DNA from: Bdellovibrionales bacterium
GTDB lineage: Bacteria > Bdellovibrionota > Bdellovibrionia > Bdellovibrionales > UBA1609
Length of the DNA: 48,899 bases
Assembly: GCA_007121385.1 (NCBI GenBank)
Contig: SKLV01000059.1
Location: forward strand, 1 to 48,899
Direction: 5' to 3'
Within the stretch, counting starts at the first letter, position 1. Every line of letters starts with the position of its first letter. This document shows positions 1 to 48,899 of the stretch, one piece after another. Made by a program: the position numbers and the translations under genes. The notes beneath the pieces were generated by a model. The model was given only the letters and a program-made list of their open reading frames with translations. It did no database searches and was not told the DNA's origin.

Positions 1-111
1 TCGAACATCGAAGCCACTGGCCCCGGCAGTCTGGTAGGCTGGAGCCTCACCGCGAAAATGGGCTAAAGCTTTAATTCTCAAAACTAAGGGAAAGGCCTTT
101 TCGAAAACCAT
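1..111 (-). CDS. dut: dUTP diphosphatase, N-terminal part only (gene continues past the window edge)
   Basis: The minus-strand frame starting at ATG 111-109 reads MVFEKAFPLVLRIKALAH and continues to AGASGFDVR at the window edge. The last stretch matches the dUTPase trimer-fold motif 1 (AGAxGxDLR-type), which helps form the active site that hydrolyses dUTP to dUMP and PPi. Only 37 residues are present, so the other motifs cannot be checked. The ribosome-binding site AAGGAG lies inside the last codons of the upstream M16 protease gene. One base separates that gene's TGA from this ATG, so the two are very likely translationally coupled. An M16 protease next to dut downstream of pnp is a familiar order in delta-type proteobacteria, which supports the call. 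Confidence 0.8.
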   Translation of the reverse strand, partial: MVFEKAFPLVLRIKALAHFRGEAPAYQTAGASGFDVR

Positions 112-112
112 G

Positions 113-1402
113 TCAAATCTCCTTTAAGCACTGTTCAGCCTGACTTTCTGGAAGATCACCCAAGATCAAGACCCCCAAATCTTCAGGTTTTAAAAAGCTC
201 TCCAAATACTCCTGCACCGAGTCCCTGTTGACCTTCTCAATTTCCCCAATCACTGACTCCACCGACCTGTACTCCCCAAAAACCATCTCATTAACGGCCA
301 GGGAGTTCATGCGATTTTCAATATCATCAGCGGCCAATAAAATCTGACCTTTCACTTGAGTCTTAAAAAACTCCAATTCCTCAATACTGACCCCTTGGGT
401 CTTCAACAGGGCCACCTGGTCGCGAATCACTCCCATCACCTCAGCCAAACTCTCAGCCTGAGTGCCGGCATAAAAAGCCAGTAAACCACTGTCCACAAAG
501 GAGTGGAGCAAACTGTAGACGGAGTAGGCCAAGGCCCTCTCTTCACGAATAATTTGATAGAGCCTAGAGGTCATTCCCCCGCCCAAAAGAGCATTAACGA
601 GATAGGATTCAAAGCGCAAAGGACTCATAAAAGGGGCCGAGGGATAGCCCATCACAAGATGCACCTGCTCTGAGGGTCTTTGCACCCAATGGCGGAAGGC
701 CTTAGGCTGGGGAGGGGGCAGGGGTCTCTTATCCGGAGCCGGCTGAGGAGCCCACTCCTTGAGTTTGTCTCCCACCCAGTCCACTAACTGGCTGTGGTCC
801 ACATCCCCGGCCACACTCACTACTAAGTGAGGGCCACAATAGAAAGACTGGTAATAGGAAAAAAGCTGATCGCGACTCATTCCCAAAAGACTTTGCTTGG
901 TCCCTAAAATAGGCTGCCCTAGGGGCTGACCTTGGTAGACCTGTTCAAAATAGAGGTCAAAAATATACTCTTCCAGCTGATCCACCGACATGTCGATCTC
1001 TTGCAGGATCACCTGACGCTCCCGCTCGAACTCCCCTGGTTCAAATTGGGCAGAGGAGACCAGGTCCAAAAGCACATCTAGATTGAGCTGCAGATGCTCT
1101 TTTAAAGTGGCTCCGTGAAAACAGGTCGCCTCCCGACCAGTGAAGGCATTGAGCTCTCCGCCCACAGCCTCCAAAGCTCTGGCAATATCCAAGCTGGATC
1201 GGGTCTTTGTACCTTTAAAAACTAAGTGCTCAATAAAATGAGCCGCTCCCATAAGCGGTTGAGGCTCATGACGACTCCCCAAATCCACGTAGACACTGGC
1301 GCAGGTGGCACGGCTGTAGGGGTGGTGCTCGCTCAAAACGCGAACACCCTGATCTAAAAGGGTCTTGTTAAACTCTGGCTGAAACTCAAAGGCTTTCACC
1401 AA
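113..1402 (-). CDS. M16 family zinc metallopeptidase (processing-peptidase-like)
   Basis: A 429-residue protein of the single-unit M16B type (mitochondrial processing peptidase/PqqL relatives). The inverted zinc motif HxxEH is visible as HFIEH at about residues 55-59, followed by LVFKGT. The expected downstream glutamate ligand is in the ERQVILQEIDM stretch. A second, inactive-looking M16 half with a Gly-rich loop (LLGGGMTSRLYQIIREERALAYSVYS) follows, as usual. No signal peptide is seen, so the enzyme is probably cytoplasmic. Its peptide substrate cannot be told from sequence. The start is TTG at 1402 or the adjacent GTG at 1399; a GAGG site precedes both. The gene lies 12 bp after pnp and touches dut, in the same operon. 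Confidence 0.9.
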   Translation of the reverse strand: MVKAFEFQPEFNKTLLDQGVRVLSEHHPYSRATCASVYVDLGSRHEPQPLMGAAHFIEHLVFKGTKTRSSLDIARALEAVGGELNAFTGREATCFHGATLKEHLQLNLDVLLDLVSSAQFEPGEFERERQVILQEIDMSVDQLEEYIFDLYFEQVYQGQPLGQPILGTKQSLLGMSRDQLFSYYQSFYCGPHLVVSVAGDVDHSQLVDWVGDKLKEWAPQPAPDKRPLPPPQPKAFRHWVQRPSEQVHLVMGYPSAPFMSPLRFESYLVNALLGGGMTSRLYQIIREERALAYSVYSLLHSFVDSGLLAFYAGTQAESLAEVMGVIRDQVALLKTQGVSIEELEFFKTQVKGQILLAADDIENRMNSLAVNEMVFGEYRSVESVIGEIEKVNRDSVQEYLESFLKPEDLGVLILGDLPESQAEQCLKEI

Positions 1403-1414
1403 AAGCTCAGCACC

Positions 1415-3520
1415 TCAATGGGTCTCGTTGCTAAGGAGAGCTTTGCGGCTCAGCTTAATTCGCCCGGCCCTATCAATGTCAAGAACCTTGACTTCAATAG
1501 TGTCACCTTCATTGAGAACATCGGTCACCTGGCGTATACGCTCGTGGGCAATTTCAGAAATATGCAAAAGACCACTGGTGTTGGGAAGGACCTCTACAAA
1601 GGCCCCAAAGTCCATAATCTTCACCACTTTGCCGCTATAGGTTTTGCCCACCTCGGCCTCAGCACAAATCCCATTGATGATTTCAATAGCCGCCTTCGAT
1701 TTTTCTGGATCCGAAGAGGCAATATGAATGGTGCCATCATCCTCAATATCAATCTTGACCCCGGTCTGCTCCACAATGCCGCGAATAACCTTTCCTCCAG
1801 CACCGATAATTTCTCGGACTTTTTCAGGCTTGACCTTAATGGTTTCAATGCGCGGAGCATACTCGGAAATTTGACCACGTGGGGTGCTCATCACCTCTTC
1901 CATTTTATTTAGAATATGCTCCCGACCTTCTTTGGCCTGAGCCAGAGCGGTGCGCATGACTTCAAAGCTGATGGAATCGATCTTAATGTCCATCTGCAAA
2001 GCGGTAATGCCCTCTCGAGTTCCTGCCACCTTAAAGTCCATATCCCCTAAGTGGTCCTCATCACCTAAAATATCTGAAAGGACGGCCACTCGATCCCCTT
2101 CTTTGATCAAGCCCATGGCAATTCCTGCCACATTGCCCTTGATCGGCACTCCCGCATCCAATAAAGCCAGAGTTCCTGAGCAAACCGTTCCCATGGAGCT
2201 GGAACCATTGCTCTCAAAAACTTCACTCACCACCCGAAGAGTGTAGGGAAACTTCTCAAAATCGGGGATCACCGCCTGAAGAGCTTTCTCGGCTAAAAAG
2301 CCATGGCCAATCTCCCGCCGACTCTGACCTCCCATACGCCCGGTTTCGCCGACGCAGAAGGGGGGGAAGTTGTAATGCAGCAAAAAGCGCTTTTTCTGCA
2401 GGCCGTGAAGAGCATCAATCATCTGCTCATCGTCCCCAGTGCCCAAAGTGACTGTTCCCAAAACCTGAGTTTCCCCTCGGGTAAAGAGTCCCGAACCATG
2501 AGCTCTGGGCAGAAGGGCAACCTCGCAGGCGATAGGACGAACATCACTCAAGCCCCGTCCATCAATTCTTGTCTTAGTGTCTAAGACCTGTTCTCGGGAA
2601 ACCTTATAAGTCACTTCAGAAAATACATGGGAAAGCTCTTTTTCTCGGAGAGCGATCTCCTCTTTGTCCGTCAAGGGGGCAAGAAACTGCTCCTTGGCTT
2701 CACTCTTAGCCGTATCCAAGGCTTCATAGCGCTTGAGCTTTTCTCTGACTGCAAGAGCTTTGGAAATACGCTCACTCAAAAAGTTCTCCAACTCAGTGGC
2801 AAAATCTGCATCTACGGCGAAAGCCTTAAAGGAGCGCTTTTCTTTGGAGCCGACAAGACGCCGCAGCTCCTCTTGGGCCTCAAAAATGGGAGCCATAGCC
2901 TTATGACCAAACTCAAGAGCCGACAGGGCCTCTTCTTCACTGACAAATTTTGACTCGCCTTCGACCATGAGAAGTCCATTGCGAGTTCCCGCCACAACTA
3001 TGTCCATATCCGCTTGCTCCAACTCGAGCATGGAGGGATTCGCGACAAACTGTCCATTGATACGAGCCACCTGAATGGCTGCAGTGGGGCCATTGAATGG
3101 GATGTCACTGACATGAATGGCCGCTGAAGCCCCAATGCTGGCTAAAACATCCACAGGAAACTGACCATCATAGCTCAACACTGTGGCGACAATTTGTGTT
3201 TCATGGCGATAGCCCTCAGGAAAGCAGGGGCGAATGGGACGATCTATCATCCGGGCCGTCAGGGTGGCCAAGTTGGTGGGACGCCCCTCCCGCTTAAAAT
3301 AGCCTCCCGGAATCTTCCCTGTGGCATAAAACTTTTCTTGGTACTCAACAGTCAGGGGAAAGAAGTCTAGAGCTGACTCTTTTTTTGAGGAGACCACAGT
3401 GACCAACACCATATTGTCACCACTGGTGACCAACACAGAGCCGTCCGCCTGTTTAGCTAAACGTCCCGTCTCTAGGGTGATTTTTTTTCCACCCACTTCC
3501 ATCGATACAGTCTGTTTCAT
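1415..3520 (-). CDS. pnp: Polyribonucleotide nucleotidyltransferase (PNPase)
   Basis: Trimeric 3'-5' phosphorolytic exoribonuclease of RNA decay, 701 residues from the chosen start (E. coli enzyme 711). Two RNase PH domains are seen: the first carries KIPGGYFKREGRPT and TARMIDRPIRPCFPEGY; the second carries TRIDGRGLSDVRPI and SSSMGTVCSGTLALLD. They flank an all-helical linker and are followed by a KH domain (IIGAGGKVIRGIVEQTG) and an S1 domain ending VKVLDIDRAGRIKLSRKAL. The frame is open further upstream, but ATG 3520 has an ideal GAAGGAG site and begins MKQTVSMEVGGKK, matching the family N-terminus. It follows rpsO by about 107 bp, the classic rpsO-pnp order. That spacer has a weak hairpin just after rpsO and could hold a second promoter or processing site. 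Confidence 0.97.
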   Translation of the reverse strand: MKQTVSMEVGGKKITLETGRLAKQADGSVLVTSGDNMVLVTVVSSKKESALDFFPLTVEYQEKFYATGKIPGGYFKREGRPTNLATLTARMIDRPIRPCFPEGYRHETQIVATVLSYDGQFPVDVLASIGASAAIHVSDIPFNGPTAAIQVARINGQFVANPSMLELEQADMDIVVAGTRNGLLMVEGESKFVSEEEALSALEFGHKAMAPIFEAQEELRRLVGSKEKRSFKAFAVDADFATELENFLSERISKALAVREKLKRYEALDTAKSEAKEQFLAPLTDKEEIALREKELSHVFSEVTYKVSREQVLDTKTRIDGRGLSDVRPIACEVALLPRAHGSGLFTRGETQVLGTVTLGTGDDEQMIDALHGLQKKRFLLHYNFPPFCVGETGRMGGQSRREIGHGFLAEKALQAVIPDFEKFPYTLRVVSEVFESNGSSSMGTVCSGTLALLDAGVPIKGNVAGIAMGLIKEGDRVAVLSDILGDEDHLGDMDFKVAGTREGITALQMDIKIDSISFEVMRTALAQAKEGREHILNKMEEVMSTPRGQISEYAPRIETIKVKPEKVREIIGAGGKVIRGIVEQTGVKIDIEDDGTIHIASSDPEKSKAAIEIINGICAEAEVGKTYSGKVVKIMDFGAFVEVLPNTSGLLHISEIAHERIRQVTDVLNEGDTIEVKVLDIDRAGRIKLSRKALLSNETH

Positions 3521-3627
3521 TTTATCTCCTTCAAATTTTCTTTCATTCATGCTGCTGCAAATAGAGTGAGTGGGCAAAGGAAAAAACATTCGAAGCCCTC
3601 TGCAAGAGGACTCCAAAGGTGTCTAAC

Positions 3628-3897
3628 CTACTTGCGAATCCCCAGCTCAGTGATCAAGGTGCTGTAGCGTTGAGGGGATTTGCTCTTCAAGTAGTCTAAG
3701 AGCTTACGCCGACGGTTGACCATCCTGATGAGACCACGCTGCCCATGGATATCGTTTTTATTGCGTTTAAAGTGCTCAGTGAGGTTTTGAATGTTCTGAG
3801 TTAAAAGAGCCACCTGAACTTCGGAGCTTCCAGTGTCCAATTCTGAGCGGCGGAACTTTTTAACCAATTCCTCTTTTCTGTGCTTATCGACTGCCAT
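3628..3897 (-). CDS. rpsO: 30S ribosomal protein S15
   Basis: An 89-residue S15, the usual length. The signature [17 protein letters not shown] and [29 protein letters not shown] pattern is intact. S15 binds the central three-way junction of 16S rRNA early in 30S assembly. Its ATG at 3897 follows a GGAGG site. The gene lies between truB and pnp, as in many proteobacteria. The 63-bp spacer upstream folds into a hairpin (listed separately) that may be an S15 autoregulatory site. Confidence 0.98.
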
Positions 3898-3921
3898 TTT
3901 ATACCTCCAGTACCCTCTTTC

Positions 3922-3943
3922 ATGGCGTTTTGGCCTTCGCCAT
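3922..3943 (-). promoter_or_regulatory. Hairpin in the rpsO leader, possible S15 autoregulatory element
   Basis: On the transcript strand ATGGCG (3943-3938) pairs perfectly with CGCCAT (3927-3922). A competing inner hairpin TGGC-GAAG-GCCA shares one arm, and flanking CTCT/AGAG could extend the outer stem. It ends about 13 nt before the rpsO GGAGG site. S15 represses its own mRNA in several bacteria through structurally diverse leaders. Assigning this one is inference from position and the two alternative folds. Confidence 0.4.
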
Positions 3944-3960
3944 AGAGAGCTTATTTCAAA

Positions 3961-4947
3961 TTAAGGGTTTCGTACTCCATCACCATCACTTTTACAAGTG
4001 GCCTGAGGAGGAAAAACTCGACGAATTTTAAGCCCCTGTAGAGGACGGGCCTCCAACAGAGCCAGGAGCCCCCCTTTGTCCTCAGAAGAAATCACTTTGA
4101 CTCCCAGACTCTGACCTTGGCGGGTGGCCTCTTTGGAATGAACAATAAGACGGCTGGAGACCTCCCGCGAGATCTGTCCATGGCGCAAAAGGCGTTCATC
4201 CCGCCCACTGACCACTAAGCTGTGCCAATCGGGAAGAGTTTCCGCCAAGGGAATAAAAGCCTTCCCCAACTCCTGAGGCCAGGCCATGGGCTCCTGCCCA
4301 TCCAACTTTTGCCCCAACTCTTCCACACTCAAGGCCTGAGCAATCCCATAGGGGCCTGAGGCCTCTCTGCGGAGAGCTTCCAAAATGGCTCCGGTGCCCA
4401 GCATTTCTCCCAAATGAGCGGCCCAGGCCCTCACATAGCTACCCTGAGAGCAGCGCATCCTGAGGCTCACATAGTCGGGACCCACTTCCTCAATGGCCAA
4501 GTCTTCAAAAGACATGAGCTTGAGTGGAGGCTCCACAGACTGACCACTTCGCGCATAGTCGTAGAGTTTTTGGCCTTTCACCTTCACCGCTGAATAGAGG
4601 GGTACAGGCAGCGTGATAGGGCCCTCTGCCTGGGCCACCGCTGCAGCCACCTGCTGAGGATTGAGGGACACTTCTTTTTTCGAAAGTACCTCCCCCTCCT
4701 TGTCCAAAGTGTCCGTGGTCACACCCAGTCGCACTTTAGCCCAATAGACCTTTTCTCCAGCTCGCATATAATCAGAAAGCTTGGTGGCCTCGCCTAAAAG
4801 AATCACTAAAAGGCCCGAGGCCATGGGGTCCAAAGTTCCCGAGTGCCCAACACTTTTTTGCCTCAAAAGTTTGCGGATTTTGGCCACCACATCGTGGCTA
4901 GTCCAGCCCTCCGGCTTATCCACTAAGAGAAGTCCATTTAAAGGCAT
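3961..4947 (-). CDS. truB: tRNA pseudouridine(55) synthase
   Basis: Makes the universal pseudouridine at position 55 in the T-loop of tRNAs. The 328 residues include the N-terminal LLLVDKPEGWTSHDVV motif and the catalytic aspartate in GHSGTLDPMASGLL (Asp40), then VPLYSAVKVKGQKLYDYAR and the SQGSYVRAWAAHLGEMLG motif. The C-terminal third is longer and less conserved, consistent with a PUA-like domain. Its ATG directly abuts the rbfA stop (TAAATG), with GAGGAGG inside the end of rbfA, so translation is probably coupled. It is part of the rimP-to-pnp operon. Confidence 0.97.
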   Translation of the reverse strand: MPLNGLLLVDKPEGWTSHDVVAKIRKLLRQKSVGHSGTLDPMASGLLVILLGEATKLSDYMRAGEKVYWAKVRLGVTTDTLDKEGEVLSKKEVSLNPQQVAAAVAQAEGPITLPVPLYSAVKVKGQKLYDYARSGQSVEPPLKLMSFEDLAIEEVGPDYVSLRMRCSQGSYVRAWAAHLGEMLGTGAILEALRREASGPYGIAQALSVEELGQKLDGQEPMAWPQELGKAFIPLAETLPDWHSLVVSGRDERLLRHGQISREVSSRLIVHSKEATRQGQSLGVKVISSEDKGGLLALLEARPLQGLKIRRVFPPQATCKSDGDGVRNP

Positions 4948-5286
4948 TTAAACCTCCTCGTCCCCAGGGCCAGCCACCACCTCGGGGGTCTGTCCCACAT
5001 AAAAGCGCAGTCGCGGACAGAACTTCATTCTGAGCTTTTGGGAAATATAGTTTTGGACATCCACTCTCTGCTCATTGAGAGCTTCCTCCATCAGATCCTT
5101 GTCTTGCTCTGAGCCCAAGACACTCACATAGACCTTGGCTTGACGAAGATCTCCTCCCACTGCCACATGAGCCACGGACATAAGGCCAAAATGGGGCCCT
5201 TTGAGGTGACTCAATAGGTAGGTGGCAATGACCTGCTGGAGCTCTCGCTCCACCCTCTCAACACGTCGGCTGCGGCTCTGACTCAC
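4948..5286 (-). CDS. rbfA: Ribosome-binding factor A
   Basis: A 112-residue 30S maturation factor that binds near helix 1/helix 44 of 16S rRNA and helps late assembly. It has the KH-type fold: RVERVERELQQVIATYL at the N-terminus, AKVYVSVLG in the middle, and LRMKFCPRLRFYVGQTPE at the C-terminus. It starts with GTG at 5286, whose bases overlap the infB stop (GTGA), giving a 4-base overlap and likely translational coupling. Confidence 0.95.
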   Translation of the reverse strand: MSQSRSRRVERVERELQQVIATYLLSHLKGPHFGLMSVAHVAVGGDLRQAKVYVSVLGSEQDKDLMEEALNEQRVDVQNYISQKLRMKFCPRLRFYVGQTPEVVAGPGDEEV

Positions 5287-8081
5287 TGAAGCTCTCTCAC
5301 TCTTTCTTCAAGGGTGTAGGCCTCAATAAGGTCTCCCACTTTAATATCATTAAAGTTTTCGATGCCAATTCCGCACTCATAACCACTTTGTACTTCTTTG
5401 ACATCATCTTTAAACCGTCTCAGGCTACCCACTTTACCCTCATAGACCACTCGGCCATCACGCACCAGGCGCAGAAGGTGATTGCGGGAGATTTTTCCAT
5501 CCACCACAGAGCAGCCGGCGATCGTCCCCATTTTGGGCACCACGAAGGTCTCTCGCACTTCAGCTCGCCCCTGAGCCTCCTCCACCACATCGGGACTGAG
5601 CAGCCCTGACATGGCTTTCTTAAGATCATCGATGAGCTCATAGATAATGGTGTAGCATTTGATTTCAATGTTCTTATCTTTGGCAAGCCGCTGCGCCCCT
5701 CCATCGGGACGCACATTAAAGCCCACCACCAGAGCCTGAGCTGTGCTGGCAAGTAAGACATCGCTTTCAGAAACCGCTCCCACAGCTGAGTGAATCAATT
5801 TGACCTTCACTTCCTCTGTGGCCAGTTTTTCCACCATTCCCTTGATGGCCTCAATACTTCCGGCCACATCGGCCTTGAGAACCATGGCCAGCTCTTTAAC
5901 ATCTCCTGATTTGAGTTTTGCAAAAATCTGGTCCAGGGACATCTTGGAGTTGGGTGTCTCCTCGGCCACCTTTGCGGCTTTTCGCTTTTCCGCCACTTCA
6001 CGGGCGGCTTCCTCACTTTTCACCACATCAAAGCGATCTCCGGCCTGAGGAGTTTCTGGCAGCCCCATAATCTCTACAGGCTCTCCAGGTCCCACTGACT
6101 TTACAGTCTCTCTCCGGTCGTTGAGCATACTGCGGACTCGACCGGCCACAGTTCCTGCCACCAAATCTTGTCCAATGGTCAGAGTTCCCTCTCTGACCAG
6201 CAGGGTGGCCACACAGCCTCGTCCTTTTTCCATTCGACTCTCAATGACAGTGCCTGACGCCGACCTCTTGGGGTTGGCTTTGAGCTCCAGGATTTCGGCC
6301 ACCACCAGAACCTGTTCGAGAAGTTCCGTAATGCCCTCATTTTTAAGGGCTGAAACTTCGCAAAAGATCGTGGTCCCTCCCCACTCCTCAGGCACCAACT
6401 CGTATTCAGCCAGTTGCTGCTTGATCCGATCCACATTGGCTCCGGGCTTGTCAATTTTATTGACGGCCACAACAATGGGTACATCGGCCGCTTTGGCATG
6501 ATTGATGGCCTCCGCGGTTTGGGGCATAACTCCGTCATCGGCAGCCACCACAATGATGACCACATCGGTGACATGGGCCCCTCTCGCCCGCATAGCGGTA
6601 AAGGCCTCGTGACCGGGGGTATCAATAAAAGTCACTTTTTGCCCAGAGTCCAGGTTCACCGAGTAGGCACCTATATGCTGAGTAATTCCACCAGCCTCCC
6701 CAGAAACCACATTCGTACGACGAATGGAGTCCAAAAGAGTTGTCTTGCCATGGTCCACATGACCCATCACCGTCACCACGGGAGGTCGGGGCTGAAGCTC
6801 GGCCTGGATGTCGCCAAAAGCCAGCCCCTCAATCACTTCGTCCACACTGCGCTCAAGATTTTGAGCTTCAAAGCCGAAATCGGGGACCACCAAGGCCACG
6901 GTATCAAAATCCAGATCCGTGTTCATATTGGCCATAACCCCCAATGCCATCAGTTTCTTCATCAGCTCCGGCACCTTTAAGCCCATTTGTTGGGCCAACT
7001 CGCTGAGCTTAATACTTCCATAGACCTTGACCATCCGCTTTGAGGCCTTAGGGGTGGTGATCATGGTCTTTTTAGCCTCTCGACCCACCTGCAAGCGCTT
7101 CTTTTTGGGCTGAAAAATCACTTCGCGCTTGCGAAACTCCGTGGCTGAGAAGTGCTGTACGGGCTCCTCTTTACCCCCTCCAACACCAGGCTTCTTTTTA
7201 ATGCCGAACTTATCATCTCGAGCCTTTTTCTCAGCATAGGGATCTACGGCGGGTTCCAAGTCCATACTGGGAGCGGCAAAAAAGCCTGTGCGCAAGTTGC
7301 GCGGGGCTGAACGAGAGCCACGGGCCGCCAGTCCTCCGGCAGACCCCGCACCTCCGGCCTGAGCCCCAGCCCCAGCGGCGGCACTCCCAGGAGCCCCACC
7401 CCCTCTCGGCGAGGAGACCGGCATCACTCGACGCAAATCCATTCTCCCCACAATGTTGCCGCGAGGCCGAGCCACAGGAGCGGCCCCCTCTCCTGTTGCC
7501 CCGGACTCAAGCCGACCAGGTGCAGAGGAAATAGGGACTGCAGTGCTCTCAGCTTCGGAGCTCACTCCACCTCGTGCTGGGGAGTCGGTATAGCCCTCTG
7601 CTATTTCTGAAGACCCTTGCTCTTCAGCGGCAAGGGCTGCAGCCTCCTCAGCCGCCTTGGCTGCCTCTTGAGCTTCCTCAGCCGCCTTAGCAGCAGCCTG
7701 AGCTGCGGCTTCAGCCGCATCCTGGTTCTTCTCTAGGGCACCTCCCTTACGACGAATCACCGCTTTAGTCTTTTTGCGCACTGTCTTTTTGGCCGGACTC
7801 ACTCCACCATCTGGGGCCGCTTTTTTGACCGTCTTTTTCTTAGCCTTTGACGCCGACTCAGCAGCTTTCTTTTTAGCCACTTTCTTTTTGGTAGCTTTTT
7901 TAGCCCCTTGAGCCGCTTGAGCCTGGCCCTCCAGTCGAGAGCGAATCTCCTTCATCATCTCCTCGTCCAAAGAGGCCATGTGGCTCTTGACCGGGAGCTG
8001 CCACTCACGAATCTTATCCATGAGAGCCAGTGTTTCTAAACCCAGCTCTTTGGCGAACTCAAAAACCTTTAACTGACTCAC
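5283..8081 (-). CDS. infB: Translation initiation factor IF-2
   Basis: GTPase that brings initiator fMet-tRNA to the 30S subunit and promotes 50S joining; 932 residues. The N-terminal IF2N domain ([20 protein letters not shown]) is followed by a long low-complexity linker, Lys/Ala-rich then Gly/Ala/Pro-rich (about residues 55-270). A second IF2N-like domain ([20 protein letters not shown]) precedes the G domain. G1 is GHVDHGKTT at about residues 439-447, then DTPGHEAF (G3) and NKIDKP (G4). Domains II-IV follow, ending [16 protein letters not shown]. The start is GTG at 8081, overlapping the nusA stop by 4 bases (GTGA). The long linker produces spurious antisense frames. Confidence 0.98.
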
Positions 8082-9487
8082 TCAACCTCCTCTGCACCCT
8101 CAGCGGCTTTTAGCTGAGCCATCTCTTCCTTCAAACGCTGGTCAGCCTGAGTTTTGGCATCACCCTCAGCGGCTTTTTCTTTTGTTTTTACAGTGGGCAT
8201 TTGAGGGATTTCCTTGCCCTCAGCCTCATAGCTGGCCAAGAGAGCTTTAGCTTCATCAATGAGCTTCTGCCCCTTTTCCTCTGAATCGTAGCCGGGAATG
8301 GCCATCACTGACGTCAACTCTGCATTGGCCAACTCCACAAAGCTGGCGAAACCAGACTGATAGATGTTTTGCGCCATAGTTTGGGTCATGCCAGGCAGAA
8401 GCATTAAGTTAAAAATGGCCTCCGCCGTCTTCATGGCCTGACTGGATTCAGAAGTAATATCTAATTTCCAGCGGGAAAGCTTGGCCGCCAAACGCACATT
8501 TTGGCCCTTTTTTCCAATCGCCAAACTCAGCTGGTGGTCTGGCACGATGATCTCCATTTCATGATTGGTCTCATCCACCAAAACCTTGGAGATCTCAGCC
8601 GGAGCCAAAGCATTGCAAACAAAGCGAGCTGGGTCCTCTTCCCAATTGACAATGTCAATCTTCTCGCCCCTCAGCTCCTGAACGATCGTTTGCACCCGGG
8701 AGCCCTTCATGCCTACGCAGGCCCCCACTGGGTCCACGGCCGCATCTTTACTACGCACGGCAATCTTGGCTCTCTGTCCAGGCTCTCGGGCCGCTGCCAT
8801 AATTTCAACGATCCCATCGTAGATCTCTGGAACCTCCATTTCAAATAACTTCACCAAATAGCGCTCATCAGCTCGTGACATAATAATCTGAGGACCTCGA
8901 GTCGTCTGACGAACATCGGCGATGTAACCCTGAATTCGATCCCCCGGTTTGTAGGCTTCACCAGGGATCTGCTCTCGCGGGGGAATGTAGGCCTCGGTTC
9001 GTCCCAAATCCACGACAATAGCCCCTCTTTCCACTCGCCGGGCAATCCCTGAAGCGATCTCTCCCTTGCGCTGTTCAAATTCAGCAAAAATAATATCGCG
9101 CTCAGCATCTCTCACTTTTTGGGTAATGATCTGCTTGGCTGTTTGCGCAGCAATGCGCCCCAAGTCTTTGGTCTCCAATTTGATCCCAATGGAGTCGTTG
9201 ACCTGGGCATCGGGATCCAGCTCCAAAGCTTCTGATAATTTAATTTCAATTTCCTCGTCTATGTAGTTTTCATCCTCAACAACCTCTTTAAACTCATAGA
9301 GTTCAATCTCACCCGTTTCCTCATTGTACTGGGCCTCTATATCCCTATAGGTCCCGTACTTCCGCCGAGCCGCCAGAAGCATACCTTGAATCACAGCATC
9401 AATGACAACTTGCTTCTCTATGCCTTTGTCTTTTCCCACTTGCTCGATAATACGGCTCAAATCCGAAAAAATATTCTCTGCAGCCAT
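8078..9487 (-). CDS. nusA: Transcription termination/antitermination factor NusA
   Basis: Binds RNA polymerase and nascent RNA to control pausing, termination and antitermination. Its 469 residues comprise the NusA N-terminal domain (1-130), an S1 domain (GAIVVDLGRTEAYIPPREQIPGE region), two KH domains (VGACVGMKGSRVQTIVQELRGEKIDIV and SLAIGKKGQNVRLAAKLSRW) and a short C-terminal helix-hairpin-helix-like repeat (LPGMTQTMAQNIYQSGF) before an acidic Glu-rich tail. It starts at ATG 9487 with an AGGAAAG site, 97 bp after rimP. No ylxR-type gene sits between nusA and infB, unlike in many Gram-positives. Confidence 0.97.
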   Translation of the reverse strand: MAAENIFSDLSRIIEQVGKDKGIEKQVVIDAVIQGMLLAARRKYGTYRDIEAQYNEETGEIELYEFKEVVEDENYIDEEIEIKLSEALELDPDAQVNDSIGIKLETKDLGRIAAQTAKQIITQKVRDAERDIIFAEFEQRKGEIASGIARRVERGAIVVDLGRTEAYIPPREQIPGEAYKPGDRIQGYIADVRQTTRGPQIIMSRADERYLVKLFEMEVPEIYDGIVEIMAAAREPGQRAKIAVRSKDAAVDPVGACVGMKGSRVQTIVQELRGEKIDIVNWEEDPARFVCNALAPAEISKVLVDETNHEMEIIVPDHQLSLAIGKKGQNVRLAAKLSRWKLDITSESSQAMKTAEAIFNLMLLPGMTQTMAQNIYQSGFASFVELANAELTSVMAIPGYDSEEKGQKLIDEAKALLASYEAEGKEIPQMPTVKTKEKAAEGDAKTQADQRLKEEMAQLKAAEGAEEVE

Positions 9488-9584
9488 CTTTCCTGTTCCC
9501 CTTCTAAAAAACTGTCTTTAAAAGATAAGTATCCAATTTCAACTCAACATTCTCCAAGCTCAAACTCTTTGGCTCACCCTGGCT

Positions 9585-10115
9585 TTAAAGCCTACCTCTT
9601 TTGCCCTTGGTTTTTTTGTCCTCACTCCCGGGAAATACAAAAAGAGTATTGGCCTTTTGCACTGAACTCATCGGCAAGGTCCAAGTTTGCCCCTCTCCTT
9701 GGAGAACCAGATTCTCCCCCTGCAAGTCCGTCAAAACACCCCTGAGACTTTTAATTTTACGCCCCTCAGGAGAGCTCAGGGGCTCAGTCAATTTGACCTG
9801 AACACTCTGCCCCAAAGCCTTACTGAAGTGCCAAGCTTGGCGCAGAGGGCGCTCCAGACCGGGGCTGGAAATCTCCAATTCGTAAGCCTGGTCGAGCAGG
9901 TCCTCCGCGTCCAAAAGCAGATTCAGACAACGAGACACATTGGCACAGTCATCGATGCTGACCGGCTGAGTTTCCCGATCGATATAAACTCGAAGCACGG
10001 GTCCACTGCGCCCACCTACGTACTCCCAATCATAGAGTTCGCAGCCCTCCTGACGACTCGCCTCTTCGGCCAGCTTCTGGATTTTCCCTTTAATTTCAGG
10101 ACCTAACGAAAACAA
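9585..10115 (-). CDS. rimP: Ribosome maturation factor RimP
   Basis: A 176-residue 30S assembly factor at the head of the nusA-infB operon, as in most bacteria. Family motifs are present: GCELYDWEYVGGRSGPVLRVYID, then SIDDCANVSRCLNLLLDAED and YELEISSPGLERPL. A C-terminal SH3-like domain (LRGVLTDLQGENLVL) and a basic tail (KKTKGKRGRL) follow. No ATG suits the N-terminus; TTG at 10115 follows GGGAG at about 10-nt spacing and gives the expected length. Upstream lies the terminator of the preceding unit, so the operon promoter should fall within 10116-10198; I see no convincing -35/-10 pair there. Confidence 0.93.
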   Translation of the reverse strand: MFSLGPEIKGKIQKLAEEASRQEGCELYDWEYVGGRSGPVLRVYIDRETQPVSIDDCANVSRCLNLLLDAEDLLDQAYELEISSPGLERPLRQAWHFSKALGQSVQVKLTEPLSSPEGRKIKSLRGVLTDLQGENLVLQGEGQTWTLPMSSVQKANTLFVFPGSEDKKTKGKRGRL

Positions 10116-10199
10116 AAACTTTTTTCTCCCGAGCCTCTCAAGCCGGACCCTCAGTTGAGAAGGTCAATCCAAGGCCCTCAATTGTACAACTCAATAATA

Positions 10200-10224
10200 A
10201 AAAAGGGCCCATTAGGCCCTTTTT
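10200..10224 (-). terminator. Rho-independent terminator of the acetyltransferase unit
   Basis: A 10-bp stem (AAAAAGGGCC against GGCCCTTTTT) with a 5-nt loop. On the minus strand it is followed by a T-rich run ending TTATTATT. It lies downstream of the acetyltransferase gene and upstream of rimP, so it separates the two transcription units. Confidence 0.85.
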
Positions 10225-10292
10225 GATATCTCAAACAGACATCTCAGATCTTTTGGGAGATACCAGAATATCATTCTTAGCGCAAGGCTTAA

Positions 10293-10769
10293 TCAGTAGG
10301 CATACAAAATCGCATCCCCTCCATCCCGGTAGTAGCGACGGCGCACTCCACAGCGGCGAAAGCCGAGTTTTTCATAAAGCATCTGAGCCGGCCCATTCCC
10401 ACTGTGCACCTCTAGCCAGACTGAGCTATGGGGATAAAGGTTCTGACAAAGGTGATTAAGAAGAGCTTCCATAAGGCCCCTTCCCTGGTGATTAACGCAG
10501 GTTGCCAAAACCATGATGTCCAAGCCATCCATAAGTCGATGGTAGAGGATAAAGGACACCAACTCTCCCTGAGCCCAAAGACAGAGAGACTCCCCCCTCT
10601 CGGCCACTTGGGTCAGCTGCTCCAAGCTCCAGCTCCCGCCAATGGGATCTTTTGCCGATGCATAGACGCCTTCAAGAAGTCGATGCATGGCCTGAATTCG
10701 GCTGAGGGGAGCCCCTGTCCCCCGCTCCATCTGCCCATCAAAGTCCCACAAGGTAGTTTTGCACTTCAT
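10293..10769 (-). CDS. GNAT N-acetyltransferase, RimI-like
   Basis: A GCN5-family acetyltransferase of 158 residues using acetyl-CoA. The acetyl-CoA loop is NHQGRGLMEALL (Q/R-x-x-G-x-G/A type), followed by SVWLEVHSGNGPAQMLYEKLGFRRCGVRRRYYRDGGDAILY. That is the hallmark C-terminal pattern of RimI-type ribosomal-protein alanine acetyltransferases (LEVRxxNxxAxxLYxxxGFxxxxxRxxYY). Its real substrate is unknown. The frame opens at ATG 10769, overlapping the upstream gene by 32 bp, but an internal ATG at 10730 lies just past that gene's stop and is an equally good start. It is the last gene before a strong terminator. Confidence 0.8.
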   Translation of the reverse strand: MKCKTTLWDFDGQMERGTGAPLSRIQAMHRLLEGVYASAKDPIGGSWSLEQLTQVAERGESLCLWAQGELVSFILYHRLMDGLDIMVLATCVNHQGRGLMEALLNHLCQNLYPHSSVWLEVHSGNGPAQMLYEKLGFRRCGVRRRYYRDGGDAILYAY

Positions 10770-11475
10770 ACTTGGTTTTTAATACCTCAAACCAGTCGGC
10801 GAGCCTTCTCTCCATATGCTGGGCCCCCAGAGCTCGCTTAATATTCTCTTTAAAGTCACTAAAGGGCAGATCGCCAAAGCGATGGCGATGGGCTTCAAAA
10901 TAGGCCTTGGCCTCCGCATCAGTGATCAACACCAGAGAGGAGTCTGTACGAAATCGGACAAACTCAGTGGCCTTAAGCTTGACCTCCAATAGTTCTCTCA
11001 GTTCCTCTTGAGAGGCCTGCAAGCCCGACCAGGTTTGCGAGCCAGTCAATCGCTGGGTGACCAGTTCCAAACTCCCTGGAATATCCACCACTTTCACCCG
11101 GCCAATATCAAAGGCCTGAGACTCTAGATAAATGGCCCTCTCCAGCAGGGCCCGCCCCACCTCTTGAACGAAGGTTGGAGAGTCGAGAGGTATAAGCTCA
11201 AGCCCTCTTAATCTGCGCAAATCGGCAGGAGAGGAGGCTCTGAGGGCCTCATCCAAAAGCCGATAAATCTGCACTTCTCGCGAGGTGACGACATGTTCAG
11301 CCACTCTCCCCACTGAAGTCGATTCAATCACCTGAGCCATAGCCTCCCGAGGACTCCCCAAAACCATAAACAAGCTCCAAAGGACAGCCCATCCCAAGGA
11401 CAAAGTGGCCGGCTGAGAACGAAGCTTTTGTCTTTTTTCAGGCCGGCAATAAACTGGGAAAATCTTACTGATCAT
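10738..11475 (-). CDS. SurA N-terminal-like periplasmic chaperone-type protein, no PPIase domain
   Basis: A 245-residue protein with a basic start, a hydrophobic segment (LGWAVLWSLFMVLG) and an AMA-Q cleavage site at about residue 47, indicating export to the periplasm. The mature part begins VGRVAEHVVTSREVQIYRLLDEAL, which resembles the first strand and helix of SurA/PpiC-type proteins (VxxEVITxxEV). It ends with a helix typical of the SurA N-domain (TDAEAKAYFEAHRHRFGDLPFSDFKENIKRAL...). No parvulin domain is visible. Likely role, by inference: helping outer-membrane protein folding or assembly. It starts at ATG 11475 and overlaps the acetyltransferase gene. Confidence 0.55.
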   Translation of the reverse strand: MISKIFPVYCRPEKRQKLRSQPATLSLGWAVLWSLFMVLGSPREAMAQVIESTSVGRVAEHVVTSREVQIYRLLDEALRASSPADLRRLRGLELIPLDSPTFVQEVGRALLERAIYLESQAFDIGRVKVVDIPGSLELVTQRLTGSQTWSGLQASQEELRELLEVKLKATEFVRFRTDSSLVLITDAEAKAYFEAHRHRFGDLPFSDFKENIKRALGAQHMERRLADWFEVLKTKYEVQNYLVGL

Positions 11476-11513
11476 GCCTCAGAATTGTAAGACGAAGCTT
11501 TTGCGAGGGCAAA

Positions 11514-11548
11514 GAAAAAACCGGGCTTAGAGTTTTCTCCAAGCCCGG
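11514..11548 (-). terminator. Rho-independent terminator of the outer-membrane barrel gene
   Basis: An 8-bp GC-rich stem (CCGGGCTT 11521-11528 with AAGCCCGG 11541-11548) and 12-nt loop. Read on the minus strand it is followed by TTTTTTCTTT, a classical U-tract. It lies 45 bp after the barrel gene and before the SurA-like gene. Confidence 0.88.
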
Positions 11549-11593
11549 CTCACAGAGGGTGACGGGGATCATAAACAACAAAGGGATTCTTAA

Positions 11594-12910
11594 CTAAAAG
11601 TGTATTTTGCCGTTGAGAGTCCAAGAGTAGTAACTGAACTCCTCAATGGGAGAGGTGACCGAAGTCGCCCAAAATCTGCGACTGTTCAAGAACTCCGACC
11701 GAGAGTTATTGATCATATTGACCATATACCTGAACTCGGTGCCCAAACTGAAATTATGAGTCACCTTCAAGTCCAGTCCAGCATTAAAGCCCAGGTCAAA
11801 GGCGTTCGAAGAGGCTGTCCGATCATTGGGCCACTGACCATGATGACCGTGATGACCATGGAAAGAACTGGAGCCCCAGAAGAACTGGCGATCACTGTAG
11901 CGTCGATAAGTGTAGCTCGCCACAGCTCCCCCGTAGGGCTGGAAGCTCCCCTTTAAGGGGCTGAACTTGGCCGCCAAAGTGAAGTTGTATTGATCCATTT
12001 CACGAAAGACGGGCCGCTGCCAGAACTCGTTGATCAGAAAATTCGAGTAAAGAAATCCGGCCTCCACCACAAGGCCATTGGGAGACTTGGAGCCCAGGGA
12101 AAAACCGGTAGCCAGCTCACCGGAAACATTGTCCGCATCAAAGTAGTCCGCTAAGCCGATCTCGGCTCCCATGAAGAATCTGCTATTGGCACCAAAGAGC
12201 TGAAAACCGCTATACTCATCACGATATTCAATTCTCTGTTTCTCTGCCGACCGGGAGGACGCTCGCTCCACCTCTTTCTCGATCTCCCGATCGATCTCGG
12301 CCCGGGCACTGACGGGGGAAGCATCATCTCTCACCACCACCACTTGGTGGACAGCTTGACCAGTTGTTTGACTTTGAGTGGCCTGCTGCACTGGGGCCGC
12401 AATAGCACCATAGTCATTGGTCGTGGGAATGGATTGAGCTGGCTCACTACTGAGACGGTTGCCAAAGAGACGTTCGGCCCGTCTCTGCTCATCTTTTAGG
12501 CGAGACTCTTCCAGCTTCTCGACAATTTTTTGCTCGGTTTGAAGCTCAGCTCCCTCACGGGCCCGACGCATCTGACCGGCCTTGGACTCATTGAGAGGTC
12601 TTGCCTCCACATAAGTCATCGGCTGCTGCTGGAAAGCCATCGGCTGCTGTTGGAAAGCCATGGGCTGCTGGGCCTGAGGCACAACCACCTGACCTTGAAG
12701 AGGAGCCACCCGGCGATCCTGGATCTGCATCGCCTGACTGGCCTGGGGCTGAGCGGGTCGCAGTTGAACGACCCCATAGTCCACATCATCTTGATAGCCT
12801 AGATTCAGCTGATTTCCGTAGTCTTGGTAGGCCCAACTTGTCTGGGACATAAGCCCGGAGGCCAGGGCCCCGGTGAGGACAAAAGTAAATCCGTACTTCC
12901 ACTTAAGCAT
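11594..12910 (-). CDS. Outer-membrane beta-barrel protein with Gln-rich repeats, coiled-coil region and His-rich loop
   Basis: A 438-residue protein of unknown function. A signal peptide (MLKWKYGFTFVLTGALASGLMSQTSWA) directs export. Then come a Gln/Pro-rich segment with a PMAFQQQ tandem repeat, a charged helical region rich in Glu/Arg/Lys, and a C-terminal half of alternating amphipathic strands ending in Phe (SWTLNGKIHF), typical of an 8-stranded OmpA/OMP_b-brl-type barrel. A predicted loop near residues 347-357 carries FHGHHGHHGQW, a possible metal-binding site. The start is ATG 12910 because it opens the signal peptide and follows GGGAGAG; the longer open frame upstream is not needed. A terminator follows the gene. 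Confidence 0.75.
   Translation of the reverse strand: MLKWKYGFTFVLTGALASGLMSQTSWAYQDYGNQLNLGYQDDVDYGVVQLRPAQPQASQAMQIQDRRVAPLQGQVVVPQAQQPMAFQQQPMAFQQQPMTYVEARPLNESKAGQMRRAREGAELQTEQKIVEKLEESRLKDEQRRAERLFGNRLSSEPAQSIPTTNDYGAIAAPVQQATQSQTTGQAVHQVVVVRDDASPVSARAEIDREIEKEVERASSRSAEKQRIEYRDEYSGFQLFGANSRFFMGAEIGLADYFDADNVSGELATGFSLGSKSPNGLVVEAGFLYSNFLINEFWQRPVFREMDQYNFTLAAKFSPLKGSFQPYGGAVASYTYRRYSDRQFFWGSSSFHGHHGHHGQWPNDRTASSNAFDLGFNAGLDLKVTHNFSLGTEFRYMVNMINNSRSEFLNSRRFWATSVTSPIEEFSYYSWTLNGKIHF
12617..12670 (-). repeat. 21-bp tandem repeat (2.5 copies) inside the barrel gene
   Basis: Two 21-bp units at 12617-12637 and 12638-12658 differ at one base, and a partial third follows. They encode repeated PMAFQQQ. 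They are in frame, so copy-number change would lengthen or shorten the Gln-rich linker without breaking the gene. Confidence 0.85.
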
Positions 12911-13224
12911 AAATTCTCTCCCTCTGTTACGAGCGAATTGCTTGGGTTGATCTCGGTTCTCCTTTAAGCAAGGCCCGTGCCGCAGAATGTCGTATTTCAT
13001 GAAAATGCTACAAGCCCCTGTAAAAACATGGCTTTAAGGTCGCCCAGGACTGTTTACTCCACTTTACCGGGGTCATTTTGACACCTATTGTTATGCTCAA
13101 CTCCAGTTCACCCCTGAAAATTTTTTAGGGCTGGCTCTGGCCCCTTTAGAGAATTGCACTTGAATGGGCCTGAGCTTTAGTTTAGAAACTTTTCCTTAGG
13201 AATTTTAAGTTCTTAATAATTTGG
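12911..13224. other. Intergenic region between the barrel gene and tRNA-Leu
   Basis: A 314-bp stretch without a supported gene. It must hold the minus-strand promoter of the barrel gene and the plus-strand promoter of the tRNA. An AT-rich block (TTAATAAT near 13213) sits just before the tRNA, but it is too close to be a confident -10 box. No terminator or conserved RNA structure is evident. Confidence 0.5.
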
Positions 13225-13311
13225 GCCCTTGTGGCGGAATTGGTAGACGCAGTGGATTCAAAATCCACCGATCGCAAGGTCATGGGAGTTCGAGTCTCCC
13301 CGAGGGCACCA
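13225..13311 (+). tRNA. tRNA-Leu (anticodon CAA)
   Basis: An 87-nt class II tRNA. The acceptor arms GCCCTTG (13225-13231) and CGAGGGC (13301-13307) pair with one G-T, followed by discriminator A and an encoded CCA (13309-13311). The D-loop carries GGTAGACGC. The anticodon stem GTGGA/TCCAC encloses TTCAAAA, with anticodon CAA at 13259-13261, reading UUG. The extra arm is of leucine type, and the T-loop GTTCGAGTC is intact. UUG is relevant here because several genes in the window use TTG starts, though those are read by initiator tRNA. Confidence 0.97.
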
Positions 13312-13336
13312 GCTAGCACCACTGAACTCGCTCCAC

Positions 13337-14281
13337 TCAAAAGATCCATCCGGCCAGCCAATAAAACAGTGGAATGCCAAAAGTGATATTTAGGGGAAAG
13401 GTCACAGCCAGTGAGCTGGTGATCGAGAAAACCGGATTGGCCTCAGGCACGGCAATCCTCATCGCACTGGGGGCCGCAATGTATGAGCTGCTCGCGGCCA
13501 GCACAGCCAAAATGGTGGCTCCCCCTAAGGACATGCCCACCAACCAAGCCACCACAAGTCCAATGGCTCCCGAGAGCAAAGGCATCAGCACCCCAAAGCC
13601 CAGCAAGAACAAACCGGCCCGCTTTAAATGACTCAATTGGTGAGAGGCCACCACCCCTAACTCTAGCAGAAATAGAGCTAAAAAGCCTTTAAAGAGATCC
13701 ACGAAGAGAGGGTTGAGGGGAGCCATTCGCTCAGGGCCAGAGATAAAACCAATTAGCATCCCTCCGCCCAACAAAAAAATGCTCTTGCCAAAAAAAATAT
13801 CGGCCAGAAGTTTCTTTTTGTTGGAGACTTGGGAAAATCCCCCTTTGGCCAAGTAAATGCCCACCGCCAAAGCGGGTATCTCCAGAATCACCATCAAACT
13901 GATCACATAGGGCTCAAAGGAAACTTCAAGATTCTGCAGATAATTGAGAGTGGCGGCAAAGGTCACTGCACTGACCGAGCCGTAGTGAGCGGCAATGGCT
14001 CCTGAGTTGGCTCGATCAAAGCCCCCCAGATGGCGCAAAATCACAAAGGCCAAGAGGGGGATTAAAATCCCCAAAAAGAGAGTGCCCCCAAGAGCTGGAA
14101 CAAATTCGGCAAAGGAAGTCCCCGCCAGCTGAACCCCTCCCTTAAAGCCAATGGCCAGAAGCAGATAGAGACTGACAAATTCATAGGAGCTCTTGGGCAG
14201 ACGCAAATCTGACTTCACCAACCCGGCCAAAAAGCCCACGGCAAAACAGAGTACGATGGGATCCAACAGATTGTCGATCAA
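13337..14281 (-). CDS. SbtA-family (DUF897) sodium-dependent bicarbonate transporter-like protein
   Basis: A 314-residue, very hydrophobic protein of about ten membrane segments. The family signatures LLLAIGFKGGVQL and NSGAIAAHYGSVSAVTFAATLNYL are clear. Cyanobacterial SbtA imports HCO3- with Na+; non-cyanobacterial members are largely untested, so substrate is inferred. Two inverted 5-TM halves appear to be present, with a conserved SSSYIAAPSAMRIAVPEANP near the end. The start is TTG 14281, overlapping the plsC stop as TTGA, with GGAGG just upstream. That implies translational coupling to plsC. An alpha-carbonic anhydrase gene lies 6.5 kb away but is not linked in an operon. Confidence 0.85.
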   Translation of the reverse strand: MIDNLLDPIVLCFAVGFLAGLVKSDLRLPKSSYEFVSLYLLLAIGFKGGVQLAGTSFAEFVPALGGTLFLGILIPLLAFVILRHLGGFDRANSGAIAAHYGSVSAVTFAATLNYLQNLEVSFEPYVISLMVILEIPALAVGIYLAKGGFSQVSNKKKLLADIFFGKSIFLLGGGMLIGFISGPERMAPLNPLFVDLFKGFLALFLLELGVVASHQLSHLKRAGLFLLGFGVLMPLLSGAIGLVVAWLVGMSLGGATILAVLAASSSYIAAPSAMRIAVPEANPVFSITSSLAVTFPLNITFGIPLFYWLAGWIF

Positions 14282-15066
14282 AGCTTACCCCCCTCCCCAG
14301 AGCTCTCCCCCTCCAACTCCCGATTGAGCTGAGCATAGGCGGCCACCATCTTCTCCCGAGTCTCCTCCACAAGCTCCGGCACAGCCTCTGCGTCTAAGCC
14401 TTGCACAGAAATAGGGGGCAAAATCTGTAAGATGACTTTTCTCCGCCAGGCCCCCAAATTGATTAAATAATGCCCCTTGGGCAAGACAGTCCCTGCCCCA
14501 GCAATAAGAACGGGAACTAAGGTCGCCTGAGCCTGGACTGCCAAGTGAAAGGGGCCTTTTTTAAAAGGACCCAGCTGGCTTGAATTTTTCTGCCTTGTCC
14601 CCTCAGGAGCCAAAGCAAAGGAGGATCCCGTCCTGATCCTCTCCTTGGCCTGCTCATAGACCTTGATCACCTCCTGACGATTGTCCCGGGCGATGGGCAG
14701 AACCCCCATGCGCTTCATGGCGGGACCAAAAAAAGGCACGGAGAACAACTCAATCTTACTGCCAAACATAAACTGTTTTGGAAGATGGCCAAATAGAACC
14801 AAAATATCAATGTGACTGCTATGGCTAAAAAGAAAAAGGCAGCCTCTCTCCCCGAGGGACTCCAGCTGGTCGGCCCCGCGCACTTCGACGTCCACACCCG
14901 CCAAAACCAAGCTGAACCAGGACCAGACTTTTTTCATAATCAACTCAAAGAAGGGCTGATAGGTGACTCCGTAAGAAGCCACAATCACGACAATGGAGAA
15001 GAAAGCTGTGTGGAGCACAAAAAACACCGACCAAAGCAGGGCTCTGAGTAAGGTCAAAATCCACAT
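14278..15066 (-). CDS. plsC: 1-acyl-sn-glycerol-3-phosphate acyltransferase
   Basis: Makes phosphatidic acid from lysophosphatidic acid and an acyl donor at the inner membrane. It has 262 residues: an N-terminal hydrophobic anchor (residues 5-32) and the catalytic HX4D motif His82-SSHI-Asp87. PFFGPAMKRMGVLPIAR follows, then the glycerol-phosphate-binding APEGTRQ motif and a VPVLIAGAG segment. All four acyltransferase blocks are recognisable. It starts at ATG 15066 and is transcribed divergently from the cNMP-binding gene, with only 59 bp between, so the promoters share this gap. It runs into the SbtA gene with a 4-base overlap. Confidence 0.92.
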   Translation of the reverse strand: MWILTLLRALLWSVFFVLHTAFFSIVVIVASYGVTYQPFFELIMKKVWSWFSLVLAGVDVEVRGADQLESLGERGCLFLFSHSSHIDILVLFGHLPKQFMFGSKIELFSVPFFGPAMKRMGVLPIARDNRQEVIKVYEQAKERIRTGSSFALAPEGTRQKNSSQLGPFKKGPFHLAVQAQATLVPVLIAGAGTVLPKGHYLINLGAWRRKVILQILPPISVQGLDAEAVPELVEETREKMVAAYAQLNRELEGESSGEGGKL

Positions 15067-15125
15067 TTTAGCTTATCCTCCGCCCCAATTCTTCCGACAA
15101 AATAGAGGGAAAGGCAAGTCGACTT

Positions 15126-15683
15126 ATGAATGACAAGAGCTTACAGGCCAAAGCCATTTTATGGACCAATATTTTGCGCCTCAGATCCAAATCTTCGGAG
15201 GTGGAAAAGCTCAAGTTCCTTAAGTCAGTGGCCTTTTTCCAGGATCTCAGTTTTCGCCAAATCCGCGACCTCTCCAGCATCATCTACGAGCGCACCTATC
15301 AAAAAAATGAGTATATCTTTGAGGCCCAACAGCCGGGAGCCGCCCTGTTTATTATCCAAAGCGGCCAGGTGAGCATTGAACTTCCTCAGGAGGAAGGGGG
15401 AGCTGTTGCCCCTTTGGCTCTCCTAGGCCCAGGGGCCTTTTTTGGGGACTTGGCTCTCCTTGATCAATCTCCCCGCTCAGCCTCAGCGAGGGCCAACCTT
15501 CACACTCAGTGCCTGGTGCTCTTTCGCGAGGACCTGCACAAACTGATCGATAGCAAACCCAAAGTAGCCTGTCTCATTTACCGCTCACTCGCCACGGTGA
15601 TTGGCGAAAGGCTTAAGGCCACCAACCAAATCATCGCACAGGAGAACGACACCAATGAACCCAGTCGACTCTCCGCCGCTTAG
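15126..15683 (+). CDS. Cyclic-nucleotide-binding (cNMP/CAP-type) domain protein
   Basis: A 185-residue protein with one cNMP-binding beta-roll. FLKSVAFFQDLSFRQIRDLSSIIYERTYQKNEYIF opens it. PGAALFIIQSGQVSIEL and the phosphate-binding cassette GAFFGDLALLDQSPRSASARA follow. The cassette has Gly-Asp instead of the usual Gly-Glu, though the Arg-Ser that holds the cyclic phosphate is kept. No helix-turn-helix domain follows, only a short helical tail, so it is not a CRP-type DNA-binding regulator. Its last 29 bp overlap the next gene, so it probably acts with, or is co-expressed with, the permease. Confidence 0.85.
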   Translation: MNDKSLQAKAILWTNILRLRSKSSEVEKLKFLKSVAFFQDLSFRQIRDLSSIIYERTYQKNEYIFEAQQPGAALFIIQSGQVSIELPQEEGGAVAPLALLGPGAFFGDLALLDQSPRSASARANLHTQCLVLFREDLHKLIDSKPKVACLIYRSLATVIGERLKATNQIIAQENDTNEPSRLSAA

Positions 15684-17004
15684 ACCCAGTGCCCCCACAG
15701 AGAGACGAAGGCGGGCCCTATGGCTTTACTGGAGCCTAGGCCTCAGCTCTTTCGCCCTGGTGATCTTTCTCCTTTGGGCTCTCAGAGCTCTAATTTTGCC
15801 CCTGGTTTTTGGAATGCTCCTCGCCTATCTCTTTCGGCCATTGGTCAACAACTTTAACCTTCCAGGACTCCCTGAGGCCTTGCGGGCCCCAGTGATTTTA
15901 ATTTTGATTTTTTCAAGCCTCATCTTTATGGGGCTTCAGGTGCGCAATAGCATTCCTGATGAGAGCGGCAAATTGGAGCTGATGGTTCGCCTTCACTATA
16001 AGATCAATGAAAGGTATGAGAGCTTAATGCAGATCGACCCCACAACGGGAAAGGGCAACTTTCTGCACGGAATGTTTGCCCGCGAGCTGACTCCCTTTTT
16101 AAGCTCCATGAACCAACTTCTCAGCCTAGATGTTCAGCAGCAAAAAACCTTTTTGGAGCACTTAGAGCAGGACTCCATGAGCCCGGCCCGAGCCGAGCTC
16201 TATTTAATGTATTTTCAGGCTAACTTAGCCCGCGGCCAAGGCCAGAGCCCCCCTGTGGACCCAGTCCCAGTCTCTATTGTGACCAAAGATCCCCTGATGC
16301 GTGAACCCTCCTCGAGCCTGCAGTTGGACAGGCCCGCTTCCCCTGCAAATAGACGCTCTTCAGCCCTGGCCTGGATACTGGAGACTTTAAGCCTCTGGGT
16401 TTTAGTTCCCTTGATTTTTGTCTTTATGCTTTTAGACAGGGGCAATATGGTCCGCCGACTGATCAGCTTAGCTCCCAACCGCTACTTTGAGCTGAGCTAC
16501 AGCATCGTTGATGAGGTGGATAAGGCCATTGGCCAATACTTGCGGGGAACCTTTCTTCAGTGCAGCTTGGTGGGACTGACTTTGACCATTGGTTTTGCGG
16601 CCGTGGGGATTCAACTCAAGGTGGCCCTGTTGATGGGGGTGATGGCTGGGATGGCCAATGCCATTCCTTTTTTGGGACCTTTTATTGGTCTCGTGGTGGG
16701 CCTCTCCTACGCTCTGATCGCTGAGAATATTTACCCCTGGATCCCCGGCCTCAATGAAAACCATATCTTTCTGGCTGTCCTGGCAGTGGTGGCTGTGGCT
16801 CAGTTTCTGGACAATGCCATCTTTCAGCCTGTGGTCCTTGGGGGGGCTGTGAGCCTCCATCCCATTGTGGTGATCTTAGGAGTCATTGGGGGCTCTATTT
16901 TGTTTGGCTTTGCAGGCATGCTTTTGGCCATCCCCAGCATTGTTGTGGCCAAGGTGATGCTGGTCACTTTTGTCCGCGGTCTCATTGACTACCGCCTGAT
17001 TTAG
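15655..17004 (+). CDS. AI-2E/PerM-family membrane permease
   Basis: A 449-residue membrane protein of the AI-2E transporter (UPF0118) family. LYWSLGLSSFALVIFLLWAL and the next two segments form the N-terminal membrane part. After a large predicted periplasmic or cytosolic insert (about 150 residues, holding SSMNQLLSLDVQQQ) comes the conserved C-terminal core: QYLRGTFLQCSLVGLTLTIGF, ANAIPFLGPFIGLVVGLSYALI and PIVVILGVIGGSILFGFAGMLLAIP. Members include exporters of varied substrates and Na+/H+ antiporters, so the substrate is unknown. The start ATG 15655 lies inside the cNMP gene behind GGAG; the frame is open further upstream but unlikely to be used. Confidence 0.85.
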   Translation: MNPVDSPPLRPSAPTERRRRALWLYWSLGLSSFALVIFLLWALRALILPLVFGMLLAYLFRPLVNNFNLPGLPEALRAPVILILIFSSLIFMGLQVRNSIPDESGKLELMVRLHYKINERYESLMQIDPTTGKGNFLHGMFARELTPFLSSMNQLLSLDVQQQKTFLEHLEQDSMSPARAELYLMYFQANLARGQGQSPPVDPVPVSIVTKDPLMREPSSSLQLDRPASPANRRSSALAWILETLSLWVLVPLIFVFMLLDRGNMVRRLISLAPNRYFELSYSIVDEVDKAIGQYLRGTFLQCSLVGLTLTIGFAAVGIQLKVALLMGVMAGMANAIPFLGPFIGLVVGLSYALIAENIYPWIPGLNENHIFLAVLAVVAVAQFLDNAIFQPVVLGGAVSLHPIVVILGVIGGSILFGFAGMLLAIPSIVVAKVMLVTFVRGLIDYRLI

Positions 17005-17084
17005 GCCCTCCTGGCATCATCTTCAACTTGCCCTCAGAGGCCTAAGACTTTTACACTGGGCTTTTGACTAGGGGGAGGCCCTTT

Positions 17085-18128
17085 ATGTTTAACTGGTCGG
17101 ATTCCGCAGCCGCAGCCGATATCTACATTGATTTGGGCACCGCCAACACTTTAGTGGCCGTCCGAGGTAAGGGACTAATTGTCAACGAGCCCTCGGTCAT
17201 CGCCTTTCGCGAGGACTCCTGGGGGGAGAGAGAGGTGATTGCTGTGGGCGCCGAGGCCAAGGAGAAAATTGGCAGGACCCCAGGCAGCCTCGTGGCCTCC
17301 TACCCTCTTCGGGATGGAGTGATTGCCGACTACAGCGTGACCGAGACTATGCTCAAGTACTACTTGGCCCGACCCGGGATCAAGCGGCGCTGGGGCAAGT
17401 CCCGCATGGTGATTTCACTGCCCTACGGGGTGACTGATGTAGAAAAACAGGCCGTGATCCGCGCTGGACGCACCGCCGGAGCCCAGGAAGTCTTTTTGAT
17501 CGACGAGCCCATTGCTGCCGCCATTGGCGCCGGCCTGCCCATCGAAAGCCCCAGGGCCTCAATGATTATTGATATTGGCGGTGGGACCACTGAAATAGCA
17601 ATTATTGCCCTATGCGGCATTGTGCACTGCCAAGCTGTTCGCATCGGAGGTCATAAATTCGATGAGGCCATTATCAACTACTTTAAAAAAGAGCGAAACC
17701 TGTCCATTGGGGAGCAAACTGCCGAGAAGCTCAAGATCCGCTTGGGCTCGGCCACACTGGAGGACCAACCACTGGTGGACTCCGTGAGCGGCCTGGAATG
17801 CAGCACAGGACTGCCAAAGTCCATTGAGGTGTCCTCCAATGAAATCTACCGAGCCCTTGACCCTTCTTTAAGGGAGATTGTCACAGCCATTCAGTCAGCC
17901 TTTGAAAGCACCCCACCTGAATCACTTTCAGACATCATCGACCAAGGTATTCTACTCTCCGGCGGCGGAGCTCTTTTGCGCCGTTTGCCCGAGCGCTTGA
18001 CCCAGGAAACAGACCTCCATGTGAGCTTGAGCGAGACCCCTTTGACCACTATTGCCTTGGGGGGAGCTCGGGTCCTGGAACGCCCGGATCTGCTTCGCCG
18101 CATTCAACTCTCACCCCACAATCACTAA
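17085..18128 (+). CDS. mreB: Rod-shape actin MreB
   Basis: A bacterial actin of 347 residues that polymerises under the inner membrane and guides cell-wall synthesis. It has the phosphate 1 loop IDLGTANTLV, the conserved NEPSVIA, phosphate 2 IDIGGGTTEIAII, and the C-terminal LSGGGALLRRL with a further GGARVLE. The N-terminus carries a short amphipathic stretch (MFNWSDSAAAADIY). The start ATG 17085 follows GGGGGAGG. No mreC/mreD are adjacent, unlike the usual cluster; Bdellovibrio species are known to carry two mreB copies, so this may be the separate one. It converges with a histidine kinase gene, sharing 4 bases. Confidence 0.94.
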   Translation: MFNWSDSAAAADIYIDLGTANTLVAVRGKGLIVNEPSVIAFREDSWGEREVIAVGAEAKEKIGRTPGSLVASYPLRDGVIADYSVTETMLKYYLARPGIKRRWGKSRMVISLPYGVTDVEKQAVIRAGRTAGAQEVFLIDEPIAAAIGAGLPIESPRASMIIDIGGGTTEIAIIALCGIVHCQAVRIGGHKFDEAIINYFKKERNLSIGEQTAEKLKIRLGSATLEDQPLVDSVSGLECSTGLPKSIEVSSNEIYRALDPSLREIVTAIQSAFESTPPESLSDIIDQGILLSGGGALLRRLPERLTQETDLHVSLSETPLTTIALGGARVLERPDLLRRIQLSPHNH

Positions 18129-19495
18129 ACCTGGGCTTGAGCAGATCCATTTTGGGCAAAAGTGACTTCCACCACAGTGCCCTGGGGGGAAGAGTGAAGC
18201 TCCAACTGCCAACCGTACTTGCGGGCAATACTGTAAACCCAGGCTAAGCCCAAGCCGGAGCTGCGCAGAGGAGAGGACGAGCCCTTCGCCCCCGAAGGAT
18301 AATTAAAGGGTGAACCCAGTCTCTTCATCACCTCTGGGGGGAGTCCCGGGCCAGAGTCGGTCACGCGAAAACAGCGCGAGCATAGCCCCACTTCTACAAC
18401 TCCCTGAGAGCCACTGTACTTAAGGGCATTGTCGATGAGGTTACAGATCAGCTGCTCCATGTGAAGAGGCTCAGCCAAGACTCTGGTGCGGTGGCGAACG
18501 ACCACAGAGAGTCGGTGGTCTGGATAAATTTGCCGAAGACGGACGACCGCCTTCTCCAAGACCTCGGCCAAATCGATGGAGCATATAGTCCGGGACTTTA
18601 AGCCACTCTCTACCTCAGCCCAGTCCAAAAAGCTGGAAATCACCTGGTTGAGCCGATCAATTTCACCCAGCAAAAAATCCACCTGCTCAGCATCCACCCC
18701 TTCACTTTTTCCCCGCAGAGAATCCACCTCCACCCTGAGCAAGGTCAAGGGAGTCTTTAGCTCATGGGCCATCTGGGCTGTCCACTGACGAGTCAAATCA
18801 GCGTTAAGATAAACTCTCTCAGTCAGAGCCTTTACGGCCTGAGCAATGCGATAGAGCTCGTCATGAGAGGATCGTACCTTGAGAAGTCGAGAGTCCATAG
18901 CCACCCGCTCTGGGATATGACGCCGAATCTGTGCCGTCACCTCATCCACATGGTCAGCCAGTTGGCCCAGGGGACGGAGAAAATACAGGGTCAACCAAGA
19001 GGCCCCCACAAAAATAAGACCCAAGCCCAAAACTGTGTAGCTCCACCAAGTCCTAGTCAATTTTGGGCCATAAAGAAAAAAAGGCTCTTGCCGCCTCACC
19101 AGCTGCACTCCCAAAGGCTCACCGGCCACCACCAATGACTTCTCCAAGGAGGCCAGATGAGGGTGGCTTCCCGGAAAGTCCTCACAAAAACTTCCGGGAC
19201 AGCCCAGAATCATCTTCTCTCCTCCTGGGCTTTGAAAGATCATAGCCAAGTCAAAAGATTCTGAGGTCAAAGCCTGCCCCACCAAATCCAGCCACTCTCC
19301 GGCCTCTGGAAATTGATTCAAATTGGTCAGAAAACCCTCCAGGGAGTCCATCTCCGCTTCCAACAAAGAGGTGACCACCCCCAAGCGCTCTTGGTGCTGG
19401 AAGTAGGCCCTCAAGGAGGCCAGAATGGAGGCCGTAAGGATCAGGGTCAGAAAAATAAGGAAGAAAAGCCTATTCCTCAATCCAGTACCCCACAT
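18125..19495 (-). CDS. Membrane sensor histidine kinase
   Basis: A 456-residue kinase with two membrane segments (residues 9-29 and about 150-170) flanking a periplasmic sensor of about 120 residues. A HAMP-like region (LRPLGQLADHVDEVTAQI) leads to the dimerisation domain with H-box QMAHELKTPLTLL (His about 244). The ATPase domain shows the N-box LICNLIDNALKYSG, G1 VTDSGPGLP and G2 GLGLAWVYSIARKYGW. Its partner is the OmpR-type regulator immediately upstream, with which it overlaps by 26 bp. The periplasmic sensor contains GCPGSFCEDFPG, a possible disulfide. The signal it detects is unknown. The start is ATG 19495. Confidence 0.93.
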   Translation of the reverse strand: MWGTGLRNRLFFLIFLTLILTASILASLRAYFQHQERLGVVTSLLEAEMDSLEGFLTNLNQFPEAGEWLDLVGQALTSESFDLAMIFQSPGGEKMILGCPGSFCEDFPGSHPHLASLEKSLVVAGEPLGVQLVRRQEPFFLYGPKLTRTWWSYTVLGLGLIFVGASWLTLYFLRPLGQLADHVDEVTAQIRRHIPERVAMDSRLLKVRSSHDELYRIAQAVKALTERVYLNADLTRQWTAQMAHELKTPLTLLRVEVDSLRGKSEGVDAEQVDFLLGEIDRLNQVISSFLDWAEVESGLKSRTICSIDLAEVLEKAVVRLRQIYPDHRLSVVVRHRTRVLAEPLHMEQLICNLIDNALKYSGSQGVVEVGLCSRCFRVTDSGPGLPPEVMKRLGSPFNYPSGAKGSSSPLRSSGLGLAWVYSIARKYGWQLELHSSPQGTVVEVTFAQNGSAQAQV

Positions 19496-20147
19496 TGCGC
19501 CGACTGAGAATCTTCAGCTCGCACTCAGCTTCTTCCAGCTTTCGGCGTAAATTATTAATGGTCACTTCCACCACATTAGAGCTGGAGTCTCTGTTCATTT
19601 CCCAAACCAGCTCAAAGATTTCAGCTTTAGAGAAAACTCGACCCGGCTCACGCATAAACATTTGCATCAGTAAAAACTCTTTGTTGGTTAAATTGACCTT
19701 ATGGCCCTTGACCAAGAGGCTACGACTGCGCACCTCCAAAATCACATCACTAAGGGCGAGATGACTGCTCTCCTCAAGGACGGCGGGCCGCCTCATTAAA
19801 GCACGAATTCGCGCCATGAGTTCTCGCGAAGAAAATGGCTTAGACATATAATCATCAGCTCCCGCATCCAAAGCCAAAGCCTTCTCCTCGGCGGTGTGGA
19901 TGGCCGAAAGAATAAGGACTCTCAGGCGAGGAAAATGAGCTCTGAGAGGTTGAAGTAACTTCAGAGAGTCCTGCCCATGGAGAAGTCGATCTAAAACCGC
20001 AATATCTGGGGCAAAGTAACCTGTGGCCAACAGGGCTTCCACCTCCTCTAAGGAGGCACAACTGCAGGTCTGAAAGCCCTCTCGGCGTAACTCCTGCTCT
20101 AGATAAGAGGAAAGACGATCTTCATCTTCAACAACCAACACACGCAT
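19470..20147 (-). CDS. OmpR-family response regulator
   Basis: A 225-residue DNA-binding regulator. The receiver domain has the acidic pair in VVEDED, phospho-acceptor Asp53 (IAVLDRLL), and the T/S and Lys signals (LILSAIH, MSKPFSSRELMARI). The C-terminal winged helix has KVNLTNKEFLLMQMFMREPGRVFSKAEIFELVWEMN and SSNVVEVTINNLRRKL, standard for OmpR/PhoB. It is the first gene of the pair with the histidine kinase. The very AT-rich region 20148-20314 upstream separates it from a divergent gene and should hold both promoters; no unambiguous -35/-10 pair stood out. Confidence 0.94.
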   Translation of the reverse strand: MRVLVVEDEDRLSSYLEQELRREGFQTCSCASLEEVEALLATGYFAPDIAVLDRLLHGQDSLKLLQPLRAHFPRLRVLILSAIHTAEEKALALDAGADDYMSKPFSSRELMARIRALMRRPAVLEESSHLALSDVILEVRSRSLLVKGHKVNLTNKEFLLMQMFMREPGRVFSKAEIFELVWEMNRDSSSNVVEVTINNLRRKLEEAECELKILSRRNVGYWIEE

Positions 20148-20314
20148 GTCTTGATCAAATATATTTTATTAATTTGCGCTTTTCACCTGAAAAATGCTGT
20201 CTTCTTGGGATATTTTATAAACAGATCCAGTGAATATTAATTTTTTTTTATTTTCGCCTCAGCTTCATCTCAGCCAACTGTGTTAGAAAGCCTCTTAGAA
20301 GTAAGGAGATTTTT

Positions 20315-20668
20315 ATGGGTTGTAAAAATTATTTGGTGGGCTTTTTTGCAGGTCAAAGTCCTCGAAGAGATCAAGAGCTCTTTGACTTTATCACCCCCGA
20401 GGGAAAACTCTTTGCCCTGAAGGTTCCCCAGACTCTCCGCCGTCCCTTAGAGGGGAGAGAAGGGGAACTTATGGAGATTTGGACCGACAGACCAAAACCA
20501 CCAGCTTACCCTGAAGTCCTGGGATTTTTGTCTTTAAATTCAACCCTCTCTCCAAAAAGGAGGCGAACAGTCAGGATTTGGCAGCCTAAAAACCTCCCAA
20601 GAAAAGGTTTGAACTGGCGCCAACAGCTGGAGGAAACACTTCACCTGCGCTACTCTGAATACAACTAG
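20315..20668 (+). CDS. Small conserved-looking protein of unknown function
   Basis: I do not recognise this 117-residue protein. It is real on translation grounds: AAGGAG lies seven bases before the ATG and the codon use matches neighbours. The N-terminus MGCKNYLVGFFAGQSPRRD has no export signal. The middle (LFDFITPEGKLFALKVPQTLRRPLEGREGELMEIW) looks like several short beta strands, and the C-terminus is basic (SPKRRRTVRIW; LPRKGLNWRQQLEE). It could be a nucleic-acid-binding protein, but this is only a hint. It is divergent from the OmpR-type regulator and may be under its control. Confidence 0.55.
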   Translation: MGCKNYLVGFFAGQSPRRDQELFDFITPEGKLFALKVPQTLRRPLEGREGELMEIWTDRPKPPAYPEVLGFLSLNSTLSPKRRRTVRIWQPKNLPRKGLNWRQQLEETLHLRYSEYN

Positions 20669-20682
20669 GTCTCCTCACCTCT

Positions 20683-20719
20683 GAGCCTCCTGTCCGAGCC
20701 TCCTATTCGAGCCTCCGAC
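20683..20719 (+). repeat. Three imperfect 13-bp tandem repeats
   Basis: The unit GAGCCTCCTGTCC recurs at 20683, 20696 and 20709 with small changes (GAGCCTCC is constant). It lies in the intergenic gap just after the small unknown gene. No gene is seen here. Confidence 0.6.
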
Positions 20720-20774
20720 CCCAGTTCCCCACCTTGACTTCCGACCTTAGTCTCGCTTTTGCCAACAAAGCCAT

Positions 20775-20808
20775 GCAAGCTTTGTCAAGCTTGCGATTTC
20801 ACTATAAA
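20775..20808 (+). promoter_or_regulatory. Candidate promoter with an overlapping perfect inverted repeat, upstream of the carbonic anhydrase
   Basis: GCAAGCTT (20775-20782) and AAGCTTGC (20787-20794) form a perfect inverted repeat around TGTC. A -35-like TTGTCA (20782-20787) lies inside it, and a -10-like TATAAA at 20803-20808 follows 15 bp later; an alternative TTTGTC gives 16 bp. The predicted start is about 20 nt before the gene's ATG. A dimeric regulator on the repeat would block the -35 region. This is sequence inference only. Confidence 0.45.
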
Positions 20809-20834
20809 TTATGAAATTCAACAAGGAAGGGCAT

Positions 20835-21719
20835 ATGACTTTTTCCAAGCCTGCCGGTCTTAGGACAGCTACATTACTATTGAGTTTGGGGCTCTATTTT
20901 TCTCAGACCTCCTGCACATCAGCAAAAAAGGAAGACTGGCTCAGGCCTGAGCCTCAGGAGCCAAAGCCACAGAGAGTTGTGGATGTCACCGAATCAAAAG
21001 ATAAAACTGCCCAACAAGAAAAGGGTCACCACTACGCCGACCTGATGAATCTTTGGTCCTACCAGGGAGTCACGGGCCCCGAAAGCTGGGGGCGAATTCG
21101 CCCGGAGTTTAAGCTCTGCGGCGAAGGCCGGGAACAATCCCCCATCAACTTGGTTTGGTCTCAGCCCCAGCCAGGAGGCCCCCACTTGGCCCAGAGCTAC
21201 CAGGATGGTCCCTTAAAGCTTGTGGACTTAGGGCATAATCTGCAGGTCTCTCTTGAACCGGGAAGCCAGGCTAGCCTGCATGGTCAGTCCTATGCGCTCA
21301 AGCACATTGATTTTCACCTGCCCAGCGAGCATAAGCTCTCGGGTCAACAGTGGCCCCTGGAAATTCACCTCCACCATGAGGGCCCTGAGGGCCAAAAGGC
21401 CATTGTGGCCATCCTTGGTCAACTGGGGCAGGAGCATGCAGGCCTAACTAAAATCCTGGCTCACCCCCCTCAACAGCGCTATCGGGAGGTGGTGGCTCCG
21501 GTGAACTTTTCTGCCGCAGAGCTTTTGCCCCACCGAGACACCCACTACAAATATCGTGGATCTTTGACTACCCCCCCTTGCTCAGAGGGAGTTCTTTGGA
21601 TTGTGCTTAATACCCCTATTGAGTTCTCAGAAGAACAGCAGACGGCTTTCCAAGCTCTATTCCGGCCGAACAACAGACCTCTTCAACCCCTTAATCAGAG
21701 AAGAGTTAGAAATTTTTAG
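20835..21719 (+). CDS. Alpha-carbonic anhydrase-like lipoprotein with an altered zinc ligand
   Basis: A 294-residue alpha-class carbonic anhydrase homologue (interconverts CO2 and HCO3-). A lipoprotein-like signal (LLLSLGLYFSQTSC) places it in the periplasm or on a membrane. The fold is well conserved: WSYQG, CGEGREQSPINL, the proton-shuttle region DLGHNLQV, the second ligand in FHLPSEH, the third in LEIHLHH, and the SLTTPPC motif with Cys probably disulfide-bonded to the first Cys. The first zinc ligand, His in the usual FHFH, is Asp here (HIDFH). Whether it still holds zinc is open. The start ATG 20835 follows AAGGAAGG; an earlier in-frame ATG at 20811 has no such site. Confidence 0.85.
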   Translation: MTFSKPAGLRTATLLLSLGLYFSQTSCTSAKKEDWLRPEPQEPKPQRVVDVTESKDKTAQQEKGHHYADLMNLWSYQGVTGPESWGRIRPEFKLCGEGREQSPINLVWSQPQPGGPHLAQSYQDGPLKLVDLGHNLQVSLEPGSQASLHGQSYALKHIDFHLPSEHKLSGQQWPLEIHLHHEGPEGQKAIVAILGQLGQEHAGLTKILAHPPQQRYREVVAPVNFSAAELLPHRDTHYKYRGSLTTPPCSEGVLWIVLNTPIEFSEEQQTAFQALFRPNNRPLQPLNQRRVRNF

Positions 21720-21748
21720 CTTGTAAAAAGAAGGCCTGACTGACCCTT

Positions 21749-21778
21749 CGAAGCTCCTGAATTCTCTCAGGAGCTTCG
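21749..21778. terminator. Long hairpin between convergent genes
   Basis: CGAAGCTCCTGA and TCAGGAGCTTCG form a perfect 12-bp stem with a 6-nt loop, between the carbonic anhydrase and the coiled-coil lipoprotein gene. No U-tract follows directly on either strand, so it may act as a transcript-end stabiliser or a weak bidirectional terminator. Confidence 0.5.
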
Positions 21779-21786
21779 GGGGCTAA

Positions 21787-22497
21787 TTAAAGAGAGGCCA
21801 GCCGCTGACGAATCTTAGTTAACTCTCCGCGCAGAGCATAGAGTTCAATGGCCAAAAGGTTTTCCAGGACGTTGCGGCTGCGGGCCATTTGTGAAGCCAG
21901 TTGATTCACTTGAGACTCAGCTCGAGCTACTAACTCCATCACCCTTACATGGAGCAGCTGAAGCCGCTGCTCCACTTGGGCGAGCTTTTCCTGAGCTCCG
22001 TGAATACGCGCTAGTAAGACTAGGTAGAGGGGATCAGATCCCACTAAGCGAGCCAAAGCCTCATCCAATTTGACAGAGGCCTGATCCGTCGTCTCTTTAA
22101 GTTGGGCGTAACTGTTAGCCAGTTTATCCAGGGGACGAGCCAGCTTGTCGGCCAGCCCCAAAATTGAGAGGGACTGAGTGCTCACCTGACCAAGAGCCTG
22201 CAAGCTCATATTTGAAATAGTGTCTAACTCTGAGCGCAAAAGCTCCTCCGCCTCTAGTAGAGCCTCTTCAGCTGACTGAGCCAACTCACTCACCTTTTGC
22301 ATCTCCAGGTCGGGAAAGACTGGCCCCAAAGAATCAGAGCCATTATGGTTCCCCGAAGAGTTCTCCTGATCTTGGGCCCCAAAAGAGCTCATCTCCTTCA
22401 GCTGCATTCCCGGACCACAGGCCCCGAGAACCCACATAATGCTGGTCAATATTGTCATTTGAAAAATGCGAATGGCACTCAAAGATGATGATTTCAT
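21787..22497 (-). CDS. Coiled-coil lipoprotein of unknown function
   Basis: About 236 residues. The lipobox VLGACG follows a hydrophobic stretch, so the mature protein should be lipidated and anchored in a membrane. A short Ser/Asn/Gly-rich linker leads to a long run of heptad-like helices (LAQSAEEALLEAEELLRSELD, then LAQVEQRLQLLHVRVMELVARAESQVNQLASQM). No enzymatic motif is visible. The start is the ATG at 22497, behind GGGGGAG at short spacing; a GTG twelve bases earlier is the alternative. It converges with the carbonic anhydrase. The IS begins 121 bp upstream and could affect its promoter. Confidence 0.7.
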   Translation of the reverse strand: MKSSSLSAIRIFQMTILTSIMWVLGACGPGMQLKEMSSFGAQDQENSSGNHNGSDSLGPVFPDLEMQKVSELAQSAEEALLEAEELLRSELDTISNMSLQALGQVSTQSLSILGLADKLARPLDKLANSYAQLKETTDQASVKLDEALARLVGSDPLYLVLLARIHGAQEKLAQVEQRLQLLHVRVMELVARAESQVNQLASQMARSRNVLENLLAIELYALRGELTKIRQRLASL

Positions 22498-22617
22498 AAA
22501 CTCCCCCACAGAGTGTATTGGCTAAGCTTTCTATTTGAAGATGCAAGATTAAGGCCTGGCTAGGGGTAATAGAATGGGTGGAAATTTGAGAAAACTGTTT
22601 AGCATCTGTATCTGACT

Positions 22618-22643
22618 AAAACTGCCCCACTTTCCTGTTGATT
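22618..22643 (+). repeat. Left terminal inverted repeat of the insertion sequence
   Basis: A 26-bp sequence starting AAAACTGCCCCACTTT. It matches the reverse complement of the right end except for one base (C/T at the ninth position). Confidence 0.9.
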
Positions 22644-22745
22644 AGTTAAGCCGCTTCGACCAAGCACCTCGCGACTTATTGCGTTAATGTCCCCGCCATC
22701 ACCCAGGATCTTCTAAATGGATTCTCGCTACGGGAACTTACTCAC

Positions 22746-23651
22746 TTAAAGCTTTAGACACCTTTTTCGCGGCACGCCGCGTAAAATAACTTTGTTGTGA
22801 TAGAGGACATAGATCTCCAGATGATCTATCAAGGGCTGGATCTTTTTTGTTGTACACCAGGTCTTTCTAAAAAGTCGGTTAATGTTGGCTCTTAACATTG
22901 CACATGTGTGGTTAAGGCTAAAAAGAGGGTCAAATCCAATCTTTTTTAGCTCACCCTGGCCGGTCACAGCCCCCCTTTGACCCTTGAATGCCTGGTAATT
23001 GGAGTCCGGAAAAAAGTTCCTAACCAGTGGCAAGTACAAGGGATTCTGATCTGACTCGATGTGTACTTTATCATGAACCACGGGCTTAATTCTCCTGAAG
23101 AGCCTATTTCTAGAGTCAGCTCTTTCATCCTTTCGATAACCATATTTTTTAAACGACTTCCTCGCTAGCAATCCGTTGGCCGGCATCCGTGCCACCTCGA
23201 AAGCCAAGATTTGACGCGAGCCCTTCTCCACCATCAAGGTAACAGACAGTGGCTTGAGCTTGGTGTGCTCAAAGGTCTCTAGATCATCGAACTGCACTTC
23301 GCTCACTTTAGGGCGGCTTAATCGATGGCAGTGGTTGAGCCATCGAGCCCTTTCTCCAAGGAAAGACAACTTTCGACTAACAGTAGTGAGGTGGCATTTG
23401 AGCAGTCGGGCGATTCTTCTTTGCGAGACACCCGAGACCAACAGCAAAAAAATTTTGTGGTTCAAATGTCTTTTATTTTGCCCAAAACTTTTTGAAAAAG
23501 AGGCCTGTGAAAAATGCCGACCGCAGTGAGTGCACTTAAAACGCTGAATTTTTCGTCTATCGGAAGATCTGTAAAAGTGGCCAAATCGGACAACCATCCG
23601 GACATTTTGTCGCTGGCTGCAACCAGAAGGGCAATGAGGGATCATGCTCAT
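22746..23651 (-). CDS. DDE-type transposase, IS1-like
   Basis: A 301-residue transposase filling most of the element. The N-terminus is a zinc ribbon (CPSGC ... CTHCGRHFS). A helix-turn-helix follows (SQRRIARLLKCHLTTVSRKLSFLG). Two acidic core residues are probable: Asp in VQFDDLETFEH and Asp in HIESDQNPLY. The final block NHTCAMLRANINRLFRKTWCTTK resembles the IS1 InsB C-terminus (ERHNLTLRTxxxRLxRKTxCFS), but the usual Glu is replaced by Asn. The third catalytic residue is therefore not evident, although a Glu lies nearby in GQGELKK. Frame intact from ATG 23651. It may be active or a decaying copy. Confidence 0.85.
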   Translation of the reverse strand: MSMIPHCPSGCSQRQNVRMVVRFGHFYRSSDRRKIQRFKCTHCGRHFSQASFSKSFGQNKRHLNHKIFLLLVSGVSQRRIARLLKCHLTTVSRKLSFLGERARWLNHCHRLSRPKVSEVQFDDLETFEHTKLKPLSVTLMVEKGSRQILAFEVARMPANGLLARKSFKKYGYRKDERADSRNRLFRRIKPVVHDKVHIESDQNPLYLPLVRNFFPDSNYQAFKGQRGAVTGQGELKKIGFDPLFSLNHTCAMLRANINRLFRKTWCTTKKIQPLIDHLEIYVLYHNKVILRGVPRKRCLKL

Positions 23652-23698
23652 TGACTAAGCAATCAAAGAGCCAGAACTTTTTGAGCCGTCTCAGGGCC

Positions 23699-23724
23699 AA
23701 TCAACAGGAAAGTGGAGCAGTTTT
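23699..23724 (-). repeat. Right terminal inverted repeat of the insertion sequence
   Basis: A 26-bp sequence, the reverse complement of the left end with one mismatch. The transposase ATG lies 48 bp inside, so the element's own promoter probably lies in or next to this repeat. Confidence 0.9.
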
Positions 23725-23841
23725 GGAAATCTTTCAAAAGCCTCAGCGCCACTAGACATCCCACAAACACCCTTTTTAGATGTCCTCTAAGTTTCTGATC
23801 GGGGGATCAGCCGGATTCTACTTGGCGAGAGGGGGCCTGAG

Positions 23842-24909
23842 TTGAATTTTTACAGGAGTCTGCTTGTTTCTTTGCTTTTGGTGCTGCAGGGAGGCGCTCT
23901 GTCGAGTCGTGCTTGGACGACTCCCCTGTCTTTAAAGAGTCTTTGCTCTCGCCTTCTCAGTCTCTCCCAAGAGTCCTTACCTTTATCTTCTCTATCTCAT
24001 AAGAGGCTTCACCTATGGGACAATTGGGGCCACTATGACCGATTCACACAGAGCTTTCACCGCTTTGCCCTAGCGGCCCCCAAACACCTCTCTCCTGAAG
24101 ATCGACATTTTCACTCCCATATTCATCACTTCACCTCCTCAGACGGCCAAACCTGGGAAGACCAAGGTCCCCTCATTTCCGCCGACTTTGACCCTCAAGT
24201 GACCACTCTTTGGAGCGGCAGTAGTTATTTTGACTCCCAATCCGGTGAGTGGCTCCTCTATTTTACTGGAGTCCAGGATGACACTCTCCACTCTCAAAGT
24301 CTTTGGCTGGTCAGAACCCGTGATCATAAGACTTGGTCCTCTCCTGAGCGGCTCGCCGACCCCTACCTGGACTCTGAACTCAAAAACCAACTACTGGAAG
24401 AGGGCTACCACCTTGGTCAAGAGGACAATATTATCAGCTCTTTTCGCGACCCCTTCCGCAAAAAAGATCGTCTGCTGTTTGCCGGGAAAGCCTTTGACCC
24501 CAGTGGTCAACTTCGGCCAGTGGTGGGACAGCTGCGACTCAACAGCCAGGGTCAAATAAATCGAGTTGACTCGCCAATTTTTTTACCCCTGGAAGACAAG
24601 GTTACTCAAATAGAACTCCCCAGCCTAGTTCGTTACTCAGGTCGAGAGTACTTAATGGTCACTGCCAACAACCAGGGGCAAGTTGATGGGCCGGCACCAA
24701 AACGAATGAAGTCCCAGCTTTTGCTTTTTGAGGCCTCAAACGACGGAGTCTATGCGGCCACCTCCTATAAGAAGGCCCAGCTGGTTTTCGATCAAAACAG
24801 CGGCCTCTTCTCAGGCACACCGCTGGCCTATGCTCCAAAAGGAAAGCTGCTTCTCTTCAGTTTTCGCCTCAGAGCTCTCACTCTGAGCCCTCTCATTCCC
24901 GTCTATTAG
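23842..24909 (+). CDS. Secreted GH68/levansucrase-like glycoside hydrolase
   Basis: A 355-residue protein with a signal peptide (LLVSLLLVLQGGALSSRAW). Its mature part has features of GH68 fructosyltransferases, which act on sucrose to make levan or fructo-oligosaccharides. The nucleophile-type motif is LWDNWG (Asp60), then HHFTSSDGQTWEDQGPLI, WSGSSYFDSQSGEWLLYFTG, the transition-state motif SSFRDPF, and a general acid candidate in IELPSLVRY. Typical GH68 proteins exceed 400 residues, so this is a short or distant member, and GH43/GH32 relatives are possible. The start is TTG 23842 after GAGGGGG. It lies 117 bp beyond the IS. Confidence 0.65.
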   Translation: MNFYRSLLVSLLLVLQGGALSSRAWTTPLSLKSLCSRLLSLSQESLPLSSLSHKRLHLWDNWGHYDRFTQSFHRFALAAPKHLSPEDRHFHSHIHHFTSSDGQTWEDQGPLISADFDPQVTTLWSGSSYFDSQSGEWLLYFTGVQDDTLHSQSLWLVRTRDHKTWSSPERLADPYLDSELKNQLLEEGYHLGQEDNIISSFRDPFRKKDRLLFAGKAFDPSGQLRPVVGQLRLNSQGQINRVDSPIFLPLEDKVTQIELPSLVRYSGREYLMVTANNQGQVDGPAPKRMKSQLLLFEASNDGVYAATSYKKAQLVFDQNSGLFSGTPLAYAPKGKLLLFSFRLRALTLSPLIPVY

Positions 24910-25092
24910 TTCCGCTGCCCTCACTATGACTTATTGTGAGATCCCCTAAAGAGTATCGGTCAAGATCTGTCAAAGGCTTAAACATCTGGCTAGGCCACAG
25001 TCGCCTAAAAAGCTGTAAAACCATTCTATCAAACTACGAAGTGACACGAACCTTGAACTCTATGATTCTAATTACTCATTGCGGGGGACAAA

Positions 25093-25620
25093 ATGACAGC
25101 CTTTAAACAGACTATCTCTAGAGTGTTTTTAGGAACAGGAGTTCTTACCTTTATTCTTACCTTAATCTTTGCCTTTCAAAACTGCTCTTCTGAGTCCAAC
25201 CTTTCCCAACTGGGGAGTTCAGAGCTTTTGCGTTCCGATGTCGAGCTCACTGAGCCTCGACTCTTCCAGGGTGCAGGGGGCACAGATCACTCATGGTTGA
25301 TCACATACTCTCCGGCCCTCGACATGATCACCGTGACTGGCTCCTGGGTGCGACGAGACAACAGCTTTGCTATTAACTCTGGCTCCTACCCATCAGTAAC
25401 TCTTTCTCGAGGCCAGACAGGGAGTTTTAATCGCACAGGTTTCTTTACTGCAGGGCAGAACTTCGAAAGCTAAAGCACTGATTTTTTTATTTCTTTTGAA
25501 AGGGAATCCGGCCAGGTCCTGATCCGCCACTGCGGTCAACTCTTCAGAGAGGGAGTTGCTGTTCAAGACAGTTGCTCTGAAGGTGACCTCACCCCTCACT
25601 TTGACGACCTGTTTTTTTAA
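25093..25620 (+). pseudogene. Lipoprotein gene interrupted by an in-frame TAA stop
   Basis: The 126-residue frame opens with a lipoprotein signal ending in FAFQNCSSES, and GGGGGA precedes its ATG. It stops at TAA 25471-25473, but the same frame stays open for a further 48 codons after the stop, to TAA 25618. That tail reads like protein (STDFFISFERESGQVLIRHCGQ and onward, with paired Cys). The intact protein would be about 175 residues, possibly a single beta-rich domain. I infer a nonsense mutation or a sequencing error. TAA is not a selenocysteine codon. Function unknown. The alternative is a genuine 126-residue product. Confidence 0.6.
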
Positions 25621-25628
25621 AACAGGTC
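25606..25628. terminator. Hairpin between the broken lipoprotein gene and uvrA
   Basis: GACCTGTTTT pairs with AAAACAGGTC around a 3-nt loop. It overlaps the end of the lipoprotein frame and lies 32 bp past the uvrA stop. No U-tract follows on either strand, so termination efficiency is uncertain. Confidence 0.4.
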
Positions 25629-25659
25629 CAAATCAAAAAAAACTCTCTCTGATAAAATC

Positions 25660-28338
25660 TTAAGGGCTAGTGATCAGGGGCTTTAAAAACTGGCCCGTAT
25701 AACTTCTTGGGGTTTGGATCAGTTCTTCCGGGGGCCCTTGAGCCAGAATCTCTCCTCCCCCTCGTCCCCCTTCCGGCCCTAGGTCAATCAGATGGTCACA
25801 GCTCTTTAAAACATCCAACTGATGCTCAATAACCAGAACTGTATTGCCCTGGTCCACCAGCTCCTGGAGTAAGTCCATCAGCCGACGAATGTCCTCAAAA
25901 TGTAAGCCGGTGGTGGGCTCATCCAGGATGTAAAGACTCCGCCCTGTGGCTCGCTTGGAGAGCTCTCGACTGAGCTTCACTCTCTGGGCCTCCCCTCCTG
26001 ATAAGGTGGTGGAACTCTGTCCCAGGGTGATGTAATCCAAGCCCACTCGATTGAGGGTCTTTAGCTTGCGATGAATTTGGCTGTGGTGGCGGAAGAACTC
26101 TTCGGCCTCGGCCACTGTCATGGCCAAAATATCGGCAATGGATTTTTCTCTGTATTTGATATTGAGCACTTCGCGACTGTAGCGCTGCCCTTGGCAGCTT
26201 TCACAGCGAACAAAGACATCGCTCAGAAAGTGCATGGCCATACGAACCATCCCAGCCCCCTGACAGCTCTCACAGCGCCCCCCCTTGACATTAAAACTAA
26301 AGTGACCGGGTTTAAAACCCCTCACCTTGGCCTCAGGCAAGAGGGCAAAGAGGTTGCGAATCTGGGGAAAGAGACCCACATAAGTGGCCGGCACTGAGCG
26401 TGGGGTGCGGCCAATAGGGCGCTGATTGATTTCAATCACTCGGTCTAAATGCTCCAAGCCCTCCAAACTCTGGTAGGGGGCTGGGCGCAGGCTGGACTTG
26501 TAAAAGTTCTGGGCTAAGACTCGATAAAGAGTGTCTAAAATCAGGGTGGACTTGCCACTGCCTGAAACTCCGCTCACTCCAACCAAAGTGCCCAGAGGAA
26601 CTTCCAAGTCCAGCGACTTTAAGTTGTTGCCGCAGGCCCCCAGCAAGCGCAAAGATTTTCCCGAGCCCTGTCGTCTCTTTACTGGCACCGGAATCTTTTC
26701 GACTCCAGACAAATAGCGTCCCGTTAAGCTTTTGGCTTGCGAGATCAGCTCTGCAGGCGTGCCCTCCCCCATAACCTCTCCCCCCAAACGGCCAGCTCGA
26801 GGCCCCAAATCAATTAAATAATCGGCGGCGCGAATACTGTCCTCGTCGTGTTCCACCATTAAAATGGTGTTGCCCCGATCGCAAATACGGCGAATGACCT
26901 TGAGCAGACGATGATGGTCCCGAGGATGAAGACCAATGCTCGGCTCGTCCAAAACATAGAGAACCCCCACCAAAGAGGAGCCCACTTGAGCAGCCAACCT
27001 CAGTCTCTGCGCCTCACCTCCCGAGAGAGTCCGAGTGGGGCGAGCCAAACTCAAATAGCCGCAGCCCACCTGCACGAGGTAGTCGAGCCTCTCCATGATC
27101 TGGCCAAGAATTTTCTCTCCCACCAGGGCTGCTTTTCCCTTGAGAGGCACTTGGCGCAAAAACTCCAACAGCTCATCGGCTGGCAGTGAGGCCAGCTGAT
27201 GGATGCTCTGGCCTTCAAAGAGCACATTTAAGGCTGCCGGATTCAGCCGACTGCCATGGCAGCTGGGGCACAGCCGTAAGGAGTACTCGTCCACTTCCCG
27301 ATCGACCTCTTCCTCCTCAGTCGCCCCTGACGAAAGAGAGTCAAAGTGGTCTTCCTCTTCCGATAACAGGTCCAAAGTGCCTAAGCCCTTACAGGTGGAG
27401 CAGGCTCCTCTTGGGTTATTAAAACTAAATAGGCGCGGCTCAAGGGGCGGCAAACTAAATCCACAAACCGGACAGGCACTCTTCAAAGAGTAAAATTGAA
27501 TGGGGCCTCCAGGCTCCTGCACTCCCACCTGCCCTTGAGCTAAACTCAGGGCCAGATGGAGACTTTCACTGAGTCGAGACTCCACACCCTCTTTGAGAAC
27601 CACGCGGTCCACCAAAAGCTCAATGTCGTGACTTTTCCGCCGCGCCAACTTCATATCTGGTTGGAGCTCCAGCCATTCACCATCAATTCGCGCTCGACTA
27701 AAACCCTTGGCCAACCACTTTTGAATCTCCCGATGAAATTCTCCCTTTTCTCCCTGAGCCACTGGCGCCAATATAAAAAGCTTGGTGTTTTTTGGTCGCC
27801 GCAGCACCTCCTGCACAATCTCCTGAGGAGTTTGACCGGCCAAGGGCTGTCCATGCTCGGGACAGAGGGGTTGACCCACCCGGGCATAGAGCAACCGCAA
27901 ATAATCGTAGATCTCTGTGACGGTTCCGGCCGTGGAGCGAGGGTTCGTGGAAATGGACTTTTGATCAATGGCAATGGCTGGAGACAGGCCCGTGATGGAG
28001 TCCACCTCGGGTTTTTTCAGCTGCTCCATAAAGTTGCGAGCATAGGCGGAGAGACTCTCCACATAGCGGCGCTGACCCTCAGCATAGATAGTGTCAAAGG
28101 CCAAGCTGGACTTTCCACTTCCACTTAAGCCCGTGATCACCGTCATCTGATCGCGCGGAATACGCACATCAATGGACTTCAAGTTGTGCTCTCTCGCCCC
28201 CTTCACCTCAATGCCCTCAAAAGTCTCGAGACTTCCCTGCCCCTCCACAGACTCAAAAGCCTGAGTGACTGAGAGGTCTAATGAAGAGCTAGCAGTGGCT
28301 TTAACGGACTTTTTTCTGGCAGTCGGGACAGACTCCAT
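25660..28338 (-). CDS. uvrA: Excinuclease ABC subunit A
   Basis: Damage-recognition ATPase of nucleotide excision repair, 892 residues from the chosen start (typical UvrA about 940). Each half has an ABC ATPase. The first has Walker A GLSGSGKSS with FDTIYAEGQRRYVESLSAYARNF, the zinc module CPVCG...CSTCKG, signature LSGGEAQRLRLA and Walker B VLYVLDEPSIGLH. The second has GVSGSGKST, the C-terminal zinc module CESCQGAG...CESCQG, TLSGGEAQRVKLS and LYILDEPTTGLH. The start ATG 28338 follows GGAG and overlaps fur by 38 bp; the open frame extends further up but lacks UvrA sequence. The pair is probably cotranscribed. Confidence 0.95.
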   Translation of the reverse strand: MESVPTARKKSVKATASSSLDLSVTQAFESVEGQGSLETFEGIEVKGAREHNLKSIDVRIPRDQMTVITGLSGSGKSSLAFDTIYAEGQRRYVESLSAYARNFMEQLKKPEVDSITGLSPAIAIDQKSISTNPRSTAGTVTEIYDYLRLLYARVGQPLCPEHGQPLAGQTPQEIVQEVLRRPKNTKLFILAPVAQGEKGEFHREIQKWLAKGFSRARIDGEWLELQPDMKLARRKSHDIELLVDRVVLKEGVESRLSESLHLALSLAQGQVGVQEPGGPIQFYSLKSACPVCGFSLPPLEPRLFSFNNPRGACSTCKGLGTLDLLSEEEDHFDSLSSGATEEEEVDREVDEYSLRLCPSCHGSRLNPAALNVLFEGQSIHQLASLPADELLEFLRQVPLKGKAALVGEKILGQIMERLDYLVQVGCGYLSLARPTRTLSGGEAQRLRLAAQVGSSLVGVLYVLDEPSIGLHPRDHHRLLKVIRRICDRGNTILMVEHDEDSIRAADYLIDLGPRAGRLGGEVMGEGTPAELISQAKSLTGRYLSGVEKIPVPVKRRQGSGKSLRLLGACGNNLKSLDLEVPLGTLVGVSGVSGSGKSTLILDTLYRVLAQNFYKSSLRPAPYQSLEGLEHLDRVIEINQRPIGRTPRSVPATYVGLFPQIRNLFALLPEAKVRGFKPGHFSFNVKGGRCESCQGAGMVRMAMHFLSDVFVRCESCQGQRYSREVLNIKYREKSIADILAMTVAEAEEFFRHHSQIHRKLKTLNRVGLDYITLGQSSTTLSGGEAQRVKLSRELSKRATGRSLYILDEPTTGLHFEDIRRLMDLLQELVDQGNTVLVIEHQLDVLKSCDHLIDLGPEGGRGGGEILAQGPPEELIQTPRSYTGQFLKPLITSP

Positions 28339-28828
28339 AGAGCTCCAAGACATGGTGGGTGAGTTCAAAGCCGTGGGCGAGGGCCACAGCTTCCTGTAGA
28401 GATTCGATCTTTTTGTTCTCAAACTCAACGATCTTCCCGCATTTGACACAGGTCAGATGGTCGTGATGCCGCTGGGGGGTCAGCTCATAGCGGGCTGGCA
28501 AGCCCCCCATGCGCACCTCAGTCACCAAGTTGTGCTCGGCCATTTTGCGCAAAAAACGGTAAACAGTGGCAAAGCCAATCTCGGGGTGCTCTTCATGAAC
28601 AAAGTCATAGACTTCTTGAGCCGTCACATGAGCCCGCTCTGCGGTCATGGACTTTAAGATAGCCAGTCGCTGCTGGGTCACCTTCAACCCCATCTCGCGA
28701 ATCAGTCTCTTGTAATGACCTTCACTTAAGGGTTCCCGCTCAATGAGCTCCTCAGGGGGGTTTTGCTGGCCTCGACTAAGATGAGGCGTTTTTTCCTTCG
28801 CCGTGGGGGTGGTTTTGATCTTCAGCAT
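28301..28828 (-). CDS. fur: Fur-family metal-responsive repressor
   Basis: A 175-residue Fur-type regulator. The winged helix has LKVTQQRLAILKSM and FATVYRFLRKMAEHNLV. The metal and dimerisation part has HHDHLTCVKCGKIVEF (regulatory site plus the first CxxC) and GVCPDCQ (second CxxC, structural zinc). An N-terminal extension of about 35 charged residues is unusual. A Fur box lies about 40 bp upstream, so it probably controls itself. A Zur role was considered because folE2 is adjacent, but the box fits Fur better. It overlaps uvrA, linking DNA repair to the same transcript. Confidence 0.88.
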   Translation of the reverse strand: MLKIKTTPTAKEKTPHLSRGQQNPPEELIEREPLSEGHYKRLIREMGLKVTQQRLAILKSMTAERAHVTAQEVYDFVHEEHPEIGFATVYRFLRKMAEHNLVTEVRMGGLPARYELTPQRHHDHLTCVKCGKIVEFENKKIESLQEAVALAHGFELTHHVLELYGVCPDCQKKVR

Positions 28829-28866
28829 GGCCTGAACAAGTATCTCCTCACCGCCTAGCAGTCAAC

Positions 28867-28885
28867 GATATTAATAATTATTATC
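28867..28885. promoter_or_regulatory. Fur box upstream of fur
   Basis: The 19-bp site, read on the minus strand as GATAATAATTATTAATATC, matches the classical Fur consensus at 15 of 19 positions. It lies 39 bp from the fur ATG, in the gap to folE2, where binding would cover the fur promoter. Autoregulation is an inference from this placement. Confidence 0.7.
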
Positions 28886-28942
28886 AATTACAAAGCCTGC
28901 AGGAAGCCTCAAGAGAAAGTCCCTCGGCCCTTCTGGAAGCGA

Positions 28943-29863
28943 TTAACTTTGTTTTTCAGCCACGGCGTTGTGGGGATGGAGACTTTCCAGGTGCTCCACT
29001 TTAATATGGTGCTCAAGCACATCAGCTTGAGCTGAGAAGGTCTGATGCAGCCTCCGGGCGGCATCCTCACAAAACATGAGGTTGGCCGCATTGAGGCGGG
29101 CAAACTCCTGTTCATCTTGACGCTTCACGGCCGCCTGAACCGGAGTCGCCAAGGCTTTTTCTGTCACATCAATCCAGTGCCTCATCACTGTGGTCCACTC
29201 GAGTTCTCTAGAAAGGGCCAATTCCACCTGAGCCCGACTGCGCTGAGCATGAGCGGTCGCCGCCAAGGAGCCCTCCTCCCCCAACCACTGGGCCACTTCA
29301 CTCAAACTCACCATCTGTGAAGAGCCAAAGCGGGCCAAAAAGTGCTGCTGCATGGCCTGCTGGGACAAGGCGGCCGAACAGGGACAGGTGCTCGAGTACA
29401 GAACTTCAAATTTGAGCCTTTGCTGCCAATGATCTCCTTGCCAACGCCCCTCAAAGCTGACGGGATACTGGCGCCAGCCCTTAAGCCCACTGAGGAGAGC
29501 CTCCCTCTCTAGGGGGAGCAAAAAAGACACTTTGAGGCGGCTGGATCGAGAAAGGCCCTCCTGGGACTCTACGAGAGCCCGAGTCAATCCCTTGAAGCCT
29601 TTGGCAGTGAGAGTTTGCCTCGGCAAACTCTCCTTCAAAAGTGAGTAGAGCCGGGACATGTGAATGCCCTTGGCCTTGGCTTTATCCAAACTGACATAGA
29701 CATCCACTTGAGCCGGCAGCAAATACTCTGGCTGACCGGGGCCCTGAGACCACAGTATGGGCATCTCCACACTCTCCATACCCACCCAGTCCAACTGGGC
29801 TTCGGTTCCTGGAGTGGGATGATCACAGGTCACATCCACTAAAATTTGACGTTGATCAGACAT
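28943..29863 (-). CDS. folE2: GTP cyclohydrolase FolE2 (type IB)
   Basis: Converts GTP to dihydroneopterin triphosphate, the first step of folate (and queuosine-type) synthesis. About 306 residues. The COG1469 signatures are present: the active-site Cys region STCPCSAALS, the metal-binding HAQRSRAQVEL, and NLMFCEDAARRL near the C-terminus. Type IB enzymes work with metals other than zinc, and are often Zur-controlled. The start is ATG 29863, or the GTG at 29866; AAGGA lies just upstream. It precedes fur by 114 bp in the same direction. Confidence 0.92.
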   Translation of the reverse strand: MSDQRQILVDVTCDHPTPGTEAQLDWVGMESVEMPILWSQGPGQPEYLLPAQVDVYVSLDKAKAKGIHMSRLYSLLKESLPRQTLTAKGFKGLTRALVESQEGLSRSSRLKVSFLLPLEREALLSGLKGWRQYPVSFEGRWQGDHWQQRLKFEVLYSSTCPCSAALSQQAMQQHFLARFGSSQMVSLSEVAQWLGEEGSLAATAHAQRSRAQVELALSRELEWTTVMRHWIDVTEKALATPVQAAVKRQDEQEFARLNAANLMFCEDAARRLHQTFSAQADVLEHHIKVEHLESLHPHNAVAEKQS

Positions 29864-29979
29864 CACGATCTTTCCTTAGCACCAAAAGCCCCTAATGGCT
29901 AACTCTTTGCAGCAAGAACTCCCTTTTTAACTTCATTTTTGCTTGGATAGCCCCTCAGGGCTATGGCAGGGTTTTGACT

Positions 29980-31146
29980 ATGAAAGCGCCTCCCGCCCAT
30001 CCCCTCCATTCCCCACAAACCAGAGACCTCTCCCAAGGACTGGCCATTGTCTGCTTGACCCCCTCCCTTGGGGGACTCGAACTCAACTTGGTCAAATTGG
30101 GGGGCTGGCTCCAATCTCAGGGAGTGAGAGTCCATTTCTTTGCCCATCCCAATTCTCCTTCCGCAGCAAAAGCTCAACAGTTTGGACTGACCATCCAAAC
30201 TTTGCCTAAAAACCGAAAGTACATGGACCTCAAAGCCGCGCGCCAACTCAAAGCTCGCTGTGCTGAACTAGATCTCCATAATCTGCTCTGCAGCGACAAT
30301 CAGGATCTAGACCTCATTATTTGGTGTAAGATTTTGAGCGGCGGCCAGATGAAAACGTTCTATTTGCAGCAGATGCAATTGGGGGTGAGCAAGAGGGATC
30401 TGGTGCACAGCTTGAAGTTTCGCTGGCTGGATCATTGGCTGGCGCCCTTAGAGTGGCTTAAGCAGCAAGCTCTTCAGCGGACCCGCTTGGCGCCAGAAAA
30501 AATTGTTCCCTGTCCCTTAGGGGTCAACACCGAGAAGTTCGAGAGCCTGACCCTCTCGCAGGCACAAGCCCGAGAAGATTTTGCACTGCCGGAAAATCTC
30601 TTTTTATTTGGCTTTCTGGGACGAACTGACCCCGGAAAAGGGCTCCACACTTTAATTGAAGCTTTCAATCAGGTGGCTGAAAATGACCCCGATGTGGGAC
30701 TCCTCGTGGTGAGTGCTTTCCCCAAAGAGGGGGGTGAGCACTGGGAGTACTGCCAAAAAATTCACCGCCAAAAAGAAACCTCTCCATACCGCGAAAGAAT
30801 TTTCTTTCGACCTTTTACTGACCAAGTGGAAAAAGTCTTTAAGTGCATGGATGTCTTTGTCATGGCCTCAGTGGCTGAAACTGTGGGCATGGTGACCATC
30901 GAGGCCATGCTCAGCCGGGTGCCGGTTCTTGGCGCCAATCAAGCCGGTACTCCGGAGCTCTTGGATTTTGGCCGAGTGGGTCGGCTCTTTGAGGTGGAAA
31001 ACCCCCAAGACCTGGCCTTGAAAATGCGGAGCCTGAAAGAAGGGAGGGAGGAAAGCCTGCGCCAGGCGGATCAGGCCTTTACCCGAGCTAAAAGCCTTTA
31101 TAGCTCTGATCAGATGTGCCACACCATCCAGAGGCGTCTTCTTTAG
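29980..31146 (+). CDS. GT4-family glycosyltransferase
   Basis: A 388-residue GT-B glycosyltransferase. The N-terminal acceptor domain begins GLAIVCLTPSLGGLELNLVKLGGWL. The linker has IVPCPLGVNTEKFE, and the donor domain has FGFLGRTDPGKGLHTLIEAF and the EX7E motif in SVAETVGMVTIEAMLSRVPVLGANQAGTPELL. These bind a nucleotide-sugar donor. No signal peptide. Sugar and acceptor are unknown; the next gene is an LtaS-like phosphoglycerol transferase, so both may build an envelope glycan. The start ATG 29980 follows a hairpin (TAGCCC/GGGCTA at 29948-29963) and is divergent from folE2. Confidence 0.88.
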   Translation: MKAPPAHPLHSPQTRDLSQGLAIVCLTPSLGGLELNLVKLGGWLQSQGVRVHFFAHPNSPSAAKAQQFGLTIQTLPKNRKYMDLKAARQLKARCAELDLHNLLCSDNQDLDLIIWCKILSGGQMKTFYLQQMQLGVSKRDLVHSLKFRWLDHWLAPLEWLKQQALQRTRLAPEKIVPCPLGVNTEKFESLTLSQAQAREDFALPENLFLFGFLGRTDPGKGLHTLIEAFNQVAENDPDVGLLVVSAFPKEGGEHWEYCQKIHRQKETSPYRERIFFRPFTDQVEKVFKCMDVFVMASVAETVGMVTIEAMLSRVPVLGANQAGTPELLDFGRVGRLFEVENPQDLALKMRSLKEGREESLRQADQAFTRAKSLYSSDQMCHTIQRRLL

Positions 31147-31246
31147 CTTAAGGGGGGAAGGAGGAACTGCACTCTTCTCAGATATCGCGACGCCCCATCA
31201 ACTCTTAATTCTGTCTTCACTCCTAGTAGGCGGACAGAGGCCTAAC

Positions 31247-31275
31247 TTGAACCCTTCTGCAAACTCGGATAAAAA
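31247..31275 (+). promoter_or_regulatory. Candidate sigma-70 promoter for the LtaS-like gene
   Basis: TTGAAC (31247-31252) and TAAAAA (31270-31275) are separated by exactly 17 bp; each matches the consensus at 4 of 6 positions. The predicted transcript start is about 23 nt before the ATG. Promoter calling from sequence alone is weak. Confidence 0.4.
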
Positions 31276-31305
31276 ATCTCCGAAACAATGAAAAGAGGAG
31301 CCTCC

Positions 31306-33504
31306 ATGCAAGACACCCAAGTCCCCTCAGATGCAAATTCTTCTGCCCTCTCACTACGGCAGGGGTGGCTGAGTCCATGGCTGGGACTGAGAGGGGCTCT
31401 GCTCATTCGCTTGAGCCTGGCTCTAATGGTCTTTTTAACTCTGATGCGAGGAGTTTTCTTTTATCTCTTTCACTCCCAGTCCACCAACTGGGATCTAGGG
31501 TCTTTTACCAAGGCCTTTTACCTGGGAGCTAAATTTGACTTCCGGGTCACCTTAGTCGCCCTACTGCCCCTCTTGCTTCTCATGTGGTGGCCCTGGGCTA
31601 ATCCGGCCAAAAGGCCTCAGGCCGCCAACAGCTGGGCCCTCTTTTACTCGGCCCTTGGAGCCTTTTTATTGGCTCTCTTCTTTATTGACTTGGGCTATTA
31701 CAACTATCTGCATAGCCGACTCAATGCCACAGCCTTGGACTTTCTCCATGAGCCCTTGATTTCTTTGCAAATGGTTTGGCAAACCTATCCTGTGATCCCC
31801 GCTGCCTTAGGGCTCCTGGTTTTTGCCACTTTACTTTATTTTCTTTTGCGGCAGTGGGTCTTTGTGCTTTTGGCTGAACCCCAGAGTTTTCCCTGGCCCC
31901 GCCGCAGTTTTGCCATCACCCTTCTCAGTCTGGGCTTTTTACTGGGGGCCCATGGTAAACTCTCTCAGTATCCCTTACGCTGGAGTGAGGCCTTTTTTAC
32001 TACCGATGCCTTTACTTCGGCTCTGGCTCTGAATCCTGTCCACTATTTTATTGACACTCTCAGAGCGAGGGAGAGGAGCTACGATAAAAATAAAGTCAGA
32101 GAGTTCTACTACGAGGTGGCCAATTATCTGGGGGTGGAAGATTTGGACTCAGAAAAGCTCAACTTTGCCCGCCCCATTGTCCCCACTCCACTGGAATTTG
32201 AGCGCCAACCCAATGTTGTCATTATTATTATGGAGTCCTTGGCCTCTTATAAAACGGGCTTTTTCGGTCACCCACTGAACGTGACCCCGCACTTTGATGA
32301 GATTGCCTCTCAGGCTGTAAGCTTTTCCGAGTTCTATGTTCCCAGTGAGGGGACAGCCCGTTCCATTTTTGGTTTTATCTCCGGAATCCCCGATGTGACG
32401 CAAAGACGAACCTCTTCCCGCAACCCCTTAATTGTGAGCCAAAACACTGTGGCCAATGCCTTTGCCGACTATGACAGCTATTACTTTATTGGGGGGAGCG
32501 CCAATTGGGGCAATATCCGCGGCATTATCACCCACAACATTCCTGGAGTGAATTTGGTGGAGGAAGGGGCTTTTGACTCACCTCGCACCGATGTCTGGGG
32601 CATTTCTGATCTCCACCTCTTTCGCGAAGCCCATCAAGTGTTAGAGAGCCGGATCACTCAGCGCCCCTTTTTCACCGTCATTCAAACGGCCGGTTTTCAT
32701 CGCCCCTACACCATCCCCCAGGACAGGGGGCAGTTTGAATTGGGAACCCTGAGCCCTGAAGAGGTGGAGCGCCATGGCTTTGTCTCCAATGAAGAGTACA
32801 ACTCTCTACGCTTTTCTGACTACAGCCTTGGCGAATTCTTTAGGCTCGCTCGACAGTCCAGCTACTATGACAACACTTTGTTTGTGATTTTTGGCGACCA
32901 TGGTCTCCCCGACTACCAAGCCGAACATGTGAGCCTAGGGCGCAGACACCACCTTTTAGAGCGCTTTCGCGTCCCCCTTGTTTTCTATAGTCCCCGCCTG
33001 CTACCGGAACCACGAAAAATAGATATGCTGGCCACCTCTCCTGATATCCTCCCCACGGTGGCCGCTCTCATGAACCGAAGCCATATTAACACCACTTTGG
33101 GGCGGAATCTCTTTGATCCCAGATATGACGATCGCCGCTATGCCTTCACCTTTGTCTACTATGGACCTCCCCATATTGGGCTTTTGGACGATGAGTTCTA
33201 TGTGTTTGGAGACCCTCGAAATATTGAGGGGCTTTACGCTTGGCGCAGCGAAGAACCGGCCAAAAACTTAAAAGATCAATACCCCGAGCGATTTGAAGAG
33301 ATGAGCCGACTGACCCTTGGACTCTATGAGACCGCAAAATTTATGCTCCACAACAACCCCAATATTCTTCCCCAGGAGCAGCTATCGAAAATCCATCCAA
33401 CGCGGCCTATCGATCACATAGGTCCCCCCCGTTCGGCGCCGGACCTCGGGGTGAATCCAGGTCAAGTGCCTCAGCAGGACACGATGCAAGAGCACTACTA
33501 TTAA
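31306..33504 (+). CDS. LtaS-like membrane phosphoglycerol transferase (sulfatase superfamily)
   Basis: A 732-residue protein. Five membrane segments span about residues 20-215 (WLGLRGALLIRLSLALMVFLTLM onwards). The extracytoplasmic alkaline-phosphatase-fold domain follows. It carries NVVIIIMESLAS with the metal-binding Glu, the nucleophile Thr in PSEGTARSIFGFISGIP, and FGDHG for metal binding. In Gram-positives this fold polymerises lipoteichoic acid; Gram-negative relatives (MdoB/OpgB) transfer phosphoglycerol to periplasmic glucans. The substrate here is unknown. The start ATG 31306 has AGAGGAG six bases before it, better than the ATG at 31288. The 3' end overlaps a PAP2 gene on the other strand. 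Confidence 0.87.
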   Translation: MQDTQVPSDANSSALSLRQGWLSPWLGLRGALLIRLSLALMVFLTLMRGVFFYLFHSQSTNWDLGSFTKAFYLGAKFDFRVTLVALLPLLLLMWWPWANPAKRPQAANSWALFYSALGAFLLALFFIDLGYYNYLHSRLNATALDFLHEPLISLQMVWQTYPVIPAALGLLVFATLLYFLLRQWVFVLLAEPQSFPWPRRSFAITLLSLGFLLGAHGKLSQYPLRWSEAFFTTDAFTSALALNPVHYFIDTLRARERSYDKNKVREFYYEVANYLGVEDLDSEKLNFARPIVPTPLEFERQPNVVIIIMESLASYKTGFFGHPLNVTPHFDEIASQAVSFSEFYVPSEGTARSIFGFISGIPDVTQRRTSSRNPLIVSQNTVANAFADYDSYYFIGGSANWGNIRGIITHNIPGVNLVEEGAFDSPRTDVWGISDLHLFREAHQVLESRITQRPFFTVIQTAGFHRPYTIPQDRGQFELGTLSPEEVERHGFVSNEEYNSLRFSDYSLGEFFRLARQSSYYDNTLFVIFGDHGLPDYQAEHVSLGRRHHLLERFRVPLVFYSPRLLPEPRKIDMLATSPDILPTVAALMNRSHINTTLGRNLFDPRYDDRRYAFTFVYYGPPHIGLLDDEFYVFGDPRNIEGLYAWRSEEPAKNLKDQYPERFEEMSRLTLGLYETAKFMLHNNPNILPQEQLSKIHPTRPIDHIGPPRSAPDLGVNPGQVPQQDTMQEHYY

Positions 33505-34029
33505 GAAACCGAGCAGGCCACCGGCCAGCACATCTGTTGGATAATGCACTCCGACATAGACTCTCGAGTAGGCCGTCAAAAAGGCAATACTAAAGTACAC
33601 CGGCCAAAGCTGAGGGTAGTACCAGGTCAACACTGTAGCTCCTGCAAATGTGTTGAGAGCATGATTGGAGGGAAAGCTGCCACTTTGGGGAGAGTGAGGC
33701 AGCCTGAGTTCTCCCTGAAGATGAGCTGTATTGTTGGGACGGGGACGATCAAAATGAGCCTTAAGTACCCGATAGCCCAAAGTGTCTGTCAAAGCCACCA
33801 TCAGGGCCAAGACCACCACCACCTTATAGATCTGGCGGCCCTTAAAGTAGAACCACACCAATAAAACCAGCGGCAGCAGGCCCCATTTCACCCAGGGAAT
33901 TTTATGCATATTGGTCAAAAAAAGGAAAAACTGATCAGCCCAGGGGTGAGTCCAAACCAGATTCACCCACAAAAATGCCTGCTCGTCCAAGGTCTGAATT
34001 TTTTCCGCTAACTTGAAGAACCACTCCAT
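33382..34029 (-). CDS. PAP2-family membrane phosphatase
   Basis: A 215-residue membrane protein of the PAP2 type. The three phosphatase motifs are complete: KAHFDRPRP (KX6RP), PSNHALN (PSGH type), and SRVYVGVHYPTDVLAG (SRX5HX3D). These dephosphorylate lipid phosphates such as undecaprenyl pyrophosphate or phosphatidate; which one is not predictable. About five membrane helices. The start is ATG 34029, because AGGGAG is spaced six bases from it; the TTG and ATG further upstream are less suited. Its 3' end overlaps the LtaS-like gene by 123 bp in the antisense direction. Both act on polar lipid groups, so they may share a pathway. Confidence 0.88.
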   Translation of the reverse strand: MEWFFKLAEKIQTLDEQAFLWVNLVWTHPWADQFFLFLTNMHKIPWVKWGLLPLVLLVWFYFKGRQIYKVVVVLALMVALTDTLGYRVLKAHFDRPRPNNTAHLQGELRLPHSPQSGSFPSNHALNTFAGATVLTWYYPQLWPVYFSIAFLTAYSRVYVGVHYPTDVLAGGLLGFLIVVLLHRVLLRHLTWIHPEVRRRTGGTYVIDRPRWMDFR

Positions 34030-34203
34030 TGCCATCTCCCTCAGGCCCTGATTTAAAACTCCATTCAACCCTTTTGTCCAAAGCCTTTTACTTAAAGGGT
34101 CATTTTTAAAAATGCCCATACCCCGGGACCACAACTACTGATATAAGTAGGAAGTAAAAGCCTTTTAGAACCTTTGGACCTTCATCTGTCGAGGGAGTTT
34201 CAC

Positions 34204-36948
34204 TTGCAAAAATTCAGCTATTTGAACCGCAACAACCTGGAGTATGTTGAGCAACTCTTCGAGCAGTTCAAGAGAGATCCTCACCAGGTCCAGGAAGACT
34301 GGCGCCTTTTCTTTGAGGGAATGGAGTTTGCGCTGGAAAATAGCCGCCTCTCCCCAGCGCCAAGCTCGGCCTGGAACAAGGAGTTGGACGTCTACAATTT
34401 AATTAGCGCCTACCGAGACTATGGCCACCTCAAGGCCCGACTCGACCCCTTAGAACTAAATCCCCCTGATGAAGATTTTTTTGCATTAAAAAATTTCCAT
34501 TTGAGTGAGCAAGACTTAGAGAGCTCTTTTGAAGTCTGTCGACTCTTGGGCCTTACCCCTAACACCCCTTTAAAGGAGGTCATTGCTCACCTCGAGAAAT
34601 CTTATTGTCAAACTCTCACTTCACAAGTGGCCCACTGCCGGCCCGAGGTTCGACAATGGTTCCAAAAACAGATGGAAGGCCGCACAAAGAACTTTGCGCT
34701 GAGCAAAGATGAAAAACAGGAGGTTTTTGCCCAACTGGCGCGCACGGAGTCTCTGGAAAAATTCATTCACACTCGCTATGTGGGCACTAAACGCTTTTCC
34801 ATTGAGGGGGGCGATGCCATGATCCCCATGTTGGAGAGCCTCGTTCAAAGGGGAACAGCCCTGAATTTGGAAGAGATTGTGATTGGCATGGCTCACCGAG
34901 GACGCATCAATGTCCTGGCCAACTTTATGGGAAAAGCTCTCAACATTATCTTTGCTGAATTTGAGGGGGTCGCTAAAGGGGACTCCGACTACGATGGAGA
35001 CGTGAAGTACCACTTGGGCTACTCCGCCGACAAAGAGACCCCAAATGGGCCCTGTCACATTTCTCTCGCCTTTAACCCGTCCCACTTAGAGGCCGTTAAC
35101 CCCGTGGTGATGGGGATGGCCAGAGCAAAGCAGCGGCGGCGAAGAGACATGGTGGAGAGAAAAAAAGTCATCCCCGTGCTCATTCACGGGGATGCCGCTT
35201 TTAGTGGTCAAGGGGTGGTGAGCGAAACCCTGCAGATGTCGCGGTTGCCTGGCTATAAGGTGGGAGGCACAATTCACATTATTGTCAATAATCAAGTGGG
35301 TTTCACCACGGATCCCAGCCAGGGACGCTCTACGCGATACTCCTCGGATGTGGCTCGAGCTATCGAGGCCCCCATTCTTCTGGTCAATGGAGATGATGTT
35401 GAGGCCTGTGTGGCTGCTATGGACATGGCTCTGCGCTTTCGCCAGGAATTCAGTGAAGATGTGGTGATCGACCTTATATGTTATCGCCGCTTTGGTCACA
35501 ACGAAGGGGATGAGCCTGGATTCACCCAGCCGCTCATGTATGACAGAATTAAAAAACATCCCACCCTCTTTGAGATCTACACCGATCAGCTCTGCCAAGA
35601 AGGGCTTATGGACAAGGAGGAAGCCGCAGCCTTTTACAAACAGCGAATTGATAACCTTCAGGCTATTTTAGACGAGACAAGGAAAAGCCCCCCTGAAGTC
35701 AAGCCCAACTCTTTTGATGGCTTGTGGAAGGGCTTGCGCCGCGGAAGATCTGAGGACTTTGAGTTGCGAGCCGCCACTGCGGCTCAGCCGGAAGTGATTC
35801 AGCAAGTGAGCCAAGTGCTCACCACCCCCCCTAAAGATTTCAATCTTCACCCCAAGCTTCAGCGCCTTTTGAATTCTCGCAAGGAAATGGTGGAAAAAGG
35901 GCAGGTGGATTGGGCTCTCGGCGAACTTTTCGCCTATGGCAGCCTCTGTGTGGAGGGTACCCCAGTGCGACTTTCCGGTCAGGATTGTAAACGAGGCACA
36001 TTCACCCACCGTCAAGCGGTTTACTTTGACACCAAAACTAATGAAGAGTTCTCCCCCTTAAGTCAGCTCAACCCTGAGGAGGGAGAGTTTGTTATCTACA
36101 ACTCCCTCTTGTCTGAAATGGGGGTCTTGGGCTTTGAGTATGGCAACTCCTGTTCAGATCCCACTTATCTCACTCTCTGGGAGGCGCAATTCGGGGACTT
36201 TGCCAATGGGGCACAAATTATCATCGATCAGTTTCTCTCCAGTGGCGAAGAGAAATGGGCTCGCTGCTCAGGTCTAACCCTCCTCCTTCCTCACGGCTAT
36301 GAGGGGCAGGGCCCTGAGCACTCCAGTGCCCGATTGGAACGCTTTCTTCAACTCTGCGCTCAAACCAATATGCAAGTGATGAATTTGACCACGCCGGCCA
36401 ACCTTTTTCACGCCTTACGCCGCCAAGTGCGCCGTGAATTTCGCAAGCCTTTGATTGTCATGTCTCCTAAGTCTCTCTTGCGTCACCCAAAAGTCCTCTC
36501 TCCCTTAAGTGACCTCAGTCAGGGACACTTCCAAGAGATTTTGGATGACCCCAAGGTGGAGGATGGCTCCCAGGTGGAGACCTTGATTCTCTGCTCCGGG
36601 AAGCTCTACTATGATTTGGACAAGGCCCGCGAAGAGGTCTATCCCAACAGCTCTCATGTGGCTGTCCTCCGAGCGGAACAGCTCTACCCCTTTCCAAAAG
36701 TTCAGATAGCCCCCTTCATCAATGGCTTCGGTCGTCTTAAGCGGCTGATCTGGGCTCAGGAAGAACCACAAAACATGGGATCTTGGCTTTATATTCGTCC
36801 CCATTTAGAGCAGTTGCTCGAGGAGCTGGGGCATAAAAAGATCAGCCCCGAGTATGTGGGACGCCCCCATAAGGCCAGCCCCGCCACCGGGTCCCCAAGG
36901 GTGCATCAGCGCGAACAAGAAGAGATTATTCAGCGGTGTTTTTCATAA
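34204..36948 (+). CDS. sucA: 2-oxoglutarate dehydrogenase E1 component
   Basis: Thiamine-diphosphate-dependent decarboxylase of the TCA cycle, 914 residues from the chosen start (E. coli 933). [18 protein letters not shown] opens it; the [18 protein letters not shown] motif, the ThDP/Mg2+ region [23 protein letters not shown] with VNNQVGFTT, and [13 protein letters not shown] follow, then the pyrimidine domain with [11 protein letters not shown] near the end. The start is TTG 34204, since GAGGGAG precedes it by seven bases and the next residues fit SucA; an earlier TTG at 34174 has no site. It is the first gene of sucA-sucB-lpdA. Confidence 0.96.
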
Positions 36949-36964
36949 ACAAGGAGACTTTAGG

Positions 36965-38221
36965 GTGAAAGTTGATATCAAAGTGCCCGCTGTGGGCGAA
37001 TCCATTACTGAGGCCACCATTTCAGAGTGGCAGAAAAAGAGCGGAGAAGCTGTCCAACGCGACGATGTTCTCTTGGTCTTAGAGACCGACAAAGCCAGTG
37101 TGGAAGTGGTGGCAGAGAATGAGGGGGTCTTGGAGATCCTGGAGACTGAGGGCAACACGGTGGCTGTGGGAGCTGTCATTGGTCGGATCGATACGGAAGC
37201 TCAGGCTTCTCCATCGGCTCCAGCCCCCCAAAAACCAGCTGTTCCTCCTCCGCCCCCCAAAGCCCCACCGAAAGCCCCTCCCGCTGCGGCTCCTGCCGCC
37301 GCGGCTCAGCCAGATCCCTCCTTGAGTCCTGCGGTCCGCAGGGTGGTCAGCGAACATCAGCTGGACCCCCAAAAGATTGAAGGCACTGGCAAAGACGGGC
37401 GAATCACTAAAGAAGATGCCCTCAATGCCGCCAGTCAAAAGGAGGCCCCAGCACCTCAGGTCACACAGACTTCGGCTCCAACAGGCACATCGGCGGCCTC
37501 TCCTAAAACAGCTGCCTCTGTGGGTGGAGAGCGCCGTGAGCCCATGACGCAAATTCGCCGGAGAATTGCCCAAAGACTGGTGGAAGCCCAGCACACAGCA
37601 GCCATTCTGACCACCTTCAATGAGGTGGATATGAGTCGCATCTTGGAGTTAAGGGCCGCTTACAAAGACCAATTCAAAGAGAAGTATGGAGCCAGCCTCG
37701 GCTTTATGGGCTTTTTCGTCAAAGCCACCATTGAGGCCTTAAAGGACTTCCCTAAAGTGAATGCCCGAATTGAGGGCACCGACATTGTCTACAACGATGA
37801 CATGAATATAGGAATTGCCGTGGGCACCGAGAAGGGACTGCTCGTGCCGGTGATCCGCAAAGCTCAGGACCTTTCTTTGGCCGGAGTGGAGTTGGCGATT
37901 CGTGAATTTGCCAACAAGGCCCGCGAAGGAAAAATCTCCGTGGACGATTTAGGTGGAGGCACTTTCACTATCTCCAACGGGGGAGTTTATGGCAGTTTGA
38001 TGTCCACTCCCATTCTCAACCCACCTCAAAGTGGCATTTTGGGAATGCACAAAATTGAAGAGCGACCCCGGGCTATGAATGGCCAGGTGGTTATTCGCCC
38101 CATGATGTATTTGGCTCTCTCCTATGACCACCGAATTATTGACGGATCTGAGAGTGTCCGCTTTTTGGTGAAAATCAAAGAGGGCTTGGAAGATCCCACC
38201 CGTCTACTGCTGGAAATTTAA
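36965..38221 (+). CDS. sucB: 2-oxoglutarate dehydrogenase E2 (dihydrolipoyl succinyltransferase)
   Basis: A 418-residue core subunit that moves succinyl groups to CoA. It has a lipoyl domain with the lipoylated Lys43 (ETDKASVEV), an Ala/Pro-rich hinge, a peripheral E1/E3-binding domain ([34 protein letters not shown]), a second linker, and the catalytic domain with [28 protein letters not shown] and the [10 protein letters not shown] active-site motif. The start is GTG 36965, behind AAGGAG at ideal spacing and 16 bp after sucA; the open frame extends upstream inside sucA. Lipoylation needs LipB/LipA or LplA, not seen in this window. Confidence 0.96.
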
Positions 38222-38239
38222 GTTGGAGGCACCAGAAAC

Positions 38240-39673
38240 ATGAGCAACCCACAAGACGAAACTTCTTTTGATGTCATCTTTGTTGGCGGGGGCCCTGGCG
38301 GCTATGTCGGCGCCATTCGTGCCGCCCAGCTGGGCTTAAAAACAGCTGTTGTGGAAAAGGAAAAGCCCTTGGGGGGAACTTGCCTCAATGTAGGCTGCAT
38401 TCCCTCCAAAGCTCTCCTCGACTCCTCTGAGCACTATGCCATGGCCCTCCATGATTTGAAAGATCATGGAGTTCAGTTGGGTCAGGTGCAACTGGACCTT
38501 AAAAAGATGATGGCTCGCAAGGATAAGATTGTCACGGACCTGACCGGGGGAATTGATTACCTCTTCAAAAAGAATAAAGTCCATCGTTTTCATGGGCTCG
38601 GCCACTTAAAGAGTCCCTCCGAGATTGAGGTTCAGCCTGAAAAGGGAACCCGTCAAACCCTCAAGGCCAAAAGCCTTGTTTTGGCCACGGGCTCAGTGCC
38701 CAATGAACTCCCCCAACTCCCCTTTGATGGACAGGTGGTGGTGTCTTCCACAGAGGCCCTAGCTTTGCCTGAAGTGCCCAAGCACCTTTTGGTGGTGGGG
38801 GGAGGCTATATTGGCCTGGAGATGGGCTCGGTGTGGTTGCGCCTTGGAGCCAAGGTCACTGTGATTGAATACGCCGAGAATATTTGTGGGGCTATGGATC
38901 GCCAAACCTCCAAAAAGCTCCAACAAATTCTCAAAAAACAGGGAATGGAGTTTATCCTGGGCGCTGAAGTGGTGGGGGTGGAGTACCTTCAAGACGGAAA
39001 AAATAAAAAGGCCAAAGTTCAGTACAAGAATCGCAAGGAGGGAAATGCGGATTTCTTGGATGCCGATGTGGTACTGGTTGCCGCCGGCAGAAAGCCCTTT
39101 TCTGAGGGCCTGGGCTTGGAAGAACTGGGGATTCAAAGAGATTCCCGAGGCTTTGTACAGGTGAATGATCACTATCAGACGAATGTGCCTGGAGTCTACG
39201 CTATTGGCGACTTAATTCCAGGCCCCATGTTGGCCCACAAGGCGGAAGAAGAGGGAGTGGCTGTCGCTGAGATTTTAGCCGGCCTTCCCGGACATGTGAA
39301 CTACGACACCCTACCTGGAGTGATCTACACTTGGCCCGAGGTGGCCTCTGTGGGACTCACCGAGGAGCAACTCAAAGACCAGGGTCGAGCTTATAAGACA
39401 GGAACTTTTCCCTTTTCTCCCAATGGTCGGGCCCGCGCCATGGGCTTTACTGAGGGGCAGGCCAAAATTCTTGCCGATGCCCAAACGGATAAGGTTTTAG
39501 GAGTTCATATCGTTGGGCCGCGAGCTTCGGACATGCTGGCTGAGGCCATTATGGCCATGGAGTTTGGCGCCAGCAGCGAGGACATGGCTCGATCTTTTCA
39601 CGCTCACCCCACTCTCTCTGAGGTCTTAAGAGAAGCCGCCTTGGCTGTGGATGGTCGAGCCCGCCAATTCTAA
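38240..39673 (+). CDS. lpdA: Dihydrolipoyl dehydrogenase (E3)
   Basis: FAD/NAD+ flavoprotein that reoxidises dihydrolipoamide of the E2 subunit. 477 residues. It has the FAD motif GGGPGGYVGAIRAAQLG, the redox-active disulfide GGTCLNVGCIPSKALL (Cys48/Cys53), the NAD motif VVGGGYIGLEMGSVW, the second FAD motif YAIGDLI, and the catalytic HAHPTLSE (His-Glu pair). It follows sucB by 18 bp with GGAGG. With its own E3, the complex is complete in one operon. Its stop overlaps the trpS stop by 4 bases. Confidence 0.96.
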   Translation: MSNPQDETSFDVIFVGGGPGGYVGAIRAAQLGLKTAVVEKEKPLGGTCLNVGCIPSKALLDSSEHYAMALHDLKDHGVQLGQVQLDLKKMMARKDKIVTDLTGGIDYLFKKNKVHRFHGLGHLKSPSEIEVQPEKGTRQTLKAKSLVLATGSVPNELPQLPFDGQVVVSSTEALALPEVPKHLLVVGGGYIGLEMGSVWLRLGAKVTVIEYAENICGAMDRQTSKKLQQILKKQGMEFILGAEVVGVEYLQDGKNKKAKVQYKNRKEGNADFLDADVVLVAAGRKPFSEGLGLEELGIQRDSRGFVQVNDHYQTNVPGVYAIGDLIPGPMLAHKAEEEGVAVAEILAGLPGHVNYDTLPGVIYTWPEVASVGLTEEQLKDQGRAYKTGTFPFSPNGRARAMGFTEGQAKILADAQTDKVLGVHIVGPRASDMLAEAIMAMEFGASSEDMARSFHAHPTLSEVLREAALAVDGRARQF

Positions 39674-40680
39674 ACCATTGCGCCAAGGCCAATGGCTCGG
39701 CGCAACTCATCCAGCTGAGGCCGAGCGATGGCCCGGGCCCTTTGGGCTCCCTGTTCAAGCAGACAATCCATAGTTTGGGTGTCGGCCATCAGCTCTTCAT
39801 AGTGCCTTCGGGGTTCAGCCAAAACCTTGTCCATGGCTTGAAACAGAGCCTCCTTAGCCTCGCCCCAACTGATCCCTCGACGATAGTGAGCGGCCAAAGC
39901 CTCTGTCTCTTCCATGGAGGCGAATTCCTTGAATAGAGAAAAGATCAGCGAGTCATTGGGATCCTTGGGGGCCTCTGGGGGAGAGGAATCCGTTTTGATC
40001 TTCATCACCAGTTTTCTCAACTTGGGGGCCGGCAAAAAGAGGGGGATATGGTTGCCATAGCTCTTACTCATTTTGCGCCCATCCAAGCCCGGAACCAGTT
40101 TGGAGTCTTTTTGCACCAAAAATTCTGGCACTTTGAGAAGAGGGCCGTAGTTGTTATTAAACTTCTGCGCAATATCCCGGGCAATCTCCAAGTGTTGGAC
40201 CTGATCCTCCCCCACTGGCACTTGGTCAGCAGAAAACATGAGGATATCTGCCGCCATCAACAGAGGATAGGTGAAGAGCCCCATATTAACGCCATAATCG
40301 GGGTCGCTGCGTCCTGCCTCTTGGTTCTCCTGGAGTTTGGCCTTATAGGCGTGGGCTCGATTGAGCAGCCCCTTGGGGCTAAAACAGGAAAGAATCCAAC
40401 TCAGTTCAAAGATCTCAGGAATGTCGGACTGACGATAAAAAAGGCTCTGATCAGGATTGAGGCCGCAGGCCAGCCAACTGGCCGCCACTTCATAGGTCAT
40501 TGACCTCAACTCCTCGGCCCTATGTACATGAGTCAGCGAGTGGTAGTCGGCAATAAACAATAGGGCCTGGTACTGAGGCTGATGGGACAGCTGCAGGGCC
40601 GGCCGAATGGCTCCCAGGTAGTTTCCAATATGGGGCATTCCTGTGGGCTTGACTCCGGTAAGCAAAGTTTTCTTTATCAT
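39670..40680 (-). CDS. trpS: Tryptophanyl-tRNA synthetase
   Basis: Class I synthetase charging tRNA-Trp, 336 residues. TGVKPTGMPHIGNYLGAI carries the HIGH-type motif (HIGN), and GRKMSKSYGNHIPLF carries KMSKS. FIADYHSLT and GLNPDQSLFYRQSDIPE are family positions. The open frame extends 30 codons upstream, but MIKKTLLTGVKPTG is the true N-terminus; a strong site is not seen before this ATG. It is divergent from the AAA+/M41 gene with about 90 bp for both promoters. Confidence 0.95.
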   Translation of the reverse strand: MIKKTLLTGVKPTGMPHIGNYLGAIRPALQLSHQPQYQALLFIADYHSLTHVHRAEELRSMTYEVAASWLACGLNPDQSLFYRQSDIPEIFELSWILSCFSPKGLLNRAHAYKAKLQENQEAGRSDPDYGVNMGLFTYPLLMAADILMFSADQVPVGEDQVQHLEIARDIAQKFNNNYGPLLKVPEFLVQKDSKLVPGLDGRKMSKSYGNHIPLFLPAPKLRKLVMKIKTDSSPPEAPKDPNDSLIFSLFKEFASMEETEALAAHYRRGISWGEAKEALFQAMDKVLAEPRRHYEELMADTQTMDCLLEQGAQRARAIARPQLDELRRAIGLGAMV

Positions 40681-40770
40681 GGCGATAAGCTTAGCTTTGC
40701 CTAAAGAGCTTTGGCAAGCCCACAGCTCCCTTAAGTAGTCTGCATATTTTTCAAGGCTGGAGCTAAGCAC

Positions 40771-43700
40771 ATGACATCTCCTGAGCTTTGCTTAAAAAAA
40801 GAAGCTTCAATCTCGCAAGGGGGGCCTATCTTGGGGTGGAAATACCTGTTTTTAACACTCTGTCTTTCTCTGTCGACTTTGGCTCTCCAGCCCCCCGCTC
40901 AGGCTGTCTCCAATGAAGAGCACCTTTTAGAAACCCTTCTCGCTCGCCTCAGCAAAGGGGAAATGGTTGAGGCTGATGGAGTCCGCTTTATCAGTCACTA
41001 CCGCTTTGATGAGGTTTTTGAGGCCCTTGTCAACGGCTACCACCGGGAGCTGGATCGGGTCCAGGAGCGCAAAGGGGCCCTCAGCCATGAGGAAAATGTG
41101 GCTCTTATTGACCGACTTTCTGAGTACAACACGGCCATTTACACCTTAGGAACTCAGTTTTATCACACCCGCATCAGTGGTTTAGATATTAGGGCTCGGC
41201 GCATTCTCAACCCCCATGTCTATGAGGCTCTGAGCCCCAAGCTCTCAGAAGTCTTCAATACCCTCAAACTTCGCCGCGACCAACTCCCCTCCATGGGCGG
41301 CAGCCTTGTACATCCGGACAAAGCCCGCTCAGCCCCACCGAACAGCCAAAGCCTTGTCAAGGTGGCCGGCTCTATCAATGAGGCCTATCTGGTTCAGTTG
41401 CAGATCGAAAACCGTCTGCGTCAGCCCTATATTCATTTAGAAAACTTGCAGCAGCACTTAGAGAAAAATATCATTGGCCAGCCCGAAGTCATTCAAGCCC
41501 TGATGGACATGGAGAGGCGAGATCTCTTCCACTGGGGACAAAGGACTCGGCCTCAGACCCTGGTTTTTATGGGCATTCCTGGAACAGGAAAGGACACTAG
41601 TGTCTATGCCTATATGGATGCCCTCCATGGGGGAATGAGAGGAGTCGGGCACGACCACATCCACCAGATGAGCACGGCTCGCGACAAGTCAGACCTTTGG
41701 AAAAACTTTGGCTCAGCTCCCGGCTATGTGGGCTCCAATGAACTGCCTGAGTTACTCCGCTTTTTGGTCAAGCACTCCGGTGGACGCTATGCTTTGGAAA
41801 AAACAGAGGGCCGAGGTGGAGAAGAAAGAGTCTATGTGGTGGAAAACAAGGACTGGAGCCCAGGACAAGTCTTTCCCGGCTACTACCCCCCCGAAATGGG
41901 AGCCATTTTTATTAATGAGTTCCACAATTGGTCGAAGGAAGCCAAAGATCTCATCTTGAAGATGGCTCTGAGTGATGGATATTTTCCCATCAATAATCCA
42001 GGCACCAAGGGCGTGGGAAAGATGTATGTTCCTGTGAAGATCTTTATTGCCACTAATGAGGGTCAGGAACTGATTATCCCGGTCGGCCCCAATGGGCTCC
42101 GCACGGGCCCTCCCATGAGCTTTGACAGTATGCTGGCGCGCTACAAGGATGTGCGAAACGACAAGAATCTATTATTAGATTCTCTCAAATACCCCGCAGT
42201 CAACCATGGGGACAGTCCCACCAACTCCGGGGGCATGTCTCCTGAGACTGCCAATCGACTGCCCCTGCACGGCCTGATTATGATGAGGCCCTTGGGCCCG
42301 GAAGACCTGTCTCAGATTCTAGAAATTAAACTGGCTCAGCTGGCTCAAGACTTGGAAATGAACCGAGGGGCTTTTGGCCACTTTAAAGTTCAGTGGACCC
42401 AGGAGCTCAAAGACTTTCTTTTAAGCTATCACTACAACCCTGAGTCCATGGCTCGCCCCCTGGACTACAATATTGAAAGCTTAATTCAGGCCCCCTTTTA
42501 CTCCATGGCAGCAGAGGGCCTGTTTGAAGACTTTCCGGGAAAAAGGCTGATTCAGGTGGGGGTCAAGACCAATGCGGACCGCACCACTTCACTCACAGTG
42601 GACATCGTGGACCAGAGCTCAGGGCAGGCCTTTCACCAGATTGAACGACTGATTCACTTCACCGAACAAGACCGTCCTCAAGAGCCCCTCTCCGATCAAG
42701 AACTGGAAGAACTCAATCAACTTGAAGATAAGTTGAAAGCCCGAGTTTTTGGCGTGGGTCATGTGGCCAAAAAAGTGGCTGAGTCTATTTTAGTGAGTGA
42801 AGAGAGCCGCCGGCAAAAAGTAGATCAGTACAGCGCTACTGAGTCAGCCCGCCTCTTTGCCTTTTTTGGTCTCACTTCCTCAGGAAAAACAGAAATGGCC
42901 AAAGTGATGGCCGACACTATTTACGGTGGAGAGCAACACCTTTTGACCTTGGATTTCTCCCAAGTGGAGTCCATGGAGGACTTAAAAAAGATGGTGCTCG
43001 GGGATAGAGATAAGCTAGGCAATGTGATCCCCTCAGAGTTTATGCTCCACTATGATCGACACAGCGGCCACTGCATTATCGCTCTGGACGAGATCGCCAA
43101 TGCTCCAAAGTGGGTCTTGCGCGCTCTTTACGATGTCTTCAATGAGGCGGTCGTCACTACTTTTTCAGACCGCAAGCCTCGAGTCATGTCAGGGGTCACC
43201 TTGGTTCTCACAGGTAATGCGGGCCAGGAGTGGTACCAAGGAATTCCCCGCTCCCTTCCCGACCATGTGCGCATGAACGCCATGGACGAAATTTACCAGC
43301 ATGCTTTAAAAAATCCTGGAGTGCGGCGGGAGACAGCGGCTCAGTATCTGCCTGAGCCCTTATTGGCGCGAATTGGCGAGAGCAATATCTTCTTTTTCCC
43401 ACCCAACAGCTTTAAGACCATCCGCGAGTTGACTCTACTTAAACTCAGTCAGACCTTAAAGTCCCTGGAGCCTCAGGACAGCAGCCGCGGTTGGAGGTTC
43501 ACTTTTGACAACCAGGAGAGCTTCCAAAAGCTCGTGGAGGTCATCGAACAAGAGGGCTTTGTCATTGATGATCAGGGCCGGTCTGTGACTTGGTATATTA
43601 CCAAAGACTTAAAAAACGCTCTGCGAGCTGAGCTGTTGCGGGAAAAAGTGGCTTCGGGCACTGAGGTGGTGCTGGCAGTGAAAAAACCACGAAAAAATGA

Positions 43701-44622
43701 CCGGGAGATCACCTACACCCTCACATTACCCACCAGCCGAACTCTTGAGGTCTCCTTGCCGCGCAGGGAGAAAGCTGAAGGGCCCCAAATCACTGATGCT
43801 TACCGACTGATGACCGCCTACCACGAGGCCGGCCATGAGCTGGTCCACAGCGTTTTAACCCCTGAGCACCCTTCTCGCTACTTATCTGTGGTGGATGGAG
43901 TGGCTTTTATCGGTGGCCGTCCCATCTACTATGCTGGAGTGGCTGAACATGAACTCAATGTGGCCCTGAACCGAGGTCTAAGCCAAGTGATTGACGAGAT
44001 TGCTGTGTTCACCGCCGGCTATTTGGGCGAACAATTTGTGAGCAAAGGGCAGCAGGACTACGATGGCAAGTCCAACGATATGGAGAGAGCCACCGAGCTG
44101 GCCTACAATGCGATCTTGCGCTGGGGGCTTTCCGACAACTGGGGAAAGGGGGCTATTCCCTCCAGCCTTTCCACCCAAGACTACATCCAAACACTGAGTC
44201 CAGAGAAACGCCACCTTTTGGAGCAGGAAGTGGGCCACCTGATTCGTCAAGGGGAAGAGAGGGCCAAGCTGGTGATCCTGGCCAATCAGGAAGTCTTTTT
44301 AGATTTGGGGAGAACTTTGGCCGAGAAGGGCGAAATGCATAAAGGAGACCTGAAGAAATTCTATGCCTCTCAGCCCTCTCTGGTTCACCCCTTTGATGTG
44401 GCAGCCACTTTGGACCAATGGCCTAAGGACCCAGAGAGTGTGAAGCATCGCCGGGCTGAAATCCGTGAGGATATTCCAAGGCCCAAGCGCATTGCCAAAG
44501 TGGAGAGTCTGATTGCAAAAAAGCGCCAAGCTCAGGTGTCGGAAGTGCCATGGCCCGAAGCTCCTCTTCTCTCTCCCCAGGAGCCAGAGATCAGTGACTG
44601 CCAGGCTCTCCTCACTCAGTGA
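40771..44622 (+). CDS. Two Clp-type AAA+ modules fused to an FtsH-type (M41) zinc peptidase, with N-terminal export signal or anchor
   Basis: A 1283-residue protein I do not recognise as any described single family. Residues about 23-46 are hydrophobic (YLFLTLCLSLSTLAL) and end in a likely AQA cleavage site. A helical region of about 190 residues follows. AAA+ module 1 has Walker A GIPGTGKDTS (~268-277), a weak Walker B FINEF (Asn382-Glu383) and a ClpB D2-like tail (ESMARPLDYNIESLI). Module 2 has GLTSSGKTEMA (~700-710), Walker B IIALDE (Asp773, Glu774) and LLARIGESN in the Arg-finger position. The end has the M41 motif YHEAGH (His1018, His1022) and SNDMERATELAY (third ligand candidate Asp1103), aligned to FtsH. 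Start ATG 40771 after GGAG. Confidence 0.85.
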   Translation: MTSPELCLKKEASISQGGPILGWKYLFLTLCLSLSTLALQPPAQAVSNEEHLLETLLARLSKGEMVEADGVRFISHYRFDEVFEALVNGYHRELDRVQERKGALSHEENVALIDRLSEYNTAIYTLGTQFYHTRISGLDIRARRILNPHVYEALSPKLSEVFNTLKLRRDQLPSMGGSLVHPDKARSAPPNSQSLVKVAGSINEAYLVQLQIENRLRQPYIHLENLQQHLEKNIIGQPEVIQALMDMERRDLFHWGQRTRPQTLVFMGIPGTGKDTSVYAYMDALHGGMRGVGHDHIHQMSTARDKSDLWKNFGSAPGYVGSNELPELLRFLVKHSGGRYALEKTEGRGGEERVYVVENKDWSPGQVFPGYYPPEMGAIFINEFHNWSKEAKDLILKMALSDGYFPINNPGTKGVGKMYVPVKIFIATNEGQELIIPVGPNGLRTGPPMSFDSMLARYKDVRNDKNLLLDSLKYPAVNHGDSPTNSGGMSPETANRLPLHGLIMMRPLGPEDLSQILEIKLAQLAQDLEMNRGAFGHFKVQWTQELKDFLLSYHYNPESMARPLDYNIESLIQAPFYSMAAEGLFEDFPGKRLIQVGVKTNADRTTSLTVDIVDQSSGQAFHQIERLIHFTEQDRPQEPLSDQELEELNQLEDKLKARVFGVGHVAKKVAESILVSEESRRQKVDQYSATESARLFAFFGLTSSGKTEMAKVMADTIYGGEQHLLTLDFSQVESMEDLKKMVLGDRDKLGNVIPSEFMLHYDRHSGHCIIALDEIANAPKWVLRALYDVFNEAVVTTFSDRKPRVMSGVTLVLTGNAGQEWYQGIPRSLPDHVRMNAMDEIYQHALKNPGVRRETAAQYLPEPLLARIGESNIFFFPPNSFKTIRELTLLKLSQTLKSLEPQDSSRGWRFTFDNQESFQKLVEVIEQEGFVIDDQGRSVTWYITKDLKNALRAELLREKVASGTEVVLAVKKPRKNDREITYTLTLPTSRTLEVSLPRREKAEGPQITDAYRLMTAYHEAGHELVHSVLTPEHPSRYLSVVDGVAFIGGRPIYYAGVAEHELNVALNRGLSQVIDEIAVFTAGYLGEQFVSKGQQDYDGKSNDMERATELAYNAILRWGLSDNWGKGAIPSSLSTQDYIQTLSPEKRHLLEQEVGHLIRQGEERAKLVILANQEVFLDLGRTLAEKGEMHKGDLKKFYASQPSLVHPFDVAATLDQWPKDPESVKHRRAEIREDIPRPKRIAKVESLIAKKRQAQVSEVPWPEAPLLSPQEPEISDCQALLTQ

Positions 44623-45193
44623 GTTGAGTCTCTGGTTTTTCTGCTTCCCACTGAGGAGTCAACTCAAGAAGAGAGGGGTCATAGCCCTTTTCCGGAAGGC
44701 GTTGCAAAATCTCCTCGTAGACCTGTGAGTCTAACTGAGGGCTGCGGCTTAAAATCCAGAGATAGCGCCGGCGAGGCTCTCCGACGACCACATATTGATA
44801 GTCCTCATCCAGGTCAATCACCCAATAGGCCCCCGAAAAGGGCCAAAAAAATCTCACTCTTAAGCGAGCTTGAGTCTCCTCATCCACCACCCAGGCCCGT
44901 CCTGTGGCGCGGACTAAGCGCTGATGCTCCATGTCCCGAAAACACTGGTTAAGGACATCAAGCCCTCCATCGCCTCGTAAACTGTAGGTGGCTGTGGTTC
45001 CCGAAATACAGCGCCTTTGAAAGCGATTGGGGTATTTGGCAATCTCATACCACTTTCCCACATAGCGAGTGAGATCCACCCATTCCACCACCTCGAGGGG
45101 CTCGGGAGAAGATGAGGAGGATCGCCCCTCCAAGGGCAAGAGCAAACAGAGCCAACAAGTCAAAGCCATCCAGTTTATTTTTAAGGGGCTCAA
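44612..45193 (-). CDS. Bacterial lipocalin (Blc-like)
   Basis: A 193-residue beta-barrel lipocalin. A hydrophobic N-terminal export signal (MALTCWLCLLLPLEG region) is followed by the hallmark VDLTRYVGKWYEIAKYPNRFQRRC. Two further blocks, VLNQCFRDMEHQRLVRATGRAWV and YWVIDLDEDYQYVVVGEPRRRYLWILSR, match Blc. Lipid binding is the usual role in envelope repair or storage, but the ligand is not known. It is the last gene of the CheY/HDOD/kinase operon: TTG 45193 overlaps the kinase stop (TTGA), and an ATG at 45169 is the alternative start. Its 3' end overlaps the AAA+/M41 gene by 11 bp on the other strand. Confidence 0.85.
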   Translation of the reverse strand: MSPLKINWMALTCWLCLLLPLEGRSSSSSPEPLEVVEWVDLTRYVGKWYEIAKYPNRFQRRCISGTTATYSLRGDGGLDVLNQCFRDMEHQRLVRATGRAWVVDEETQARLRVRFFWPFSGAYWVIDLDEDYQYVVVGEPRRRYLWILSRSPQLDSQVYEEILQRLPEKGYDPSLLELTPQWEAEKPETQLTE

Positions 45194-46413
45194 AATAAAA
45201 TCACTCCATCACTGTTACGGGTTCGATAAAACTCCTCAGGCAGGACCTTTTCACATGGGATCCATATTTTAAATTCTGTACCCACGCCCTGCTGACTTGT
45301 CACTTCAATTTTCCCCCCTTGTCCCTCCACCAAAGCCTTAACGATAGAAAGTCCCAGGCCGGTGCCCTTATGGTGATGGCTAATTTTACCCACGGTTTCA
45401 AACTCATCAAAAATCTTGCCAATTTGATCTGGAGCAATTCCCAGTCCAGAGTCCTTCACCGACAGACAGACAAACTCCCCTTCCCTCTCTGCCCTGAGCT
45501 CCACCAGCCCCTGGGGACGATTGAACTTCACTGCATTGCTGATCAAGTTCCCCAGGATTTGCTCCAAGCGCAGTGGATCGAAGTGGCAGTTCACATCTGT
45601 AGAGGCGGGGTAAACCTCAATCTTGACTTGGTTTTTTTCAGCCATCTCAGCAAAAATACTGGCCTGGTGAGAGGCCACCTCTAAAGGATTGGCCCACTCC
45701 ACAAAATAGTCCATTTTTCCCGACTGGACCTTGGTCAAATCCAAGATATCATTGACCAAATCCAACAAAAACTTAGATTGAGAAGACAAGTTATTCAATA
45801 GCTCTGTCAGCTCCTGCCCCTCAACATATCCTCCTTGAATCAACTCACTGGTGGAGACCACTGTGTTTAAAGGAGTGCGCAGCTCATGGGCGACTAAGGC
45901 CAGAAACTTATCCTTAGCTTTATCTAGAGCTAAGAGCTCCTCGTTCTTTTGGACAAGCTCTTTTAAGCTCTGTCTGAGACCCTCTTGTTTGGCTTCTAAA
46001 TCCCGTCGCAGCTTCTTTTGCGCCGTCAGGTCCGTGATGGCCAAAATTAAAAGTTTCTGCCCCCCCTCTTCCAACTTACTTCCCTGCACCTGACAAAAGA
46101 AGGCCCCTTGCCCTTTGCGGCTAGCCTGAGCTTCAATCATCACCGAAGTGAGAACGGCCGTCTTTGCATCAAATAAAAACTCCAGCTCGCCACGGGGAAA
46201 AAAGTCCTGAACTTGATGGCCAAGGAGAGAAGCGCTATCCCCTCCCCCTAAAAGCCTCAGAGCACTCTGGTTAGTGTCCACAACTCTTTGACTCTCAACA
46301 TCCACCACCAGCAGAGCTGTGGCACTGAGTTGCCTCTGCCACTGAAGAATCACTGAATTGTGACTCTCCACTCCCTCAATTTCCGGTGAGTAATTTGGAA
46401 AAGGCTTCGGCAT
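45190..46413 (-). CDS. PAS-domain histidine kinase (soluble)
   Basis: A 407-residue kinase without membrane segments, so it is cytoplasmic. A PAS domain (about residues 25-130, TALLVVDVESQRVVDTNQSALRLL and LAITDLTAQKKL) leads through a coiled coil (RRDLEAKQEGLRQSLKELVQKNEELLALDKAKDKF) to the phospho-acceptor block FLALVAHELRTPLNTVV (His about 176). The ATPase domain has LEQILGNLISNAVKFNR, VKDSGLGIAPDQ and HHHKGTGLGLSIV. It overlaps the HDOD gene by 38 bp. Start ATG 46413 follows AGAGGAAG. The nearby CheY-like regulator is a plausible phospho-partner. Confidence 0.92.
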   Translation of the reverse strand: MPKPFPNYSPEIEGVESHNSVILQWQRQLSATALLVVDVESQRVVDTNQSALRLLGGGDSASLLGHQVQDFFPRGELEFLFDAKTAVLTSVMIEAQASRKGQGAFFCQVQGSKLEEGGQKLLILAITDLTAQKKLRRDLEAKQEGLRQSLKELVQKNEELLALDKAKDKFLALVAHELRTPLNTVVSTSELIQGGYVEGQELTELLNNLSSQSKFLLDLVNDILDLTKVQSGKMDYFVEWANPLEVASHQASIFAEMAEKNQVKIEVYPASTDVNCHFDPLRLEQILGNLISNAVKFNRPQGLVELRAEREGEFVCLSVKDSGLGIAPDQIGKIFDEFETVGKISHHHKGTGLGLSIVKALVEGQGGKIEVTSQQGVGTEFKIWIPCEKVLPEEFYRTRNSDGVILF

Positions 46414-47269
46414 GTGAGACTTCCTCTTTTATTTTTTCAAACCACTCGTTGCGATGCTCAATGGATAGGCCGACTCGTGCCATCACTTCTCGATCTAGAT
46501 TTAATTTCACATCGTATCCACTGTTTCCAAAACCTGTAGAGTGAGCCAGCTGGTTGGCCAACAAAACTAAATCCACTACAAAGTTGATCTCAGGGTCTGG
46601 GCTCATCCGCAGAGCCTGACGAGGACTGTGATGGTCCTTCACAGCGGCCTGCAACAAAATGGGCAACTGCCATTTTTCTGTAATCACTTGGCCCCAGTGG
46701 CTGTGGGAGGGAAAGTGGCCCTCGATCTCGGCCTGAACGGAATTTAAACCCTTCTGCCTGGCCAAGGCGTAAGTCTTCTCCACACTCTCTGTGTCCACCA
46801 TCAGCAAGACCAGCTTGCCAATGTCATGGATCAGCCCGCATATAAAGACCTCATCGGCCATCACTGAATCCAAATGTTTGGCCAGAGTTTGGGCAATAAT
46901 GGCTGTGACCACCGAGTGACGCCAAAAATCGTTCACATCAAAATTCTCGCTCTTTAGATTTTTAAAGACATCGCAGACGGCGGCAGAGACCACCAGCTGC
47001 TTTACGGTGTTGCAGCCCAGAAAAGTGATGGCTCGCCCTAAGCTGGTACAGCCTCCCGGAATGGAGTAAAAGGCCGAGTTAGCCAACCGAAGAGCTCGCA
47101 AAGTCAAGCCCTGATCTTTTTTCATAAGATCTTCAATTTGGCTCACAGAGGCCATGGGATTGTCGACCAGAGTGATGAGTTCCATCACAATAGTGGGGAG
47201 AGAGGGCACAGCCTCAATTTTTTCCAGATAAAACTGAATATGACGATCTCTTTTGGCCGCTGCTTGCAT
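46376..47269 (-). CDS. HDOD-domain signalling protein
   Basis: A 297-residue protein with an HDOD domain: VPSLPTIVMELITLVDNPMASVSQIEDLMKKDQGLTLRALRLANSAFYSIP and DFWRHSVVTAIIAQTLAKHL, plus GLIHDIGKLVLL, which keeps the His-Asp pair often lost in HDOD proteins. HDOD proteins are usually adaptors in chemotaxis, motility or stress control, and seldom show enzyme activity. The ATG abuts the CheY-like stop, so the two proteins are made together and may bind each other. Confidence 0.9.
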   Translation of the reverse strand: MQAAAKRDRHIQFYLEKIEAVPSLPTIVMELITLVDNPMASVSQIEDLMKKDQGLTLRALRLANSAFYSIPGGCTSLGRAITFLGCNTVKQLVVSAAVCDVFKNLKSENFDVNDFWRHSVVTAIIAQTLAKHLDSVMADEVFICGLIHDIGKLVLLMVDTESVEKTYALARQKGLNSVQAEIEGHFPSHSHWGQVITEKWQLPILLQAAVKDHHSPRQALRMSPDPEINFVVDLVLLANQLAHSTGFGNSGYDVKLNLDREVMARVGLSIEHRNEWFEKIKEEVSHAEAFSKLLTGN

Positions 47270-47689
47270 TTAGGCAATCTCTTTGAACACCTGGTCGGGA
47301 AAAAGTCGCTTCAGGACATCCAAAACTTTTTTAACCGAAATAGGCTTAACTATATACCCAGTCACTCCGAGCTTTTTTGCCGCTAAAACGTCCTCTTTTC
47401 CAGATAGAGCTGTTGCCAGAACAATGGGCACCTGGGAGTAAAGGCCCTGCTCTTTGAGGTTTTTTACAAACTCAAAGCCGTCCATTTCTGGCATCATCAC
47501 ATCCGAAATAATGAGTTTCACATCTTCGTTGGGATGTTTTTCCAGATGCTCTAAAGCCAGCTTTCCATTGGCAAATTCCAGGACCTTGTATTTATTCTTC
47601 TCCAAGAGCACTCGGAGAATATTGCGCGTGGGCGCCGAGTCTTCCAAGATCACAATGCTGCCCTGTAAGGCCTCTGATTCTGATGCCAT
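47270..47689 (-). CDS. Single-domain CheY-like response regulator
   Basis: A 139-residue receiver domain with no output domain. It has the acidic pair in VILEDS (Glu16, Asp17), phospho-acceptor Asp63 (LIISDVMMPEMDGFEF), the Thr/Ala signal (LATALSGKED) and Lys (YIVKPISVKKVL). It likely takes phosphate from the PAS kinase downstream and signals through the HDOD protein. The ATG follows GGGAGGA. It is the first gene of a four-gene unit running to the lipocalin. Confidence 0.93.
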   Translation of the reverse strand: MASESEALQGSIVILEDSAPTRNILRVLLEKNKYKVLEFANGKLALEHLEKHPNEDVKLIISDVMMPEMDGFEFVKNLKEQGLYSQVPIVLATALSGKEDVLAAKKLGVTGYIVKPISVKKVLDVLKRLFPDQVFKEIA

Positions 47690-47789
47690 TAAAATCCTCC
47701 CGCTGAATTCAGTTCGATTATTTGTCGGAGATTTGGCGACAAAGATTAAGATGAATTCAGTGACTCAAGTTGAGATCGGTCTAATTTGA

Positions 47790-47809
47790 GCTCCATTTCA
47801 AAATGGAGC
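47790..47809. promoter_or_regulatory. Perfect 8-bp inverted repeat upstream of the CheY-like operon
   Basis: GCTCCATT and AATGGAGC flank TCAA in the 297-bp divergent gap, about 100 bp upstream of the CheY-like ATG. A second short palindrome, CTCAAGTTGAG, lies nearby at about 47764-47774. It may be an operator; no protein can be named. Confidence 0.35.
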
Positions 47810-47908
47810 ATAAGAATGATCTGGTTGGCAGAAGGCTATTAAAGTTCAAGTGGCTGGAGACTTAGGGATTTTGCCTACCTGAAAATAAAAAAAACTTTAG
47901 ATTTTTCA

Positions 47909-47935
47909 TCAAGTTTTGGCCAGACAGACCGAAGA
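47909..47935 (+). promoter_or_regulatory. Candidate sigma-28 (FliA) promoter for the Ig-repeat lipoprotein
   Basis: TCAAGTTT (-35) and ACCGAAGA (-10) are separated by exactly 11 bp, the geometry of FliA promoters (TAAAGTTT-N11-GCCGATAA). The -35 matches 7 of 8 positions and the -10 matches 5 of 8. The predicted transcript start is about 45 nt before the TTG start. This would link the gene to the flagellar/motility regulon. Confidence 0.5.
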
Positions 47936-47986
47936 GTTCTTCAGTGCAAAGCGGTACGTTTCTGACAACTGCTAAGGGAGGAGCCC

Positions 47987-48899
47987 TTGAATTTCGGTCG
48001 TGGAGGAGTATTCAAAACGCTAAGGGTCTGGTGGACCCTCAGCCTGGTCTTCGGCCTGGTCGCCTGCGGTGGTCAACCCACCGAAGACATTGAGTTTGTG
48101 GAGAGCCCTCCAACCACCACCCCAGATGTGCCCCCTGGACCTCCGGCCCCCTCCATTCCACGACCTGTTTTGACAAGCATTAATCCCACCGGTCCTGCTA
48201 ATAATAACGAACCCACTTTATTTGGAGCAGCCACTCCTGGCTCCACAGTCCAGATCTTTCGCAACAGCTCTTGCAGTCTGCTGGTGGCCACAACTTTGGC
48301 CGATGAAGAGGGGGACTTTTCCTCGACAGTGACTGTCCCAGACAACAGCATCACCACATTCTTTGCCCGGGCCAGCTTGGACGGGGTCTCTTCCCTTTGC
48401 TCCACCAGTTCTTTGACCTATGTGGAGGACTCCCTGGCTCTGCCGCCCACTGGCCTTAACACCTCCCCTTTAAGTCCAGCCAACAACAACAGCCCACAAG
48501 TGCTCGGCACCACCGAGCCCTTGGCGACAGTGGCTCTGTATTCGGATTCCAATTGCTCTGTGGATTTGGCCTCCGGCAGCGCTGATGAATCCGGCCAGTT
48601 TGCCATCTCCATCAATGTGGCCGACGACAGCACCACCTCCATCTTCGCTCAAGTCACTGACCTGGCGGGCAATGTTTCCTCTTGCAGCACGACTCCCTTG
48701 GTCTATGTGGAGGACTCCACTCCTCCCGTGGTGCCCACTCTGACTGCCACCAACCCGGCCAGCCCCGCCAACAACAGCAACCCCCAAGTGCTGGGCTCCA
48801 CCGAAGCCCTGGCCGCAGTGGCCCTCTTCTCTGACGCCACTTGCACCACCCTTCTCGCCTCGGGCAGTGCGGATGGCTCTGGGAACTTTGCCATCCCCA
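47987..48899 (+). CDS. Lipoprotein with tandem Ig-like repeats (partial, runs off the window)
   Basis: An open frame of at least 304 codons with no stop before the edge. It starts with TTG 47987 behind AGGGAGGAG and has a lipobox ending VFGLVACG. A Pro-rich spacer (PPTTTPDVPPGPPAPSIPRP) follows, then repeats of about 94-96 residues. Each unit has a PANN[NS]xPxxxG start, a GSADxSGxF core and a VYVEDS end, a pattern of bacterial Ig-like (Big) domains. Two Cys per unit probably form disulfides (unit 2: NC and SSC). Long repetitive surface proteins of this kind often act in adhesion; target unknown. It is divergent from the CheY-like operon. Confidence 0.8.
   Translation, partial: MNFGRGGVFKTLRVWWTLSLVFGLVACGGQPTEDIEFVESPPTTTPDVPPGPPAPSIPRPVLTSINPTGPANNNEPTLFGAATPGSTVQIFRNSSCSLLVATTLADEEGDFSSTVTVPDNSITTFFARASLDGVSSLCSTSSLTYVEDSLALPPTGLNTSPLSPANNNSPQVLGTTEPLATVALYSDSNCSVDLASGSADESGQFAISINVADDSTTSIFAQVTDLAGNVSSCSTTPLVYVEDSTPPVVPTLTATNPASPANNSNPQVLGSTEALAAVALFSDATCTTLLASGSADGSGNFAIP
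48173..48899 (+). repeat. Tandem Ig-like repeat array, period 282-288 bp, two and a half units seen
   Basis: The Asn-rich landmark after PA/SPAN recurs at 48200, 48482 and 48770, spacings of 282 and 288 bp. Units 2 and 3 are similar at DNA level around AACAAC...CAAGTGCT, so recombination could change copy number. The array continues past the window. Confidence 0.85.

Follow-up and report, generated by a model that had tools for sequence, protein, structure and literature searches.

Does a single gene of a Bdellovibrionales bacterium join Clp-type motors to an FtsH-type peptidase on one chain, and, if so, in which compartment would such a machine work? The window (the whole stretch of 48,899 nucleotides that was analysed) carries on its forward strand a single uninterrupted reading frame, with an ATG at 40771 and a stop codon ending at 44622. 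The 1283-residue product had been predicted from the letters to fuse two Clp/Hsp100 AAA+ modules with an FtsH-type M41 peptidase, and the intact frame, Pfam, profile searches and orthologs bore this out: two Clp/Hsp100 (HCLR-type) modules are followed by an M41 zinc peptidase (Table 1). The domain search with Pfam found Peptidase_M41 at residues 1007–1195 (1e-16), AAA_2 at residues 696–824 (3e-10), ClpB_D2-small at residues 508–587 (4e-9) and, weakly, Torsin at residues 222–286 of AAA1, and gave no match to a Clp N-domain or anything else before residue 222, where confidence in the model was low to moderate. All NCBIfam matches lay far under their cut-offs, with 89 bits against 1232 for ClpB and 61 against 600 for the FtsH equivalog. 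The predicted structure of residues 222–1205 had a pLDDT of 85.

Table 1. Features of the gene and of its predicted product, with positions in the window
Feature	Residues	Positions	Strand	Basis
Complete gene: signal peptide, helical N-domain, AAA1, AAA2, M41, C-terminal tail		40771..44622	+	Intact reading frame; same-architecture orthologs in about 25 genomes
Putative Sec-type signal peptide, proposed cleavage between PPAQA and VSNEE	1-45	40771..40905	+	Heuristic filter; conserved in family
N-terminal helical domain, fast evolving	46-221	40906..41433	+	Predicted helices, low to moderate confidence; pN
AAA1, ClpB NBD2-like plus small domain	222-600	41434..42570	+	Pfam ClpB_D2-small; fold; own clade in tree
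AAA1 Walker A GIPGTGKDT, Asp275 replacing Ser/Thr		41572..41598	+	GKDT in nearly all members
AAA1 presumed pore loop GYVG	318-321	41722..41733	+	G318 and G321 fully or almost invariant
AAA1 Walker B IFINE, Asn382 replacing Asp, Glu383 retained		41905..41919	+	N382 and E383 invariant in 18-row alignment
AAA2, HCLR/ClpB D2-like	636-990	42676..43740	+	AAA_2 and ClpB matches; fold; tree
AAA2 Walker A GLTSSGKT		42868..42891	+	G700, G705 and K706 invariant
AAA2 Walker B IIALDE, D773 and E774		43075..43092	+	E774 invariant; D773 is Asp or Glu
M41 peptidase domain	1003-1200	43777..44370	+	Pfam 1e-16; FtsH-structure profile 1e-22; single clade 100/100
Zinc-binding HEAGH	1018-1022	43822..43836	+	H1018, E1019 and H1022 invariant; aligned to FtsH
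Third zinc ligand Asp1103 (GKSNDMER)		44077..44079	+	N1102 and D1103 invariant in alignments; aligned to GASND of FtsH
Variable C-terminal tail, end SDCQALLTQ	1201-1283	44371..44619	+	Low conservation except final residues
Lone-cysteine motif CQALL, C-terminal	1277-1281	44599..44613	+	Tail cysteine in 35/35 proteins

The peptidase half of the protein showed the hallmark of the FtsH family, an M41 domain with HExxH and a downstream Asp. A family profile of this part found FtsH proteins of solved structure at 1e-22; in the alignment, about 196 positions long, HEAGH and the Asp of SND lined up with the corresponding FtsH residues. These FtsH residues we take to be the known zinc ligands. HEAGH lies where it had been placed by the original prediction, and the SNDMER sequence, whose Asp had been put at about 1103, occupies residues 1101–1106. 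The profile match and the confident predicted secondary structure support an M41 fold.

The motor half is of a different kind from that of FtsH. Directly before M41, where FtsH has a classic-clade AAA, stands AAA2, which resembles the D2 modules of ClpB, ClpA and ClpC in profile searches. By structure comparison, the AAA part of the model resembles Clp proteins of the double-ring kind, with a Z of about 26 for ClpC1, while the individual modules match ClpB NBD2, as does the predicted fold of AAA1, or Skd3. The expectation that the modules are of Clp and not of FtsH type was thus confirmed by profiles, structure comparison and trees; an FtsH with a merely diverged AAA was excluded by the profiles and trees. 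A Walker A had been claimed for both modules, which holds in canonical form for AAA2, whereas that of AAA1 is non-canonical. AAA1 has a presumed Arg finger (R496) and a presumed sensor-2 residue (R562); in AAA2, canonical Walker A and B are joined by a presumed Arg finger (R867), the GYVG loop is missing, and most members lack the sensor-2 Arg at its usual place. The Arg finger, sensor and pore-loop labels in both modules are taken over from known Clp proteins. Since AAA1 has non-canonical Walker residues and AAA2 lacks the sensor-2 Arg and the GYVG loop, motor activity is uncertain. In one diverged partial copy, the AAA1 Walker B deviates from the family.

The protein belongs, as one of several branches, to a larger family in which the number of AAA modules ahead of M41 ranges from one to three. 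In family B the order is a Clp D1-like module, a D2-like module, a further AAA and then M41; other relatives carry two AAA modules, and two (L035 and L096) a single recognised one. In trees, the M41 domains of family A formed one clade with a support of 100/100, separate from FtsH. In the AAA tree, built by a quick method with moderate support and with FtsH placed only roughly, its sequences having been trimmed at a motif off the centre, both modules grouped with Clp-type AAA but outside the Clp D1 clade, the D1-like module being found in family B; AAA1 formed a clade of its own, and AAA2 had the final AAA of family B as its sister. From this last relationship, a Clp-type AAA plus M41 may be the core unit, to which upstream modules would have been added.

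To the original prediction no described protease with this domain order was known, and searches of Pfam, NCBIfam, the PDB and the literature yielded none. Literature searches on Clp–M41 fusions, exported bacterial AAA+ proteins, exported SpoVR/PrkA and C-terminal cysteine signals, covering mostly non-subscription journals, returned nothing relevant, and this absence of a published report is weak evidence of novelty. The proposal of a new class is reasonable on architectural grounds, but chemically the protein belongs to a known kind, the AAA+ proteases. A review of these proteases names only FtsH and Lon as having motor and peptidase on one polypeptide (PMC7226402); Clp motors joined to an FtsH peptidase would be a third such plan.

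FtsH, including the mitochondrial i-AAA and m-AAA, likewise has the HExxH and Asp of M41 and an AAA motor on the same chain, but it has one classic-clade AAA, two membrane segments and a cytoplasmic motor, where the present protein combines a pair of Clp-type AAA modules with a single putative signal peptide and an M41 of a separate clade. With ClpB/Hsp104, ClpA and ClpC it shares two stacked AAA+ modules, HCLR-type with the D2 small domain, and the GYVG-type loop of AAA1; it differs in that both modules are D2-like, with no classic D1 and no Clp N-domain found, that its own on-chain peptidase replaces ClpP, and that it is apparently exported. Lon too combines an HCLR AAA with a peptidase on a single chain, yet it has one AAA and a serine-lysine peptidase, and bacterial Lon is cytoplasmic. 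Two further relatives work away from the cytosol. Skd3 (human CLPB), which acts outside matrix and cytosol in the mitochondrial intermembrane space, has a ClpB-like AAA+ with a good fold match and a differing N-terminal domain, but it has one AAA, no peptidase, and a compartment that contains ATP. The torsins of the ER lumen, to which AAA1 has its weak Pfam match, are Clp-related AAA+ proteins, but eukaryotic, with a single AAA and without a peptidase.

As to the compartment, the N-terminal segment consists, throughout the family, of a positive n-region, a hydrophobic core and an AxA-type site, followed by a mostly acidic mature start. The original prediction had passed over this putative signal peptide, the cysteine-poor body, the lone-cysteine tail, the AAA1 nucleotide-site residues and the larger family. 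Fifteen of 18 family-A proteins with a complete N-terminus, that of the window among them, passed a heuristic signal filter; in the three that failed (L041, L063 and L080), a hydrophobic N-terminus was recognised by eye. The 1283-residue protein has a single N-terminal hydrophobic segment and not the two membrane segments of FtsH, and no clear second segment was seen in family A (weak stretches in L046 and L069), whereas all four FtsH controls from related genomes had a second one. A weak hydrophobic stretch downstream of the signal is also found in L035. With one segment, positive charges before it and acidic residues after it, the rest of the chain would lie outside by the positive-inside rule.

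The composition of the body points the same way. Only 19 cysteines occur in 42,497 body residues (8 in 24,789 in family A and 11 in 17,708 in family B), that is 0.03–0.06%, compared with 1.05–1.22% in the reading frames of three relatives that were sorted heuristically into a cytosolic class, and with 0.35% in ClpA, ClpB and FtsH of related genomes (p 3e-11). The Clp and FtsH proteins are themselves fairly cysteine-poor. Within the last 16 residues, however scarce cysteine is elsewhere, all 35 proteins have one, followed at +4 by L, F, Y or W in 33 of them, which gives the tail consensus C-x-x-hydrophobic-[L/F/Y]. A CaaX-type lipid signal was ruled out because the cysteine lies at varying distances, 5 to 16 residues, from the C-terminal end. 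The cysteine tail recurs in one genome (G041) in a subtilase, a TPR protein and an amidoligase, and in none of 168 cytosolic-classed reading frames (p 0.02–0.05). In smaller samples from G034 and G025 the pattern occurred three times, each time in a cytosolic-classed frame, one of which (L149) has a signal-like start; the tail is therefore only suggestive as an export tag. From the putative signal peptide, a body poor in cysteine and a tail with a single one, we infer a site outside the cytoplasm. Shared as it is with other exported proteins, the tail may represent an undescribed sorting or anchoring signal.

On the opposite strand, trpS lies to one side of the window gene and a lipocalin-like gene to the other, each named from its translation. 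A dedicated partner gene was considered and rejected, as the window gene stands alone and partners recur in some relatives only. In G025, the upstream genes encode a PrkA-like AAA protein (835 residues), a 1783-residue AAA protein and a SpoVR–DUF444 fusion, all three with signal-like N-termini; such fusions in relatives, where the N-terminus is complete, have a hydrophobic segment at the start. The family gene adjoins a signal-bearing circularly permuted ATP-grasp protein in G034 and a signal-bearing AAA–AAA protein in G272, and the source genome of the window has a second signal-bearing Clp-like AAA. These linked signal-bearing proteins belong to normally cytoplasmic, ATP-related kinds.

Our preferred explanation, which we hold to be on balance probable, is that the protein is a Sec-exported, ATP-driven and self-contained unfoldase-protease. 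Motifs and predicted fold are consistent with a peptidase chamber served by an ATP-driven unfoldase. After export and removal of the signal, six subunits would stack their N-domains, AAA1, AAA2 and M41 into rings; AAA1 would hold the substrate through its GYVG loops, and AAA2, with its canonical Walker motifs, would provide most of the ATP hydrolysis, and the substrate chain would be threaded through to M41, in whose chamber it would be cleaved. The Asp and Asn swaps of AAA1 might allow hydrolysis through modified metal binding, or make of it a nucleotide-bound clamp, and the lone C-terminal cysteine with its tail consensus could serve as an attachment or sorting signal. To our knowledge, the periplasm contains no ATP, and AAA+ proteases are active only where a cell keeps its ATP. 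Bdellovibrionales are related to predators of other bacteria, and we speculate that another cell supplies the ATP, invaded prey being the most plausible source, and that the enzyme would degrade folded proteins there. If the protein does work outside the cell, it raises the question of whether these bacteria power exported enzymes with the ATP of other cells. It is possible, although we would put this below an even chance, that this Sec-directed, cysteine-poor and tail-tagged protein, fuelled by foreign ATP, is the first bacterial AAA+ protease to act outside its own cytoplasm, as part of an exported ATP-dependent set of the Bdellovibrionales.

The strongest rival retains export but dispenses with the motor: the protein would be a periplasmic metalloprotease or chaperone, its AAA rings being a scaffold or a nucleotide sensor. 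We regard this as unlikely, though it deserves serious weight, given that ATP is not expected outside the cytoplasm, that the nucleotide site of AAA1 is altered and AAA2 lacks its sensor-2 Arg, and that a parallel, a Lon-like protease without ATP-powered unfolding, has been described (PMC3391209). Against it, Walker A and B of AAA2 and both presumed Arg fingers have been kept at about 30% identity, and several linked or co-tagged exported proteins come from ATP-using families. A less probable reading, which we rather doubt, turns the machine to the inside, as an FtsH-like AAA+ protease that lies in the cytoplasm or faces it from the membrane, with the N-terminal hydrophobic segment as its anchor. 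Bacterial M41 proteases are indeed normally membrane-anchored and face the cytoplasm, where ATP is present; this reading is opposed by the charges around the lone segment, which place the rest outside, by the AxA-type sites and by the extreme scarcity of cysteine.

The closest ortholog, from the same genus, is 71% identical, and about 20 further genomes of the order have orthologs at 30–41%. Between the window gene and this closest ortholog, pS was 0.75 and pN 0.19 over 1239 codons, with a pN of 0.32 in the N-terminal domain and 0.13–0.17 in the remaining domains, lowest in M41 and AAA2; the protein is under strong purifying selection. A functionless pseudo-machine or decaying paralog would suit the odd Walker residues of AAA1 and a patchy distribution, but it is highly improbable in view of this selection, the invariant zinc site, the conservation of both AAA1 swaps and the full length kept across many genera.

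The same architecture was sought in other Bdellovibrionota by a profile search, for which a smaller alignment was used, the initial family-wide one being too diverse for a scan; about 25 of 141 Bdellovibrionales genomes gave strong full or near-full matches, with one more elsewhere in the class. Among genomes, the occurrence of the family is patchy. The only plasmid matches listed were to ClpK. Named records with the family all belong to Bdellovibrionales or Bdellovibrionota MAGs, from separate studies. A chimera of separate Clp and FtsH genes, conceivable in a fragmented assembly of 178 contigs of which the window is one, has virtually no probability left, as the identical joined architecture recurs in independent genomes of several families and the same genome holds separate ClpB and FtsH; orthologs and purifying selection rule out mis-assembly or chance, and the check for a mis-join at this locus thus came out in favour of a genuine gene. 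In the window, G006 and G009, trpS adjoins the gene and lpd is close by (names read from translations), a shared context that agrees with vertical descent accompanied by losses.

In G025, one of the Bdellovibrionales genomes compared, genes for a PrkA-like AAA protein, a large AAA protein and a SpoVR-DUF444 fusion were found clustered immediately upstream of the AAA-AAA-M41 gene. All three products carry a putative signal peptide, and they are apparently exported forms of usually cytoplasmic partners. Hydrophobic N-termini were observed on SpoVR-DUF444 fusions in several Bdellovibrionales genomes (L160, L162-L167, L170), and a SpoVR-DUF444 fragment (L168) lies at a contig end in the window's genome.

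Further proteins with putative signal peptides are encoded beside the M41 genes. An AAA-AAA-M41 gene and a three-AAA M41 gene flank the gene for a circularly permuted ATP-grasp protein, of which G051 and G058 have relatives. Genes for FGE-sulfatase domain proteins stand immediately downstream of three-AAA M41 genes.

The C-terminal cysteine tail, C-x-x-hydrophobic-[L/F], was also present on other exported proteins, and may be a sorting signal. The window's own genome encodes another Clp-like AAA+ protein, whose N-terminus is signal-like and which has no cysteine beyond residue 60; G035 has a relative (L118). At its end, the window holds the first part of an apparently exported repeat-unit protein, truncated there.

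Coordinates of the genes and proteins described
Feature	Coordinates	Locus
PrkA-like AAA, large AAA, SpoVR-DUF444 fusion (G025 cluster)	L088:4762-7266, L088:7335-12683, L029:4683-7841	
Circularly permuted ATP-grasp protein	L025:8901-12095	
FGE-sulfatase domain proteins	L021:8459-11626, L098:10323-13628	
Cysteine-tail proteins (subtilase, TPR, amidoligase, unknowns)	L128:1434-2768, L128:7837-8493, L134:17565-18677, L127:4116-5168, L031:10476-11063, L035:3453-7079	
Second Clp-like AAA+ protein	G000:C102:300-2588	L107/L117
Repeat-unit protein, first part	window 47987-48898
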